From Pseudobdellovibrionaceae bacterium (GTDB lineage Bacteria; Bdellovibrionota; Bdellovibrionia; Bdellovibrionales; Bdellovibrionaceae), in contig JAEUWH010000082.1 of NCBI GenBank assembly GCA_016785955.1, positions 1 through 64,000 on the forward strand: a stretch of 64,000 nt of DNA, written 5' to 3'. The notes below the pieces were generated by a model. It was not told where the DNA came from and did no database searches. It worked only from the letters and a program-made list of their open reading frames with translations. The translations under genes and the position numbers were made by a program. Positions 1 to 64,000 of the stretch are shown here, piece by piece. Position 1 is the stretch's first letter. Every line of letters begins with the position of its first letter.

Positions 1-269
1 CCCATCGGGTTTCCTTCGAACTGGACCTTTATTCTCGTTGAATCATATTATTCACACTGAAAATCTCTCAAATCCATTACGTCAAAGATACTTTCCCTAT
101 AGCGCACTCTTTCGGTGTCATTTAATTAGACTCAATTCGCAGTCTTTATAGTTTCTCTAATAGCGGCAACTGACATTTTTTGTTCAAATCCAAGCGTTGC
201 ATCCTGAAATCACTCACGCTCGCGCTTACGTCTCAAAATGAAACATCTTTATGGTGTCATGTTTGCAAT
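1..269. other. No gene assigned at left edge
   Basis: No recognisable protein-coding gene, RNA gene or repeat was found in this leading stretch. Short open stretches exist on the plus strand: one ends at a stop at 58-60, another runs from the window edge to about 148. Neither resembles a known family, and the left edge could be the tail of a gene lying outside the window. An in-frame TTG at 180 could extend the downstream lipoprotein, but the ATG at 270 gives a proper lipoprotein signal. Confidence 0.4.
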
Positions 270-860
270 ATGAAAACATACATAATGCATGTGATTAAAT
301 TTGTTTTAAAAATTATTCATTATTTCAAAAAGATAACACTTTTTTCGTTTGTATCTGTTTTTCTTATTTCGTGTTGTCCAAAGGATGGGGTGGATCGACC
401 CAGTCATAGTGACTCTTATAATATCACCATCGACATTTTTGATCTCAGCATTCAACAACCCGTTAATTTGTTAGATACGGAATCAAAACTGACTTTAGTC
501 TTGAATGATTCTACTCGCAAAGAATCTGAAAGCTTCAAACAAAATGAAGCGTTTCACAATCGATACACTTTTTATTTTAACTCATCAATCCAAGACGAAC
601 ATGTCTCTTCTATCGAGGTGAAGCTCATTGATTATAAAAATCAAATCGTAAATTATAAAACTGCAAAGAAAATCCCATTTCAGCAAGATCCAATTTCATT
701 AACTCTAAACCGTTGGGATAGTATTCTATGCGCAATGAACCCAATCGATTGGATTCTACCAAAAGCCCAGGCCTTTTCCTGCAAGGCCAAAGAGGGTTCT
801 AAAATCACTTTCAGATCTGGATACTTGCTTTCTGTTGGTCTGTATCCCGAAGATCCTTAA
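270..860 (+). CDS. Hypothetical lipoprotein
   Basis: A 196-residue protein of unknown function. I chose the ATG at 270 over an upstream in-frame TTG at 180 because it gives a lysine-rich n-region, a hydrophobic core and a lipobox LISC followed by a second Cys. That predicts export and lipidation. The rest is hydrophilic, with regular beta-type spacing but no motif I recognise. A second in-frame ATG at 285 is also possible. It stands alone and converges on the minus-strand block that ends at 1013. No promoter or terminator was obvious. Confidence 0.6.
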   Translation: MKTYIMHVIKFVLKIIHYFKKITLFSFVSVFLISCCPKDGVDRPSHSDSYNITIDIFDLSIQQPVNLLDTESKLTLVLNDSTRKESESFKQNEAFHNRYTFYFNSSIQDEHVSSIEVKLIDYKNQIVNYKTAKKIPFQQDPISLTLNRWDSILCAMNPIDWILPKAQAFSCKAKEGSKITFRSGYLLSVGLYPEDP

Positions 861-1012
861 AAAACTCAATCTCGATTTTTAGACGGCGTTAGGCACTAAG
901 AATTATATTCACAGAATACAATCTACAGAAGGTCATCTACACCGCTTTGCTCACTACAATTCAAAAGATTGGGCTATTTTAATCCTCGCGCTTAAAAGCA
1001 AAACGCCATGAT

Positions 1013-3130
1013 TTATAATGTGCCGTCCAGCTTATAAGTAAAAACAAAGGCATCGTTGGTTTTAAGTGGGGCGATGCGAGAATAGACTTTTTGCGATGTG
1101 GTTCCAAATACCAGTGGTTCGTATACACCTTCTGGCAAATTATACAGAATAAAACCACCACCTTGCGTACCCCGTGGTGTGATTCGCCCCGAATAGTCAA
1201 AATACAAAAGATGATTTTGAATACGATCAATACCGGGAAGCTCAATTTCAAAATCTTCGTCGATCACAAAGCCAATCACCATATTTGAATTGGGGTACAC
1301 GTTCAGCTTAAGCCCAGTAAAAACTTGACTCATCCACTGCCGCGAGACCAGCGGCACATAAATATAATCAGACTTATCCACATACGTATAGTGTGCCGGA
1401 ATGTATTTTTCGGTAGGATTAGAATATAAGAAACTCCAACGCCCCAGATAGGGCAGTTGCACTGCGCCCACGCCCTTTTCAATTGTTATGCTTTCACTTT
1501 GTCCTTGAAGGTCGATTTCAGAAAACTCGGGTGATCCCGTAAAGGGTTCATAGACTTTGATGTCCACGGTTTCTGTCTTGATCGTATTTTGAATTTCGGC
1601 ATACGAGGTAATTCCCGGGCTAACGATCGTATTGATGTGACCAAAATAGCGATCTCCTCGATACGCCATTAATGTTTTTAAACTACCACCTTCAATAATC
1701 AGAGCATAGTAACCATTTTCAGAAGTCCCCGAAAGTTTAATATCTGGTAACATCAACGAATTAAAATAAATCGTTTCTATCTCGGGTTCATTTTCTATTT
1801 TTACACTCACGCCCGATACCGCTTGCCCATCGAAAGTGACTTTGCCTAAAACAATAGATAAATTAGGATCATTTAAATTCTGTTGCTTCAAATCCGAAAC
1901 AATTTGTTTCAAAGCAACACCCATTTTTTCTGGAATCATTTCGGTTGCAAAATTCTCACCCGCCAAAATAATCTGCTGCGAAGCAAAGTGGCCTTTGCTT
2001 TCAACAATCATATTGGTTGGAGAATTTCTAATCACGTTATCAAATTTAACCACACCATCTTTACCCACCGGCTTTTCAAGCTGACCTTGAAAAATAGTGG
2101 CTTTAGCTGGCTGAGCAAGTCCATTTTTATTATCGATACTATAGGAACTGTATGTGCGACCGCTGACGTCGGACTTAGCAACAATTTTAATCGTAGGTCC
2201 CTGATGCGAACCATGCTTGTTCACTACAACGTCGGACATGCGTACGATACCTTCGCCCAAGATCTGACCTTTTTTATTGATCATACGGGCCAATAGAAAT
2301 CCTTTCAGGTCGGACGGAGTGATTTCGTAAACAGATTCTAAGAAATTCATGGAGCCTTTTTCACGAAAAAACCCTTCCTCAAAACGACGAATTTCAAAAC
2401 GATCATCATTTGAGTATAAGAGACCTTTTTGAATTTCAAAAACACCGACGATACGGTTTTGGGACGATCTCGAGAGTTCGGTGGCCGTTGCTGCATATCG
2501 ATTTTTGTTTACTGCCTCCGAAGCTTTTTCATCAGAATAATTTTTTTCCGTGTTTGAAGAGCCAAATGTCTTATATGTATCTGGGCCTTTGTTAGAGCTT
2601 CCAGAAACCCAAGTTGTGGCTGCACTTTGTGTTTTTGGCTTATGACCTTGCAACCAAGACGCCTGAACCGAACCTTCTTGTATTTTTTTTCGGAAATAGG
2701 GTTTGAATTCCGCAACCCAATTTTTTTGATCGGCGTTTATCGAAACAGGTCCGCCGGCAACGTCATCAGCAAGATCGGTGTGACGGATGTAATTTTCATT
2801 AACCGCCTGGGTATTAAAATATTGAACCTCTTTTTTAATCACGATCGCATTTAATACCATCTTCTTGGATAGCGGATGAAAGTGATTAAGTGCTTCGTCA
2901 TGATTATCCGTGGACAGATTAATCACGCGCGCGGGTTCATTTTGAATACTAATGCCTACGCTTTTTTTGATATTTACGGCATCGTAGGCAACATAGGATG
3001 GATAGTTTTTATTTACGGTGATGGAAACTTTCTTACTCAAAAAAATATGCAGATGACTATCCATCTTGGAGGGATATCCAAAAACAAATGCGAACGCTAC
3101 AATTTGTAGAACGATCCGAAGTATTCTCAT
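1013..3130 (-). CDS. Large exported protein of unknown function
   Basis: A 705-residue protein whose N-terminus (MRILRIV... FAFVFG) looks like a cleavable signal peptide, so periplasmic or surface location is likely. It has no transmembrane segments after the leader. The middle contains stretches such as VLGKVTFDGQAVSGVSVKIEN that resemble carboxypeptidase-regulatory-like or Ig-like beta-sandwich domains, and the C-terminal third is rich in Tyr, Gly and Pro. No catalytic motif was seen. It is the last gene of a minus-strand run, 16 bp after a small lipoprotein gene, so the two are probably co-transcribed. It may be a surface or adhesion-type protein, but that is a guess from composition. Confidence 0.7.
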   Translation of the reverse strand: MRILRIVLQIVAFAFVFGYPSKMDSHLHIFLSKKVSITVNKNYPSYVAYDAVNIKKSVGISIQNEPARVINLSTDNHDEALNHFHPLSKKMVLNAIVIKKEVQYFNTQAVNENYIRHTDLADDVAGGPVSINADQKNWVAEFKPYFRKKIQEGSVQASWLQGHKPKTQSAATTWVSGSSNKGPDTYKTFGSSNTEKNYSDEKASEAVNKNRYAATATELSRSSQNRIVGVFEIQKGLLYSNDDRFEIRRFEEGFFREKGSMNFLESVYEITPSDLKGFLLARMINKKGQILGEGIVRMSDVVVNKHGSHQGPTIKIVAKSDVSGRTYSSYSIDNKNGLAQPAKATIFQGQLEKPVGKDGVVKFDNVIRNSPTNMIVESKGHFASQQIILAGENFATEMIPEKMGVALKQIVSDLKQQNLNDPNLSIVLGKVTFDGQAVSGVSVKIENEPEIETIYFNSLMLPDIKLSGTSENGYYALIIEGGSLKTLMAYRGDRYFGHINTIVSPGITSYAEIQNTIKTETVDIKVYEPFTGSPEFSEIDLQGQSESITIEKGVGAVQLPYLGRWSFLYSNPTEKYIPAHYTYVDKSDYIYVPLVSRQWMSQVFTGLKLNVYPNSNMVIGFVIDEDFEIELPGIDRIQNHLLYFDYSGRITPRGTQGGGFILYNLPEGVYEPLVFGTTSQKVYSRIAPLKTNDAFVFTYKLDGTL

Positions 3131-3146
3131 CGCTGTTTACAGAATC

Positions 3147-3581
3147 TTAAAACGCGTTGAAATCGTCAATGATATTGCGGTTTTCGAGACTTTTGAGGAG
3201 TTCTCTTTTCAGATCCGCTGCGATAATATTGGCCAGTCTTTCGTCGTCACCGACAGTGTCATAACTACCATCGTCGAGTTGGGCCTGCACAATGACATCA
3301 ACATGCACATCATAAGGTCGACGTTCGCCTAGTATTTTAATATGAGCAAAGCGTCGTTCTCTTGCTTTTTTCGCCGAGTCTATCACGCGACCTCGTTTGT
3401 CCATAAAACCGGTCAACACCTCTCGACCGTTCTGAGAAAGCTCCCGAGGTTCTCCGTACAACTTCACAATCGCTTTACGCGTTTCCGTAAGACTGACGTT
3501 AGAATCACTGATCATGGCCGCCGGTCCTGCACAACCCAAGACAAAAGCAGATAATAGCACTAAGAAAATTATTTTATGCAT
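3147..3581 (-). CDS. Small lipoprotein
   Basis: A 144-residue protein with a lipoprotein signal: Lys at position 3, a hydrophobic core, and the lipobox VLGC at about residues 14-17. The mature part is charged, with repeated Arg/Lys/Asp and a likely helical C-terminus. No domain was recognised. It lies 6 bp downstream of the HPPK-like gene and 16 bp upstream of the 705-residue exported protein, which suggests one transcript. A shared role with the exported protein is possible but unproven. Confidence 0.65.
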   Translation of the reverse strand: MHKIIFLVLLSAFVLGCAGPAAMISDSNVSLTETRKAIVKLYGEPRELSQNGREVLTGFMDKRGRVIDSAKKARERRFAHIKILGERRPYDVHVDVIVQAQLDDGSYDTVGDDERLANIIAADLKRELLKSLENRNIIDDFNAF

Positions 3582-3587
3582 CTTTTT

Positions 3588-4073
3588 TTATTTTAAAGAG
3601 GGTTCTTGAAGTTGATCAATATATATTTTGCCTTGAAACAGAAATTCAAAATCTGTTTTTATATTGTTGATATCTAAAGTCTTTAAATCTTCTTTTAAAA
3701 TTGGATGTGCATATTGGGGCGCCACCTCAGCACAGCAATGCAATACGAGCGGATCAAAATTAAGCAGGGGAGACGGCAGTGTCAGTTCAGGTATCCATTG
3801 AATATCATTGTTGAAAACAACGATTTCACATTTAAAGTCTGATCCCTGCAAACGGCGTTGGGCGGCTAATATATTTTCTATATCTACAGACGTCTCGACC
3901 ACAATGGCAAACGACATCTCTTCATCCAACCGAGTTGTTGAAAAATTTGTTTTTTTAAAGACAGATGATATTTTGACTATTTTAAAAAGTTGGTGATAGT
4001 CATTTAAAACTTTTACGATTCGTTGCTGTTTAGTGCTAATTTTAAATCGAAATACAAAAATGCAAAAGTTCAT
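3588..4073 (-). CDS. Degenerate HPPK (FolK)-like protein
   Basis: A 161-residue protein. Aligned by eye, it matches 6-hydroxymethyl-7,8-dihydropterin pyrophosphokinase over most of its length: ISSVFKKT against the SSxYxT strand, VVETSVDIENILAAQRRLQG against the 'LET..LL..l..IE' helix, and ELTLPSPLLNFDPLVLHCCAEVA against 'L.vPH....RgFmLwPL.EIAP'. The residues that define the enzyme look lost: the GSN loop, the two metal-binding Asp of the DLDI motif (here KCEI), the His of PH (here PS) and the conserved Arg. It may be a pseudoenzyme. It starts 9 bp after dapB, with GGGGA before the ATG. Confidence 0.55.
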   Translation of the reverse strand: MNFCIFVFRFKISTKQQRIVKVLNDYHQLFKIVKISSVFKKTNFSTTRLDEEMSFAIVVETSVDIENILAAQRRLQGSDFKCEIVVFNNDIQWIPELTLPSPLLNFDPLVLHCCAEVAPQYAHPILKEDLKTLDINNIKTDFEFLFQGKIYIDQLQEPSLK

Positions 4074-4082
4074 TCCCCGATA

Positions 4083-4781
4083 TTAAAATATATCCTTCAT
4101 AGAATAAAGACCAGGACCCTTTTTCATCAACGATAGGCCAGCCTTTAAAGCGCCTTCCGCAAAAACTTTTCGATTTAAAGCCTGGTGCTCAATAGTTATG
4201 ACCTCTTGGTCCGACATGGCCCAGATCCGATGCACCCCAAAAATACCACCACCGCGCACACTGAGGGTCTGGGGGATCGCCCGACCAATCGCTGATTCCA
4301 AATTCTCCTGCATTGTTTTGGCTGTCCCACTGGGGGCGTCTTTTTTATGCTTATGATGAAGCTCTTCAATTTGAAAATCAAAATCTTTGATCGACGAAAA
4401 CAAGCTCAGCATTTTGTTTACAAACGCCACACCGATACTCATGTTGGAGGACCATAATACTGGTGCTTGGCGAGCCACCTCTTTCAAAATATTTTTTTGC
4501 ACATCTGATATACCCGTCGTCCCCGATACAATTGGTTTTCCATATTTGGCCATACCTCGAAGTGAGACCTCAAAATTATCTGGCAACGAGAAGTCGATCC
4601 ACAATTCGACTTCTTCATTTTTTTTATCTTGCCAGCTATTTGAATTATGCAAAAAACCTTCTGGCTGTTTGGTGTTATAAAAACCTAAAAAAGGAACATG
4701 ACCTGCGTCCTTAATTGCCTGGCACAGTTCTTTTCCCATTTTTCCGGCAGCACCGACAACCCCGACGTTTAAAGGCTTCAT
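4083..4781 (-). CDS. dapB: 4-hydroxy-tetrahydrodipicolinate reductase
   Basis: DapB reduces 4-hydroxy-tetrahydrodipicolinate with NAD(P)H in the lysine/diaminopimelate pathway, which feeds peptidoglycan synthesis. The 232-residue product has the N-terminal dinucleotide-binding loop VGVVGAAGKMG, a central SGTTG motif, and the catalytic segment ELHHKHKKDAPSGTA, which carries the paired His and the Lys/Gly-Thr substrate contacts. It is a little shorter than the usual 240-270 residues. It overlaps the end of dapA by 4 bp (ATGA-type), so it is translationally coupled in a dapF-dapA-dapB order. Confidence 0.95.
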   Translation of the reverse strand: MKPLNVGVVGAAGKMGKELCQAIKDAGHVPFLGFYNTKQPEGFLHNSNSWQDKKNEEVELWIDFSLPDNFEVSLRGMAKYGKPIVSGTTGISDVQKNILKEVARQAPVLWSSNMSIGVAFVNKMLSLFSSIKDFDFQIEELHHKHKKDAPSGTAKTMQENLESAIGRAIPQTLSVRGGGIFGVHRIWAMSDQEVITIEHQALNRKVFAEGALKAGLSLMKKGPGLYSMKDIF

Positions 4782-5659
4782 AGCATTCCTAAGGATTTCA
4801 TTTCAGTTTTTAGTTTTTCAGTAGCCTCGGCCGACATTTCCACTAGGGGTAAACGCAGCTCTGCAGACTCTATGATTCCCATCAATTGCAATGCGCGCTT
4901 AACCGGAATCGGATTTGCTTCAATGAATAATAAATCAATCAATGCCCGATACTTTTTCAACAGCGCCTCGGCTTCGTCATGTTGTCCTTTTCGAGCCGCG
5001 TTTGTAATATTCACGAAAACATCGGGAATCACATGCGTGGCCACGGAAATGACCCCATGACCTTGATTTTTCAAAAATTCGGCATAAGTGCCGTCATCAC
5101 CAGATAACAAGACAAAGTTTTTATCGGTTTTCTCGATAATTTTGCGCTCGATTTCGATATTTCCGGTTGCTTCCTTGATGCCAATAATATTTTTCACAGT
5201 GGCCAAGCGGGACACCGTCTCGGGATCAAGACTGGTGATCGTGCGACCAGGTACATTGTACAAAATAACGGGAATGTCGCAAGACTCGGCCACCGCTTTA
5301 AAATGTAAATATAAACCATGCTGCGGGGGTTTGTTGTAATAGGGAACCACCACCAGCGCGGCATCCGCGCCCAATTCTTTTGCGTACCGAGTATTCTGAA
5401 TCGTTTTCTCAGTCGAATTGGAACCCGTTCCTAAAATCAACGGCACATTACCCATTGTCCAATTTTTTACTTTTTTAAAAATTTCGGCAACTTCGTCATC
5501 ACCTAAATTGGGCGATTCTGCGGTCGTACCATTGACAACGAATCCTTCAATTTTTCCCGTTAGTTGCTGCTTTACTAATTTTTCCAAACTAATAAAATCA
5601 ACCTTCTGATTTTTGAATGGGGTGATCAATGCCGTAAATACACCTTTAAATTTTGACAT
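4778..5659 (-). CDS. dapA: 4-hydroxy-tetrahydrodipicolinate synthase
   Basis: DapA condenses pyruvate with aspartate semialdehyde, the first committed step to diaminopimelate and lysine. The 293-residue TIM-barrel protein has the GTTAESPNL loop (the first Thr is catalytic), the YNVPGRT segment with the active-site Tyr and the Arg, and the Schiff-base Lys in GIKEATG. Length is normal. A clear AAGGAG precedes the ATG. It lies 2 bp after dapF and overlaps dapB by 4 bp, in one operon. Confidence 0.96.
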   Translation of the reverse strand: MSKFKGVFTALITPFKNQKVDFISLEKLVKQQLTGKIEGFVVNGTTAESPNLGDDEVAEIFKKVKNWTMGNVPLILGTGSNSTEKTIQNTRYAKELGADAALVVVPYYNKPPQHGLYLHFKAVAESCDIPVILYNVPGRTITSLDPETVSRLATVKNIIGIKEATGNIEIERKIIEKTDKNFVLLSGDDGTYAEFLKNQGHGVISVATHVIPDVFVNITNAARKGQHDEAEALLKKYRALIDLLFIEANPIPVKRALQLMGIIESAELRLPLVEMSAEATEKLKTEMKSLGML

Positions 5660-5661
5660 GT

Positions 5662-6489
5662 TTACTCCTTAAACTCGGTAGTGACTTGGCCTATGTAATC
5701 CGCCGAACCGATTAAAGTTGGGGTTTTACCATTAAAATCAACTTGTAATTGTCCACCCGGCATAACGACCGTTACATTTTTTTGCGCCAGCTTATCACAA
5801 ACATACAATGCCGCCGCGGTCGCTCCGGTGCCACATGCCTGAGTAAAATCATCAACGCCGCGCTCGAATGAGATCGCTTTGGTCGGCGCCTGTTTCCCAG
5901 GCTGAATCAACGTTACATTCGTGCCTTTTACAAAAAATTTATGCTGTCGCAAAAACATCCACAGAGATTTCAATTTCAAGGCAGACTCCCAATCGTTGAC
6001 GACAATCACCAGATGAGGAACTCCAGTATCCACAAAATACGCGCTCGTAGACGCCACTTTTTTAAAATCTTCAAAATCGTTCGCTGACTTAAAAAAAGCT
6101 GTTGTTAATTCAAGATTGAGCTTTTGCCTAGGCTCGCTCATTTGCACATGAAAAAAATCATTCTTAGATTCTGATGTGATTGTCCCGGCACCTGTTTGTA
6201 TGGAGATTTTTGTCATGGCCGAAGAAATTTTCTTCAAAACGAATGCGTGCGCACAGCGAGTCGCATTGCCACACATTTCCGCACCAGATCCATCGGAATT
6301 AAAAAAATGCCATTTAAATTCACCCGGCGCCAACGATTCTAAAAACACAGCACCATCAGCAAAAAACCCTTCATACGGATCACAAATCTTTTTTGTCAGC
6401 GACCCCAGCTGGTCTGTGGATAAATTTAATTTTTCACGTATTAAAAAAATATTTTTCGCACCCGAAAATTTCTCAAAATCAATTTTCAT
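5662..6489 (-). CDS. dapF: Diaminopimelate epimerase
   Basis: DapF converts LL- to meso-diaminopimelate using two cysteines as acid and base. The 275-residue product shows both: MCGNATRCAHAF near residue 77 and QACGTGATAAAL near residue 218. It also has the conserved duplicated fold landmarks DGAVFLE and FERGVDDF. Its start overlaps the end of the upstream LptM-like gene by 11 bp, and it is followed after 2 bp by dapA, so the pathway genes are tightly coupled. Confidence 0.95.
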   Translation of the reverse strand: MKIDFEKFSGAKNIFLIREKLNLSTDQLGSLTKKICDPYEGFFADGAVFLESLAPGEFKWHFFNSDGSGAEMCGNATRCAHAFVLKKISSAMTKISIQTGAGTITSESKNDFFHVQMSEPRQKLNLELTTAFFKSANDFEDFKKVASTSAYFVDTGVPHLVIVVNDWESALKLKSLWMFLRQHKFFVKGTNVTLIQPGKQAPTKAISFERGVDDFTQACGTGATAAALYVCDKLAQKNVTVVMPGGQLQVDFNGKTPTLIGSADYIGQVTTEFKE

Positions 6490-6721
6490 TTGAGCGCTCG
6501 CTGTTGTTCCCCGAATTTACTTTTGGTGCAAACTCGACACGATTTTCCGTCGACGGAAGAGGACGTTTTTGTTTGCTCTTTTTTTCTCGGTCTTTCTCCA
6601 GGTCTCCCGTCGAGATCCACGGTTCTTTGAGTGGCGGCAGCGGTTTGCTTTTCACTCCACAACCAATTTCAAATATAAATATTGAAACCAATAAAGATAG
6701 AACCCGTACAACTTTCCGCAT
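6479..6721 (-). CDS. lptM: Small LptM-like lipoprotein beside dapF
   Basis: An 80-residue lipoprotein with a hydrophobic leader and the sequence IGCGVKSKPLPP at the cleavage site. This closely matches the 'GCGxKxPxxPP' start of E. coli LptM (YifL), which assists maturation of the LptD-LptE outer-membrane LPS translocon. The neighbour agrees: yifL/lptM precedes dapF in enterobacteria too, and here the two genes overlap by 11 bp. The mature part is short, charged and probably disordered, as in the family. The call rests on a short motif plus synteny. Confidence 0.6.
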   Translation of the reverse strand: MRKVVRVLSLLVSIFIFEIGCGVKSKPLPPLKEPWISTGDLEKDREKKSKQKRPLPSTENRVEFAPKVNSGNNSERSNEN

Positions 6722-6769
6722 AGATATTTTCTAGCATAAACACTGGTGGATTCCAATAGCATTCGAGAA

Positions 6770-6810
6770 CTAGGACGTTTTTGTCATTACCAACCTATCT
6801 AGGACGTTTT
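6770..6810. repeat. 12-bp direct repeat upstream of the dap cluster
   Basis: CTAGGACGTTTT occurs at 6770-6781 and again at 6799-6810, 29 bp start to start. It sits in the gap before the LptM-like gene, and the second copy touches the stop codon of the TPR gene. Two spaced copies upstream of an operon could be binding sites for a regulator, but none is identified. Confidence 0.45.
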
Positions 6811-7642
6811 AATTACCTGCGCGAAATTTAAAATAGTGGTCCAATGCTGAAGAGCAAAAATACAGATCATAGTAATAGCGTCTATAAAAATGTTCTGGAA
6901 AGGGACCACAAATTGGCTCGTCCTCGCTCTTTACTTTACCCTCAAGCCGCTTTTCCCAATATGCTATTTGAGGATTTTGAGCATCGACATTTTTTATGAG
7001 GGCAAGTGCCGCAAAAGCCTTTTCTTTATTTCCCGAAGAAAATTTCTCTAAAAAATCAACATATGCATTAATAATTGGGTAATTTGGTAGTTGAAGATCC
7101 TTCAAGCGAGTCTTCGACTGAGTAAAGTCTTTAGACTCCACATTGACATTGGCTAGACTTAAAAAGATGGAAGCGAACACAACATTCTTGTCAAATGGGT
7201 TCTTAGCTCGAAATTCTTCTAAGGCTTCCTTCGCTTTATCAACGTTTTTTTTATTCAGATGATTTCGCACTATTTCAATCATGATCAGCGTGTTGTCCGG
7301 TTCAATTTTTTGAGCCCGCTCAACAGCCGAAATTGATTTTGAAACATCCGTCTTCTTAAAGTTAATGCTCGACTCATACTCTTGCTGTGCTTTATCGAAC
7401 AGAAATAGACTACCTAAGTCTTTCAATATATTTCTAATTTCAATTGCAGCCGACTTGTTTTTCTCTGCCAGCTGAGCTTTAAATAGTATACGAATAGCCT
7501 GGTCTCGATCTTTTTGCAGAATAAGATTCTGAGCAATTTCAATAATTTCTTTGGACTGCGCAGCCTCTTCCTTTTTAGTCACGGCTATCGAAGTGCAGAA
7601 AAATACATTTAAAGAAATTAGAATACTAAATAGTTTATTCAT
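6809..7642 (-). CDS. Exported TPR-like protein
   Basis: A 277-residue protein with an N-terminal hydrophobic leader (MNKLFSILISLNVFF) and then about 180 residues of amphipathic helices with tetratricopeptide-like spacing. Examples are DQAIRILFKAQLAE, SISAVERAQKIEPDNTLIMIEIV and KAKEALEEFRAKNPFDKNVVFASIFL. The C-terminal 40 residues are aromatic with two Cys and look separate. Such proteins usually act as periplasmic scaffolds. Its ATG overlaps the ftsK stop by 1 bp, so it is the second gene of an ftsK transcript. Confidence 0.65.
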   Translation of the reverse strand: MNKLFSILISLNVFFCTSIAVTKKEEAAQSKEIIEIAQNLILQKDRDQAIRILFKAQLAEKNKSAAIEIRNILKDLGSLFLFDKAQQEYESSINFKKTDVSKSISAVERAQKIEPDNTLIMIEIVRNHLNKKNVDKAKEALEEFRAKNPFDKNVVFASIFLSLANVNVESKDFTQSKTRLKDLQLPNYPIINAYVDFLEKFSSGNKEKAFAALALIKNVDAQNPQIAYWEKRLEGKVKSEDEPICGPFPEHFYRRYYYDLYFCSSALDHYFKFRAGN

Positions 7643-9993
7643 TATTCGGGCATTGCATTGATTAGTACCGATCTTGGCTTGCTTCCATTGGCCGGTCCAA
7701 CAACACCCTCCCTTTCAAATGTTTCAATAATTCGGGCGGCACGTGGGTAGCCTAATCTAAAGCGACGTTGAATCAGCGATGCACTGACTTCTTTTTGTTC
7801 GGCCGCCCATGCAAGAATTTGATCATACATTTCGTCATAGTCTTCATCTCCTCCGCCCCCGCCACCAAATTCGTCAGCACCAGAGGTGCCATCGCCAAAA
7901 CCTTCAAGCGCTTTTACCGCAATAGGATCAAATTCGGGCTCAGCTTGATTAGCCCAATGACTGGCCAGTCCGTTAATTTCTTTTTCACTCAGGTACGGAC
8001 CATGATGGCGCATCGGTTTCGATACGCCGGGAGCTAAAAACAACATGTCACCATTGGGCAGTAAGCGCTCGGCACCGCCCTCATCTAGGATAATTCTAGA
8101 GTCCATTTTAGCTGCGACTTTTAAACCTACACGCCCTGGAATATTTGTCTTAATTAATCCCGTTACCACTTCTTTACGTGGAGACTGCATGGCCAATATC
8201 AGATGAATACCACACGCGCGCGCCATTTGCGCCAGTCGAACAACCCCTTGTTCCACGTTTTGTTTATCAACAGCCATGAGATCGCCAAACTCTTCAACCA
8301 CAATTACAATGTAGGGAAGGGGTTGATAGTAATATTGCTCTAGTTTCATCACGCCTTGAGTTTCATACTCTTGATTTATTTTTTCATGCTCCGCAACTTT
8401 GTCTGCTGTCATGGCCGCCACTGTTTCGTTAAAACTTTCCAGACCACGGGCGCCAAATTTACTCATGGATTTATATCGTTTTTCCATCTCACGAATGGCC
8501 CACTTTAATGCCGACACTGCTTTTTTAGGGTCTGTTACCGGGGGCATGATCAGATGGGGCACTTTAGAAAATGCAGCCAAATCAACTTGCTTCGGATCTA
8601 CCAAAATCAGCCGCAGTGTCTTTGGAGAATGACGAAACAATAGACCACTGATGATCGAGGTAATAAGTACCGATTTACCAGAGCCCGTAGTGCCGGCCAC
8701 CATCAAATGAGGCATCTTGCGAAGATCAACAATTTTAGGGTCACCATTTACCTGACGTCCCAAGGCGATGGGAAGTTTTAAATCCTCGCTCCAAAAGTCG
8801 TCTTCTGCAAGAAGATCTTTATAGTATACGGTTTCACGTTTTGAATTAGAGGTTTCAATACCCACGACATCGCGACCAGGAATCGGGGCAATGACACGCA
8901 AGGATTCACTAGAAAGAGCCAACGCCAGGTCATCTTGAAGTTCAGTAATTTTACTTAGTTTTACATCTGCATTAGGTTTAAACTCAAACATTGTAACTAA
9001 CGGCCCCGGCTTGGCATCCGTGATTGTCCCTTCCACCGAAAAGTTCTTCAGTTTATCTGTCAAGATCTCTGCTTTTTTACGAATTTCTTTTTCATCAATT
9101 TTTACTCGCGAAAGAGGCGGATCTTCTAAAAGATTCAGCTTGGGCATATCCCAATTTTCGATTTTTTTAGGCGGTTTAGCTTTTAATATAACTTTGCGTT
9201 TAGGCATGTGATCTAGTTCATTTTTAGCAGGAATCGTCGTCTCGGACTCTGGCTCTTCTTCAAAGAAATTCAATTGCGTGAGTCTAGAAATTTCATCTGA
9301 TTTTACCTTCCAATCCTTCAGATTTTCGACCTCTGGCGCAACGTCTACCGGCTTCGATGACTTTTCCGATTTGGCACGCTTTTCTTTTGCACGCTCGGCA
9401 ATCACGGGCCAAGCCAACCATTTTTTAAGTGTGATAAAAACACCTACAAATCCAGAGGATTGGTTTTTTGCCATGACTCCCCACTGCTGCAAGCTTTTTT
9501 CAGTATAGAACAGAACCAAGATAATTAAGTTACTCCAAAGAAATATTTGCAAACCAGCAAAATTCAATAGTTTGAATAGGATATTAGATACCGATAGCCC
9601 AATAATTCCCGAAATGGAAATTTCGTGACCAAAAAGTTTCGCCTGCGGAAAATAGAAAGCGGTCAACGCCGACACATTCACGATAAGTAATGTTAGCCAA
9701 ACGACATTTAAACTGCGCAGTTTAACATCCTGCCCACGAAGCGTATTGAGTCCCAGCTTTAGGAACGCAAAGGCGACAAGCCATGCACTGATCCCAAGGC
9801 CCTGATAAAACAAGTCACTCAAGAACGAGCCAAGCCATCCACAATAGTTAGTTGGGCTAAGTTTGCTGCCCATAGAATTAAATGACGGGTCTTTAGGATT
9901 ATAACTAAATAACGCCAAGGCTATAAAGACGGAAATACCGATAAACAAAATAGCCCGAATATCTTTTTGAAATTTTTTGAATAACGCCTGCAT
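7642..9993 (-). CDS. ftsK: DNA translocase FtsK/SpoIIIE family
   Basis: A septal DNA pump that clears and aligns chromosome termini during division. The 783-residue protein has four to five membrane helices in the first 170 residues, a charged linker of about 120 residues, then the motor. The motor carries Walker A at 433-441 (AGTTGSGKS) and a Walker B-like IVIVVEEFGDLM, slightly altered from the usual VIDELADLM. The C-terminal gamma winged helix (LIQRRFRLGYPRAARIIETFE) reads polar DNA motifs. A Gly-rich stretch (GGGGGGD) precedes the gamma domain. It is the first gene of the transcript with the TPR gene. Confidence 0.95.
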   Translation of the reverse strand: MQALFKKFQKDIRAILFIGISVFIALALFSYNPKDPSFNSMGSKLSPTNYCGWLGSFLSDLFYQGLGISAWLVAFAFLKLGLNTLRGQDVKLRSLNVVWLTLLIVNVSALTAFYFPQAKLFGHEISISGIIGLSVSNILFKLLNFAGLQIFLWSNLIILVLFYTEKSLQQWGVMAKNQSSGFVGVFITLKKWLAWPVIAERAKEKRAKSEKSSKPVDVAPEVENLKDWKVKSDEISRLTQLNFFEEEPESETTIPAKNELDHMPKRKVILKAKPPKKIENWDMPKLNLLEDPPLSRVKIDEKEIRKKAEILTDKLKNFSVEGTITDAKPGPLVTMFEFKPNADVKLSKITELQDDLALALSSESLRVIAPIPGRDVVGIETSNSKRETVYYKDLLAEDDFWSEDLKLPIALGRQVNGDPKIVDLRKMPHLMVAGTTGSGKSVLITSIISGLLFRHSPKTLRLILVDPKQVDLAAFSKVPHLIMPPVTDPKKAVSALKWAIREMEKRYKSMSKFGARGLESFNETVAAMTADKVAEHEKINQEYETQGVMKLEQYYYQPLPYIVIVVEEFGDLMAVDKQNVEQGVVRLAQMARACGIHLILAMQSPRKEVVTGLIKTNIPGRVGLKVAAKMDSRIILDEGGAERLLPNGDMLFLAPGVSKPMRHHGPYLSEKEINGLASHWANQAEPEFDPIAVKALEGFGDGTSGADEFGGGGGGDEDYDEMYDQILAWAAEQKEVSASLIQRRFRLGYPRAARIIETFEREGVVGPANGSKPRSVLINAMPE

Positions 9994-10081
9994 GTATAAA
10001 TTTTACTTTTAATTGATTGTTGAAGGTAGCTTCAAAATCCACCACCTTGACTTTAGCACTAATAAAGTCCAGACAATTCCT

Positions 10082-10720
10082 ATGTTAAAGATAAATGAGG
10101 TCTTTTACAGTATCCAAGGGGAGTCGAGCTGGGTTGGGCATCCCACAGTTTTTGTTCGCACGACCGGATGTAATTTGCGTTGTACTTATTGTGATACAAA
10201 GTATTCCTATTATGAGGGCGACTTTCGCGAGACCGAGCAGCTGATGAACCAGATCCGTCAGCATAAAACACGTTATGTATGCATCACCGGTGGCGAGCCT
10301 CTTTTACAAAAGGCTATTTTACCTTTTATGGATCAGCTTGTGAGTCAAAACTACCTAGTATCCCTAGAAACGAGTGGTTCAAAGTCAATTGAAAGTGTAA
10401 ATCCAAATGTAAAGGTCATTCTTGACGTGAAAACTCCAGATAGTGGCGCGGCTGAAAGTTTTTTGTTTTCAAACCTAAAACACATAAACCCATTGACCGA
10501 GTTTAAATTTGTCATTTGCAGTGAAAAAGATTTTGAATGGTCAGAAGAATTTTGCCGTCAACATGAATTATTTGGAAAGTTCACTATTTTATACAGCCCA
10601 TCATACGGAGAGGTCAGTGAACGTTGGCTAGCCGAGCGAATTCTAGCGAAAAATTCAATAGCTAGAATGCAAATTCAACTACATAAAAAAATCTGGTCTC
10701 CAGATGCACGAGGCGTTTGA
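10082..10720 (+). CDS. queE: 7-carboxy-7-deazaguanine synthase
   Basis: QueE is a radical-SAM enzyme that contracts carboxytetrahydropterin to 7-carboxy-7-deazaguanine on the way to queuosine. The product shows the start IQGESSWVGHPTVFVRTTGC, the cluster motif CNLRCTYC, and the following CITGGEPLLQ. I place the start at the ATG at 10082 (212 residues) because an upstream TTG at 10013 would add residues unlike the family. The gene diverges from ftsK. No other queuosine gene is in the window. Confidence 0.9.
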   Translation: MLKINEVFYSIQGESSWVGHPTVFVRTTGCNLRCTYCDTKYSYYEGDFRETEQLMNQIRQHKTRYVCITGGEPLLQKAILPFMDQLVSQNYLVSLETSGSKSIESVNPNVKVILDVKTPDSGAAESFLFSNLKHINPLTEFKFVICSEKDFEWSEEFCRQHELFGKFTILYSPSYGEVSERWLAERILAKNSIARMQIQLHKKIWSPDARGV

Positions 10721-10804
10721 CCTTAAAAACAAATTTCTATATATATCTCCAACACTCGTTACTCGATAACACTTAAATAAAAAATTGAAAATCGTAGGAG
10801 CTCC

Positions 10805-11122
10805 ATGACGCCCAATTTGAACAGTTCAGACAATCTTTTCGTTGCTAACCTTCAACAAGTTAGTTTGGAAAAACTAGTAAAAAGCAAACTTGAAGTTTTA
10901 TTCCAACAACAAAAAGAAGCACAAGTTGAACTTAATGGTCTTTACAATGTCATCATTGAACAAGTAGAAAAACCTCTTCTTGAGCTGGCATTACGTGCAT
11001 ACAATGGCAACCAAGTTAAAACAGCGCAAATGTTGGGTATCAACCGCAACACTCTTAAGAAAAAAATCGACAACTACAAAATCAAAGTTAAAAAAAGCGC
11101 TCTGCTTTTAACTCCTCAGTAG
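10805..11122 (+). CDS. Fis-family DNA-binding protein
   Basis: A 105-residue protein. Its last 45 residues (LLELALRAYNGNQVKTAQMLGINRNTLKKKIDNY) form the Fis-type helix-turn-helix that is also found at the C-terminus of NtrC regulators. The N-terminal half is helical and could dimerise, so it resembles free-standing Fis rather than a broken regulator. TAGGAG precedes the ATG by a good spacing. It sits between queE and dnaB. A nucleoid or global regulatory role is inferred from the family. Confidence 0.75.
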   Translation: MTPNLNSSDNLFVANLQQVSLEKLVKSKLEVLFQQQKEAQVELNGLYNVIIEQVEKPLLELALRAYNGNQVKTAQMLGINRNTLKKKIDNYKIKVKKSALLLTPQ

Positions 11123-11146
11123 TCTTTTAAAAATTCATTATATCAC

Positions 11147-11190
11147 AAACGACGTAAATCACCTGTTTCAGGCCAAGAAGCGTCGTTTTG
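11147..11190 (+). terminator. Probable terminator after the fis-like gene
   Basis: An 8-bp inverted repeat, AAACGACG (11147-11154) and CGTCGTTT (11181-11188), encloses a smaller hairpin CCTG-ttt-CAGG and is followed by a short T-rich run. It lies 25 bp after the fis-like stop and before dnaB. Confidence 0.45.
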
Positions 11191-11293
11191 CTTTCAGGGC
11201 TCAATCATTTCGTTTTTGACTCAACAATTAAGCAACGTTTAGTCATGACAAGTGCTTAAGTCACTGGCACAATTTAAAGTATACGGAGGGGAC

Positions 11294-12703
11294 GTGTCTG
11301 GCAGATTGCCGCCTCAAAATTTAGAGGCAGAACAGTCTATTCTTGGTGGATTGATGCTCGAGAGAGAATCATTTGATCAAATTGGTGATTTAATCACTGT
11401 CGACGACTTTTACTCTCCAGCTAATCAAAAAATTTACCAAGCCATTCTAGATCTGAATTCTAAATCTCGGCCTATTGACTTGGTCACTGTTACGGACGCG
11501 CTCCGTTCTCGCAACGAATTTGACTCTGTTGGCGGTTATGTTTACTTAGCGGGCCTGCTTGAAAAAACTATTTCTTCTGCGCACATTGCAACCTATGCAC
11601 AGATAGTAAAAGAGAAATCGACTCTTCGAAAATTGATTCACACAAGTACCCAAATCATCGAATCCGCGTTCAACAGTGAAAAAATGGAAGTCGATGCCAT
11701 TTTAGATAAAGCCGAGTCAGATATCTTTAAGATCGGAGAAAAGACGGCCACTCAGGGACTCGTTGGCTCGATGGATATCGTTAAAGATAGTATAAAAAAA
11801 ATCGAAGCTTTGTATCAAAAACAAGAAGACATCACTGGAATTTCATCTGGATTTACAGATCTAGATAAAATGACAGCAGGGATGCATGCGGGCGAATTGA
11901 CGATTATTGCGGCCCGACCGTCGATGGGTAAAACAGCATTCAGTTTGAATATTGCATCTCATATTGTCCTTCGCCAAAAAAGAACGTGTGCTTACTTTTC
12001 TCTCGAGATGGGTAAAGAAGCTGTTATGATGAGGATTCTGTCCGCCGAGTCGCGAGTATCAATGTCAGAGATTCGTACGGGTCGAGTTCAAGATTCTAGT
12101 TGGCCAAAACTTATTTCGGCTGCGTCTCAGCTGAGTGAGTCTAAACTATTTATCGACGATACTTCTGGTATTTCTCCCTTCGAGATTCGTGCTCGCTGTC
12201 GCAGATTAAAAGCAATGTACGGTATTGATTGTATTATGATCGATTACTTACAGTTGATGGATTTAAAACAAAAGGTGGAAAGCCGCGAAAGAGCTGTATC
12301 GGAAATTTCTAAAATGTTAAAAGTGATCGCCAAGGAACTCGGTATACCCGTAATCGCATTGGCGCAGTTAAATCGGGGAGTAGAAGGCCGTTCTGATCGT
12401 CGCCCTATGTTATCTGATCTGCGTGAATCTGGATCAATCGAGCAAGATGCCGACGTCATCATGATGCTGTATCGTGACGACTATTACGACAAAGAAGACC
12501 CCGAAAAACAAGGACATGCCGAAGTGATTATCGGTAAACAACGTAACGGCCCGACGGGTACTGTAAAATTGCGTTTTGATGCTAAATTTAATCGTTTCCG
12601 AGATGCTGATGCGGAAATTTCTAATCCACTTCCTCCTCCACAAATGCCGCCAAATCAAGGTTTTCAACGACCAAAAAATTTCGCCCCGAACCAAAATCCT
12701 TAA
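11294..12703 (+). CDS. dnaB: Replicative DNA helicase DnaB
   Basis: The hexameric helicase that unwinds DNA at the fork. The N-terminal domain begins LPPQNLEAEQSILGGLM, and the RecA-like motor has Walker A AARPSMGKTAF, FSLEMGKEAV, the Walker B segment IMIDYLQLM, and AQLNRGVEGRSDRRPMLSDLRESGSIEQDAD. I prefer the GTG at 11294, which has GGAGG just upstream and starts at the usual family position (469 residues), over a GTG at 11252. The C-terminal tail is Pro/Asn-rich. Confidence 0.95.
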   Translation: MSGRLPPQNLEAEQSILGGLMLERESFDQIGDLITVDDFYSPANQKIYQAILDLNSKSRPIDLVTVTDALRSRNEFDSVGGYVYLAGLLEKTISSAHIATYAQIVKEKSTLRKLIHTSTQIIESAFNSEKMEVDAILDKAESDIFKIGEKTATQGLVGSMDIVKDSIKKIEALYQKQEDITGISSGFTDLDKMTAGMHAGELTIIAARPSMGKTAFSLNIASHIVLRQKRTCAYFSLEMGKEAVMMRILSAESRVSMSEIRTGRVQDSSWPKLISAASQLSESKLFIDDTSGISPFEIRARCRRLKAMYGIDCIMIDYLQLMDLKQKVESRERAVSEISKMLKVIAKELGIPVIALAQLNRGVEGRSDRRPMLSDLRESGSIEQDADVIMMLYRDDYYDKEDPEKQGHAEVIIGKQRNGPTGTVKLRFDAKFNRFRDADAEISNPLPPPQMPPNQGFQRPKNFAPNQNP

Positions 12704-12893
12704 TCTTTACCGTCTATTTTTTTCTTTAAGCTTTCTTGAAAAGCATCCTTTTTAGGCTACTTTCAAAAGAAAAACTAACTACGCTCTTAGAATTTTTTAT
12801 AGGTCTAGTGCCATTATACTGGACTAAAGGTTATTTGTTTTTATCTCTCGTAAAAAATTCTTAACCCAATCTAAAACTGATGGTGTCCTACGT

Positions 12894-13145
12894 ATGAGCG
12901 TATTTCAAGAAAGCATGGAGGCTTTTTCGATGAGTCTAAAAGGGACAAATTTACTTACTGAACTTCGCGAAAATTCAGGTTTAGATCAGGATTTTTTTGA
13001 TACACAAATGGGAAACTTAATTCAAGCCTACGATTTAAATTCAGACACTCTAGAGCTAGATCAACTGCGAAATGCACTTGCTGACTATCTACAAACTCTA
13101 ATTTTGGAAGAAGAAACATCTCTGTCCAAAGCTCAATACGCCTAA
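12894..13145 (+). CDS. Small hypothetical protein
   Basis: An 83-residue acidic protein of unknown function with likely helices (LDQLRNALADYLQTLILEEE). There is no signal peptide or membrane segment, so it should be cytoplasmic. It follows dnaB by 190 bp and ends before a bidirectional terminator. The ribosome-binding site is weak. The gap with dnaB contains a TATACT box at 12815-12820 and an imperfect inverted repeat around 12808-12829, so it may have its own promoter. It is supported by composition and isolation from other genes rather than by family. Confidence 0.5.
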   Translation: MSVFQESMEAFSMSLKGTNLLTELRENSGLDQDFFDTQMGNLIQAYDLNSDTLELDQLRNALADYLQTLILEEETSLSKAQYA

Positions 13146-13228
13146 AATAATAAGTAACAAGTACTGAAATCAACATGTACCGATTTATAAAAAGCAGTCG
13201 ATAAGAACAAAATCCATTAGCAAATAAA

Positions 13229-13256
13229 AAAGGGAGTCTTTATCTCGACCCCCTTT
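13229..13256. terminator. Bidirectional terminator between the small gene and rplI
   Basis: A 10-bp stem with one mismatch, AAAGGGAGTC (13229-13238) and GACCCCCTTT (13247-13256), has an 8-base loop and is flanked by A-runs and T-runs on both sides. It separates two converging genes, so it can end both transcripts. Confidence 0.75.
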
Positions 13257-13282
13257 AAAAAAATAATTTTAAATTCTAAAAA

Positions 13283-13726
13283 CTACTGACGTTCAACATT
13301 GATAGAAATATCAGCGATTAAACCTTCAGAAAATTTCACTTGAGCTTTATGTTTACCCAAAATTTTGATTGGCTCTTCAAGAACCACATCACGCTTATCA
13401 ACAGAGAAACCCTGTTTTTCTAATTCTTTAGAAATATCACCGTGGGTAACCGCACCAAATAATTTATCACTTTCACCAGCAACAGCTTTGAAAGTTAAAG
13501 ATAAGCCATTCAACTTAGCTACAACTTGTTTCTTTTCTTCCATAGCCTTAGCTTTTTTAACTTCCGCTACTTTTTTTAGATGCTCCCACTCTTTTACTTT
13601 GGTCTCTGTAGCTTCAATAGCCAAGTTTTTTGGAAACAAAAAGTTTCTAAAATAACCAGTAGAAACATTTAATAAATCGCCTGCGCGACCTAATTCTTTA
13701 ACGTCTTTTTGCAAAATAACTTTCAT
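13283..13726 (-). CDS. rplI: 50S ribosomal protein L9
   Basis: L9 binds 23S rRNA and forms the elongated arm of the large subunit. The 147-residue product starts MKVILQKDVKELGRAGDLLNV with the family signature GYFRNFLFPKNLA, a long central helix rich in Lys/Glu, and a C-terminal domain containing KLFGAVTHGDI. It is the last gene of the rpsF - DUF2232 - rplI unit and is followed by a terminator. Confidence 0.96.
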   Translation of the reverse strand: MKVILQKDVKELGRAGDLLNVSTGYFRNFLFPKNLAIEATETKVKEWEHLKKVAEVKKAKAMEEKKQVVAKLNGLSLTFKAVAGESDKLFGAVTHGDISKELEKQGFSVDKRDVVLEEPIKILGKHKAQVKFSEGLIADISINVERQ

Positions 13727-13758
13727 AGTATCCTCTTTCCTTCGTAGGGCCCGCCGTA

Positions 13759-14658
13759 TTAGGTGGCTTGCCTATTCATACCTATTTTTATCTTCCCTCT
13801 AAAGTCGAACCAAAAATCTAAAAAGCCGACTATTGAAAGAACTAAAAATAATTGTCCTAAAAATATAAAATAACTTAGGGTTCTTAAAAATATTCCCGCA
13901 CGCATTTGGAAAAGTAAATTTTCTAAAACAGCCAATCCTTGAAAGAAATAAACCACTAGAAAAACATTCACCAAGTTCGAAGCCACAACACCAATTTCTT
14001 GTAAGTCTTTCAGCATCGAGCCTAACGTGTTGAACAGAAGACTGGCTAGTGCCAACCAAATCAATTTTTCACTCACCTTAAACTTCAAAAAATCAAACTT
14101 ATAAACATAGCCTTGTTTCATCAGTCGAAACCAGAAACGAACTCTACGTTCCATCAAGTAACCAGTAGCCAAGCTTACTAACAATACTATGAAAACCATT
14201 GAAGGTATTTGTAAAACAAGAGCTGCATAATCAATCTCTTGCTCGACCTGTCCCTTAATCAACGGCTTTACGGCTTCTTTGAAATATTCAGTTGCTCGAG
14301 CCATATCAACGACTCCTAAACTTCTTAACATTCCAAGTAGACCCGCCGAACAAACTGAGAATCCAATTCCAAGACTCCAAAGCGAGTTCCAAAAAAATGA
14401 AACTTTCCGCTTTTCAAGTTCTAAGCTAATTCCCGTGGTTAACCACACAGAACCCACTAAAAAACTCAGCCAGTCTGCCTTCAACAGAGTCGCCCCGCCT
14501 AAAAACAAAATCACTAAACCCCAAAATGCCAAAGATCCGTATACGTTTCTGATAACTCTCAAAAAGGGGGTTCCAAAAACAACTGTCAGAATCGACATCA
14601 TCACAGCGATGCCCGAAACAACAGACAGTCTAGAGAACGAACCCTTTTTTTCTGTCAT
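13759..14658 (-). CDS. DUF2232 (YybS-like) membrane protein
   Basis: A 299-residue integral membrane protein with about seven to eight hydrophobic segments spread over its whole length. Its composition and its place between rpsF and rplI match the DUF2232/YybS family, which often lies in this ribosomal operon. Function is unknown. Its ATG overlaps the rpsF stop codon (TAATG), and rplI follows after 32 bp. The C-terminal tail GKIKIGMNRQAT is basic and probably cytoplasmic. Confidence 0.7.
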   Translation of the reverse strand: MTEKKGSFSRLSVVSGIAVMMSILTVVFGTPFLRVIRNVYGSLAFWGLVILFLGGATLLKADWLSFLVGSVWLTTGISLELEKRKVSFFWNSLWSLGIGFSVCSAGLLGMLRSLGVVDMARATEYFKEAVKPLIKGQVEQEIDYAALVLQIPSMVFIVLLVSLATGYLMERRVRFWFRLMKQGYVYKFDFLKFKVSEKLIWLALASLLFNTLGSMLKDLQEIGVVASNLVNVFLVVYFFQGLAVLENLLFQMRAGIFLRTLSYFIFLGQLFLVLSIVGFLDFWFDFRGKIKIGMNRQAT

Positions 14659-15104
14659 TATTCAGCGTTGATTGAAGCGGCTCGAGCAGCTTTGCGCGCT
14701 TGAATTTTCGCTTCTCTCTCGCGTTCTCTTTCTGCAGAAACTTTCAATTGATTTTTAAAATCTTCTAAATGTTTTGCCAAAGGCTTACGATCATCTAAAC
14801 GAGTATGCATAAAACGAACTACTTTTTCGTTAATTCTCATTGTACGCTCTAGCTCAGCGATTGAACCCGGCTCTGATTTAAATAAAGCGTGAAAATATAA
14901 CGCTTTTTTCATTTTAGCTATTGGATAAGCCAATGTTCTTTTACCCCAAGTCTCTACTGAATGATACTCTCCAGAGAAAGACTTAAGAATATCTTTATTA
15001 CGCTTAAAGAACTCCTTCTGGTCTTCTGCTGTGGTGTCTGGGTGCAACATGATTACACCTTCATACATGTGAATAATCTTGGGATATTCGTACTTTACCT
15101 TCAT
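14658..15104 (-). CDS. rpsF: 30S ribosomal protein S6
   Basis: S6 binds the central domain of 16S rRNA together with S18. The 148-residue product has the family pattern (YEGVIMLHPDTTAEDQKEFF, HSVETWGKRTLAYPIAKMKKALYFHALF, RTMRINEKVVRFMHTRLDD) followed by a charged C-terminal extension of about 40 residues rich in Arg, Glu and Ala. Its usual partner gene rpsR is not next to it, and a DUF2232 gene follows directly. Confidence 0.95.
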   Translation of the reverse strand: MKVKYEYPKIIHMYEGVIMLHPDTTAEDQKEFFKRNKDILKSFSGEYHSVETWGKRTLAYPIAKMKKALYFHALFKSEPGSIAELERTMRINEKVVRFMHTRLDDRKPLAKHLEDFKNQLKVSAEREREREAKIQARKAARAASINAE

Positions 15105-15219
15105 TTCGATCCTCTCGGTTAAAGCCCATAGACACTAATTTTGCCTCTAAAAATGCAAAAACTATGAGCAAGGAAGTCTCGTAATATCATGGCTTTAGTC
15201 CATCCTCAAGATAAAGTTA

Positions 15220-15945
15220 TTGGACGATAAAATTAAAAAATGGTCAGATAGATACATGGGCTTAGTTGTTGAAATTCTTGAAGGAATTCAAAAGGGTGAA
15301 GTATTCAAAATCACCGATAAAATGACCTTTGGACGTAAAAAGTCTGACGTCATTATTAGAGATCCAAATGTATCAACTCTACACGCATCTGTCTCGATCG
15401 ATGAAGGCGGAATTCCTATTCTGGTTGACCAGAACTCGCGCAATGGCCTGATTATCAATGATGCCGTCGTACGTAAAATTGCGCTTTATCCTGGCACCAA
15501 GTTCACCATTGGAAATACTGACTTCGAAGCAAAAGTTATTTCCGATGCCGAACTTGAAGAACTCTTTCCAACGAAAACATGGCGGGATCTGCTTGCAAAC
15601 GAAATCAGCCAGAACGCTCTCAATACCACACCACCTCAAGAGCTTGCGGCCTTTAATCCAAAAGTAGAACTGCATTTCATTCAAGGAATCCAAACCGACG
15701 AGGCAAAAATTTTAACCTATGGTCCACGCACCGCTGGGTTTTGGTCATTCGATATTCCTTTGCATGATCATCAAGCCCCCGAACTGGCCTTCAAAATTGT
15801 GCCCTCACCAGAAGGGGCGCGAATTGTAAACTTTGATTTATCCCGGGTTTTGTTGAATGATGCAGTCTTCGAGTCCTCGCTTTTGATTAGCGGTGATCGT
15901 ATCAAAATTGGAGAAAGTATAATTAAAGTACTTTTTTTAGAGTAA
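15220..15945 (+). CDS. FHA-domain protein
   Basis: A 241-residue cytoplasmic protein. Residues about 14-110 form a forkhead-associated domain that would bind phosphothreonine: MTFGRKKSDVIIRDPNVSTLHASV carries the GR and S-x-x-H landmarks, and DQNSRNGLIIND the N-G turn. The C-terminal 90 residues (ILTYGPRTAGFWSFD..., then LLNDAVF..LLISGDRIKIGE) look like a second, degenerate FHA fold. The start is uncertain: TTG at 15220 or ATG at 15256. An alpha/beta hydrolase follows after 13 bp. No kinase or phosphatase is adjacent. Confidence 0.8.
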   Translation: MDDKIKKWSDRYMGLVVEILEGIQKGEVFKITDKMTFGRKKSDVIIRDPNVSTLHASVSIDEGGIPILVDQNSRNGLIINDAVVRKIALYPGTKFTIGNTDFEAKVISDAELEELFPTKTWRDLLANEISQNALNTTPPQELAAFNPKVELHFIQGIQTDEAKILTYGPRTAGFWSFDIPLHDHQAPELAFKIVPSPEGARIVNFDLSRVLLNDAVFESSLLISGDRIKIGESIIKVLFLE

Positions 15946-15958
15946 TTAAGAGGTCACC

Positions 15959-16840
15959 GTGGATGTCATTCGCAAAGATTCAAAAAAAGTAAAAAGCTTT
16001 GATGGTACCGAAATTTACTATGAAACACGCGGAGTCGGTGAACCCATCATTTTTGTGTACGGCATCGCGTGCCTCATGAATCATTGGCATCATCAAATCA
16101 AGTACTTCAGCCGTTTCAATCAGGTTATTTGTTTTGATCTTCGTGGCCATCATCAAAGCTATCCTGTTGCCGATAAAAATAATTTAAATATCGCATCGAC
16201 AGCAAAAGATATTGAGTCTATTCTGAACGATCTAAAAATTTCCCAGGCCCATTTTGTCGGACACAGCTTTGGCGCCCCAGTTTTATTTTCTGCCTTCGAA
16301 CAATTCCCTAGCCGCTTTAAAAGCCTTACATTGATCAATGGTTTTGCTCGCAATCCTATCAAAGGAATGTTTGGCTTGGATATTGTTGAGCCATTTTTTT
16401 ATTGGGTAAAAAACCAATTCAAAGATTCTCCCGAAATTCTAACACGTATATGGAAAGCGGCCGTTTATAATCCAATTTCCATGCGAGCCGTAGCCATCGT
16501 CGGCGGATTTAATTTAAAATTGACTCACTTTAAAGACATCGAAGTCTACGCCAAAGGTGTTGCCGAGTTGGACCTTGAAGTATTTCTAAGTCTTTTTGAA
16601 GACATGATGAAATATAATGGTGAAAATATTCTCGAAGAAATCAAATTACCAACACTGATAATTTCTGGTGAAAACGACAACGTCACGCCAAAGTCTTATC
16701 AAGAAGAAATGGCAAACAAGATTGTTAACTCAGAATACGTAGAGGTTCCCTATGGTAGTCATTGCACCCAGTTAGATTTTCCAGATTATATTAATCTTAA
16801 AATCAATTCGTTCTTAAAAAGCATTTCTACACACGAATAA
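15959..16840 (+). CDS. Alpha/beta hydrolase
   Basis: A 293-residue alpha/beta-fold hydrolase. The nucleophile elbow GHSFG puts Ser at 103, and the likely acid and base are Asp240 (SGENDNVTP) and His268 (PYGSHCTQLD). The oxyanion-hole region is IIFVYGIACLMNHW. It starts at a GTG with AAGAGG upstream. It resembles esterases or haloperoxidase-like hydrolases, but the substrate cannot be told. It is probably co-transcribed with the FHA gene 13 bp upstream. Confidence 0.85.
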   Translation: MDVIRKDSKKVKSFDGTEIYYETRGVGEPIIFVYGIACLMNHWHHQIKYFSRFNQVICFDLRGHHQSYPVADKNNLNIASTAKDIESILNDLKISQAHFVGHSFGAPVLFSAFEQFPSRFKSLTLINGFARNPIKGMFGLDIVEPFFYWVKNQFKDSPEILTRIWKAAVYNPISMRAVAIVGGFNLKLTHFKDIEVYAKGVAELDLEVFLSLFEDMMKYNGENILEEIKLPTLIISGENDNVTPKSYQEEMANKIVNSEYVEVPYGSHCTQLDFPDYINLKINSFLKSISTHE

Positions 16841-16987
16841 TTTTCAAAGACGCTGCCTGTATGGCTTTCTCATTTTGAGGCGTCGTCGAAATTTTTGACA
16901 CTGTATAAAGTCATTCAATCCTAAGCCGATATAATTATTAGGAAATGGAATTTGTCTTGCACTTGAAAGTTGCGGGTTGGGGGAATA

Positions 16988-18115
16988 TTGAAATTTAAAC
17001 GCATAAGATTCATTTTGGGATTTTCATTTCTCTTAGTTTCATTTCAAAATTGTAATGCACCAAAATCTACACCCACTCAAGATTCGTCCACAAGTAAAGA
17101 CACCAAGTCTGCGAGTTCAAGCTCGGCAGGGTCGAATTCTCAGAGCAGCAGCTCAGGCATGAATTCTGGCAATGCACGAAGTATCACTGGTGGGTCTTCT
17201 GGCTCTAAAAGCAACACAGGTTTTAGTGGAATTTCTGCCGGCAGCAGTGGTACGGCAGGATCAAGCGGTTCTGGTGGCAGCTCAAGCGGCAGCGGCGGAA
17301 CTTGCCTGGGATGTGCTACCAGCGGATCGGGAACAGGCAGCAGTGGCAACAACGGCGGGAATCTAATCAATGGAGGCAGCAGCGACACGACATTTCGAAT
17401 TACGACTCAGCCAGTATCCAAAACAATAGCCGAAGGCACCGAGTTCTTTGTGGGTGTTTCAGTTACTGGTGGAAAAGGCCCTTATAGTTTTAAATGGTAT
17501 CTTAATGGTGAAGAAATTCCTCCTGCCTACGGAGACACGCACTATGAATCATACTCGACTTTACTAGATCGAATCTACAAAGAGGGTGACTATCATGTTA
17601 CAATTACCGACGGTGCCGGCGCCAAATTGAACTCAAATAAAGCTCAAATAAGAATGATCTCTAAAACTTGCTCCGCGGGAAACTATTTCATCGACCTACG
17701 GGTTAGAACAAATCCAAGTGATGGGTATTCTTATTTTAATGATCTTTTTTATTATAAAAATAGAAAGTATTTAGTCAGCCAACACAACTCTACAATTTCA
17801 ATGATGCAGTTAAATACTTTCTTAAAAAATATTGGATCACTGGGATTTGGTTACTTTTCTCTCGGGGGAACTGTTTCTAACAATCAAAATTTTTCGATTG
17901 AATGCTCGACAGATGTGCCAACTATTCACACATCAGAGTGTGCCACAAATAATCCAAGCAAATGCTATTACTATGGTTATGGCGACGGTAGCGGATCAAA
18001 TAAGACATACGAAGGAAAAATAAATTTTCTATGTCGAAACGGCTATATAGAATTTATTTCAAACACTTGCCAACTGGTACCAGGACCACCGCCACCGGAT
18101 AACAGTGGCGGCTAA
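16988..18115 (+). CDS. Ser/Gly-rich lipoprotein with Ig-like domain
   Basis: A surface or periplasmic lipoprotein of about 375 residues. The start is taken as the TTG at 16988 after a GGGGG run. It gives a basic n-region, a hydrophobic core and Cys in SFQNCNAP, a lipobox form common in Bdellovibrio. A low-complexity Ser/Gly linker of about 100 residues follows (codon-diverse, not a DNA tandem repeat), then an Ig/PKD-like beta domain (TTQPVSKTIAEGTEFFVGVSV ... FKWYLNGEEI). A Cys-rich C-terminal domain ends in GPPPPDNSGG. Its stop is 7 bp from the stop of the converging subtilase. Function is unknown; a binding or display role is a guess. Confidence 0.65.
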   Translation: MKFKRIRFILGFSFLLVSFQNCNAPKSTPTQDSSTSKDTKSASSSSAGSNSQSSSSGMNSGNARSITGGSSGSKSNTGFSGISAGSSGTAGSSGSGGSSSGSGGTCLGCATSGSGTGSSGNNGGNLINGGSSDTTFRITTQPVSKTIAEGTEFFVGVSVTGGKGPYSFKWYLNGEEIPPAYGDTHYESYSTLLDRIYKEGDYHVTITDGAGAKLNSNKAQIRMISKTCSAGNYFIDLRVRTNPSDGYSYFNDLFYYKNRKYLVSQHNSTISMMQLNTFLKNIGSLGFGYFSLGGTVSNNQNFSIECSTDVPTIHTSECATNNPSKCYYYGYGDGSGSNKTYEGKINFLCRNGYIEFISNTCQLVPGPPPPDNSGG

Positions 18116-18122
18116 AGCACAA

Positions 18123-19736
18123 CTAACGATAGTGTACCTTTGTAATATCAAATCCAAACTTTTCTACCGATTTGTCTGTATCAAAAACTATTTTTACATA
18201 ATTTCCTTTAATATTTTCCGAAAAAGTTTCATTGTTTTCACCCGAAAGGGTTTGAATTAATTTTCCTCCAGAATCATAAAGACTGATATTATCAAATCTG
18301 AATTCCGTATCCATTTTTTCGAAATATATTGAAATTTCATTCGCATCTGGAACAGTAATTTCCCACGAGTGTTTCAACAGTGGTTTATACGGATGCTCTG
18401 TGGACAACTGATAGTCCATTTTTTTTTGCCAATTTGCAGGGTCCTCGGGATCTGGTCCCACATTGATTTGCATCAAAGCGCTGTAAGCATCCAAATGACC
18501 GCCAGTAGAAACTTTGCCTCTCAAAAATTTGTTAGGCTTGGCTGCATTCAAAAGCGCTTCTTTAATTTGAATTCCCGTCATTGTCGGGTACTGAGACGCC
18601 ATCAAAACCGCCGCGCCCGAAACATGAGGTGTCGCCATGGACGTTCCAGACCATGAATCATAGCCCTTCACAACTGTAGAATAGATATTCACACCCGGAG
18701 CAGCAATATGAACTTTCTTTTTTCCATAATTGGAAAAATTCGCTAGTCTGCCTTTGTTATCAATCGCAGCTACAGAAATGATATTTGGAACATCGTAACT
18801 GGCAGGGTAGCTTTCATTGTTATCATTATTATTAGACTCATTACCAGCGGCCGCTACAAACACCGCACCCGCCTGATTTGACCTCTCGATAGCATCTTTC
18901 AGAGTTTCAGAAAATCCACCACCACCCCAAGAGTTACTTAACACCTTTGCCCCATTTTTAACTGCATAGTCAATCGCCAATAAAGCATTATCCAAGGAAC
19001 CTGAGCCGTTCGAATCCAGAAATTTCAACGCCATGATCTTCGTTTTCCAAGCCACACCCACAATCCCGTACTTGTCATTCCCAACAGCCCCGATTGTTCC
19101 AGAGCAATGTGAACCGTGTCCTTGATCATCTAATGGATCAGCCGAATTCTTCACAAAGTTCCAACCATAAATATCGTCAATGTAGCCATTGCCATCATCA
19201 TCAACACCTTTTTTTCCATTTTTCTCGGCCTGATTAATCCACATATTGTCCGCAAGATCTTTGCTTTTATAGTTTACACCTGTATCAATCACCGCCACGA
19301 CGACATCCGGTGATCCTGTTTGAACTTTCCACGCATTAATTGCATTGATATCTATTCCCGGAGTTCCTACCTTCCCCGACGAGTCTGGTTGACCCGTGTT
19401 GATCATTCCCCAAAGTTTAGAAAGAGAAGGGTCGTTCGTGCGGACGCCAAAGCTATAGTTGATAGAGTATATATAGTTGGGTTCAACGATAGCGATATTG
19501 GGATTTGACTTAAGCGAGGCAATATTTATTTTTTCATTGTTGGTTTTGAATACCGTAATTCCCAGATTTGGCATCGTTGACTTAACTTCAAGCCCTAGTT
19601 GCGATTTCAACTGATTGGTCATCGCCATGACAGAGCTTTTGTTGTTTTTGAATTTCACAACATATTCGCCCGGGAAAAATTTTGCCTCTTTCGCAAAAAC
19701 ACTTAAAGACAATAGAAGAAAGTAAATAATACGCAT
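18123..19736 (-). CDS. Exported subtilisin-like serine protease (S8)
   Basis: A 537-residue secreted protease. A short signal peptide (…LSLSVFA) is followed by an inhibitor-I9-type propeptide (YVVKFKNN...IAIVEPNY) and the S8 catalytic domain with Asp151 (VIDTG), His207 (GHGSH), oxyanion Asn299 (AAAGN) and Ser366 (GTSMATPHVSG). An Asp-rich loop (DDDGNGYIDD) probably binds calcium. The last 90 residues form a separate beta-rich domain like the CUB-like or P-domains of secreted proteases. All catalytic residues are intact. A GGGGGGG run serves as ribosome-binding site and lies in a strong hairpin. Confidence 0.93.
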   Translation of the reverse strand: MRIIYFLLLSLSVFAKEAKFFPGEYVVKFKNNKSSVMAMTNQLKSQLGLEVKSTMPNLGITVFKTNNEKINIASLKSNPNIAIVEPNYIYSINYSFGVRTNDPSLSKLWGMINTGQPDSSGKVGTPGIDINAINAWKVQTGSPDVVVAVIDTGVNYKSKDLADNMWINQAEKNGKKGVDDDGNGYIDDIYGWNFVKNSADPLDDQGHGSHCSGTIGAVGNDKYGIVGVAWKTKIMALKFLDSNGSGSLDNALLAIDYAVKNGAKVLSNSWGGGGFSETLKDAIERSNQAGAVFVAAAGNESNNNDNNESYPASYDVPNIISVAAIDNKGRLANFSNYGKKKVHIAAPGVNIYSTVVKGYDSWSGTSMATPHVSGAAVLMASQYPTMTGIQIKEALLNAAKPNKFLRGKVSTGGHLDAYSALMQINVGPDPEDPANWQKKMDYQLSTEHPYKPLLKHSWEITVPDANEISIYFEKMDTEFRFDNISLYDSGGKLIQTLSGENNETFSENIKGNYVKIVFDTDKSVEKFGFDITKVHYR

Positions 19737-19740
19737 GGCC

Positions 19741-19791
19741 CCCCCAAAAACTCTATCTACTATCTATAAACGATAGAGCTTTCACTGGGGG
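19741..19791 (-). promoter_or_regulatory. Leader hairpin that would mask the subtilase ribosome-binding site
   Basis: Read on the minus strand, CCCCC (19787-19791) and GGGGG (19741-19745) can pair. Between them, AAAG-CTCTATC pairs with GATAGAG-TTTT (an 11-bp stem with one G-U pair; the 7-bp core is 19751-19757 and 19772-19778). The GGGGG is part of the only purine-rich ribosome-binding site, 5 to 10 bases before the ATG. Folding would block translation, which suggests control by temperature, a ligand or a helper RNA. The structure is seen in the sequence; the regulation is inferred. Confidence 0.5.
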
Positions 19792-19836
19792 TTGACATTT
19801 ATCTATTTAGAACATCGACGTTATTTAGACCTTCGA

Positions 19837-20625
19837 CTAAGCTCCGTCACCAGCATGGATTTCCGGCTTTTTAGAAAACGAGGCTTTCATATAGTCGCGG
19901 TTCATTCTTGCAATGTTCACCAGACTAATATCCTTCGGACACGAAGCCGAACACGATCCTGTCGAGGTACACGCGCCGAAACCTTCGCGATCCATTTGTC
20001 CAACCATATTTAGCGCGCGCTTTTCGACCTCTACCTGACCTTGTGGTAACAGACCTAAATGCGAGATTTTGGCCGACGTGAACAATGCCGCAGAAGCATT
20101 TTTGCATGAAGCTACACACGCACCACACCCAATACATGTGGCTGCGTTGAACGCCTCATCTGCCGCTGTCTTAGGAATCGGAATCGCATTTCCATCTGGC
20201 GCATTCCCCGTATTTACAGAAATGAATCCTCCAACTTTGATGATCCGATCAAGCGCCGTGCGATCGACCACTAGATCTTTAATCATCGGAAAAGCAGCGG
20301 CCCTCCAAGGTTCCAATGTAAGATAGTCCCCATCTTTGAAATTTCTCATGTGCAATTGGCATACGGTCGTCGATTTCAAAGGCCCATGCGCATTCCCGTT
20401 AATCATAAACCCACAGCTTCCACAAATGCCTTCGCGGCAATCGTGATCAAAGGCAATGGGATCTTCACCTTTTGAAATAAGCTCTTCATTTACTGCATCC
20501 AGCATTTCTAAAAACGAAGCATCGGTTGAAATATCTTTTGCCAAGTATTCTTTGAACTTACCTTCTTCTCGTTGGTTTTTTTGGCGCCATACCTTCAAAG
20601 TAACATTAATATTTTTTTCAGACAT
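19837..20625 (-). CDS. sdhB: Succinate dehydrogenase/fumarate reductase iron-sulfur subunit
   Basis: The iron-sulfur subunit that carries electrons from SdhA flavin to the membrane subunit. The start is the ATG at 20625, after AAGGAA, giving 262 residues. A [2Fe-2S] ferredoxin domain has [10 protein letters not shown] and a later Cys (TTVCQLH). The helical domain has [13 protein letters not shown], and [15 protein letters not shown] for the [4Fe-4S] and [3Fe-4S] centres. It is last in the sdhC-sdhA-sdhB operon, 10 bp after sdhA. Confidence 0.94.
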
Positions 20626-20635
20626 AGTATTCCTT

Positions 20636-22549
20636 TTACTTATAGCTTCGTGTTGCCAGTTTAACATTTTCAAATTTCAATTCTTCTACTTGTCGAGTCT
20701 GTGGTTTGTTGGATCCATTCCACTCCCAAGCAGCCACATGACAAAATTTTTCATCATCACGTTTGGCTTCGCCATTTTCTTGATGCTCTTCGCGGAAATG
20801 TCCACCACACGATTCTTCACGCTCTAAAGCATCTCGGCACATTAACTCACCAAGCTCTATGTAATCCGCAACACGACCTGCTTTTTCCAGTTCGTTATTC
20901 ATCTCGGCAGCATCACCTGGAATTTTCAAATTAGACCAAAATTCCTCTTTGATGCCCGCGATTTTTTTAATCGCCTCTTGCAGACCACCAGAGGTTCGAG
21001 ACATACCACATTTATCCCACATAACTCGACCCAGTTCCTTGTGAAAGCTTTCTACGGTGCGGTTACCTTTGATGTTCATTAATTTATGAAGTTCTGTTTC
21101 CACCGCATTTTTAGAATCTTTGAATTCAACTTTATCCGTATTCACTTTTTCAAGTTTAGTATTGGCAATGTAATCACCAATTGTATAAGGAAGCACGAAA
21201 TAGCCATCAGCCAAACCTTGCATCAGCGCCGAAGCGCCCAGGCGGTTAGCCCCATGGTCTGAAAAATTAGCTTCTCCAGCAACGAACAAGCCCGGAATAG
21301 TGCTCATCAGATTGTAATCAACCCACAAACCGCCCATTGTATAATGAGGTGCTGGGTATATTTTCATAGGCATTTTATATGGATTTTCGCCGGTAATTTT
21401 GTCATACATTTGAAACAAATTACCATATCGTTCAGCGATTTTATCTTCACCGTAGCGACCGATCGCATCTTTAAAATCCAAATAAACCGCATTTTGTCCC
21501 GCAACCCCAAAACCTTCATCACAACGAAACTTGGCCTGACGAGACGAAACGTCGCGCGGAGCCAAGTTTCCAAAACTTGGATAAATACGCTCGAGATAAT
21601 AATCTCGCTCACTTTCAGGAATGTCTTTGGCCGCGCGAGTTTCATTTTTATTTTTTGAAACCCAAACGCGTCCGTCATTACGAAGCGACTCTGACATCAA
21701 CGTTAATTTGGATTGGTTTTCACCATGCACAGGAATACAGGTGGGATGAATTTGAGTGTAGCAAGGGTTCGCAAAAAACGCGCCTTTTTTATGTCCGCGC
21801 CAAGCCGCCGTGACTGCGCAAGCCATAGCATTTGTCGAAAGATAAAATACGTTTGAATATCCACCTGTTGCCATAATAACAGCATCGGCCTCATGTGACT
21901 CGATCTCGCCAGTCAGTAAATTTCTAACTGTGATTCCGCGCGCTTTGCCATCAACAACAACAAGGTCCAGCATTTCACGTCGAGTTCTTAGCTCAACACT
22001 ACCCAGGTCAACTTGTCTCATCATCGCCGAATACGCCCCGATCAAAAGCTGCTGACCAGTTTGTCCACGAGCATAAAATGTTCTAGAAACCTGCGCGCCA
22101 CCAAACGAGCGATTAGACAGAGTTCCGCCGTACTCGCGGGCAAAAGGGACTCCCTGTGCAACGCACGTGTCAATAATGGCCGTCGAGACCTCTGCCAACC
22201 TGTAAACATTCGCCTCACGCGCGCGAAAGTCACCGCCCTTGACCGTGTCATAGAATAATCGATAAATCGAATCACCATCATTTTGATAATTTTTAGCCGA
22301 ATTAATCCCGCCCTGAGCCGCTACCGAATGGGCACGACGAGGAGATTCGTGTACACAAAATGCTTTCACTTTATAACCCAGCTCGCCCAGTGAAGCGGCT
22401 GCAGAGGCCCCTGCCAGACCCGTTCCCACAACAATCACGGAGTGTTTTTTCTTATTCGCAGGATTCACCAGTTTCATATTGAACTTGTGATTTTTCCACT
22501 TTGATTCGACTGGTCCACTTGGAATTTTGCTATCTAAATTTACTGCCAT
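20636..22549 (-). CDS. sdhA: Succinate dehydrogenase/fumarate reductase flavoprotein subunit
   Basis: The FAD-containing catalytic subunit that interconverts succinate and fumarate at the membrane. The 637-residue product has the Rossmann motif [19 protein letters not shown], the covalent-FAD His in [13 protein letters not shown], the active-site segment [15 protein letters not shown] and the C-terminal helical domain. Its length and the three-gene arrangement fit the b558-type (Bacteroidetes/delta-proteobacterial) enzymes. It has GGAGAC before the ATG and lies 15 bp after sdhC. Confidence 0.95.
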
Positions 22550-22564
22550 ACTGTCTCCAATCTT

Positions 22565-23236
22565 TTATGCCGCTACCGCGCGAGTAAGGAAAACAAAAAC
22601 GGGTTGAGAAATAAATCCACCGGCCACAACGACCGCGTAGATCGCACCAGCCCTACGAATGATCGGTTGATACGCCGGATGCAACAATCCAAACGATTGG
22701 AAAATCGATCGCACCCCGTGAGTTAAATGAAACCCCAACAGAACAAGCGCCACCAAATACCAAAGCACCGCCATGGGCTGCGAGAAAACTTCGATAATCA
22801 GTTTGGCTAAATCACGCATAACAACGCCATCAACCGTCGTTTCGTAATGTGGGCCGTACTTAAACGTTACCAAATGAAGAATGATAAAAACTAAAATCAC
22901 CGACCCATGAATCGCCATCCACTCGGATGCAAAGGAGGCCGCTTTTTGACCATTGGGATTCATTGCATAACGGTGACCGCGTGATTCACGATTTTGCTTC
23001 GTTAGAAATATTGCACATATCACGTGAGCAACCAAAGCCCCCACCAGCGCAATCTCGGTTCCGTATAGCAAAATCTTATTGCTAACGATCGCGTGTCCAT
23101 AAACATTGTAGGCATCAGGGCTGACCAGGATCAGCATGTTACCCGCCATATGACCAAAGATAAATCCCGCCCAGATCAAACCGCTGAGCCCCATGAGGTA
23201 TTTTTTCCCCACGGTAGATTGAATGAAAGAAAGCAT
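22565..23236 (-). CDS. sdhC: Succinate dehydrogenase cytochrome b558 subunit
   Basis: A 223-residue membrane anchor with five hydrophobic helices and several His within or next to them (GHMAGNML, VAHVICAI, AIHGSVIL, LHLVTF, HLTHGVRS) that could bind two b hemes. It matches the SdhC b558 family, in which one five-helix subunit replaces separate SdhC and SdhD. It is first in sdhC-sdhA-sdhB and diverges from etfBA across a gap of about 200 bp, which holds both promoters. Confidence 0.9.
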   Translation of the reverse strand: MLSFIQSTVGKKYLMGLSGLIWAGFIFGHMAGNMLILVSPDAYNVYGHAIVSNKILLYGTEIALVGALVAHVICAIFLTKQNRESRGHRYAMNPNGQKAASFASEWMAIHGSVILVFIILHLVTFKYGPHYETTVDGVVMRDLAKLIIEVFSQPMAVLWYLVALVLLGFHLTHGVRSIFQSFGLLHPAYQPIIRRAGAIYAVVVAGGFISQPVFVFLTRAVAA

Positions 23237-23433
23237 TGTTTTCCTCTTCTTGTGTTTTTTTGGATTAAACTACCGCTTAGAACAAATTTTGTCTAAAATA
23301 TTCTCGCCGTTTTTTCTCCACCACGCCTTGCATCGATAAACAGCGAAAGTCATTCAGCTATTGCCTAATTTCGGGTTGAGTTTTAAGTAATAAGACTAGC
23401 AAATACTCAGATCCCTTTTCAGAAAGGAAATTT

Positions 23434-24210
23434 ATGAAAATTTTTGTCGGAATCAAGCAGGTTCCCGATACCGAAACCAAAATTAAACTTCTTCCTAATG
23501 GCGCAGGCGTTGATTTGACAGGAGTCAAATGGGTTGTAAACCCTTATGATGAATTTGCAATCGAAGAAGCCGTTAAAATTAAGGAAAAAAATCCTGGAAC
23601 ACAGGTTTTCGCTATCACGTTGGGCCCAAAACAGCGCGCCTCAGAGGTGCTTAGAACGGCCCTGGCTATGGGGTGTGACGAGGGCGTTGTTGTTAACTCT
23701 AATATTGAGCTAGATAATTTGTCTGTTGCCAAAGCTTTAACTGCGGCTATTAAGGCAGAAGGTGCCTGTGATCTTTTATTGCTAGGGAAACTGGCGATTG
23801 ACGATAATGGAAGCGCCGTTGGCCCTATGGTCGCTGAATTATTGGGCACCCCCCACATCAGCGTCGTCAGTAAACTTGAATTGAGTGGTTCAACCTTGAA
23901 AGTTGAGCGTGACGTCGAGGGTGGTGCAAAAGAGGTTTTTGAAGTTTCTACTCCGTGTGTATTAACGGCAAACAAAGGTTTAAATATGCCTCGTTATGCC
24001 AGTCTGCCTGGTATTATGAAAGCTAAAAAGAAAGTACTTAAAGAATATGAAGCTGAAGCTCTTGGTGTATCGGCCTCAACTGCAAAATCAAAAATGGCTT
24101 CTTTTTCTATGCCGGAAGACAAAACAGCAGTAAAAATGCTTACTGGCGATGCATCAGCACAGGCTCAAGAGTTGGCCCGTCTTCTTCGTGAAGACGCGAA
24201 AGTGATATAA
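23434..24210 (+). CDS. etfB: Electron transfer flavoprotein beta subunit
   Basis: EtfB binds AMP and, with EtfA, shuttles electrons from acyl-CoA and other dehydrogenases to the quinone pool. The 258-residue protein starts MKIFVGIKQVPDTETKIKL and has the family segments VVNPYDEFAIEEAVKIKE and the DLLLLGKLAIDDNGSAVGPMVAELL recognition loop region. AGAAAGGAA precedes the ATG. etfA follows after 11 bp. Confidence 0.95.
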   Translation: MKIFVGIKQVPDTETKIKLLPNGAGVDLTGVKWVVNPYDEFAIEEAVKIKEKNPGTQVFAITLGPKQRASEVLRTALAMGCDEGVVVNSNIELDNLSVAKALTAAIKAEGACDLLLLGKLAIDDNGSAVGPMVAELLGTPHISVVSKLELSGSTLKVERDVEGGAKEVFEVSTPCVLTANKGLNMPRYASLPGIMKAKKKVLKEYEAEALGVSASTAKSKMASFSMPEDKTAVKMLTGDASAQAQELARLLREDAKVI

Positions 24211-24221
24211 AGGATAATTGT

Positions 24222-25190
24222 ATGAATAAATTAGTCGTTTTTTGTGAACACCAAAGTCATAATCTCAAAAGAAGCTCCATCGAACTATTGCAGTTTGGCC
24301 GCTCTAAAAATTTCCATGTTGTGGGCGTTGTACTTGGTAGCGAAGGAAGTGCCGCTGCAGAGCAGGCGACCGCAAACGGAGCTCATGAAGTTCTTTGGTT
24401 CGACGATGCCAAATTGAATGGCTACAATCCGGAACTTTTTTTAACAGCGCTTGAGGTTGGCATTAAGCAATCGGATGCTCGACACGTTTTGGCTCCCGCT
24501 TCGTCGATTGGGCGAGATGTGTTTCCTCGTTTAGCGGCCCGCCTAGATTCCTCCGTCGCCAGTGATTGCGTCGCTTTGTCTGTCGATGACAACGCGTTTG
24601 TTGCGAAAAAACCAATGTACTCTGGAAAATGTTTCGCTCAGGTGAGTCTAAAAGACTCACCTTACCAAATCGTGCTTATGCGGGCAAATCAGCTGCCTGT
24701 TGCGGCGGCTGGCAGTTCTAATGCCGGCGCAATTAAGAAAGCCGCTCTTCCGGACGTAAGCCTAAAAACAATTTTGAAAGAGGTTGTAAAGGGCGCATCG
24801 GAAAAACTGGATCTAACCGAAGCAAATATTATTGTTTCGGGTGGCCGTGGCTTAAAAGAGGCTGGCAATTTTAAAATGCTCGAAGATATGGCCAACGTTT
24901 TGGGTGCCACTGTAGGTGCTTCACGCGCCGTTGTGGATTCTGGTTGGGTATCTCATTCCATGCAAGTGGGACAAACGGGAAAGACTGTGGCTCCTACGTT
25001 ATATATTGCGGTGGGAATTTCTGGTGCTATTCAACATTTGGCTGGCATGACGGGCAGTAAGGTGATTGTTGCGATCAATAATGATCCTAACGCACCTATT
25101 TTCCAAAAGGCTACTTATGGAATTGTGGGCGACTTGTTTGATGTTGTTCCCAAGCTGACCGAAGAGTTTAAAAAGCTGCTTCACAAATAA
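24222..25190 (+). CDS. etfA: Electron transfer flavoprotein alpha subunit
   Basis: EtfA holds the FAD of the heterodimer. The 322-residue product has the C-terminal FAD domain: VSGGRGL, then GASRAVVDSGWV, GQTGKTVAPTLYIAVGISGAIQHLAGM and AINNDPNAPIFQKATYGIVGD. It is 11 bp after etfB, with AAAGGA before the ATG. The neighbouring sdh operon fits a shared role in respiratory electron flow. No etf-quinone oxidoreductase gene is in the window. Confidence 0.96.
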   Translation: MNKLVVFCEHQSHNLKRSSIELLQFGRSKNFHVVGVVLGSEGSAAAEQATANGAHEVLWFDDAKLNGYNPELFLTALEVGIKQSDARHVLAPASSIGRDVFPRLAARLDSSVASDCVALSVDDNAFVAKKPMYSGKCFAQVSLKDSPYQIVLMRANQLPVAAAGSSNAGAIKKAALPDVSLKTILKEVVKGASEKLDLTEANIIVSGGRGLKEAGNFKMLEDMANVLGATVGASRAVVDSGWVSHSMQVGQTGKTVAPTLYIAVGISGAIQHLAGMTGSKVIVAINNDPNAPIFQKATYGIVGDLFDVVPKLTEEFKKLLHK

Positions 25191-25207
25191 ATACACTTAG
25201 GAATGCA

Positions 25208-25867
25208 TTGTTTTTTAGACGTTATATTCTTTCTTTTATTATCTGGATTATTTATAAATCGCTGTATCTTACTTGGCGGGTTCATTGTCACGAACCCGAG
25301 GCGCTTAAAAGAAGTCTAGCTCAAAAAAATGAATCCATTTTATTTGCTCATTATCATGGTGATGAAATTTCTTTGCTACAACTCATTGGTCCATACCGAA
25401 TAGCCACTATGTCTTCCAAAAGCAAAGATGGTGAATTAATGAATGGCTTAATCCGTCTTATGGGAGGGACAACATCGCGAGGTTCCTCATCCAAAGGGGC
25501 CATTGAAGCCTTGAAAGGTCTAGTTAAAATCATTAAAACTCAAGGCTATAATGCGTGCTTGGCAGTAGATGGCCCCCGAGGACCGATTTACAAGGTGAAG
25601 CCTGGTATTTTTGAAATCTCGAGATTAGTGAAATGTCCGATTTATTTTGGTGGTGTTTATTGTGACCGCGCATGGCACTTTCCCAAAGCATGGAACAAAA
25701 CATTTTTACCCAAACCTTTTGCAACAATAGATATCGTTTGGATAGGACCCTTTGGTCCGTACGGTAAAGATGATGACCCTCGCGATCCAAAACTTTTGGA
25801 AACAGCGGAAGTTCAACTTCAATTAGCTAGATCAAAGGCCAAGGAACTGTTTGATCAGGCTCTCTAA
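25208..25867 (+). CDS. DUF374 family lysophospholipid acyltransferase-like protein
   Basis: A 219-residue protein with an N-terminal membrane anchor (YILSFIIWIIYKSLYL) and an acyltransferase-like core (LFAHYHGDEISLL, then SSKSKDGELMNGLIRLMGG..RGSSSKGAIEAL, and AVDGPRGPIYKVKPGIFEISRL). This fits the DUF374 family, related to LpxL/PlsC-type acyltransferases of the lipid envelope. It starts at TTG 25208, with AGGA upstream, 17 bp after etfA. Substrate unknown; a lipid A or phospholipid role is inferred from the family. Confidence 0.8.
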   Translation: MFFRRYILSFIIWIIYKSLYLTWRVHCHEPEALKRSLAQKNESILFAHYHGDEISLLQLIGPYRIATMSSKSKDGELMNGLIRLMGGTTSRGSSSKGAIEALKGLVKIIKTQGYNACLAVDGPRGPIYKVKPGIFEISRLVKCPIYFGGVYCDRAWHFPKAWNKTFLPKPFATIDIVWIGPFGPYGKDDDPRDPKLLETAEVQLQLARSKAKELFDQAL

Positions 25868-25932
25868 GAATGTTAGATTTTAATAGAACAATTATTGAGT
25901 TCGCGACAAAAATTTTAAAAAAGGATTTTTAA

Positions 25933-26760
25933 ATGCCTAAGTTCGCATGGGTTGCTTTATCTAGCGTTATTATTTGTTCCCTCTTCGCATATGCGCAGAA
26001 AAAAGGAGATGAAGTCGTCGCCAATATAGGAAATACAAAAATAACCTTAAAAGACTTCAACGAAAAATACACCCATGCTACAAAAATGTCCGTCAATCCT
26101 CCGCCAACAAAAAAACAATTCTTAGAAGAACTTATTCGCTTTGAAGTGGGCGTCCAGGAAGCTGAAAAAAGAAATTTAGATCGTGATCCGATTGTACGCG
26201 ATGCCATGAGACGAGAACTTTATAAAGGTCTTTTAGAAAAAGAATTAGGTAATAAAGTCCAAAACATGCCCATCACCGAAGCCGAGATGTCCGAGCATTA
26301 CAAAAGAAATCCAGAAATTCGCTTTAGTCATATCTTGTTCGAATTGAAACCAAGTCCAACCGAGGAGCAACGTGCAGAGGCCTTAGCTCGTGCAAATAAA
26401 GTCTTTGAAGAAGTAAAAAAATCCAAGCGTCCTTTTCCAGAACTCGTGAAGTTGTATTCGGATGATCCTTTGTCAAAACAAGTGGGTGGCGATGCCGGTT
26501 GGCAATCACGTTTGACAATTGTTCCACAACTGTACGATGCGGCTTTATCTGGTAAGGTCGGGGATATTAAAGGTTTGATTGAAACTCAATTTGGTTTTCA
26601 TATTATCAAAATTACTGACCGTCGGGCGTATGAAAACGCCAGCAAGCGTTCGGTACGCCTATCGGTTTTTGAAGAAAAGCGTAAAAAGATTTTTGATGAG
26701 TATATGGAAAAATTAAAGAAAAACTACTCGATTAAATCCAATCCTTCGTTAGTTGAGTAA
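25933..26760 (+). CDS. Periplasmic PpiC-type peptidyl-prolyl isomerase
   Basis: A 275-residue exported foldase. A signal peptide (MPKFAWVALSSVIICSLFAYA) precedes an N-terminal SurA-like helical region (ANIGNTKITLKDFNEKY...FLEELIRFEVGVQEAE). A parvulin domain follows (IRFSHILFEL ... LVKLYSDDPLSKQVGGDAGW ... GDIKGLIETQFGFHIIKI). It is the first of three adjacent PpiC genes and probably part of an outer-membrane protein chaperone operon with surA-like and pdxA genes. AAAAAGGA precedes the ATG. Confidence 0.88.
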   Translation: MPKFAWVALSSVIICSLFAYAQKKGDEVVANIGNTKITLKDFNEKYTHATKMSVNPPPTKKQFLEELIRFEVGVQEAEKRNLDRDPIVRDAMRRELYKGLLEKELGNKVQNMPITEAEMSEHYKRNPEIRFSHILFELKPSPTEEQRAEALARANKVFEEVKKSKRPFPELVKLYSDDPLSKQVGGDAGWQSRLTIVPQLYDAALSGKVGDIKGLIETQFGFHIIKITDRRAYENASKRSVRLSVFEEKRKKIFDEYMEKLKKNYSIKSNPSLVE

Positions 26761-26764
26761 AACA

Positions 26765-27730
26765 ATGTTAAGTCGTTGTTTGCTGGGTCTTTTGATTCTT
26801 GCCAGTATACAATGTACCAACCAGCAAGCCTCGGTTTCAAATAAACCTGTATTGAAAGTAAATGAAAACGTCATGTCCGTGAAAGAGTTTGCCAACAAGT
26901 TGGCGATGCGTCTGCGCGAATTAGATTCTTTAGCGGCCAAGGATCCAAACGTTAACTCTCGGGTAAAAGATGAAATTATTAATTCATTTATTGTTCGTAG
27001 CTTGATGATTGACTGGGCGTTGAAACGTAAAATATCTGTGACCGATTCCGAAACAGAAGCGGAAACAACACGGATTCGCGCCCTTTACCCTGACGATTTG
27101 GCCTTTCGGCGAATGTTGGCTGAAGAAAGCACATCGTTTGCGGACTGGCAAGCCAACTTGAAATTGAATCTTTTGGAAAAAAAAGTTTCTGCTGAAATAA
27201 ACAAAGGGGTTGTGCCTCCAACCGATGAGGAAATCCGTGTGTACTATGTGGAAAACAAAGTAAGCTTTCGCAAAAAAGAACGCGTCTATGTACAGCAAAT
27301 TGTACTTAAAGATCAAGCCCGCGCAGAATACATCAAGCAAGAACTCAAGAAACAATCTTTTGACGTACTTGCTAAAAAATATTCGATTGCCCCCGAGTCA
27401 ACAAATGGGGGGATTGTGGGTTGGATCGAAAAAGACACCGTTGATTTTTTTTCGCCTATTTTCAAATGGCCGTTAAATCAAGTCGGCGAAATTTTGACGT
27501 CTCCTTTTGGTGTGCATGTCGTTAAAATCACTAAGCGTGAACCTGAACGCATTCCCTCGCTGGAAGAAGAAAAGCCAAAAATCAAAAGAAGAATCGTTGA
27601 ACTCAAAGAAAAATCAGCCTATGTTTCATGGATAGACAAAGAACTGCGCAGTAGCTCGGTTTTCAAGGATGCAGATTTGATATCCAGTCTAAAAATAGAA
27701 ACACGAGGCAGCCAAAATGAGAAACTTTAG
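26765..27730 (+). CDS. Lipoprotein PpiC-type peptidyl-prolyl isomerase
   Basis: The second parvulin-family gene of the cluster. The ATG at 26765 gives a signal ending in LASIQC, so it should be lipid-anchored. A SurA-N-like helical domain covers about residues 35-150 and a parvulin domain about 165-270 (VYVQQIVLKDQARAEYI ... LAKKYSIAPESTNGGIVGWI ... GVHVVKI). It follows the first PpiC gene by 4 bp and overlaps the third by 14 bp. The domain is diverged, so catalytic activity is uncertain. Confidence 0.82.
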   Translation: MLSRCLLGLLILASIQCTNQQASVSNKPVLKVNENVMSVKEFANKLAMRLRELDSLAAKDPNVNSRVKDEIINSFIVRSLMIDWALKRKISVTDSETEAETTRIRALYPDDLAFRRMLAEESTSFADWQANLKLNLLEKKVSAEINKGVVPPTDEEIRVYYVENKVSFRKKERVYVQQIVLKDQARAEYIKQELKKQSFDVLAKKYSIAPESTNGGIVGWIEKDTVDFFSPIFKWPLNQVGEILTSPFGVHVVKITKREPERIPSLEEEKPKIKRRIVELKEKSAYVSWIDKELRSSSVFKDADLISSLKIETRGSQNEKL

Positions 27731-28691
27731 TTTCCTAATTTTTTCAATCTCTCTGATGCTTTCATTCACCTCAGGGGCCGAACTTGTAGACCGCATTGTC
27801 GCCGTCGTAAACTCTGAAATCGTTCTTAAATCTGATTTTCAAAATTTAAAAACCAAGCTGAGTGGTTCTTCGATGATTGATGAATCATTGTTGGACAATA
27901 CCGATATCGATTCTCTGGCTAAAGACAGAAATGCGCAATTGAACTACTTGATTAACGAGAAACTTTTAGATTCCGAAGTCAAACGATTGAATCTTTCTGT
28001 AACGATGGACCGTGTGCAGCTGGAAATTAAGGAGATGGCGAAGAGGAATAATATTTCTTCAGAGGAAGTTCTGGCCGCCGTTAAGGCTCAGGGTATGGAT
28101 GTAGCCGAGTATCAGGATTTTTTGAAAAATCGTATTGAACGTCAAAATCTTTTAGAACAAGAGATTATTTCCAAAATTCGCGTGACCGAAGAGGATGCTT
28201 TTTCAGAATATCTAAAGAAAAACCCAACGTCCAAAAATGCCGTTTCAGAATACAAAATTGCGCAGATTCTTTTTCGTGTAAAAAAGGACGCCACTCCAGA
28301 TTCAGTATTGTTAAAAGCACAAGGTGTTTATAATCGCCTAAAGCGTGGCGAAAAATTTGACGACTTAGCAGAGCAGAACAGCGAGGATCCAAATTTTTCA
28401 CCAGGCGGATTGCTAGGTACTTTTAAGTCGGGAGAATTTTCTAAAGAAATTGAAGAGGCTATTAAAAAAATTGAAGTCGGCGATGTCACCTCGGTGGTTC
28501 ACACTCGCCAAGGATTTCATATTTTTAAATTGCTAGATTCCAAAATGATTAAAGATCCTCATTTTGAAAAGCAAAAGCCGGCGATTACGGCTCAACTTGT
28601 GGAAAAAAACTTCAAGCGTCAGTTAAAAATTTGGCTTCAGTCTAAGCGCGATGAATCTTTTCTGAAAATAAATGATACGGAAAAAAAATAG
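27717..28691 (+). CDS. surA: SurA-like periplasmic chaperone (PpiC domain)
   Basis: A 324-residue exported protein that fits SurA, which escorts outer-membrane proteins. A signal peptide (…LMLSFTSGA) precedes the SurA-N motif ELVDRIVAVVNSEIVLKSDF, a helical chaperone region, and one parvulin domain (YKIAQILFRV ... FDDLAEQNSEDPNFSPGGLLGTF ... QGFHIFKLL). E. coli SurA has two parvulin domains; here there is one, and the neighbouring genes may fill that role. It overlaps pdxA by 20 bp, echoing the surA-pdxA order of enterobacteria. Confidence 0.87.
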   Translation: MRNFSFLIFSISLMLSFTSGAELVDRIVAVVNSEIVLKSDFQNLKTKLSGSSMIDESLLDNTDIDSLAKDRNAQLNYLINEKLLDSEVKRLNLSVTMDRVQLEIKEMAKRNNISSEEVLAAVKAQGMDVAEYQDFLKNRIERQNLLEQEIISKIRVTEEDAFSEYLKKNPTSKNAVSEYKIAQILFRVKKDATPDSVLLKAQGVYNRLKRGEKFDDLAEQNSEDPNFSPGGLLGTFKSGEFSKEIEEAIKKIEVGDVTSVVHTRQGFHIFKLLDSKMIKDPHFEKQKPAITAQLVEKNFKRQLKIWLQSKRDESFLKINDTEKK

Positions 28692-29661
28692 AAAATCCTT
28701 ATTGATTACGTCTGGTGATCCTGACGGTATCGGATTTGAAGTCGCCACGAAAGCACTTTGCTCGTTGGCTTTAAAATTTTTCAAAGAGAACAAGGTCTTC
28801 TTGTTTGCCACGCCTCTTGCAAACGCAAACTATATTAAAAAATTGCGACGCCAATTTGATTTGGTTGTAATATGGACGACTTCAAAAAACTTTTCCACAT
28901 TACAACCAGCTTTTTCAACATCCAAAAAGCCACAATTGTTTCTAGTGATGGCCTCAGACTCGCCGGCTGATTGGATATATAATCTTTCACATATATGTTT
29001 GAGAGAGCCTCATGCAGTCGCCCTTATCACTGGCCCCTTGTCAAAGACGCTGATCCGTGCGGCGGGGTACAAAGCCATTGGTCATACTGAAATTTTGGGT
29101 CAGGTGACAAAAACTAAAGATTTGTACATGGGTTTTGTCGGTCGGTATTTTAATGTAGTGTTATTGACTGGGCATGTGCCACTGGCCAAAGTTTCTCGAA
29201 CATTAAAAAAAATAAACTGGCCGCATCTGGTGCGTATTACGCAAGACTTTGCACTGCGACTGTCGGGCGGTAAAAAACCACTTGCTTTGATTGCAGTAAA
29301 TCCTCACGCGGGCGAGAAGGGAATGATTTCAGGTGGCGAGGAGCAATTTCTAGAACGTAAAATTAAATTATACAAAGGCACTGCGATTGGACCATTGGTG
29401 CCTGACGCTGCCTTTTTGAAGGCCAATTGGTCACGTTACAGCGCCTACCTTTGTACATACCACGATCAAGGTTTAATCCCGTTTAAAGCCATTCATGGCC
29501 AAGATTCGGGAGTACATGTTACCCTTGGGCTGCCATTTATACGAACGAGTGTGGATCACGGAACGGCCAAAGAAATTTTCGGTAAGAATATTGCAAACCC
29601 AAATTCAATGCGGGAAGCAATATTGCTGGCATCACGGCTTTTAAGCAGACCAAGAGTGTAG
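28672..29661 (+). CDS. pdxA: 4-hydroxythreonine-4-phosphate dehydrogenase
   Basis: PdxA oxidises 4-phosphohydroxy-L-threonine in the DXP-dependent pyridoxal phosphate pathway. The 329-residue product has SGDPDGIGFEV near the start, TGPLSKT, the metal-binding His in GHTEIL, LAKVSRTL, NPHAGEKGMISGGEE, CTYHDQGLIPFKAI and TSVDHGTA. All family landmarks are present. It overlaps the SurA-like gene by 20 bp, so translation is coupled. Confidence 0.94.
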   Translation: MIRKKNRKSLLITSGDPDGIGFEVATKALCSLALKFFKENKVFLFATPLANANYIKKLRRQFDLVVIWTTSKNFSTLQPAFSTSKKPQLFLVMASDSPADWIYNLSHICLREPHAVALITGPLSKTLIRAAGYKAIGHTEILGQVTKTKDLYMGFVGRYFNVVLLTGHVPLAKVSRTLKKINWPHLVRITQDFALRLSGGKKPLALIAVNPHAGEKGMISGGEEQFLERKIKLYKGTAIGPLVPDAAFLKANWSRYSAYLCTYHDQGLIPFKAIHGQDSGVHVTLGLPFIRTSVDHGTAKEIFGKNIANPNSMREAILLASRLLSRPRV

Positions 29662-29777
29662 TCCTTGTAATAACACTTGTTCCACTCTGAATGCTTTTTC
29701 CACATTGTCTTAAGAAATTGACTGAAAAGAACATTAATTCTATTGTCAGAGTTTCTCTATTTTTTAAGGGGGTTCCC

Positions 29778-31142
29778 GTGTACCAAAACGTAATTTTCCG
29801 AGAATACGACATTCGCGGTGTTTATAACAAAGAATTCGACAAGGACTTTGCTTACCTTTTAGGTAAGGCATTTTCTTCTTATCTGGCTCAACGCCTAAAT
29901 AAAAAAGATCTTACTATAACTATCGGACATGATGCGCGTTTATCATGTCCAGAAATCAAGGCGGCATTGACAAAAGGTTTTACTGAATCGGGCGTAAATG
30001 TAAAACATTTAGGTTTGGTGACGACACCGGTTTGTTATTTTTCAACATTTGAAATTCCCGGGGTTGACGGCGCTGTTCAGATTACAGGCTCTCATAACCC
30101 TCCCGAGTACAACGGTTTTAAAATTTCATTTGGCAAAAGCACAATTTTTGGCGAAGAAATTCAAAAACTGCGCATGATTATCGAGAAAAAAGATTTCATT
30201 TCTGGGGCCGGCACAGAATCGAATTACGATATTTATCCACAGTACTATGCTCGTTATAAAAAAGAATTCGGTACTATAAAGCCTGTAAACGTCGTTCTTG
30301 ATTGTGGAAATGGAGCCGGCGGTTCTGTTGTTCGCGGACTATTCAACGCTGTTGGTTTAGATCCAATTATTTTATTCGAAAAACCAGATGGCACGTTCCC
30401 TAATCATCATCCAGATCCCACTGTGGAAAAAAACTTGAAAGATTTGAAAGCAGAAGTTTTAAGAACCGGAGCTGTATGCGGTATTGGCTTTGACGGGGAT
30501 GCTGATCGTATAGGTGTTGTGGATCATACGGGTCGTATGATTTATGGTGACGAGCTAATGGTAATCATTGCGCGCTCGATCTTGGAAACTTCTAAGGGTG
30601 CAAAGATCATTGGCGATGTAAAATGCAGTGATCGTCTTTACGATGATATTGCAAAACACGGCGGAGTACCCGTAATGTGGAAAACTGGTCATAGCCTGGT
30701 AAAAGAGAAAATCAAAACAGAGAAATCCCCCTTCGGTGGCGAGATGAGCGGTCATATTTTCTTTGCGGATCGTAACTATGGATATGACGATGCTCCCTAT
30801 GCAGCCGTTCGTTTAGTTGAGATCATTGCAAAGACAGGAAAAACTATCCCACAGCTGCTTGCGGGTTTGCCCGAGGCGTTTAACACTCCAGAAATTCGTG
30901 TTGATACCACTGAAGAGAAAAAAGTTCTTATCGTGGAGAAGATGAAGGAAGCATTTTCTCAGGGTGGCGACTACAAAGTAAATCTGACGGATGGAATTCG
31001 TATTTCTTTTCCTTACGGTTGGGCTCTGTGCCGATCCTCAAATACTCAGCCGGTCTTGGTTCTAAGATATGAATCTTCGACTCAAGAGGGTCTAGCTAAG
31101 ATCAAAAACCAAGTCGAAGCCGTGGTGAACAAGTACTTATAA
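29778..31142 (+). CDS. Phosphomannomutase/phosphoglucomutase
   Basis: An alpha-D-phosphohexomutase that moves phosphate between C1 and C6 of hexoses for surface polysaccharide or LPS precursors. The protein starts FREYDIRGVYNKE. It has the phosphoserine loop TGSHNPPEYNGFK, the magnesium loop GFDGDADRIGVVD, the sugar loop GGEMSGHIFF and the C-terminal phosphate-binding RYESS. I prefer the GTG at 29778, with AAGGGGG upstream (454 residues), over an earlier frame extension at 29691. ManB/AlgC and GlmM/Pgm uses cannot be separated, but the long form fits AlgC-type PMM/PGM. Confidence 0.9.
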   Translation: MYQNVIFREYDIRGVYNKEFDKDFAYLLGKAFSSYLAQRLNKKDLTITIGHDARLSCPEIKAALTKGFTESGVNVKHLGLVTTPVCYFSTFEIPGVDGAVQITGSHNPPEYNGFKISFGKSTIFGEEIQKLRMIIEKKDFISGAGTESNYDIYPQYYARYKKEFGTIKPVNVVLDCGNGAGGSVVRGLFNAVGLDPIILFEKPDGTFPNHHPDPTVEKNLKDLKAEVLRTGAVCGIGFDGDADRIGVVDHTGRMIYGDELMVIIARSILETSKGAKIIGDVKCSDRLYDDIAKHGGVPVMWKTGHSLVKEKIKTEKSPFGGEMSGHIFFADRNYGYDDAPYAAVRLVEIIAKTGKTIPQLLAGLPEAFNTPEIRVDTTEEKKVLIVEKMKEAFSQGGDYKVNLTDGIRISFPYGWALCRSSNTQPVLVLRYESSTQEGLAKIKNQVEAVVNKYL

Positions 31143-31260
31143 TTTCTCTGTTCAGAGCACAAAGTAGGTAGAAATACAAAGCCCTTGAAATGATTTTTAT
31201 TGCCAAAAATTTTGACGATTTGTTGATAATAAAAAAGCACTTCGAGGGTTTTCTATTTGG

Positions 31261-31293
31261 ACACAATCAGAGCGTCATGTTTTAGGATTGTGT
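31261..31293. repeat. 8-bp inverted repeat in the gap after the hexomutase gene
   Basis: ACACAATC (31261-31268) and GATTGTGT (31286-31293) form a perfect inverted repeat with a 17-base loop. It is not followed by a T-run, so it is not a simple terminator. It could be a protein site or an RNA hairpin. The rest of the 31143-31366 gap shows nothing clear. Confidence 0.3.
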
Positions 31294-31366
31294 TATGCCA
31301 ACTAGACATTTACGGCGAGTTAACTTTAATTTTTAAAATTTTCTTATTTTTGAATTATCATCTTCG

Positions 31367-31963
31367 CTATCGTCGTGAAACCAGCTGCTGAAGACGTTTT
31401 TTAACCAGAGGCCATTCTGAATCAACGATGCTATAGAATTTGTAATTGCGAACTCGTCCATCTGGTAGAATACGTTCATTTCTTAAATAGCCGCCATAGA
31501 CGGCGCCGATGCGCTCGATGGCTTTTTCAGAAATTAAGTTATCCTCATCGACCCGAAATGAAACTCGTACACAATTCATTTTCTCAAATGCCTCTGCCAG
31601 CATGGCTAACTTAGTCGCTGTGTTTACTACGGTTCTACGAAAGCGGGAAGCAATATTGGTCGAACCAATTTCCAAATGACGATTCTCTGAGTCCATCTTC
31701 AAATAGAAACTCATTCCCGCAATCTGTTTTGTCTTTTTATCGCGAATCAAAAACCCCATTCCAATTTCAGCGTCGAGGTATTTTTCAGAATTTTTGATTT
31801 CTTCGAAAAATGCTTCACGTGTATTAAGACCGAACATAACCGAGTACCAACCCAAAGGATCGGGAATCATTGCTTCGCAAATTGCGTCCAGCTGACTGTC
31901 ATTTAGGGGCTCTAACAAGACGATTTCATTTTGTATAATCCGAAGAGAAAAATCTAAGGCCAT
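31367..31963 (-). CDS. GNAT family N-acetyltransferase
   Basis: A 198-residue cytoplasmic acetyltransferase of the RimJ/RimL-like branch: MGFLIRDKKTKQIAGMSFYL (strand 4), IGSTNIASRFRRTVVNTATKLAMLAEAFEKMNCVRVSF (CoA loop and helix region), then DEDNLISEKAIERIGAVYGGYLRNERILPDGRVRNYKFYSI. This last block is typical of acyl-CoA acceptors that modify protein or small-molecule amines. It stands alone, separated from atpE by a terminator. Substrate unknown. Confidence 0.85.
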   Translation of the reverse strand: MALDFSLRIIQNEIVLLEPLNDSQLDAICEAMIPDPLGWYSVMFGLNTREAFFEEIKNSEKYLDAEIGMGFLIRDKKTKQIAGMSFYLKMDSENRHLEIGSTNIASRFRRTVVNTATKLAMLAEAFEKMNCVRVSFRVDEDNLISEKAIERIGAVYGGYLRNERILPDGRVRNYKFYSIVDSEWPLVKKRLQQLVSRR

Positions 31964-32011
31964 AGATTTAAAGATTCTCTCATTTTACCGTGATGGGGTA
32001 GGCAAAAATAA

Positions 32012-32035
32012 AAAAGGAACCCGAAGGTTCCTTTT
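32012..32035 (-). terminator. Terminator after atpE
   Basis: A perfect 10-bp stem, AAAAGGAACC with GGTTCCTTTT, closes on a UUCG tetraloop when read on the minus strand. A T-rich run follows. It lies about 30 bp after the atpE stop and ends the gyrA-atp minus-strand unit. Confidence 0.85.
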
Positions 32036-32064
32036 CAAAATCAATTTCCTTTTGGAAATTCAAA

Positions 32065-32394
32065 TTATAACAAACCACCCAATTTAACGAATGCAACTAG
32101 GAAACCAAGGATCACTAGTGATTCGATAAGTGCTAGAGAAAGCAACATTGGAGTGAAGATCTTGTCCTGAGCCGCTGGATTTCTAGCGATACCTTCAAGA
32201 GCCGCAGAAGCTGCTTTACCTTGTCCAAGAGTTCCACCAAGAACCGCAATACCCATACAAAGAGCCGCACCAATTGCAAACCAGCCTTTGTTTGTATCAA
32301 CTGCGCCAGTGGCTGCTGCGTGAGTTGCTGCTTCTTGAGCAAATACAGATACTGAAGCCAACATTGTTACTACTACTGCTACTAACTTTTTCAT
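32065..32394 (-). CDS. atpE: ATP synthase F0 subunit c
   Basis: The ion-carrying ring subunit. The product is 109 residues, longer than the usual 75-90, because it starts with a signal-peptide-like segment (MKKLVAVVVTMLASVSVFAQ) that is probably cleaved. Two hairpin helices follow: GAALCMGIAVLGGTLGQGKAA and LLSLALIESLVILGFLVAF, joined by the ARNPAA loop. The ion-binding Glu is in LIES. The Gln in GQGKAA and the Ser after the Glu are residues also found in Na+-binding rings, but this pattern is common in delta-proteobacteria and does not by itself prove Na+ use. It follows atpB. Confidence 0.94.
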   Translation of the reverse strand: MKKLVAVVVTMLASVSVFAQEAATHAAATGAVDTNKGWFAIGAALCMGIAVLGGTLGQGKAASAALEGIARNPAAQDKIFTPMLLSLALIESLVILGFLVAFVKLGGLL

Positions 32395-32453
32395 TTTATC
32401 TCCTTAAGAAATAGTTAATTTAATTTTTAATTATAATTTCAATTTTCTTTCTA

Positions 32454-33140
32454 TTAATGGTCAGACGCTTGAGCTAAAGCAATATAAACCATTGATAATA
32501 AAGTAAATACGAAAGCTTGAATAAAACAAACGATCAAACCCAAGATATAGAACGGAATCGGAATCAAAATTGGGTAGGGAACGATGTTCAAGAACACTGA
32601 CAATACCGTGTGATCACCCGTCATAACATTTGAAAGACGTAAACCCAAAGTAAGAGGGCGAATAAAATGCGCAACAAGCTCGATCAGTAACATCAATGGA
32701 GCCAACCACCAAATAGGACCAAGAAAGTGTGCAAAATAATGAGACCCACCTTCTTTAGCACCCACAAAATTATATGACAGAAAAGAAAATACCCCAAAAG
32801 CAAAGGCCGTATTGATATTTTCAGTAGCCGGTGTCATTCCAGGAATGACACCAATTAAGTTATTTAAAAAAATAAAACCAAACAAAGCTGCAAAATATGG
32901 AACGTATTTATGACCGTTATGACCAATTATCGACGTCGCTAATTTACTAATAAACTCCACATTGACTTCAAACAAGCCACGAAGAGAAAATTTTCCCGCA
33001 GGCACCAATGCTTGCTCGCCAGTTCCCAATTGTTTTTTTGCGATTAATCCCAAACCAAGAGCCGTAACACTGGCGATACCCAGAGTGGCGATGTGAGCGT
33101 TTTCGTGACCAACTACAAACTGTGTCCAGTTGAATGACAT
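32454..33140 (-). CDS. atpB: ATP synthase F0 subunit a
   Basis: The stator channel subunit. The 228-residue product has five to six hydrophobic helices. The essential Arg of helix 4 is in RPLTLGLRLSNVMTGDH, and the last helices are rich in Phe/Leu/Ile. The ATG at 33140 has AGAGG upstream; a TTG three bases earlier is unlikely. It follows the atpI-like gene closely and precedes atpE by 59 bp. Part of its sequence (32583-32604) recurs at 33631-33652. Confidence 0.94.
   Translation of the reverse strand: MSFNWTQFVVGHENAHIATLGIASVTALGLGLIAKKQLGTGEQALVPAGKFSLRGLFEVNVEFISKLATSIIGHNGHKYVPYFAALFGFIFLNNLIGVIPGMTPATENINTAFAFGVFSFLSYNFVGAKEGGSHYFAHFLGPIWWLAPLMLLIELVAHFIRPLTLGLRLSNVMTGDHTVLSVFLNIVPYPILIPIPFYILGLIVCFIQAFVFTLLSMVYIALAQASDH
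32583..32604. repeat. 22-bp exact repeat, copy inside atpB
   Basis: The 22 bases starting GATGTTCAAG and ending CTGACAAT (encoding SVFLNI on the minus strand) are found identically at 33631-33652, in the gap after atpZ. The flanks differ, so only this short segment is shared. Confidence 0.6.
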
Positions 33141-33149
33141 CAATTTCCT

Positions 33150-33551
33150 CTACTTTTGTGAGTTAGAACTTCGAATTAATTTTTCTAAAACTCCACCAAG
33201 AAACAATGCTAGTGGATTAATCAGTATCCCAAGGACGAACATATTTGAATCTATCCATCGCACATGTGGTATCTGAGAGAATATTAAAATCAAAATTCCG
33301 TATTTAATTACAACAACACTCACAGAAGGGGCAACTCTTTTTTTATAAAAAATGAACAGCCAAACTAGTGCCAGAACCCACAAATTAACTAATGAAATAG
33401 TACTTCCCAAACTAATCGATACCCAATGTTCTGGCCACAGAACTCCCCCCACAAAGGTGAGCAAAATTTGAGTGCCGGTTATAAAGAGAAGCGTTCGCAA
33501 CGAGGACATCCCGATGTTGTTTACCTCAGTTTTTAGTTTTTTCCAAGTCAT
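33150..33551 (-). CDS. ATP synthase I-like small membrane protein
   Basis: A 133-residue protein with four hydrophobic segments, lying just before atpB. This fits the AtpI (ATP synthase protein I) position and topology, and the AtpI family helps assemble the c-ring or bring in Mg2+. The residues are poorly conserved, so the call rests on position, size and membrane pattern. It is 9 bp upstream of the atpB ATG and 150 bp after the atpZ-like gene. Confidence 0.6.
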   Translation of the reverse strand: MTWKKLKTEVNNIGMSSLRTLLFITGTQILLTFVGGVLWPEHWVSISLGSTISLVNLWVLALVWLFIFYKKRVAPSVSVVVIKYGILILIFSQIPHVRWIDSNMFVLGILINPLALFLGGVLEKLIRSSNSQK

Positions 33552-33630
33552 TTCAATGTTTTACGTTAATAATAAGCCACGGCAAATCAAGTTCGAATGG
33601 CTCCCTTTTGCCATCTCAGTTTCAACTATT

Positions 33631-33652
33631 GATGTTCAAGAACACTGACAAT
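33631..33652. repeat. 22-bp exact repeat, copy in the atpZ-atpI gap
   Basis: An exact copy of atpB bases 32583-32604, about 1 kb away, in the otherwise gene-poor gap 33552-33701. It may be a remnant of a small duplication. Confidence 0.6.
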
Positions 33653-33701
33653 TTGGTATTTTTTTTATCCTCAACCAGGCGCTGTGTCTTGTGGAAAATT
33701 T

Positions 33702-33902
33702 TTATGATTTTTTCTTTTGTGCGTTTTTTAGCATAAAAACCAACTGAACCATCCAGCCAACCAAGGAAAGCAAGATCAACCCCGCCACCCAAAGCCCTTT
33801 TGTCGGCCATTGAGTCTCTAAGGCTTCACCCGCATATACGCTGACAACAATAAGCCCCACCAGCTCAAATCCGGCCCCCGCAAAGACAATATACTTATTC
33901 AT
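33702..33902 (-). CDS. AtpZ/AtpI-like two-helix membrane protein
   Basis: A 66-residue protein with two transmembrane helices (IVFAGAGFELVGLIVVSVYAG and LWVAGLILLSLVGWMVQLVFML) and a basic tail. This is the form of the F0F1-associated AtpZ (DUF, 'gene 1 protein') family, which pairs with AtpI. It overlaps the upstream TPR lipoprotein by 4 bp (ATGA) and heads the F0 gene run. The short length makes the assignment moderate. Confidence 0.6.
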   Translation of the reverse strand: MNKYIVFAGAGFELVGLIVVSVYAGEALETQWPTKGLWVAGLILLSLVGWMVQLVFMLKNAQKKKS

Positions 33903-34699
33903 TTTCTATGTAGTCCTTTCGCCCCCGGCTGGTTTTTAATACGTTCGTTGATTCTTTTGATTCGAAGTTCGATGTACTCGGGTGGACTATACTTGTTTTT
34001 CAAAGCTTCAAGAATTTTAATAGCTTCTTTATATTGAAAATTTTCTTCATAGCAAACCGTCAAGGTTAAAGGCACGTTTTCTTTTTCTGATTTCTCTGGG
34101 AACCGCTTCAGCAAGTCGTTAAAAATAAAAATAGCTTTTTGAAAAGACTTTTGCGCGACAAAAATATTTCCTTGCAATAAAACCGTATCGAATAAAACAT
34201 CGTCCGTGATTTTCAATCGCACTATTTCGCCTATCTCACTAAGCGCTTGGTTAAATTGATTCAGATAATAGTTTGCGCGCGCGATCGCCAGTTTATATGT
34301 CGCGATTTCAAAATCTTTGTCGGACATTTGTAACAATTTATAAAATTCGATAATTGCCTGCGGATAATTTTGAAGACTATCAAAAAAAAGATAGGCTATT
34401 TCTTTTTGCGATTTATTCCGCTCTTCTGGGCTGTCGGAATACAAGACCATATGCCGGTAAAAACGAATCGCCGTCGTAAAATCCTTTGCCAAATAATGAC
34501 TTACGCGAGCCGCTTCCCGAGCAGATTTCATGGCCCAAGACGATTCCGGAGCAACCTTTATGGAATTATCAAAATGAACAATGGCTTCCTTGAACTCACT
34601 CGTCGACACTTTATTTTCGCCCCGCTGAAATTCTTTTTTTTCAGGGGGCGAACAGCTTGTTAAGACAAAGATCAGAACAAAAAGGATAAATTTAAACAT
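33899..34699 (-). CDS. TPR lipoprotein
   Basis: A 266-residue lipoprotein: a hydrophobic leader with lipobox LTSC, then helical repeats (EAIVHFDNSIKVAPESSWAMKSAREA, YPQAIIEFYKLLQ, NQALSEIGEIVRL, FQKAIFIFNDLLKRFPEK) of the tetratricopeptide type. It may scaffold envelope proteins, similar to YbgF/BamD-type repeats. It lies 6 bp after gyrA and overlaps the atpZ-like gene by 4 bp, linking gyrase and ATP-synthase genes in one run. Confidence 0.75.
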   Translation of the reverse strand: MFKFILFVLIFVLTSCSPPEKKEFQRGENKVSTSEFKEAIVHFDNSIKVAPESSWAMKSAREAARVSHYLAKDFTTAIRFYRHMVLYSDSPEERNKSQKEIAYLFFDSLQNYPQAIIEFYKLLQMSDKDFEIATYKLAIARANYYLNQFNQALSEIGEIVRLKITDDVLFDTVLLQGNIFVAQKSFQKAIFIFNDLLKRFPEKSEKENVPLTLTVCYEENFQYKEAIKILEALKNKYSPPEYIELRIKRINERIKNQPGAKGLHRK

Positions 34700-34705
34700 T
34701 AATAA

Positions 34706-37195
34706 TTAATGTTGATTTTCCGTCGGTGGAACTGATGTCGGCGTGGTCGGAGTCGACTCACTCTCTTCCAGCAAATCAATGACTGCAAATCCCGAAACAA
34801 CTTCGTCTTTATCATCAAGATTGATCAATCGCACACCTTGAGTGTTTCGACCGATGACCGAAACCCCGCTAATCACCATGCGAATCACTTGTCCTTTGTC
34901 TGTTGAAATCATCAGATCCTGATTGTCTTCGACTTTTTTAGTTCCAACAACATGACCAACTTTGTCTGTGGTTTTTTGTGTAATAATACCTACACCGCCG
35001 CGACCTTGAGTGCGATATTCTTCAATACTGGTGCGCTTCCCATAACCTTTTGAAGTCACCATTAAAATTGTCGCTTTAGAGTTTCTCTCAAGAACAGTCA
35101 TTGCGACCACGGAGTCATCTTTTTCCAACGTGATACCTTTAACACCACGAGCACTGCGTCCCATCGCTCGTACATCAGATTCATCAAATCGAATCGACAT
35201 ACCTTCTTTAGTGGCAATAAAAATATCTGATGTTCCATCAGATATCTGCGCATCAATCACGCCGTCTTCTAAATCCGTGGTCAATGCAATAATGCCGTTA
35301 TTGCGCGGATTCGAGAACGCATCTAATGATGTTTTTTTGATTACACCTTTTTCGGTTAACATAACGACGTATTTATTTTCTGAAAATTCCTCGACCGGTA
35401 AAATAGCTCTCACGCGCTCGTTAGAGTCAATTTGTACAACATTGTGGATTGCCTTTCCTTTAGATGTGCGGCTTCCCAAAGGTAATTTATGAACCTTACA
35501 CCAATAAACTTTTCCTTTATCGGTAAACACGAGCAACATTGTCTTTGTCGAGGCCGTAAAGATATCTGTCACGTAGTCTTCCTCACGTGTCTCCATACCT
35601 TTACTTCCTTTACCACCTCGTTTTTGCGTGCGGTATTCATCAGTAGGGATGCGTTTGATGTAACCTGTATTTGTGATCGTAACGACCACCTCTTCATCCG
35701 CAATTAAATCTTCGTCTTCGATATCATCCAAATTACCATCAAGTTGCGTGCGGCGCTTATCCGAGTATCTAGATCTAATTTCCTCTAACTCGCCAACAAT
35801 CAATTTGTAGATTTCATTCACATCACCCAATATGAATTTCAACCAGTCGATATGTTTAAGCAACTCAGCCAGTTCATTCAAAATTTTATCACGCTCTAAA
35901 CCCGTTAAGCGTTGTAATCTCATTTCTAAAATCGCCGTGGCTTGGCGCTCTGAAAATTCAAATTGTGCCATTAATCGCTCTCTCGCCACGCTTGACTCGG
36001 GCGATCCGCGGATGGTTGCAATCACGGCATCAATATGGTCTAGGGCTTTTTTCAAGCCTTCCAAAATATGTGCTTTTTCTTGTGCTTTTTTCAAATCAAA
36101 CAAACATCGACGAGTAACCACTTCGCGCCGATGATCAACAAACGCCTCTAGCATTTGTTTCAGGTCAAAAGTCACCGGTTGGTTCTTTTTATCCAATGCA
36201 AGCATGATAATACCAAAACTGACCTGCATTTGTGTGTATTTGTACAAGCGGTTCAATACGACGCTGGCATTTTCCCCACGTTTAAGCACAATCAAAATAC
36301 GCATACCCTCACGAGACGATTCATCGCGGATATCTGAAATACCTTCGATCGTTTTTTCACGAACAAGATCCGCAACACTTTCAATCAATTTTGCTTTGTT
36401 CACTTGATACGGAATTTCAGTAACAATGATCTCTTCGTGATCTTTTTTAGTAACGATCTCAGCAACGGCTTTGATCGTAATAATACCACGACCTTTTTTG
36501 TAAGCCTGAATAACACCCTCTCGACCAGCAATCACGCCAGCAGTCGGGAAGTCCGGACCAGGAATTTTTGCAATTAAATCATCAACGGTACATTTAGGAT
36601 TTTTTATCAAATGAATACAACCATCGATCACTTCACCCAAGTTATGTGGCGGAATATTAGTCGCCATACCAACTGCAATTCCCGAAGAACCATTCACCAA
36701 AAGATTCGGAAATTTTGAAGGTAAAACCAAAGGAATTTCTAACGAATCATCATAATTCGGACCGAACGCAACCGTTTCCTTGTCAATATCCTCAAGCAAT
36801 TCTTCCGCTAAACGAGTCATACGAATTTCCGTATACCTCATGGCCGCTGGCGAATCGCCATCAATTGATCCGAAATTTCCTTGCCCATCCTCAAGCGGGT
36901 AGCGTAGCGAAAACTCCTGTGCCATACGCACGATAGAATCATAAACCGCTGTGTCCCCGTGTGGATGGTACTTACCGATAACATCCCCCACAACACGCGC
37001 AGATTTTTTGTACGGTTTATCGTGAGTGTTACTCATTTCATGTTGTGCAAATAAAATACGGCGATGAACAGGTTTCAGACCATCACGCACGTCTGGCAAA
37101 GCACGTCCCACAATAACGGACATCGAATACTGTAAGTACGCTTCACGCATTTCTTTATTTATATCAATGGTAGAAATCCCTTTTTCCATTTCCAT
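34706..37195 (-). CDS. gyrA: DNA gyrase subunit A
   Basis: The DNA-breaking and rejoining subunit. The 829-residue protein has REAYLQYSMSVIVGRALPDVRDGLKPVHRR, the catalytic Tyr in AAMRYTEIR, the QRR-type switch region and a C-terminal beta-pinwheel with the GyrA box (EYRTQKRGGKGSKG). The ATG at 37195, with AGAGG upstream, is preferred over a GTG two codons earlier. The C-terminus is acidic and Thr/Pro-rich. It lies in a minus-strand run leaving the origin, with a promoter candidate at 37256-37285. Confidence 0.96.
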   Translation of the reverse strand: MEMEKGISTIDINKEMREAYLQYSMSVIVGRALPDVRDGLKPVHRRILFAQHEMSNTHDKPYKKSARVVGDVIGKYHPHGDTAVYDSIVRMAQEFSLRYPLEDGQGNFGSIDGDSPAAMRYTEIRMTRLAEELLEDIDKETVAFGPNYDDSLEIPLVLPSKFPNLLVNGSSGIAVGMATNIPPHNLGEVIDGCIHLIKNPKCTVDDLIAKIPGPDFPTAGVIAGREGVIQAYKKGRGIITIKAVAEIVTKKDHEEIIVTEIPYQVNKAKLIESVADLVREKTIEGISDIRDESSREGMRILIVLKRGENASVVLNRLYKYTQMQVSFGIIMLALDKKNQPVTFDLKQMLEAFVDHRREVVTRRCLFDLKKAQEKAHILEGLKKALDHIDAVIATIRGSPESSVARERLMAQFEFSERQATAILEMRLQRLTGLERDKILNELAELLKHIDWLKFILGDVNEIYKLIVGELEEIRSRYSDKRRTQLDGNLDDIEDEDLIADEEVVVTITNTGYIKRIPTDEYRTQKRGGKGSKGMETREEDYVTDIFTASTKTMLLVFTDKGKVYWCKVHKLPLGSRTSKGKAIHNVVQIDSNERVRAILPVEEFSENKYVVMLTEKGVIKKTSLDAFSNPRNNGIIALTTDLEDGVIDAQISDGTSDIFIATKEGMSIRFDESDVRAMGRSARGVKGITLEKDDSVVAMTVLERNSKATILMVTSKGYGKRTSIEEYRTQGRGGVGIITQKTTDKVGHVVGTKKVEDNQDLMISTDKGQVIRMVISGVSVIGRNTQGVRLINLDDKDEVVSGFAVIDLLEESESTPTTPTSVPPTENQH

Positions 37196-37255
37196 AAACA
37201 CCTCTTCCCAAGTCTCATTCTATCTAGAGACCAAATAAAAATTTTTCCCCGGCTT

Positions 37256-37285
37256 ATTCTAATTACTGTACCTATTCAGTACCAA
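37256..37285 (-). promoter_or_regulatory. Candidate promoter for gyrA
   Basis: On the minus strand, TTGGTA (-35, 37280-37285) and TAGAAT (-10, 37256-37261) are 18 bp apart in the gyrB-gyrA gap. The -10 matches 5 of 6 consensus bases and the -35 matches 4 of 6. A short inverted repeat, TACTG/CAGTA, overlaps the spacer. Supported by pattern only. Confidence 0.35.
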
Positions 37286-37344
37286 CCTCAAATTTGAACC
37301 GCATTTTCTATTGCGACCAAAAATAAATTAATTAGAACTCACCC

Positions 37345-39777
<2,433 letters not shown>

Positions 39778-39854
39778 TTAGTTCGAGAATGTTTAAAAAT
39801 TTCAATCTCTGCATGCGCCAAATTTTGAAATTTTTAAACATTCTGCTGCAAGTG

Positions 39855-40976
39855 TTATTCTTTAATAATTCCGTTTTCTAAATATTTAACTTGTACCGTT
39901 TCTTTGTTTAAATTTTCGATCGAATCAATTTCCGTACTCGTAATAAAAATCTGCGTTTTTAGATTTTCTAAAAACTCTACAAGGCGAAATCTTTTTTCAT
40001 AATCGAGCTCAGACAGAACATCATCCAATAGCAAAATGGGAAAAGTTCCGTGAACCCGTCTATGATACACTATCTGAGCCATTTTGAAAGACAATATAAT
40101 GGCCCTTTGCTGCCCCTGCGAACAAAAAAATCGTGAATCTTTTTGATTATATAGAAACAAAATTTCGTGTTTATGAGGGCCAACTAATGAGCTTCCAGAC
40201 GCAATTTCTGCCGATCGCAATTCTTGACTGCGTTTTTGCATTTTTTCGAGCACTTTCAAACGAGAAAAACTTAAAAAAGACTCATCAGAAGCCACATAGT
40301 CCACAAATATTTCCACATTTTGTTGGCTAATATAGCGCATATTGTCATTAAGATCGTCTTTGATTTTCCCTAGTGCATCGATCCGCTGCCATACTAGATC
40401 TGCTGATTTTTGTAGGTAAATCTCTGTTAACGAGTCAAAGAGCGGTTCAAATTGACTCCGACTTATCTTTTCCTCTCTAAGGTCTTTTAGCAGCCGGTTG
40501 CGGTTTTTAAGCGTTTTTCGAAAGTCATTGATGATATCAACATTCTTGATATCCACAGAAGTCAGAAACTCGTCCACAAGGACACGACGAAATTCTGAAG
40601 ACTCTTTTATAAAACTTAAGCTCTCCGGCGAGAATAGTACGATAGAAAATTTTTTTTGAATCTGTGATGACGATGTTTTTTTTTCATTCAAAAAAAATTC
40701 TTTCGAGCTTTTTTGAATACTCATTTTTAGATTATATTTTAAACCGCTTTGATGAAAGTTTGATTGAATAAACGATTGCTGAGTTGAGTAGTTAATAAAC
40801 GATTCGTTGTTTGAATACCGAAATGAATTTCCGTGGACCAAAAGATAAATGCTTTCCAGTAAATTTGTTTTTCCTTGTCCATTTTTCCCAAGGAATACAT
40901 TTAAATTTTTGGAAAAATGCGTTTGAGCATCTTGGATATTCCGAAAATTTTTTATAAAAATATTTTCAACAAACAA
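39855..40976 (-). CDS. recF: DNA replication and repair protein RecF
   Basis: RecF loads RecA at gaps with RecO and RecR. The 373-residue ATPase has Walker A near the N-terminus (FLGKNGQGKTNLLES), the signature motif FCSQGQQRAIILSFKMAQ and Walker B (PILLLDDVLSELDYEKR). It follows dnaN by about 100 bp and precedes gyrB. Confidence 0.94.
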   Translation of the reverse strand: MFVENIFIKNFRNIQDAQTHFSKNLNVFLGKNGQGKTNLLESIYLLVHGNSFRYSNNESFINYSTQQSFIQSNFHQSGLKYNLKMSIQKSSKEFFLNEKKTSSSQIQKKFSIVLFSPESLSFIKESSEFRRVLVDEFLTSVDIKNVDIINDFRKTLKNRNRLLKDLREEKISRSQFEPLFDSLTEIYLQKSADLVWQRIDALGKIKDDLNDNMRYISQQNVEIFVDYVASDESFLSFSRLKVLEKMQKRSQELRSAEIASGSSLVGPHKHEILFLYNQKDSRFFCSQGQQRAIILSFKMAQIVYHRRVHGTFPILLLDDVLSELDYEKRFRLVEFLENLKTQIFITSTEIDSIENLNKETVQVKYLENGIIKE

Positions 40977-41074
40977 AAAGGCACCTTTGAGTTTTAATTC
41001 CCATTAGCTGTATTTACAAACTGATAAAATTCTCCATCGGAAACAAATGAATGGAATTACTTTGAAAAGCCAAA

Positions 41075-42181
41075 CTAAATTCTCATGGGCATCACCACAC
41101 AGGTGTACGACATGTCTTCCAGTGGCCGAATAACTCCCGGAGATAAATGATCATTAACTTCAAGTTGCACAACATTTTGATCCATTGATGCTAAAACATC
41201 CAGGATGTAACGTGCATTGAAGCCAATTTTTAATTCGTTCCCAGAAAAATCAACTTCTAACTCTTCCTTTGCCTCACCTAATTCGGGATTGTTTGAAGAA
41301 ATTTCCATTTTATTTTTTGCTAAATTCAACAACACCGCTTTTGATTTTTGATTTGCTAAGAGTGCCACACGTTCAAGTGATGTTAAGAAATCGTTTTTAT
41401 TTATTTTAATTTTTTGAGACAAATTTTGTGGAATAAATTGTTGATAATTTGGGTATTTGCCTTCGATTAAACGAACCATCAAAGTCGTTGTATTATTTCT
41501 TAAATAAAATTGAGAACCTTCGATAGCAATTTCTACTTCCCCAGGGTTTGATTCGATAATTTTTTTTATTTCGTACAAGCCTTTTCTTGGAATAATTACC
41601 CCGGCCGGTGCCGTCCCCTTACCTAGCTCAAGCTGCTTGTTGATTAAACTCATTCGATGTCCATCCGTTGCGACCATTCGGCAGTTTCCAGTTTGTGAAA
41701 CTTCGAAGTAAACACCGTTCAGATGATACCGAGTTTCATCATTCGATACCGAGTAAATAGTTTTATCAATCATCTCCTTCAACAATTGCGAACTAATTTT
41801 TATAAACGATTGAGGGTTGTATGTCGGGAAGATCGGATAGTCTTCATGACTGACTCCCACTATGCGGGACGAAAATTTTCCTTGTTTGATTTCAAGCCAA
41901 TTATTTTCCTTTTTTACCAGCTGAATTTTTCCCTCATCCAACTTGCGACAAATTTCAAAAAGACTTTTTGTGCTAACAACCACCTTTCCAGGTTCCAAAA
42001 TTTTTGCAAAGACTTCGTCAGTTAAACTTACTTCCAGGTCCGTTGCAAAAACTTTTACGCGATCTTGTTCTGCATCCAGCAAAACATTTACCAAAACAGC
42101 CATCGTATTTTTTTTATCAACGATATTCAAAGTTTTACCGATCAGGTTAAGTAAATCTTTTTTCTCGATTTCTATCTTCAT
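41075..42181 (-). CDS. dnaN: DNA polymerase III beta (sliding clamp)
   Basis: The ring that holds polymerase on DNA. The 368-residue protein has three clamp-type domains and ends with the typical RPLEDMSYTCVVMPMRI. It starts MKIEIEKKDLLNLIGKTLNIVDKKNTMAVLVNVLLDA. Its ATG is at the edge of the AT-rich origin segment, so its promoter lies in or near the origin. Confidence 0.96.
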   Translation of the reverse strand: MKIEIEKKDLLNLIGKTLNIVDKKNTMAVLVNVLLDAEQDRVKVFATDLEVSLTDEVFAKILEPGKVVVSTKSLFEICRKLDEGKIQLVKKENNWLEIKQGKFSSRIVGVSHEDYPIFPTYNPQSFIKISSQLLKEMIDKTIYSVSNDETRYHLNGVYFEVSQTGNCRMVATDGHRMSLINKQLELGKGTAPAGVIIPRKGLYEIKKIIESNPGEVEIAIEGSQFYLRNNTTTLMVRLIEGKYPNYQQFIPQNLSQKIKINKNDFLTSLERVALLANQKSKAVLLNLAKNKMEISSNNPELGEAKEELEVDFSGNELKIGFNARYILDVLASMDQNVVQLEVNDHLSPGVIRPLEDMSYTCVVMPMRI

Positions 42182-42191
42182 GTTTCCTCAT

Positions 42192-42227
42192 CCAATAAAT
42201 AATAATAATACTATATATATAAATAAC
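42192..42227. other. AT-rich DNA unwinding element
   Basis: This segment is almost wholly A and T, with AATAATAATAATA and CTATATATATAAATAA, directly next to the DnaA-trio repeats. It is the likely strand-opening site and also carries the dnaN leader. Confidence 0.65.
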
Positions 42228-42242
42228 TAGTAGTAGTAGTAG
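42228..42242. promoter_or_regulatory. DnaA-trio array (five TAG repeats)
   Basis: TAG is repeated five times. On the opposite strand this reads CTA five times, following the box TAATCCACA and the short spacer CGC and leading into the AT-rich tract. DnaA-trios guide DnaA onto single-stranded DNA in B. subtilis; here the array is perfectly regular. Confidence 0.75.
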
Positions 42243-42245
42243 GCG

Positions 42246-42254
42246 TGTGGATTA
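42246..42254 (-). promoter_or_regulatory. DnaA box adjacent to the trios
   Basis: TAATCCACA on the minus strand (one mismatch to TTATCCACA), three bases from the first trio, in the position that anchors DnaA for unwinding. Confidence 0.7.
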
Positions 42255-42296
42255 CGGCCTTAACAATTTAACTTGTTGATTTTATTAACGTATCCT

Positions 42297-42397
42297 AGTG
42301 GATAAAGTCATTAATAAAAAACACCGAGATCCGGGATAAAACCGGGTTTAAATTATCCCCAAAGTTTTACCAAGGCTTCTCCACACGCTTTTCCACA
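42297..42397. promoter_or_regulatory. Cluster of further DnaA boxes
   Basis: Near-consensus boxes at 42297-42305 (minus-strand TTATCCACT), 42353-42361 (TTATCCCCA), 42377-42385 (TTCTCCACA) and 42389-42397 (TTTTCCACA). Each has one mismatch. A 7-bp inverted repeat, GGGATAA (42333-42339)/TTATCCC (42353-42359), lies among them. A weaker box at 42423-42431 is inside the end of dnaA. Confidence 0.55.
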
Positions 42398-42405
42398 ATC
42401 CCAAT

Positions 42406-43812
42406 TCACACCCCTGTGATATTGTGGATTCTGCTCTCTAACTCCTCGATATCTTTGAAAATATCTTGGTCTTTCTGCTGTAGAAACTTCACCCTTTCAA
42501 GGGCATTCATCACTGTGGTGTGGTCCCGACCACCAAAAGTTTTTCCAATATCCACGAGTGATTTATCTAAAAATTTCTTAATTAAATACATCGCAATTTG
42601 TCGAGGAACGACGATTTGTTTCGCTCGAGTCGTCGACTTCAAGTCTTGAATTTTCACTTTATAATGGTCTGCTACGCGTTTTAATATCTCTTCCGCACCA
42701 ATAGTTGATTGGGTTTCATGACTTGATAAAATGCGTTTAACCAGGTCGTAGTCAATCTGCAAACCTTGAAGTTCCGAGAACATTTTTACTTTTTTAAGAT
42801 TGCCCTCAAGTTCACGAATGGATCGCTTTGAAATGCGTGCAATATAGGTGGCTACTTCATCAGACAGTCGAACGGCAAACCGTTCAGCCTTATATCTTAA
42901 AATTGCAATACGTGTTTCTAAATCTGGCATTGTGATATCTGCAATTAAACCACGTTCGAGTCGCGTGCGATTACGGTCCTCTAGATCAATAATATCTTTA
43001 GGCATGCGATCAGAGGCCAGAAGAACCTGTTTTTTTCGTTCAATAAAGGTGTTGATTGTATGAAAAAACTCTTCCTGAACAGCTTCCCCTTTACCTATAA
43101 ATTGAACATCGTCTACCAGTAAAATATCGGCATTTTCCCGATATTTTTGACGAAATTTATCCATTTTGTGGTGCCGAATCGAGGAAATACATTCATTCAT
43201 AAAATGCTCCGCCGAGATATAAATAATTCTCAGTTGAGGATAGCTTTCACGAATATAGTTTCCACCAGCGTGTAATAGATGAGTTTTACCCATTCCTACT
43301 GGTCCATATATATATAGGGGATTATAGTCATCACCACCTGGATTCTTGGCGACATTGTAGGTAGCGGCATGAGCAAATTCTGAGTTTTTTCCTACCACAA
43401 ATGTTGAGAATGTAAGTTCCGTATTTAGAGGGTCGGAATTAAATGGCTTTTCTTTAAACGGAGCTTTCAGAGCGTTCGTTGTCGACTGTGAAGTGTTAAA
43501 AATAGCCTCTTCTAAGGCTTGTGGGCTCTCGGGTGGAGGAGGGGTCTTATTACCTGTAACAACAAATTCCACTTCGAATTGAGAGTTGTAAAGATCTGAA
43601 ATTTCAGAATAAATTTTATCTTGAAGGTTCTCGATAACAAAATATTGATGAAACGCATTTGGAACACCCAAAACTATTCGTGGTCTATTTTCCGAGCCGG
43701 AAGTATTTAAATATTCTATTGGGTCTAACCAAGTATCCAATAGCTTATTATTTAAATTTCTTCCTTTCATATTAAATTTAACTTGATCCCAAAAGTGCGA
43801 ATCGATCAGCAT
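42406..43812 (-). CDS. dnaA: Chromosomal replication initiator DnaA
   Basis: The AAA+ initiator that binds DnaA boxes. The 468-residue protein has the N-terminal domain I (WDQVKFNMKGRNLNNKLLDTWL), a Pro/Ser-rich linker, Walker A at 170-177 (GPVGMGKT), Walker B ILLVDDVQFI (about 230-239), and the C-terminal helix-turn-helix with the signature GRDHTTVMNALERV. GAGGGG precedes the ATG with good spacing. It diverges from rpmH and heads the minus-strand replication genes. Confidence 0.97.
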   Translation of the reverse strand: MLIDSHFWDQVKFNMKGRNLNNKLLDTWLDPIEYLNTSGSENRPRIVLGVPNAFHQYFVIENLQDKIYSEISDLYNSQFEVEFVVTGNKTPPPPESPQALEEAIFNTSQSTTNALKAPFKEKPFNSDPLNTELTFSTFVVGKNSEFAHAATYNVAKNPGGDDYNPLYIYGPVGMGKTHLLHAGGNYIRESYPQLRIIYISAEHFMNECISSIRHHKMDKFRQKYRENADILLVDDVQFIGKGEAVQEEFFHTINTFIERKKQVLLASDRMPKDIIDLEDRNRTRLERGLIADITMPDLETRIAILRYKAERFAVRLSDEVATYIARISKRSIRELEGNLKKVKMFSELQGLQIDYDLVKRILSSHETQSTIGAEEILKRVADHYKVKIQDLKSTTRAKQIVVPRQIAMYLIKKFLDKSLVDIGKTFGGRDHTTVMNALERVKFLQQKDQDIFKDIEELESRIHNITGV

Positions 43813-44139
43813 TTCAAACCCCTCAAAAATCCTCTAGTAAAAAGACAAGATGAAAGAATTAACAAGGGACCCTAGCGTTTACAACATGAGTCCTGATTGC
43901 TGCTCCGTGAATTTTTCATGACCGGTTATCTAGTGGTTACATTTAAAAATTTTACAATAGGTAGTGGGGGACGGGTACCTTACTTGGCTATTGCTTCTGT
44001 TGACTTATAATTTAGGCTTTAAATTCGGGAAAAGTTGAGAATGTTAAAATACCGAAAGTAAATTTATGCTTGTAAAATTAGTTTATTAAGTACATAAAGA
44101 TGAATCTAATTTTTAGTTCGGCCAGTTAAGGAGATAACA
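43813..44139. other. Divergent promoter region between dnaA and rpmH
   Basis: A 327-bp gap without a gene. It holds the promoters for dnaA (leftward) and the rpmH operon (rightward). A TTGGCT-16 bp-TATAAT pair at 43984-44011 is the best plus-strand promoter candidate. No good DnaA box cluster was seen here, so the origin is placed on the other side of dnaA. Confidence 0.5.
43984..44011 (+). promoter_or_regulatory. Candidate promoter for the rpmH operon
   Basis: TTGGCT (43984-43989) and a perfect TATAAT (44006-44011) are separated by 16 bp, about 130 bp before the rpmH ATG. The -35 matches 4 of 6 consensus bases. A long leader would result. Confidence 0.4.
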
Positions 44140-44289
44140 ATGAAAAGAACGTATCAACCGTCAAAAAAACGTCGCAAAAAAACACATGGTTTCAGAGCCA
44201 GAATGAAAACTAAAGATGGACAGAAAGTTCTTAGCCGCAGACGCGCTAAAGGACGTAAGAAACTATCTGTAGAAATTAGTGGTAAGTAA
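44140..44289 (+). CDS. rpmH: 50S ribosomal protein L34
   Basis: A 49-residue, strongly basic protein of the large subunit. It has the family signature [19 protein letters not shown] and then [34 protein letters not shown] precedes the ATG. Its end overlaps the rnpA start by 11 bp, the common rpmH-rnpA arrangement. Confidence 0.96.
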
Positions 44290-44665
44290 GCCGTTTCAAT
44301 CAATAAATAGAAACTCAGATTTTTTAAATCTTAAGCACCGGGGAACTAAATTTTGGGCGGCATCATGGATGCTGGTCAGTATCGACAGTGAGTTCGATCC
44401 TAGTTCTCCAAAATCCCAAATTGGATTTATTTTAAGTCGAAAAGTAGGTAATGCTGTCGTTAGAAATAAAGTCCGACGATGGCTTAAGCAAGAAATTGCT
44501 GATTTTTTAAAAGAGAATCCCGAGGTTAAGGTTAAGTTCTCTGTTTTTATTAAGCCAATGACAGACGACTACTATAAGAAAATGAGTTTCTTGAGTTTCA
44601 AAAAAGTTTTAAATAATGCGATTAAATTTATTAGCCAGAAACAATCCTCTAAAATCCGCAGATAA
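44279..44665 (+). CDS. rnpA: Ribonuclease P protein component
   Basis: The protein cofactor of RNase P, which matures tRNA 5' ends. The 128-residue product has the RNR motif [19 protein letters not shown]. It starts at GTG 44279 inside the rpmH end, and no better in-frame start exists. It overlaps yidD by 50 bp, as is common in this operon. Confidence 0.9.
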
Positions 44666-44912
44666 AGTTCGATTTTTTATAGAGAACGTCTTTAAGTTTT
44701 GTGGTTTGTTGTTGATTGGTGCTTATCGTACGTTGGGTACACAATTTATGGGTGGTAATTGTAAGTTTCACCCTTCGTGTTCAGAATATGCGGCTCAAGC
44801 TTTTCATACACATTCCCCATTTTTCGCTATTAAACTAGTATCAATTAGGTTATGCAAATGTCGTCCTTTTTCAACGGGTGGATATGATCCAGTTCCCGAT
44901 AGGAGTTCTTAG
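44616..44912 (+). CDS. yidD: Membrane protein insertion efficiency factor YidD
   Basis: A small protein that aids YidC-dependent insertion. The 98-residue product has the YidD core: LLIGAYRTLGTQFMGGNCKFHPSCSEYAAQAF, then CKCRPFSTGGYDPVP. It is longer than the usual 70-85 residues at the N-terminus, so the real start may lie later. It overlaps rnpA by 50 bp and its stop overlaps the yidC GTG by 1 bp. Confidence 0.9.
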   Translation: MRLNLLARNNPLKSADKVRFFIENVFKFCGLLLIGAYRTLGTQFMGGNCKFHPSCSEYAAQAFHTHSPFFAIKLVSIRLCKCRPFSTGGYDPVPDRSS

Positions 44913-46534
44913 TGCAAGAGCAAAATTCTAACCCATTTAACAGTCGTTTCCTTATTGCCATGGTTGTTTTTGCGCTCTTTTATTTTGGTTGGAATCAACA
45001 TCTTCAAAAGAAGTATCCTGGGTATGGAAAAAAAACTGAGACGACGACAGCAGCGGCAGGCGAGTCAGCAAAAACTGACGTGGCCACTACACCCTCTCAA
45101 AGTGCGGGAAATGTAACGTCTACCAGTAAAGAGCAATTATCTGGCAATTCTATTGATGCTAAAATGGTGACCAAGCAGGAGGAGAAAGTTTTCTCTTTTG
45201 ATGACGAAAAAGTCTCATTCGTAGTTTCTTCGCGTGGGCTAGGTATTAGAAATGTGGAAATTAAAAATTACGAAGATAAAGATAAGCAAAAAATTAAGCT
45301 TGGTGTTTCGGACGCTCTTAATTTATTTGAAATGAAACTCTCCGACGGTACGGACGTTTATTTTGACGTTCAGGAGCTTGGAAGAGGTAAATATAAAGGT
45401 ATTTTTTCTACTGCAGAATATCGAATTGAACGCGATCTGGTGTTCAACGAAACTAGTAATTCATTTAAATCGACAACAAAATTAGTTTCTTTAAATGAAA
45501 AGACAGCTCCGGCTGTTAAGTTTTATATTCCTGAAAAAATAATGGATGTACATAGCTCTTCTTGGTTGTTTCCTTCGTATCAGCATCAAGATTTTTATAC
45601 TGTTCATGAAAATACTTCCTCAAATTTGAATTTTTCTTCTGCTAGTCATGACGTCTCTGGTGAGTATAAAGGTGTGAATCTTGTTTCCATCGGTAGCCAA
45701 TATTTTGCGACGGCAATTATCGATGAATCAGACACTATTCCTGAGGCAAAGCTGTCGAGTTCATTTCAGAACAAAACGGCACAAGCCGAACTTATTTATC
45801 GTGTAAATGATGGCATAAAGGAAATGTCCTTACAGCAAACATTATTTGCAGGGCCTAAGTCGATTGATATGATGAACAGCACACATCCAGAACTGGCTCA
45901 GGTTATCAACTTTGGATGGTTAAGCTTTATAGCAAAACCGTTGTTGTTTACGATGAAATGGTTTTTCTCGCAAATTCCTAACTGGGGTATTGCAATTATC
46001 CTTTTAACTTTACTTGTTCGTTTATTTGTTCTTCCCTTTAACTTGATGTCGTATAAGTCCATGAAAGCGATGCAAAAAATTCAACCGATGATGACGGCAG
46101 TACGGGAGAAATTTAAAGACGATCCTGTGCGTATGAATCAAGAAGTTATGAATTTGATGAAAGAAAACAAAGCCAACCCGTTTGGTGGATGCTTGCCGAT
46201 GTTATTGCAGATCCCAATTTTCTTTGCATTATATCGTGTGATTGGCTCCAGCATTGAGCTTTATGGTAGTCCGTTTATGTGGTGGATTACAGATCTAAGC
46301 GCACATGATAAGTTTTTTGTTCTACCAATTTTGATGGGTATAACAATGTTTGTTCAGCAGAAATTGACGCCGACAAATATGGATCCGATGCAAGCCAAAA
46401 TCTTACTTTATATGCCACTTATTTTTACGATATTTATGGTGAATTTGCCGAGTGGATTAACTTTGTATATGTTTATTAGTGCCTTGTTTGGTGCTGTTCA
46501 ACAATACTTTATGATGAAAACTAAACCAGCGTAA
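44912..46534 (+). CDS. yidC: Membrane protein insertase YidC
   Basis: YidC inserts and folds inner-membrane proteins. The 540-residue product has an N-terminal membrane helix, a Thr/Ala/Ser-rich linker, a large periplasmic beta-domain (about 80-340) and the conserved C-terminal helices with the hydrophilic groove: LVRLFVLPFNLMSYKSMKAMQKIQPMM, NPFGGCLPMLLQIPIFFALY, and NLPSGLTLY. GTG start with AGGAG upstream. Confidence 0.95.
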   Translation: MQEQNSNPFNSRFLIAMVVFALFYFGWNQHLQKKYPGYGKKTETTTAAAGESAKTDVATTPSQSAGNVTSTSKEQLSGNSIDAKMVTKQEEKVFSFDDEKVSFVVSSRGLGIRNVEIKNYEDKDKQKIKLGVSDALNLFEMKLSDGTDVYFDVQELGRGKYKGIFSTAEYRIERDLVFNETSNSFKSTTKLVSLNEKTAPAVKFYIPEKIMDVHSSSWLFPSYQHQDFYTVHENTSSNLNFSSASHDVSGEYKGVNLVSIGSQYFATAIIDESDTIPEAKLSSSFQNKTAQAELIYRVNDGIKEMSLQQTLFAGPKSIDMMNSTHPELAQVINFGWLSFIAKPLLFTMKWFFSQIPNWGIAIILLTLLVRLFVLPFNLMSYKSMKAMQKIQPMMTAVREKFKDDPVRMNQEVMNLMKENKANPFGGCLPMLLQIPIFFALYRVIGSSIELYGSPFMWWITDLSAHDKFFVLPILMGITMFVQQKLTPTNMDPMQAKILLYMPLIFTIFMVNLPSGLTLYMFISALFGAVQQYFMMKTKPA

Positions 46535-46553
46535 GTCGATTACAGGAGGAAAT

Positions 46554-47111
46554 ATGAACTTTTTCAAAAAGCTATTTGGCGCAGGAAAGAAATCGTCTGA
46601 CAGTCCCGTTGAAGATCTTTTAAGACAAACACTTGAAGGTTTGTTATCTAATGGTGGCTTTGAGCTTGAATACGAAATTAAGTCAGAGAAGCTAGACGGT
46701 GAAGGTTATAATTTTGACATTCAACTTTCTGGTCCTGATGAGGAATTATTTAAAGATCGTAAAGGTCAGTTGTTAGATTCTTTTCAATTGCTTCTTAAGC
46801 GTGTTATCCAACATCACTTTCCTGAAGATCGTTCGAGCGTGCAGGTTGACTGTGGCGGTTATCGCGAAGAGTCCGAGCAGGTTTTGATTGAGCGTGCAGA
46901 AAGTCTCAAAGAAATTGCAGTCACCCAAAATAAGGCTGTGTATTATCGTGCGCTTCCTCCAAAGGAACGAAAAGTAGTTCATCAGTATCTTTCTAAAGAT
47001 ACACGTGTGAAAAGCCGTTCTTTAGGTGAGGGTCTTTATAAGAAAATTAAAATCTATCCTGCTAAAAATGAAAATGCTCCTGACGCTGAAAACGTTAGTT
47101 CCCACGAATAG
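46554..47111 (+). CDS. khpB: KH/R3H RNA-binding protein Jag (KhpB)
   Basis: A 185-residue RNA-binding protein following yidC, as usual. A KH domain spans about residues 60-120 and an R3H motif lies in ALPPKERKVVHQYLSKD. The long Jag-N part of Gram-positive homologues is absent, and the start (MNFFKKLFG) is short and basic. It probably binds small RNAs or mRNAs with a KhpA partner not in this window. AGGAGG precedes the ATG. Confidence 0.85.
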   Translation: MNFFKKLFGAGKKSSDSPVEDLLRQTLEGLLSNGGFELEYEIKSEKLDGEGYNFDIQLSGPDEELFKDRKGQLLDSFQLLLKRVIQHHFPEDRSSVQVDCGGYREESEQVLIERAESLKEIAVTQNKAVYYRALPPKERKVVHQYLSKDTRVKSRSLGEGLYKKIKIYPAKNENAPDAENVSSHE

Positions 47112-47114
47112 CCT

Positions 47115-48548
47115 ATGAATTTTGGTGAAGGCAGAGATCACTTAACTATTTGCTCTGTCTCGACACCTATGGGCTACGGCGGAATTTCTGTTATCCGTGT
47201 AAGTGGCCCTCAAGCTTTTGAAATATGTCAGAAGTCTTTTAAGAAAAGAAATCGCATCTTTGAGTCTCACAAGGCCTTTCGAGACGAGTTTTTAAATGCA
47301 CAAACCCAAAGTTCAATTGATGAAGTTTTGGTTTTACCCTTTGAAGCGGGAAAATCTTTTACCGGCGAGAGAGTAGTAGAAATTTCATGTCATGGTTCTC
47401 CGGTTATTTGTACGGCGATTTTGAACGAGCTTTGCCGAAATGGTTGTGCATTAGCTATCAACGGCGAGTTTACATATCGCGCGTTTATGAACGACCGCTT
47501 AGACCTTGTACAAGCAGAGAGTGTTTTATCTTTGATTCATTCACACTCCGAGTTGGGGACGCAGCTAGCACTGAGGCAATTAAAAGGTGAGCTTTCTGTA
47601 AAAGTTAATAACTTGAAAAACGATATTGTTTGGTGCTTGGCTCATATTGAAGCCGGTATCGATTTTTCTGAACAGGGTATTACTGTTATAGAAGATAGAG
47701 TTCTTATAGATAAGTTGAATCATGTAAGAAGTCATTTTGAGGAATTACTTGATACATACGAAACAGGTCGAGTTTTGAAGGATGGTATTGTCTTAGTTTT
47801 AAGCGGAGAGCCTAACGTTGGTAAATCTAGTTTGATGAATATTCTGCTTGAAAGTGACCGCTCGATTGTATCTGAAATTGCAGGAACGACTCGGGATGTA
47901 ATCCGTGAGGATCTTGTATTTAAAAACTTGAAGTTTACCCTAGTCGATACGGCTGGAATTCGTGTTAACTCTAACGACCCAATTGAAAAAATTGGAGTCG
48001 AGCGTTCTTTCAGAGAACGCCAGGACAGTTTTGTTAATTTAGTTGTTCTTGATGTTTCGAGACCGTTGAAAGATCAGCATGAGCTAATCTTTCAGGATTT
48101 AGATTTAGATCGAACTTTGTTTATTCTGAACAAAGTAGATTTGGTCTCTGAGCAAGATTTGCCTATAAAAAAAGCAGAATTGCATGCAATTTTAGGGTCA
48201 ATTATCGATAAAAAACCCTACATTTTTGATGATAATTCGATACTTTTTACAAGTTGTAAATGCATAGAAACTAAGCATATTGTGCTTTCTCGCGTGTACA
48301 ATTATTGGATCGAAAAATTTGCTCACTTGGAGTCGGTTTCAGTTTCAAGCACTCGTCAGAAAGAAGAACTTCGTCTTGGATATTCACTTTTGCTGAAAGT
48401 CATTGACGGTTTGAATACTCAACTAGGTTCTGAGTTTATCGCTTTTGATCTCAAAAATAGTTTGATGGCACTTCAGCGAACTGTTGGTGAGGTTTACGAT
48501 GATCAAATTCTTGATAAAGTCTTTAAGGAATTTTGCCTAGGCAAATAG
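47115..48548 (+). CDS. mnmE: tRNA modification GTPase MnmE
   Basis: With MnmG it adds the carboxymethylaminomethyl group to U34 of tRNAs. The 477-residue protein has the N-terminal folate-binding domain (STPMGYGGISVIRVSG), the G domain (SGEPNVGKSSL, DTAGIR, NKVD) and the C-terminal helix ending with FCLGK, which carries the conserved Cys. It lies 3 bp after khpB. mnmG follows after about 200 bp, so the partners are near but not contiguous. Confidence 0.96.
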   Translation: MNFGEGRDHLTICSVSTPMGYGGISVIRVSGPQAFEICQKSFKKRNRIFESHKAFRDEFLNAQTQSSIDEVLVLPFEAGKSFTGERVVEISCHGSPVICTAILNELCRNGCALAINGEFTYRAFMNDRLDLVQAESVLSLIHSHSELGTQLALRQLKGELSVKVNNLKNDIVWCLAHIEAGIDFSEQGITVIEDRVLIDKLNHVRSHFEELLDTYETGRVLKDGIVLVLSGEPNVGKSSLMNILLESDRSIVSEIAGTTRDVIREDLVFKNLKFTLVDTAGIRVNSNDPIEKIGVERSFRERQDSFVNLVVLDVSRPLKDQHELIFQDLDLDRTLFILNKVDLVSEQDLPIKKAELHAILGSIIDKKPYIFDDNSILFTSCKCIETKHIVLSRVYNYWIEKFAHLESVSVSSTRQKEELRLGYSLLLKVIDGLNTQLGSEFIAFDLKNSLMALQRTVGEVYDDQILDKVFKEFCLGK

Positions 48549-48745
48549 AACTATCATTTCGGCGTGGTTTTCAATACGAAAATGGATACTCAGGCCAGGA
48601 TAATTCGATTTGGATAGTCAAATTGATGGCTTTTAATGGGTAGAGTCTTGTGAAAACCGAGTAAAATCTGGAAAAATCTTGTAAAATTCAATATGCGTTA
48701 ACGAGATCGTGGATTTTTGATGTATTTGGTATTAAGACCTAACCA

Positions 48746-50653
48746 ATGCAAAATGCAGCATATTTTGATTTTGATGTTATTGTTGTCGGTGGTGGACATG
48801 CCGGTATTGAGGCGTGTTTAGCTACGGCTCGTTTGGGCCATAAGACTCTTCTTGTTACTTCAAATAAAGATCGAATTGGTTATATGAGTTGTAACCCCAG
48901 TATTGGTGGGTTGGCTAAGGGACATATGGTTCGGGAAATCGATGTTCTAGGTGGCCAAATGGCTCAAGTTGCAGACGAGACTTGCATTCAGTTCAAAAGA
49001 TTAAACTCATCTCGAGGACCAGCAGTTCGTGGAACTCGTGTTCAATCTGATAAGATTAAGTATTCCCGTAGAATGAGCCAGATTATTATGGCTCAGCCAA
49101 ATATTTCAATTTTGGAATCGGAAGTGAAGTCTTTGATTCTTGAAGGAAATTGTTCTCGTGGTGTTGTTCTTGCGGACTTTTCACAGGTTCGATCTCGAGT
49201 TGTTGTTCTTACAACAGGGACTTTCATGAATGGCGTAATGCATTTTGGCTTAAAACAAATTGCAGGTGGACGTATTGGCGACAAAGCCTCTGTGGGTCTT
49301 TCAGACCAGCTAAAGTCTTTTGGTTTAAATGTTCAGCGTTTAAAAACCGGAACTCCGGCGCGCCTAAGACGTGATTCTATTGATTGGTCAAAGACTCAAG
49401 AGGCTCACGGTGACAAGAATTTTTATCCTTTTAGTTTTAGTACAAAACAATTTCCGCAGCTTCCTCAAGTCGCTTGTTATTTGTCCCGTACTACAGAGCA
49501 AACTCATGAAATCATTCGCCGGAACTTAGATAAGTCTCCTATGTTTTGCGGAGTTATTGAAGGCGTGGGGCCTCGGTATTGTCCAAGTATTGAGGACAAA
49601 ATTCATCGTTTTGCCGATAGAGATTCTCATCAAACGTTTTTAGAACCCGAGAGTTTAGAGAGTGATTTAATATATCTGCAAGGAATTTCGACCTCATTAC
49701 CAGAAGACGTTCAAGATCAGTTTTTGAGAACTATTCCAGGTTTGGAAAACGTTAATGTTGTTCGGTATGGCTATGCTGTTGAGTACGATTATTTCGAACC
49801 GACCCAAATTGAAAAATCACTTGCCTGCCGTGCTGTTCAGAATTTGTTTATGGCGGGGCAAATTAATGGTACTTCAGGTTATGAAGAGGCTGCGGCTCAA
49901 GGTTTTTTGGCGGGCGTGAATGCTCATCGGTATTTGAAAAATATAGAGCCTTTGATTTTAGAACGTGATCAAGCCTATATGGGCGTTCTTGTGGACGATT
50001 TAGTAACCAAAGGAACTCGAGAGCCTTACCGTATGTTTACATCGCGCGCAGAACATCGGCTTGTTTTAAGAGAAGACAATACTATCGATAGGTTAGCTGG
50101 TGTTTCATTGGGTATTGGTTTGCTTTCGAATGAGCGGATTGAGGAACTTTTGAATGTAAAGACTCGACGGGCACAGCTTTTATCTCGCCTTCGAGAAACG
50201 CGTATTACGCCTACGGCAGAGATTCAGGCAAGAATGAGCGAGCTGGGAACGGCCGCATTGCTTAAATCAACAACACTTGAAGAATTGTTACGGCGACCGG
50301 AGCTTTCGACTGAAAATGTTGTTGGTTTTTTGGGTGATGTGAGCGAGGACCCAAATGTTTTAGATGCAGTGGAGATAGAGGTTAAGTACTCTGGCTATAT
50401 TCAAAGGCAGAATGAGCTTATACAGCAGGCCAGAAGTCTGGAAAACTTTAAGATTCCTGCTGATCTTATTTATTATGATGTAAAGGGTCTTTCCACAGAG
50501 GAGTGTGAGAAGTTAACGCGTGTAAAACCCTTAACCTTGGGCCAAGCCCAACGCATTAGTGGTGTTAATCCTTCAGCAATTCAGGCTATGATTGTTCATA
50601 TAAAAGGTCGAAAATTGTTGAAGGAGAAAATTCTTGAGCGCCAACATCAATGA
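48746..50653 (+). CDS. mnmG: tRNA modification enzyme MnmG (GidA)
   Basis: The FAD-dependent partner of MnmE. The 635-residue protein has DVIVVGGGHAGIEACLATARLGH, GGLAKGHMVREIDVLGG, the FAD/tRNA region LKTGTPARL and the C-terminal helical domain (LSTEECEKLTRVKPLTLGQAQRISGVNPSAIQAM). The ATG lies after a gap of about 200 bp (48549-48745) with no gene. It overlaps rsmG by 20 bp. Confidence 0.96.
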   Translation: MQNAAYFDFDVIVVGGGHAGIEACLATARLGHKTLLVTSNKDRIGYMSCNPSIGGLAKGHMVREIDVLGGQMAQVADETCIQFKRLNSSRGPAVRGTRVQSDKIKYSRRMSQIIMAQPNISILESEVKSLILEGNCSRGVVLADFSQVRSRVVVLTTGTFMNGVMHFGLKQIAGGRIGDKASVGLSDQLKSFGLNVQRLKTGTPARLRRDSIDWSKTQEAHGDKNFYPFSFSTKQFPQLPQVACYLSRTTEQTHEIIRRNLDKSPMFCGVIEGVGPRYCPSIEDKIHRFADRDSHQTFLEPESLESDLIYLQGISTSLPEDVQDQFLRTIPGLENVNVVRYGYAVEYDYFEPTQIEKSLACRAVQNLFMAGQINGTSGYEEAAAQGFLAGVNAHRYLKNIEPLILERDQAYMGVLVDDLVTKGTREPYRMFTSRAEHRLVLREDNTIDRLAGVSLGIGLLSNERIEELLNVKTRRAQLLSRLRETRITPTAEIQARMSELGTAALLKSTTLEELLRRPELSTENVVGFLGDVSEDPNVLDAVEIEVKYSGYIQRQNELIQQARSLENFKIPADLIYYDVKGLSTEECEKLTRVKPLTLGQAQRISGVNPSAIQAMIVHIKGRKLLKEKILERQHQ

Positions 50654-51296
50654 CGAGTCAGTTAAAAATCAGTGGCGTCTAAAGGAATGGTTTCCGGATT
50701 TAACCGAAAAAACTTTAGCGTCATTACAGGCCTTTTTTGATCTTGTTATCCAACACAATAAGACCATTAGTTTAGTGAGCCCAAAAACATTACCCGTTTC
50801 TGACGCGCTGCATTTTGCCGACTCTATTATAGCTAGTCAGATTATAGTTGAAGCATCTCCGGGAATTAAGAAAATGTACGACTTTGGTAGTGGAAGTGGT
50901 TTTCCTGGAATTGTTTTCGCGATTCTTTATCCTCATATCGAAATGAGTTTAGTAGAAGCTGATTTGCGTAAGGTTGAGTTTCTAAAGCAGGCATCCTCTG
51001 CATTAGCTCTCACAAATGTTAAAGTTCTTCACTCGACTATTGAGTCTCTTCCATCTGATTCCGTTACCCATGCGATCACGCGTGGTTTTGGGAACATTTC
51101 TAAGACTATACTTTTGGCCCGCAAGCCGATTGCAAAAGGTGGAATTGTATATCACATGAAAAATGAACAGTGGGGTCTAGAAGTCACTGAAATTCCAACA
51201 CAGCTTTGTTCGATTTGGTTTCCTGCCTTAGTTCAAGAGTATGTTTTGCCTTCGACGCAGATTCGATTCGGCGTTGTTAAAACGACAAAAAACTAG
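50634..51296 (+). CDS. rsmG: 16S rRNA (guanine-N7) methyltransferase RsmG
   Basis: RsmG (GidB) methylates G527 of 16S rRNA using SAM. The 220-residue protein has the SAM motif DFGSGSGFPGIVFAIL and SLVEADLRKVEFLKQ. It starts at TTG 50634, with AAGGAG before it, inside the end of mnmG. parS site 1 begins 2 bp after its stop. Confidence 0.93.
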   Translation: MSANINDESVKNQWRLKEWFPDLTEKTLASLQAFFDLVIQHNKTISLVSPKTLPVSDALHFADSIIASQIIVEASPGIKKMYDFGSGSGFPGIVFAILYPHIEMSLVEADLRKVEFLKQASSALALTNVKVLHSTIESLPSDSVTHAITRGFGNISKTILLARKPIAKGGIVYHMKNEQWGLEVTEIPTQLCSIWFPALVQEYVLPSTQIRFGVVKTTKN

Positions 51297-51298
51297 AT

Positions 51299-51314
51299 TG
51301 TTCCACGTGGAACA
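51299..51314. promoter_or_regulatory. parS: parS site 1
   Basis: The perfect palindrome TGTTCCACGTGGAACA fills 16 of the 18 bases between the stop codons of rsmG and the convergent lipoprotein gene. It closely matches the parS consensus TGTTTCACGTGAAACA. Confidence 0.9.
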
Positions 51315-51905
51315 TCAGTGGTGCCCACCACTTTCGCCAGAAGCCGGTTTTGGTTTGGCGGGCAGGTCGCCAGGATCTTCACCCAAAAGAACTGGGTTGT
51401 ACTGAAAACCAGTCTCTTGAAATCTAGCCTTTAAATCCCAAGCATTCTTTGCGACTCTTAGTTTTTTTTCAGATTTATAGACTTCCCACTCTTGAGGATC
51501 AGATACATATGGCTCTTTTGATTTGTTAGCTTTTAGGCGGACATACTTCAGCCTTTCAAAGGACCGAATTTTCCAATAACTCATTTGTTGTTCAAGTTTT
51601 GTTTTAAGCTTCAACATTTCAAATATCTGTCGATCTGCTTTTTTGTGTAGTCCCGATTGGGGTTTTGAATCCGTGGAGTTTTTTCGAACATCAGAAATCT
51701 TAGTATCCGTTTCCTTGTAGATTCGCTCGGCCTCCGCATGTTGCTCGAGCATGTCTTGATAAATTAAATCTCGAAGTTCTGGCTTTGGATCGTTTTTCTC
51801 ACAAGCAAGTAAAAAACCTAAAAAAAACAGCAATAAAACGCGTACAATGATGTTCCACGTGGAACAAAATACTAAGAATTTCTGATAAAAACGGATTTTA
51901 ATCAT
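51315..51905 (-). CDS. Lipoprotein encoded between parS sites
   Basis: A 196-residue protein with a hydrophobic segment ending FLLAC (Cys at about residue 35), so probably lipidated. The mature part is charged and helical (coiled-coil-like), with no recognised domain, and it ends GESGGHH. The predicted n-region is unusually long because the codons for FCSTWNI are the parS 2 sequence. The ATG itself touches parS 3. A non-ATG start further in is possible. It opposes the surrounding genes and is bracketed by parS. Confidence 0.6.
   Translation of the reverse strand: MIKIRFYQKFLVFCSTWNIIVRVLLLFFLGFLLACEKNDPKPELRDLIYQDMLEQHAEAERIYKETDTKISDVRKNSTDSKPQSGLHKKADRQIFEMLKLKTKLEQQMSYWKIRSFERLKYVRLKANKSKEPYVSDPQEWEVYKSEKKLRVAKNAWDLKARFQETGFQYNPVLLGEDPGDLPAKPKPASGESGGHH
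51851..51866. promoter_or_regulatory. parS: parS site 2, inside the lipoprotein gene
   Basis: A second perfect copy of TGTTCCACGTGGAACA, lying in the 5' part of the lipoprotein coding region. It encodes CSTWN on the minus strand. Confidence 0.88.
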
Positions 51906-51920
51906 GTTCTACGTGGAACA
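51905..51920. promoter_or_regulatory. parS: parS site 3, upstream of parA
   Basis: TGTTCTACGTGGAACA, one base off the other two sites, starting at the first base of the lipoprotein start codon and about 95 bp before parA. It may combine ParB binding with control of both divergent genes. Confidence 0.82.
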
Positions 51921-52013
51921 TCGGAAAAAAAATGAGAAAGCATGAGTGTAAAGTCAAAAAAAATCTTGAAATAAGTAAAAAAGAAAATAGATTTCCTAAA
52001 CAGGGGGTTTTTA

Positions 52014-52826
52014 ATGGCCAAAGTGATATGTATAGCGAATCAAAAGGGCGGCGTGGGAAAAACCACGACATCTGTAAACTTGTCAGCGGCCCTGGCATCT
52101 TTGGGCAGAAGAGTGCTTATTTTAGATATGGATCCTCAGGGGAACGCGTCCAGCGGTCTTGGAATCAAAAAACATGAGAGTCAGGAAAACAATATTTATC
52201 ACGTGTTAATTGGTGAAAAGTCACTTGCGGAAACGGTTCTTAAAACAAACAATCAAAATCTTTTTATAGTAACAGCCAATCCCGATCTCGTTGGGGCGGA
52301 AATTGAACTTGTGGATATTCCACAACGAGAATACAAGCTAAAGCAAGCTATTGCCACGCTGTCTGATCACTTTGATTATGTAATTATTGATTGTCCCCCT
52401 TCGTTAGGTTTAATCACTCTAAATGCACTCACGGCGGCAAATAGTTTTCTGGTACCTTTGCAATGTGAATATTATGCTTTAGAGGGGTTGAGCCAGCTTT
52501 TGAATACAGCAGGTTTAATCAAAAAATCATTAAACCACGACCTTCATATAGAAGGCATTGTACTTACAATGTTCGATACTCGTAACAATTTGTCACATCA
52601 GGTGGTTACGGAGATAAAAAACCATTTTGGTGAAAAAGTTTTTCAAGCCATTATACCAAGAAATGTGCGCTTAAGTGAAGCGCCGAGTCATGGCCAGTCA
52701 ATATTTGAATACGATGGAAAATCCATAGGCGCTGTCAAATATCTGGATTTGGCCAAAGAGGTCGAGCAGCGCACACTCCAATCTCAGGCACAAAAAGCAG
52801 CTGATGCGTCTGCCGGAGGAATCTAA
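52014..52826 (+). CDS. parA: Chromosome partitioning ATPase ParA
   Basis: ParA binds the nucleoid and, driven by ParB, moves origin regions apart. The 270-residue protein has the deviant Walker A KGGVGKTTT, MDPQGNAS, and the switch II-like IDCPPSLG. The ATG follows GGGGG. It overlaps parB by 1 bp. The parS sites just upstream suggest ParB binds next to its own operon. Confidence 0.95.
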   Translation: MAKVICIANQKGGVGKTTTSVNLSAALASLGRRVLILDMDPQGNASSGLGIKKHESQENNIYHVLIGEKSLAETVLKTNNQNLFIVTANPDLVGAEIELVDIPQREYKLKQAIATLSDHFDYVIIDCPPSLGLITLNALTAANSFLVPLQCEYYALEGLSQLLNTAGLIKKSLNHDLHIEGIVLTMFDTRNNLSHQVVTEIKNHFGEKVFQAIIPRNVRLSEAPSHGQSIFEYDGKSIGAVKYLDLAKEVEQRTLQSQAQKAADASAGGI

Positions 52827-53845
52827 TGGCTGACATAATCGTGGAAAAACAAAAGCGCGGCCTAGGTCGTGGTCTGGGATCTCTGCTTGGCTCTAACGTA
52901 CCTGCTGCTCCAGCAAGTCCAGCGGCTACACCTTTAACTAGTCAGACCAAGGTCGGAGTGACCAATAATAACAATACTCAATCCCCCTCGTCGGTATCGC
53001 CATCGCGAACCGAGACGCCAAAACCGGCCCCATCTCCACAACCTCTTTCCGAGGGTAAGATTTGGCAAATGAGTATCGAAAAGTTAAAATCTGGAGTTTT
53101 TCAGCCCAGGAAGCATTTCGAAAAAGAAAAGCTACAGGAATTGTCACAGTCAATTAAATCAAATGGAATTTTGCAACCAATTGTAGTGCGAAAATCTGGT
53201 GAAAACTTTGAAATCGTTGCGGGTGAGCGTCGCTGGAGAGCGGCTCAAATAGCTGGATTGCACGAGGTTCCTGTAATCATCAAAAATTTCTCGGACCGTG
53301 AGACTTTAGAGTTATCAATTATTGAAAACGTGCAGCGAGAAGATCTTAACCCAATCGAGGAGGCGGATGGATATCTTCGTCTTCAGACAGAATTTTCACT
53401 GTCTCATCAACAAATTGCTGAAAAAGTAGGTAAAGATCGCGCGACTATATCAAATGCACTTAGACTGCTTCAGCTGCCTAAAGAGATTAGAGAAATGTTA
53501 ATAAATTCAGATATTTCAACCGGTCACGCAAAAGTTTTGTTAAGCGTAGAAGAGCCAGCAAGACAGCTGGAATTAGCTAAAATATGCCGCGATGAAAAGA
53601 CCAGTGTCCGAAAATTAGAGACAATGGCTAAAAGAAAAGTGGAGCCTGAAGGGTCTGAACCTGATGTGGATTTAAATGTAACAAATCGATTGATGAAAGG
53701 CCTTGCTGATGAACTTCAGAAGTTACTTGGTACGAAGGTAAATATCGATTATCATAACTCAAAAGGTAAAATCAGCATCGCATTTTATTCTGATGAAGAA
53801 CTAACTCAGCTGATCGATAAAATTAAAGAAGGATGTCAGATATAG
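52826..53845 (+). CDS. parB: Chromosome partitioning protein ParB
   Basis: ParB loads and spreads at parS as a CTP-dependent clamp. The 339-residue protein begins with a ParA-stimulating segment (KRGLGRGLGSLLG) and a Pro/Ser-rich linker. The CTP-binding domain follows (GVFQPRKHFE, VAGERRWRAAQIAG, ENVQREDLNPIEEA), with a helix-turn-helix (LSHQQIAEKVGKDRATISNALRLL) and a C-terminal dimer domain. Its end overlaps the bactofilin gene by 13 bp. Confidence 0.95.
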   Translation: MADIIVEKQKRGLGRGLGSLLGSNVPAAPASPAATPLTSQTKVGVTNNNNTQSPSSVSPSRTETPKPAPSPQPLSEGKIWQMSIEKLKSGVFQPRKHFEKEKLQELSQSIKSNGILQPIVVRKSGENFEIVAGERRWRAAQIAGLHEVPVIIKNFSDRETLELSIIENVQREDLNPIEEADGYLRLQTEFSLSHQQIAEKVGKDRATISNALRLLQLPKEIREMLINSDISTGHAKVLLSVEEPARQLELAKICRDEKTSVRKLETMAKRKVEPEGSEPDVDLNVTNRLMKGLADELQKLLGTKVNIDYHNSKGKISIAFYSDEELTQLIDKIKEGCQI

Positions 53846-54180
53846 AAACCACCCGAGACAACCAAGTTACCGCAATTCTTGACGCAGGCGCATCTTTTGA
53901 GGGGCGCCTCTCGTTTGAGGGTACCGTGCAAATCGGCGGAACCTTTAAGGGTGAGATCTTTACTCAGGATACGATCATTATAAATGAAGGCGCGCGCGTT
54001 CAAGCGCAGATCGAGGCGGATACAATTATAATTAACGGCAGCGTTGAGGGTAACTTATTTGCTCGCAGCAAAGTGGTTATGCATCCGCCGACAGTATTTC
54101 GAGGAACCGTCACGACACCCAGCCTAAGAATCGATGAGGGTGTGGTATTTGAAGGCGCGTCTTATATGCCTAAAAACTAA
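53833..54180 (+). CDS. Bactofilin
   Basis: A 115-residue bactofilin, a cytoskeletal beta-helix protein that forms filaments and often anchors envelope or chromosome proteins. The core is ASFEGRLSFEGTVQIGGTFKGEI, then EADTIIINGSVEGNLFARSKVVMHPPTVFRGTVTTPSLRIDEGVVFEG. It overlaps parB by 13 bp, so it is coupled to parAB. In Myxococcus, bactofilins bind the ParABS apparatus; a similar role here is an inference from context. Confidence 0.88.
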   Translation: MSDIETTRDNQVTAILDAGASFEGRLSFEGTVQIGGTFKGEIFTQDTIIINEGARVQAQIEADTIIINGSVEGNLFARSKVVMHPPTVFRGTVTTPSLRIDEGVVFEGASYMPKN

Positions 54181-54284
54181 GACATCCAAGTACATATCTA
54201 TAATATATTGTAAAAAACTTTGGACAGAGGCATTTAAAGGTGCTATTCCCTAGGCACTAAATTTCACCCATCGCAGGAAGAATT

Positions 54285-54716
54285 ATGCTGCAACAACTTG
54301 GAATTAACGCCACAGTTATCATTCAGTTTATCATTTTCATTGTTACTTTTGTTGCTTTGATCAAGCTGGTTTATGAACCATTTAATGCTGTTCATGAAAA
54401 GCGTCTTCAAAATACAAAAGGTAGTGTGGAAGTGGCGGATGATATCCACAAAAAATCACAAGAGCTTCAAGCTCAATATTCGTCAAAGGCGAAAGAGGTT
54501 CATGGTAAAATTTCTGAAATTTTTCGTGAGCAAAAATCTTTAGCGGCCTCAGAAGCGGATAAAATTGTTATGCAGGCCAAGGCCGAAGCAAACGTGGTTC
54601 TTGACTCAAATAGAAAAAATCTTCAGACTCGCGCGGTTCAACTAGAGGCAGAGCTTAAAGAAATGAAAAGCGGTCTGGTAATGGCTATAAATAATAAACT
54701 ACTAGGTAAATCATGA
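54285..54716 (+). CDS. ATP synthase F0 subunit b'
   Basis: The first gene of the second ATP-synthase cluster. The 143-residue protein has one N-terminal membrane helix (TVIIQFIIFIVTFVALIKLVY) and then a long charged helix, the peripheral stalk form. A paired b follows with a 4-bp overlap, so b and b' probably form a heterodimeric stalk. It lacks a signal peptide, unlike the next gene. AGGAAG precedes the ATG. Confidence 0.88.
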   Translation: MLQQLGINATVIIQFIIFIVTFVALIKLVYEPFNAVHEKRLQNTKGSVEVADDIHKKSQELQAQYSSKAKEVHGKISEIFREQKSLAASEADKIVMQAKAEANVVLDSNRKNLQTRAVQLEAELKEMKSGLVMAINNKLLGKS

Positions 54717-55276
54717 GACTAATGACGACGTTGTTGTTAATTTTTGCATCCTATGTGGCTGTTGCGGCAGACGCGCATGGGGCTCACTCAAATGAAATTC
54801 CAGGAATGGTAAAGTGGCAGGTAATTAATCTGGCTATTTTAGGCGCCCTTCTTTATAAATATGCTCGTCAACCGATTGCTGATTTTTTTCAGCAGCGTCA
54901 AGTAGACTATATAAAACAAGCCGAAAAATCGAAGGTTCTTTTTCAAGAAGCAGAAAAGGAATATGCCGATGTTAAAAGTCGTTTAGAAAATCTGAATGCC
55001 ACCGCGAGTGGTAGTATAGAAAAGGCAAAAAAAGAGGCCGAGGATTTTCGTAAGCAAATCGTTGCTGATGCCTTGGTTGCCGCGACTCGAATTAGAGATG
55101 AGGCGCAAGTAACTGCTCGAATTGAAGGGCAAAAAACAACGCAAAAGGCAAAACACGAATTTGTAGCGCAGGCTCTGGCAACGGCGAGACAAGTTTTAAC
55201 TACAGATATTGGTGGTCAGGATCATCAAAAACTTCAATCTGATTTCAATCAAAATATCGAGGCGGTTAGTCCATGA
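54713..55276 (+). CDS. atpF: ATP synthase F0 subunit b
   Basis: The 187-residue peripheral-stalk subunit. It starts with a signal-peptide-like segment (MRLMTTLLLIFASYVAVAADA), followed by a His-rich linker and the membrane helix WQVINLAILGALLYKYA, then a coiled-coil helix. It overlaps b' and atpH by 4 bp each, so translation is coupled. Confidence 0.88.
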   Translation: MRLMTTLLLIFASYVAVAADAHGAHSNEIPGMVKWQVINLAILGALLYKYARQPIADFFQQRQVDYIKQAEKSKVLFQEAEKEYADVKSRLENLNATASGSIEKAKKEAEDFRKQIVADALVAATRIRDEAQVTARIEGQKTTQKAKHEFVAQALATARQVLTTDIGGQDHQKLQSDFNQNIEAVSP

Positions 55277-55812
55277 GTGCCACAGACATTTCAAAGAGAT
55301 ATGCGAAAGCATTGTTTGCTGTATCTAAAGAGTCCAACTCTCATGCGCAGACTTTGATAAATTTAAACGCAATTGTTGCGGCTACGAGTTCCCCAGAGGC
55401 ACTTAGTTTTTTTCGTGATCCGCAAATTGAAAATTCAAAAAAAACAGACGCCGTTGTTAAAACTATGGAAAAAATCGGGACGACAGAGGGTGTGAAAAGT
55501 TTTGTTAAGTTGGTTTTAACCCGTAAACGATCGGCGGCCTTATCTGGAATTGTAAAAGCTTATGAACAATTGATGGATGAAGAGTCTGGCGTCACCAAGG
55601 GTGAGGTTTTTTCAGCAAAGCCTTTGAGTCTAGATGTAGTTTCGTCATTGGAGGCAAAAATTTCTACGATTTTGAAAAAGAAAATCGTATTGAAATTCAA
55701 AGAAGACCCCGCGGTTATTGGGGGGGTTGTTGCTAAAGTTGGAGGCTGGACATTTGATGACAGCTTGGATCTGCATTTGAATAAATTAAAAGAACAATTA
55801 TTGAATAATTAA
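55273..55812 (+). CDS. atpH: ATP synthase F1 subunit delta
   Basis: The 179-residue subunit that joins the stalk to F1. It has the N-terminal helical part (ISKRYAKALFAVSKE...SPEALSFFRDPQI) and the C-terminal segment DPAVIGGVVAKVGGWTFDDSLDLHLNKLKEQL. It overlaps atpF by 4 bp, and atpA follows after 27 bp. Confidence 0.93.
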   Translation: MSATDISKRYAKALFAVSKESNSHAQTLINLNAIVAATSSPEALSFFRDPQIENSKKTDAVVKTMEKIGTTEGVKSFVKLVLTRKRSAALSGIVKAYEQLMDEESGVTKGEVFSAKPLSLDVVSSLEAKISTILKKKIVLKFKEDPAVIGGVVAKVGGWTFDDSLDLHLNKLKEQLLNN

Positions 55813-55827
55813 TCACTAATAAATTAG

Positions 55828-57369
<1,542 letters not shown>

Positions 57370-57375
57370 TAATCT

Positions 57376-58257
57376 ATGGCTAGTTTAAAGGATATACGGG
57401 CGCAGATTGCGTCAACAAAAAATACTCAGCAGATCACCAAAGCACTAAAGCTGGTGTCTGCGTCGAAGCTTCGAAAGGCGCAAAATAATATTGTTAACAT
57501 GCGTCCGTATGCTTTGTCGCTAAGGCGCGTGATTTCTGATGTGGCCGTTACTCAAAAAGTAGCGCATCCTTTGATGGGACAACGTAAGGACGTGAGTAAA
57601 GTTCTTATGGTTGTTTTGACTTCGGATCGTGGTCTTTGTGGAGCTTTTAATACAAATATTAATAAGTTCGCAGAAAAGTACATTAAGGAAAATAAATCAC
57701 GTTTAGAGAAATTAGATTTCGTATTCATCGGTCGTAAAGGGCTGGAATATTTCCAAAAACGGAATGTTGTTCCTCGGGAAAGTATTACGGCACTAGATAA
57801 AGATATTTCCTATAATTTGGCATCACAAGTTGCGGGACGTTTATTGAAGTATTTTTTATCGGGGGAATACGATGAGGTTCGTTTAGTTTACAATGAATTT
57901 AAGTCGGCGATTTCTCAAACCGTAGTCTGTGAAACATTGCTGCCAATTAATCTTGAGCTTTCTTCATTCAATGATGAAATCAATACAGCTCGCTTTTCTA
58001 AAGACTTGGTGTTTGAACCAACTCCGGAAGCAATTGTTGAGCAACTTTTAGTTAAGCACTTTGATTTACAAGTTTACCGATCTATGTCTGAAAGCGTAGC
58101 GGCCGAACATGGCGCACGTATGACAGCGATGGAAAATGCGTCTAACAACGCTAAAGAATTAATTAATAAATTAACATTAACTTACAATAAATTACGACAA
58201 GAGAAAATCACGACGGAACTGATCGAGATCGTCAGTGGTGCGGAAGCTTTGAAATAG
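57376..58257 (+). CDS. atpG: ATP synthase F1 subunit gamma
   Basis: The central rotor shaft. The 293-residue protein has two long helices at its ends: the N-terminal part KDIRAQIASTKNTQQITKALKLVSASKL and the C-terminal part ARMTAMENASNNAKELINKLTLTYNKLRQEKITTELIEIVSGAEAL. The central Rossmann-like domain (TSDRGLCGAFNTNI) is complete. It lies 6 bp after atpA. Confidence 0.96.
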   Translation: MASLKDIRAQIASTKNTQQITKALKLVSASKLRKAQNNIVNMRPYALSLRRVISDVAVTQKVAHPLMGQRKDVSKVLMVVLTSDRGLCGAFNTNINKFAEKYIKENKSRLEKLDFVFIGRKGLEYFQKRNVVPRESITALDKDISYNLASQVAGRLLKYFLSGEYDEVRLVYNEFKSAISQTVVCETLLPINLELSSFNDEINTARFSKDLVFEPTPEAIVEQLLVKHFDLQVYRSMSESVAAEHGARMTAMENASNNAKELINKLTLTYNKLRQEKITTELIEIVSGAEALK

Positions 58258-58271
58258 TTTAAGGAGCATGA

Positions 58272-59675
<1,404 letters not shown>

Positions 59676-59687
59676 TAGGAAATTCAT

Positions 59688-60095
59688 ATGAAAATGACTC
59701 TAGTGACACCAGAGAAAAAAATTCTAACAGGAGCCGAAGTTGATTCGGTTCTTGTGCCTGCGTATCGCGGAGAGTTGAATATCTTGGATGGTCATACACC
59801 ACTGGTAACGACTCTAGATACAGGCATCATGCGCTGGAAGCTGAAGGGATCTGACCGCTTTAATTATGCGGTAATCTCTTGGGGATATTGCGAGGTTTAT
59901 CCAAACGGTATTGATATTTTGGCAGAAACGGCGGATCTTCCCGAAGATATTAGTCAAACAGAGGCACAGACTTTTATCGAGAAAGCGAACAAGCGTTTGG
60001 CATCGGAATCACTGTCAGATTCGGACTATGCGGATCTTTCTCGAATGATTAAGCGTGGTGAAGCCAATCTTGAAATCACCAAGTACAAAAATTAA
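59688..60095 (+). CDS. atpC: ATP synthase F1 subunit epsilon
   Basis: The 135-residue rotor subunit that can inhibit the enzyme. The N-terminal beta-domain (VTPEKKILTGAEVDSVLVPAYRGELNILDGHTPLVTTL) and a C-terminal two-helix hairpin (QTFIEKANKRLAS..DYADLSRMIKRGEANLEITKY) are present. It is the last gene of the F1 cluster, and a terminator follows. Confidence 0.95.
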   Translation: MKMTLVTPEKKILTGAEVDSVLVPAYRGELNILDGHTPLVTTLDTGIMRWKLKGSDRFNYAVISWGYCEVYPNGIDILAETADLPEDISQTEAQTFIEKANKRLASESLSDSDYADLSRMIKRGEANLEITKYKN

Positions 60096-60122
60096 TTTTA
60101 TTTTTTTAGAAAATATTAGTAG

Positions 60123-60152
60123 AAAAGCGAGTGTTTAAACTCGCTTTTTTTT
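60123..60152 (+). terminator. Terminator after atpC
   Basis: A 10-bp stem, AAAAGCGAGT with ACTCGCTTTT and a 6-base loop, followed by a run of T, lies about 30 bp after the atpC stop. It ends the ATP-synthase transcript. Confidence 0.85.
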
Positions 60153-60256
60153 ATTTAGCGATACTTTTCAAAATAGAGAACTTTGGTTGCAACTCATGCT
60201 CCTTAAGCTATTTCAAAGATTCCGCACTACCAATTGGATTTTTTGAAATTTTTTAA

Positions 60257-62068
60257 CTACTTGTCGATTGAAGCCGAATGAAATTGTCCTCGTAAAATCA
60301 TATTCGTAAATTCAGAGATTTTATCCGCGAGAATATCATCTGTTTGAATGTTTAAACCGTATAGGTCCAACACAGAAAAATATCGCGATCGATTTTGCAA
60401 TATCGTCGGGATTACATGATTGATCACGACCATTTTTTTATGAGTGATCTCGTCAACTCCATTTAAGATTCGGGCCTGGGCGACGGTTTCAACCGTAATG
60501 ATAAACAAATCGCATTGGGAACTCTTAAGAAAATGACTGAGTGATTTTGCAACAGAGTGCTTAGGATAGTGGTAGCCTTTGAAGACATTGGTGTCTTTCT
60601 TTCCAATTAGGTTGAAAAGTCGCTTCTGATCAGAAATCAGACAAAGTTGTTTTTTTTGCTCTAGTTGCGGTCTAAAAAATATAGACTTCATTTTTGCGTC
60701 TACAACAGATTTCAATAAATGGTAGACAGAAGTAGAATCAAGAGAGGCTCTTTTAGAGAATGAATTTAGTTCTGGCGCAGTCACCTGGACACTGGACACG
60801 GTTCGCGCTTCCTGAAGTATTCTTTCGGTTTTGGACGGTCTATCGTCGGTTTCCGATGGTTTAGCATATACAAACTTTTTAAGTATCAATATACGTCTTA
60901 CCTTTTCATTAACTTCCTCTATACTGAGTTCCTTTCTCAGAATTGCATTCTTAATACGATCAAACGTCTTTCCCTGTTCTAAAAATGACCACGAGAGCAT
61001 GACTAGATCAGATCCCGCTTTTAGAGACCGAAGAGCCGCTTCTGATGGCGTTATAGAGGCAGAAGATGCTTTCATATGCAGATCGTCAGTTACGATTACG
61101 CCACGAAAACCAATTTTTTTTCGAAGCAGGTCGTCCATTAGGTATTTTGAAAAGGAAGCTGGTTGTCCACTATTGTCCATACCTTTGTAAATCATATGAG
61201 ACATCATAATCGCCGAATGAGGGCCAAGCTTTGCAAAATCTTTGAAGGGAGTTAAGTCTGTTCGATCCATTTCTGTTAGTGTTGATGAATTAAAGATGAC
61301 TGTGTCGTGGGGATCTAATGTCGCCGACCCCAGTCCTGGAAAGTGTTTTGCGGTGGGAATAACTTTCTGGCTAATTAAACCTTGAGAGTAGGCAAAGCCG
61401 TTCTGAGACGTACGAATTGGATCACTGCCAAACGAGCGAAGAGCAATAAAACGGTTAGAGTCTAGATCCGCAAGATCCAAAACAGGTGCTAAATTTAAAT
61501 TAAAACCTAAAGACCCCAGTAACTGTCCAGTATAGTAACCATAATGATAGCTGAATTTTGTATCGGCTAAGTCTCCAAAATGAAATAAAAATGGCAATTT
61601 GGGATTAGTCACGATTCGATTTACATTTCCACCCTCTTGGTCAATCGCCATCAACGGTGGAACACGTAGATGTTGAAAGGAATGGGCGACTAAACTGGAA
61701 TTCAAATTTTTCAGTTGTTCTAAGGAGGTAATGTTTCTTTTGAAAATTAGAAATGAACCCGCTTTGTTTTGCATAATATGATTGGCCAGTTTTGAATCCA
61801 TTTTTTCTTGTGGAAAGCCAATAAGCAATAGTTGGCCAATCTTTTCGTCCACAGACATTCGACTAAGAATTTGTTCAACAGTGTTGTTAAAAAAAAAATT
61901 TGGATCGGTTTTAGGAACAACGGGAAATCGAACCGAGTTGTTTTTATCAAAAACTGATGGCGCAGGAGACACTTTTATCATTTTTGCTAGCACTAAGTTT
62001 GGAAAAAAAAGATTCCCCAAAATTACAAATGTCAAAGCCGTCGGTTTTAGGTTAAAATAAAAAAACAT
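60257..62068 (-). CDS. Exported GH3 (NagZ-like) beta-N-acetylhexosaminidase
   Basis: A 603-residue glycoside hydrolase of family 3. A signal peptide (…NLFFPNLVLA) precedes a GH3 barrel with the NagZ markers: AIDQEGGNVNRIV, KHFPGLGSATLDPHDT (with the His/Asp acid-base loop) and the nucleophile Asp in IVTDDLHMKA. The barrel ends at about residue 370, and about 230 further residues form a C-terminal domain I cannot name. Typical Gram-negative NagZ is cytoplasmic and has only the barrel, so this one looks exported and two-domain. It likely releases GlcNAc from muropeptides or glycans. Confidence 0.85.
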   Translation of the reverse strand: MFFYFNLKPTALTFVILGNLFFPNLVLAKMIKVSPAPSVFDKNNSVRFPVVPKTDPNFFFNNTVEQILSRMSVDEKIGQLLLIGFPQEKMDSKLANHIMQNKAGSFLIFKRNITSLEQLKNLNSSLVAHSFQHLRVPPLMAIDQEGGNVNRIVTNPKLPFLFHFGDLADTKFSYHYGYYTGQLLGSLGFNLNLAPVLDLADLDSNRFIALRSFGSDPIRTSQNGFAYSQGLISQKVIPTAKHFPGLGSATLDPHDTVIFNSSTLTEMDRTDLTPFKDFAKLGPHSAIMMSHMIYKGMDNSGQPASFSKYLMDDLLRKKIGFRGVIVTDDLHMKASSASITPSEAALRSLKAGSDLVMLSWSFLEQGKTFDRIKNAILRKELSIEEVNEKVRRILILKKFVYAKPSETDDRPSKTERILQEARTVSSVQVTAPELNSFSKRASLDSTSVYHLLKSVVDAKMKSIFFRPQLEQKKQLCLISDQKRLFNLIGKKDTNVFKGYHYPKHSVAKSLSHFLKSSQCDLFIITVETVAQARILNGVDEITHKKMVVINHVIPTILQNRSRYFSVLDLYGLNIQTDDILADKISEFTNMILRGQFHSASIDK

Positions 62069-62073
62069 ACTTT

Positions 62074-63351
62074 ATGATCGGAATACCCACCTTGAAATTT
62101 AGATCTGGCGCACATAATATAGGAAATAAAGACCTAAGTCTGCGGTCGTTAGTATTGCTGATGATGGCTATCACACTTATATTGTACTCAAAAATGGCTC
62201 AGGCCCAAGAAGGCACTGGTTCAAAGTCTAAAGCAGTGACACAAAAAAAATTTTTGCCAAATGAGTCTAAAGAAGAAACTGACGACAATAGCAGTGATGA
62301 TGTCGACGACAAAGAATCAATGACCGCAGTAGATGTTAATGAAGACAGTGCGACGGATAAAGGCCTACTCGGTAAAGAATTGAATACGGAATCGCTTCCA
62401 GAATTGAATACATCGTCTATCGAAAATATTGAAACAAATAACAACAACGAAGATGTCGATAATAAAGATGTCGAAGTGCTATCAACTTTAGAAAATGAAT
62501 CTAAAAATGACATGCCTATATCTAAAAATAAAAAAGAAAATTCTGATCTAACACCACCAGATGATATAGTTCGAACATCGCCAGAACACCCCCCCCTCAT
62601 CGAAACGATACAACCAGAGCCCATTGTGCCGATGGAGGATTATAGAGCACAAGTGGCCGAAGCGGATATGGTTGAAGTTATTCCTAAGGAAAAAAATGTG
62701 GAAATTGAGCCTTTTAAAGAATACAAAAGTTATCGAGATCGTCGATCACGTCATGGATTCTTGTTTAGTGTCAATGCCGAGCATTTATATTTTCAAGACT
62801 ATGCATCGATCATCGATAACGTTTTGTATGAAGAAATGTTTGGCCAGGAAGACCTGACAATAGTTCAGGCGAGTGTCGGTTACAAATTGAATTTCTTCTT
62901 AGGAGCATTGACGGTGGGCGCGGGTTATGGCCAAGGAACACTGATTGACGATCGTTTTGTAAACGCACAAGGAGCGAATCAAGAAAGAACTCTGACGATT
63001 GCCAAAACGACTGGGCAGGTGCAGTGGATGTTAGATAGCTTAATGCGTGAGCCATACTTTGTTCCTTACGCGGGCTTTAGTATGTGGCAAATGGATTTAA
63101 CTGAAGCACAGGTTGTGGGTGGTCAGTCTACAACGTATACAACAGGGTACGGAACAGCGCTTACCGTGGGGTTTTTAGTGCAGTTAAATTGGATAGAGCC
63201 CGAAACATCCAAACTGGGATATATGAGCCAAGGCCTAGAGAACACCTACCTGGACGTGTTTTGGACGCAGTATCAAAACACAGACGAAGAGCTTGATCCA
63301 TCATTTGCAAATGACTTCAACTTTGGTGTAGGGCTTCGGCTGGAATTTTAG
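62074..63351 (+). CDS. Outer-membrane beta-barrel protein with an acidic disordered segment
   Basis: A 425-residue protein. A long leader with a hydrophobic run (SLVLLMMAITLILYSKMAQAQ) suggests signal cleavage near residue 45. Residues about 45-200 are low-complexity, rich in Asp, Glu, Asn, Ser and Thr, and end with Pro-rich stretches. The last 200 residues are amphipathic beta strands ending in GVGLRLEF, with the terminal Phe typical of outer-membrane barrels. The start is uncertain because the ATG at 62074 lies only 5 bp from the divergent GH3 start. No family was recognised. Confidence 0.65.
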   Translation: MIGIPTLKFRSGAHNIGNKDLSLRSLVLLMMAITLILYSKMAQAQEGTGSKSKAVTQKKFLPNESKEETDDNSSDDVDDKESMTAVDVNEDSATDKGLLGKELNTESLPELNTSSIENIETNNNNEDVDNKDVEVLSTLENESKNDMPISKNKKENSDLTPPDDIVRTSPEHPPLIETIQPEPIVPMEDYRAQVAEADMVEVIPKEKNVEIEPFKEYKSYRDRRSRHGFLFSVNAEHLYFQDYASIIDNVLYEEMFGQEDLTIVQASVGYKLNFFLGALTVGAGYGQGTLIDDRFVNAQGANQERTLTIAKTTGQVQWMLDSLMREPYFVPYAGFSMWQMDLTEAQVVGGQSTTYTTGYGTALTVGFLVQLNWIEPETSKLGYMSQGLENTYLDVFWTQYQNTDEELDPSFANDFNFGVGLRLEF

Positions 63352-63454
63352 TCCAGTATTGGCTCCGATAAGCTTAAAAAAATTCTAAAAGTCTTGTCTC
63401 AACGCTATTCTGTATACTGAGAACACAGTGTAATAATAAATTTCGAGGACTGAC

Positions 63455-63982
63455 ATGAGAGCGTGGAAATATGTATTGGTTTTTGGCTTAACCATTTTTA
63501 GTTTTGTATATGTGAACGCCAACATGAACAAAAAATTTAGTTACAAAGCGCCGACAAATTTTGTTGTCGAAACTAATTACTTTCCTAGTTTTTTTCCAAC
63601 AATGTACAATTATAATGGGGTCGAAAGAATCACCGTGCTGATTCCGCCAGAAATAAAATCCAAAATTGGCGTGCCCAAAACGAAAACGGGCGAGTTAAAC
63701 CCGTCCTTTATTCAGGGCAAATTAAATTTTAACGAGCAGTTTGGCATCGAAGACTGGAAAATGGATAACTACAAGTTTTCACAAACTCCGCATGGCGAGC
63801 GACTCGAGTTGGTAGGTAGCTACACCAGCTATGCAGGCGTGAAGACCACTTTTATTGAACATCACTATTTTGGAAAATCAAGAATGCAATCGATTCAATT
63901 ATTTTATCCTTCTCTGGCCCAGGGGAAAGTAGTGGAACAAGCTAAACTCAGTCTGCAAACATTTAGTCCGAATGTGAACTAG
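63455..63982 (+). CDS. Small exported protein
   Basis: A 175-residue protein with a signal peptide-like start (MRAWKYVLVFGLTIFSFVYVNA) and a soluble, beta-rich mature part without Cys. No family was recognised. It follows the barrel gene by about 100 bp on the same strand, with a TATACT box at about 63412-63417, so it may have its own promoter. Another ATG-rich start at 63984-63992 may begin a gene that runs out of the window. Confidence 0.6.
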   Translation: MRAWKYVLVFGLTIFSFVYVNANMNKKFSYKAPTNFVVETNYFPSFFPTMYNYNGVERITVLIPPEIKSKIGVPKTKTGELNPSFIQGKLNFNEQFGIEDWKMDNYKFSQTPHGERLELVGSYTSYAGVKTTFIEHHYFGKSRMQSIQLFYPSLAQGKVVEQAKLSLQTFSPNVN

Positions 63983-64000
63983 GATGTATATGAAAATGAA

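Follow-up and report, generated by a model that had tools for sequence, protein, structure and literature searches.

The enzyme 6-hydroxymethyl-7,8-dihydropterin pyrophosphokinase (HPPK, FolK) is a well-studied drug target. The window analysed here, a stretch of 64,000 nucleotides from a Pseudobdellovibrionaceae bacterium, raises the question of what a protein that resembles HPPK and lacks its active site might do among genes of the diaminopimelate (DAP)/lysine pathway. A preliminary description of the locus had aligned an open reading frame (ORF) with FolK by eye, had pointed to the loss of its catalytic residues and had suggested a new binding or regulatory role. The ORF codes for 161 amino acids in an open frame, and its product is termed HPPKL (pseudo-HPPK) below. 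The genome is represented by a 4.34-Mb assembly (99.88% complete), and most of the named relatives that sequence comparison brings up are MAGs of Bdellovibrio or Bdellovibrionales. The features of the window that matter for the argument are the following:

1013..3130, minus strand: BIG705, an exported-looking protein of 705 amino acids, recognized by class-wide synteny
3147..3581, minus strand: LIPO144, a lipoprotein-like ORF of 144 amino acids directly downstream of HPPKL, recognized by class-wide synteny
3588..4073, minus strand: HPPKL (pseudo-HPPK), from its translation, predicted fold, profile matches and residue table
4083..4781, minus strand: dapB, 4-hydroxy-tetrahydrodipicolinate reductase (TIGR00036, 154.3 bits against a cut-off of 122; PF05173 and PF01113)
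4778..5659, minus strand: dapA, dihydrodipicolinate synthase (PF00701, E 6e-88)
5662..6489, minus strand: dapF, diaminopimelate epimerase (TIGR00652, E 1.5e-54)
7642..9993, minus strand: ftsK (PF01580, PF13491, PF17854, PF09397), the upstream limit of the conserved block

The gene order in the window is dapF-dapA-dapB-HPPKL-LIPO144-BIG705. The genes dapA and dapB overlap by 4 nt, and dapB ends at 4083, leaving a gap of 9 nt, so that HPPKL indeed lies directly behind it; both genes occupy the same reading frame, with TAA and 9 nt between them. In several genomes HPPKL overlaps dapB. At one further locus (L031) the two genes likewise stand in one frame, and there the gap is absent. The envelope proteins expected downstream correspond to the two exported-looking ORFs LIPO144 and BIG705, both of which are without Pfam or NCBIfam match. 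The window contains no Rfam families or tRNAs, and phage records yielded no HPPKL match. Promoter-like sites (26, versus 19.4 in shuffles, sd 5.0) and terminator-like sites (9, versus 9.2 in shuffles) were not used as evidence.

The linkage to dapB extends far beyond the window. A family profile matches 91 of the 143 genomes of the class, and in 80 of them the matching gene follows immediately on dapB and shares its strand, with 2-109 nt between the profile ends; the other 11 genomes match only within ORFs of 430-461 amino acids, the size of FolK-FolP fusions. The gene belongs to a conserved block, ftsK-TPR-dapF-dapA-dapB-HPPKL-(tal)-LIPO144-BIG705. Most genera carry a transaldolase-like gene between HPPKL and the lipoprotein gene, which is missing at that position in the genus of the window (window 3581-3588; L098, L099). 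Where this gene parts HPPKL from the downstream genes, HPPKL still adjoins dapB. The names “transaldolase”, “dapL” and “MetH” are assignments based on the size of the ORF or on its N-terminal sequence and do not derive from family matches. HPPKL is dispensable, since 54 of the 134 class genomes in which dapB was found do not have it beside dapB, and it can be cleanly absent: among 20 such loci that were inspected, dapB is followed by the transaldolase-like gene in 17 and by an unrelated ORF of 187 amino acids in one, while two were uncalled. The block is still intact where HPPKL is absent.

Taken singly, the window protein gives only a marginal HPPK signal. A phmmer search of the PDB returned 2cg8 at E 0.0017 and the S. 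aureus HPPK at E 0.29, and the NCBIfam model PRK10239 (folK) matched at E 0.031. In Pfam, PF01288 was absent at E ≤ 1, and hence below its gathering score, and the sole match was GshA (PF08886; 16.6 bits, E 0.0031), which falls below the gathering score of 25 and occurs in only 1 of 26 family members; homology to GshA was rejected on these grounds. The signal becomes strong at the level of the family. With a profile built on a 26-member HPPKL alignment, hmmsearch of the PDB reached a best E of 9.4e-12, and all 23 matches were HPPK or HPPK-containing chains. Alignment of the family with 11 true HPPKs of the phylum by hhalign gave a probability of 97.8 (E 1.1e-12). An AF2 model from a nine-sequence input (pLDDT 87.8, pTM 0.84) retrieved only HPPK or HPPK-containing structures among the best 50 Foldseek rows (best E 4.8e-11), and VIA-align superimposed it on S. 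aureus HPPK 4cyu_B with a Z of 19.6 over 141 residues at 1.7 Å and on E. coli HPPK 1hka with a Z of 17.8. Hence, HPPKL is a real HPPK homologue, the alignment made by eye was right, and a chance resemblance is rejected by Foldseek, VIA-align, the PDB hmmsearch and hhalign alike.

HPPKL shares with HPPK (PF01288, TIGR01498; 4cyu, 1hka) its fold and length, the SS-x-Y strand, the LTLPxP strand and the helix with a conserved Glu. It differs in the absence of the GSN loop, the metal-binding Asp residues, the PH histidine, Arg121, the loop-3 arginines and, for the window protein, a PF01288 match, as well as by a C-terminal FxxQG, the linkage to dapB and a genome without stand-alone FolP. Seven of the 26 family members match PF01288 and eight match PRK14092 at E ≤ 0.01, and some may for this reason carry a folK annotation; a model dedicated to the HPPKL family was found neither in Pfam nor in NCBIfam.

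The loss of the active site was followed in a 73-protein alignment. It covers 52 degenerate carriers out of a total of 78, which is the 80 dapB-linked cases without the two intermediates. The residue table and the tree leave out L108 and L161, which come from the genomes already represented by L025 and L029, as well as L109, a duplicate of L147, and L110, whose N-terminus was truncated by start choice; alignment A1 is without L023, L026, L028 and L030, of which L023 and L030 re-enter as L112 and L106. Alignment columns bear the residue numbers of E. coli HPPK. The PDB titles of the Foldseek matches name HPPK mutants N10A, N55A, R82A, R92A, D95A, D97A, H115A and F123A. In the window protein GSN is replaced by RFK, the metal residue D95 by Lys and D97, conservatively, by Glu; of the loop-3 arginines, R82 falls in a gap and R92 is Ser; the PH histidine H115 is Ser and the conserved R121 is Asp; and the pterin contacts N55 and F123 are Ser and Leu, respectively. 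It thus retains none of G8, N10, N55, R82, R92, D95, D97, H115, R121 and F123, whereas each of the 19 true HPPKs from the phylum has all of them. Across the 52 HPPKL proteins, G8 and D97 are retained in none, N55 in one, D95 in two and N10 and F123 in three each; the decay is uneven, with R121 kept in 11 and H115 in 29. The alignment therefore agrees with the losses described beforehand. A frameshift or wrong frame is rejected, as the reading frame is open and the losses recur in homologues of other genomes.

The dead site is not accompanied by relaxed constraint. For the pair L002-L004 the dN/dS ratio is 0.023 in HPPKL and 0.035 in dapB, and for L002-L003 it is 0.024 and 0.029, at dS values that are large (3.4 and 3.1); in pairs that include the window sequence dS is saturated, and pN/pS amounts to 0.20-0.23. 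HPPKL is under strong purifying selection, like dapB, which argues for a functional protein. Pseudoenzymes are catalytically dead homologues that serve as scaffolds or allosteric regulators, and HPPKL resembles them in its retained fold, lost catalytic residues and purifying selection. As judged from its sequences, by clade-wide loss of catalytic residues together with purifying selection, HPPKL is a pseudoenzyme. The notion of a folate-enzyme fold kept without its active site is consequently borne out by the predicted structure, the site loss in 52 members and the selection data.

The window genome contains no PF01288 match, and hence no other HPPK or folK elsewhere; neither a stand-alone FolP nor FolB was found in it, and its single PF00809 match lies in a 1250-aa ORF of MetH size. 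As a point of reference, among 20 chosen out-of-class genomes with a true HPPK, PF00809 occurs in 19, most of them with one of FolP size. HPPKL is present in 38 of 59 relatives (eight also with a FolK-FolP fusion, 30 without FolK), while five have the fusion only and 16 have neither. Most HPPKL carriers are apparently unable to make folate, as far as gene content tells. The fusions, which belong to the same order and are present in 13 of the 59 relatives, 12 of which also have FolB, have an HPPK domain in common with HPPKL; unlike HPPKL, they possess the HPPK motifs, form one ORF with DHPS and are located elsewhere in the genome. Since they are scattered over families, they look like a pathway regained by transfer. 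In the fusion loci L039-L051, FolB mostly lies nearby on the same contig, and the loci are scattered across families.

The origin of HPPKL is illuminated by two genomes of another order of the class (G140 and G142), which code for a motif-bearing HPPK directly behind dapB. These proteins are like HPPKL in their operon slot, their full-length homology and an LLDF-type C-terminal tail, as seen in many HPPKL members; unlike HPPKL, they have the GSN loop, both Asp residues, the His, the Arg and the pterin residues (N55, D95, D97, H115, R121 and F123 are all present). Of the residues checked, only R82 and R92 of loop 3 are lost, and PF01288 matches with 95.5 and 101.8 bits. The form is likely an intermediate between the enzyme and the dead HPPKL. 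In a tree, which leaves out the FolK-FolP row of G007, the branch separating the 52 HPPKL rows receives an SH-aLRT of 98 (quick method), and the branch that sets HPPKL plus the two intermediates apart from all other HPPKs an SH-aLRT of 89. A tree uniting HPPKL with the FolK-FolP fusions was not rejected by the AU test (p 0.297), and in-place descent therefore rests mainly on synteny, along with the SH-aLRT 89 branch. From these data we infer, with good support, that HPPKL is the in-slot descendant of a dap-linked, motif-bearing folK.

Outside the class, a true HPPK is linked to dap genes in 3 of 36 genomes (G153, G160, G167), in two of which (G153, G160) an aminotransferase-like, dapL-looking ORF lies between HPPK and the dap genes; an ancestral dap-folK operon is possible. 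Stand-alone FolP or FolB was not found in the motif-bearing G140, G142 and G153 (drafts, 92-97% complete). That G140 and G142 keep the motifs without FolP or FolB suggests that the folate pathway was lost before the active site. In G140, G142 and G153 (loci L122, L114, L124) the dap cluster thus contains an orphan HPPK that retains its metal site.

Given constraint, a dead site and adjacency to or overlap with dapB, the most plausible role for HPPKL is that of a non-catalytic partner or regulator. With moderate confidence, we regard it as an HPPK pseudoenzyme that degenerated in place and was repurposed for such a role in the DAP/lysine operon. The starting state would have been a motif-bearing folK behind dapB, as in G140 and G142; folate synthesis would then have been lost, the HPPK-derived protein retained and its active site allowed to decay, while a family-specific C-terminal signature, H123-P124 ... 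F144-x-x-Q147-G148, became fixed. The resulting protein may have a purely non-catalytic function, binding as a subunit to the DAP/lysine enzymes encoded with it, which make peptidoglycan precursors, or regulating them. The DAP/lysine pathway is the first place to look, because HPPKL shares an operon-like block with dapF, dapA and dapB; DapB would be the first candidate partner, and the face formed by H123, F144 and Q147 a candidate contact surface. That HPPKL has a protein-binding or regulatory role in this pathway we infer with weaker support than its descent. A further-reaching reading, offered tentatively, is that in the Bdellovibrio lineage a folate enzyme became, within its slot, a non-catalytic regulator dedicated to DAP/lysine synthesis, and that it outlived folate synthesis in most of the examined carriers.

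The retained fold could also serve ligand sensing, HPPKL being a sensor of pterin, folate or a nucleotide (e.g., folate of the prey) that reports to the DAP operon. H115 persists in 29 of 52 proteins, and most carriers among the relatives are without FolK, so folate is probably acquired. Yet, N55 is kept in only 1, F123 in 3 and G8 in 0 of 52, the metal Asp residues are gone, and the window protein is without any of the listed contacts; a sensor of this kind is unlikely. Pterin binding or ligand sensing appears less likely than protein binding for HPPKL, since the alignment indicates loss of the pterin contacts (N55, F123, loop 2) and the metal residues.

A protein-binding HPPKL might address another product of the block (LIPO144, BIG705, the transaldolase or FtsK) and not DapB or DapA. 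This would fit the conservation of the whole block from ftsK to BIG705 and the negative outcome of the DapB partner test, in which a fused DapB-HPPKL chain was modelled by AF2 from a shallow, mostly unpaired alignment: both domains were well predicted, the pTM was 0.61, near that of two independent domains, and an interface was unsupported, the test being a weak one. A comparison of carriers and non-carriers that ignored kinship, and was left unused, yielded one differential column among 323 in DapB (shuffle mean 0.005), one in dapF and none in dapA or LIPO144. However, HPPKL stays by dapB even when the transaldolase gene intervenes, and the block holds together without HPPKL, which leaves another block protein an improbable partner.

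HPPKL might, moreover, have become a new enzyme, performing a different chemistry by means of H123, E116, Q147 and S36. Four residues, S36, P100, H123 and F144, are invariant in all 52 HPPKL proteins, and Q147 (48/52) and E116 (46/52) come close. However, ordinary HPPKs conserve S36 and E116 to about the same degree, probably for structural reasons; S36 and P100 are present in all 19 true HPPKs and probably structural for this reason. A new conserved acidic metal site was not seen in the alignment, and a new activity is doubtful indeed. His also occupies the H123 column in both intermediates and in 3 of the 19 true HPPKs, while Q147 is new: a C-terminal F/Y-x-x-Q-[GASPN] is found in 48 of 52 HPPKL proteins, versus neither intermediate and 2 of 19 true HPPKs.

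It is highly improbable that HPPKL continues to serve the organism as its folate HPPK in highly diverged form, as the real homology and fold and the lack of a second HPPK in the window genome would allow, for the window protein has lost every metal, ATP and pterin residue examined, stand-alone FolP and FolB are absent as well, and eight relatives carry HPPKL alongside a FolK-FolP fusion; a functional HPPK was rejected on account of the residue losses and the two missing enzymes. Hardly more credible is a functionless, decaying relic held by its operon position, in spite of its clean absence from many genomes (in 17 of 20 loci the transaldolase gene comes right after dapB), given a dN/dS of about 0.02, as low as in dapB, and full-length ORFs with invariant residues throughout the class.

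HPPK itself is well known; what is new here, the data suggest, is a pseudoenzyme branch with unusual graded intermediates, and no report of an HPPK pseudoenzyme or a dapB-linked folK in this group was found in the open-licence part of the PMC literature. The preferred reading, a pseudoenzyme repurposed in place, has consequences beyond the locus. Genes for HPPKL should not be annotated as folK. The graded series, which runs from an intact enzyme through a motif-bearing form devoid of the loop-3 arginines to a dead form that shares the operon slot of the motif-bearing one, would allow the conversion of an enzyme into a non-enzyme to be tested. In Bdellovibrio-like predators, HPPKL also draws attention to a gene of the DAP/cell-wall operon that has gone unstudied.
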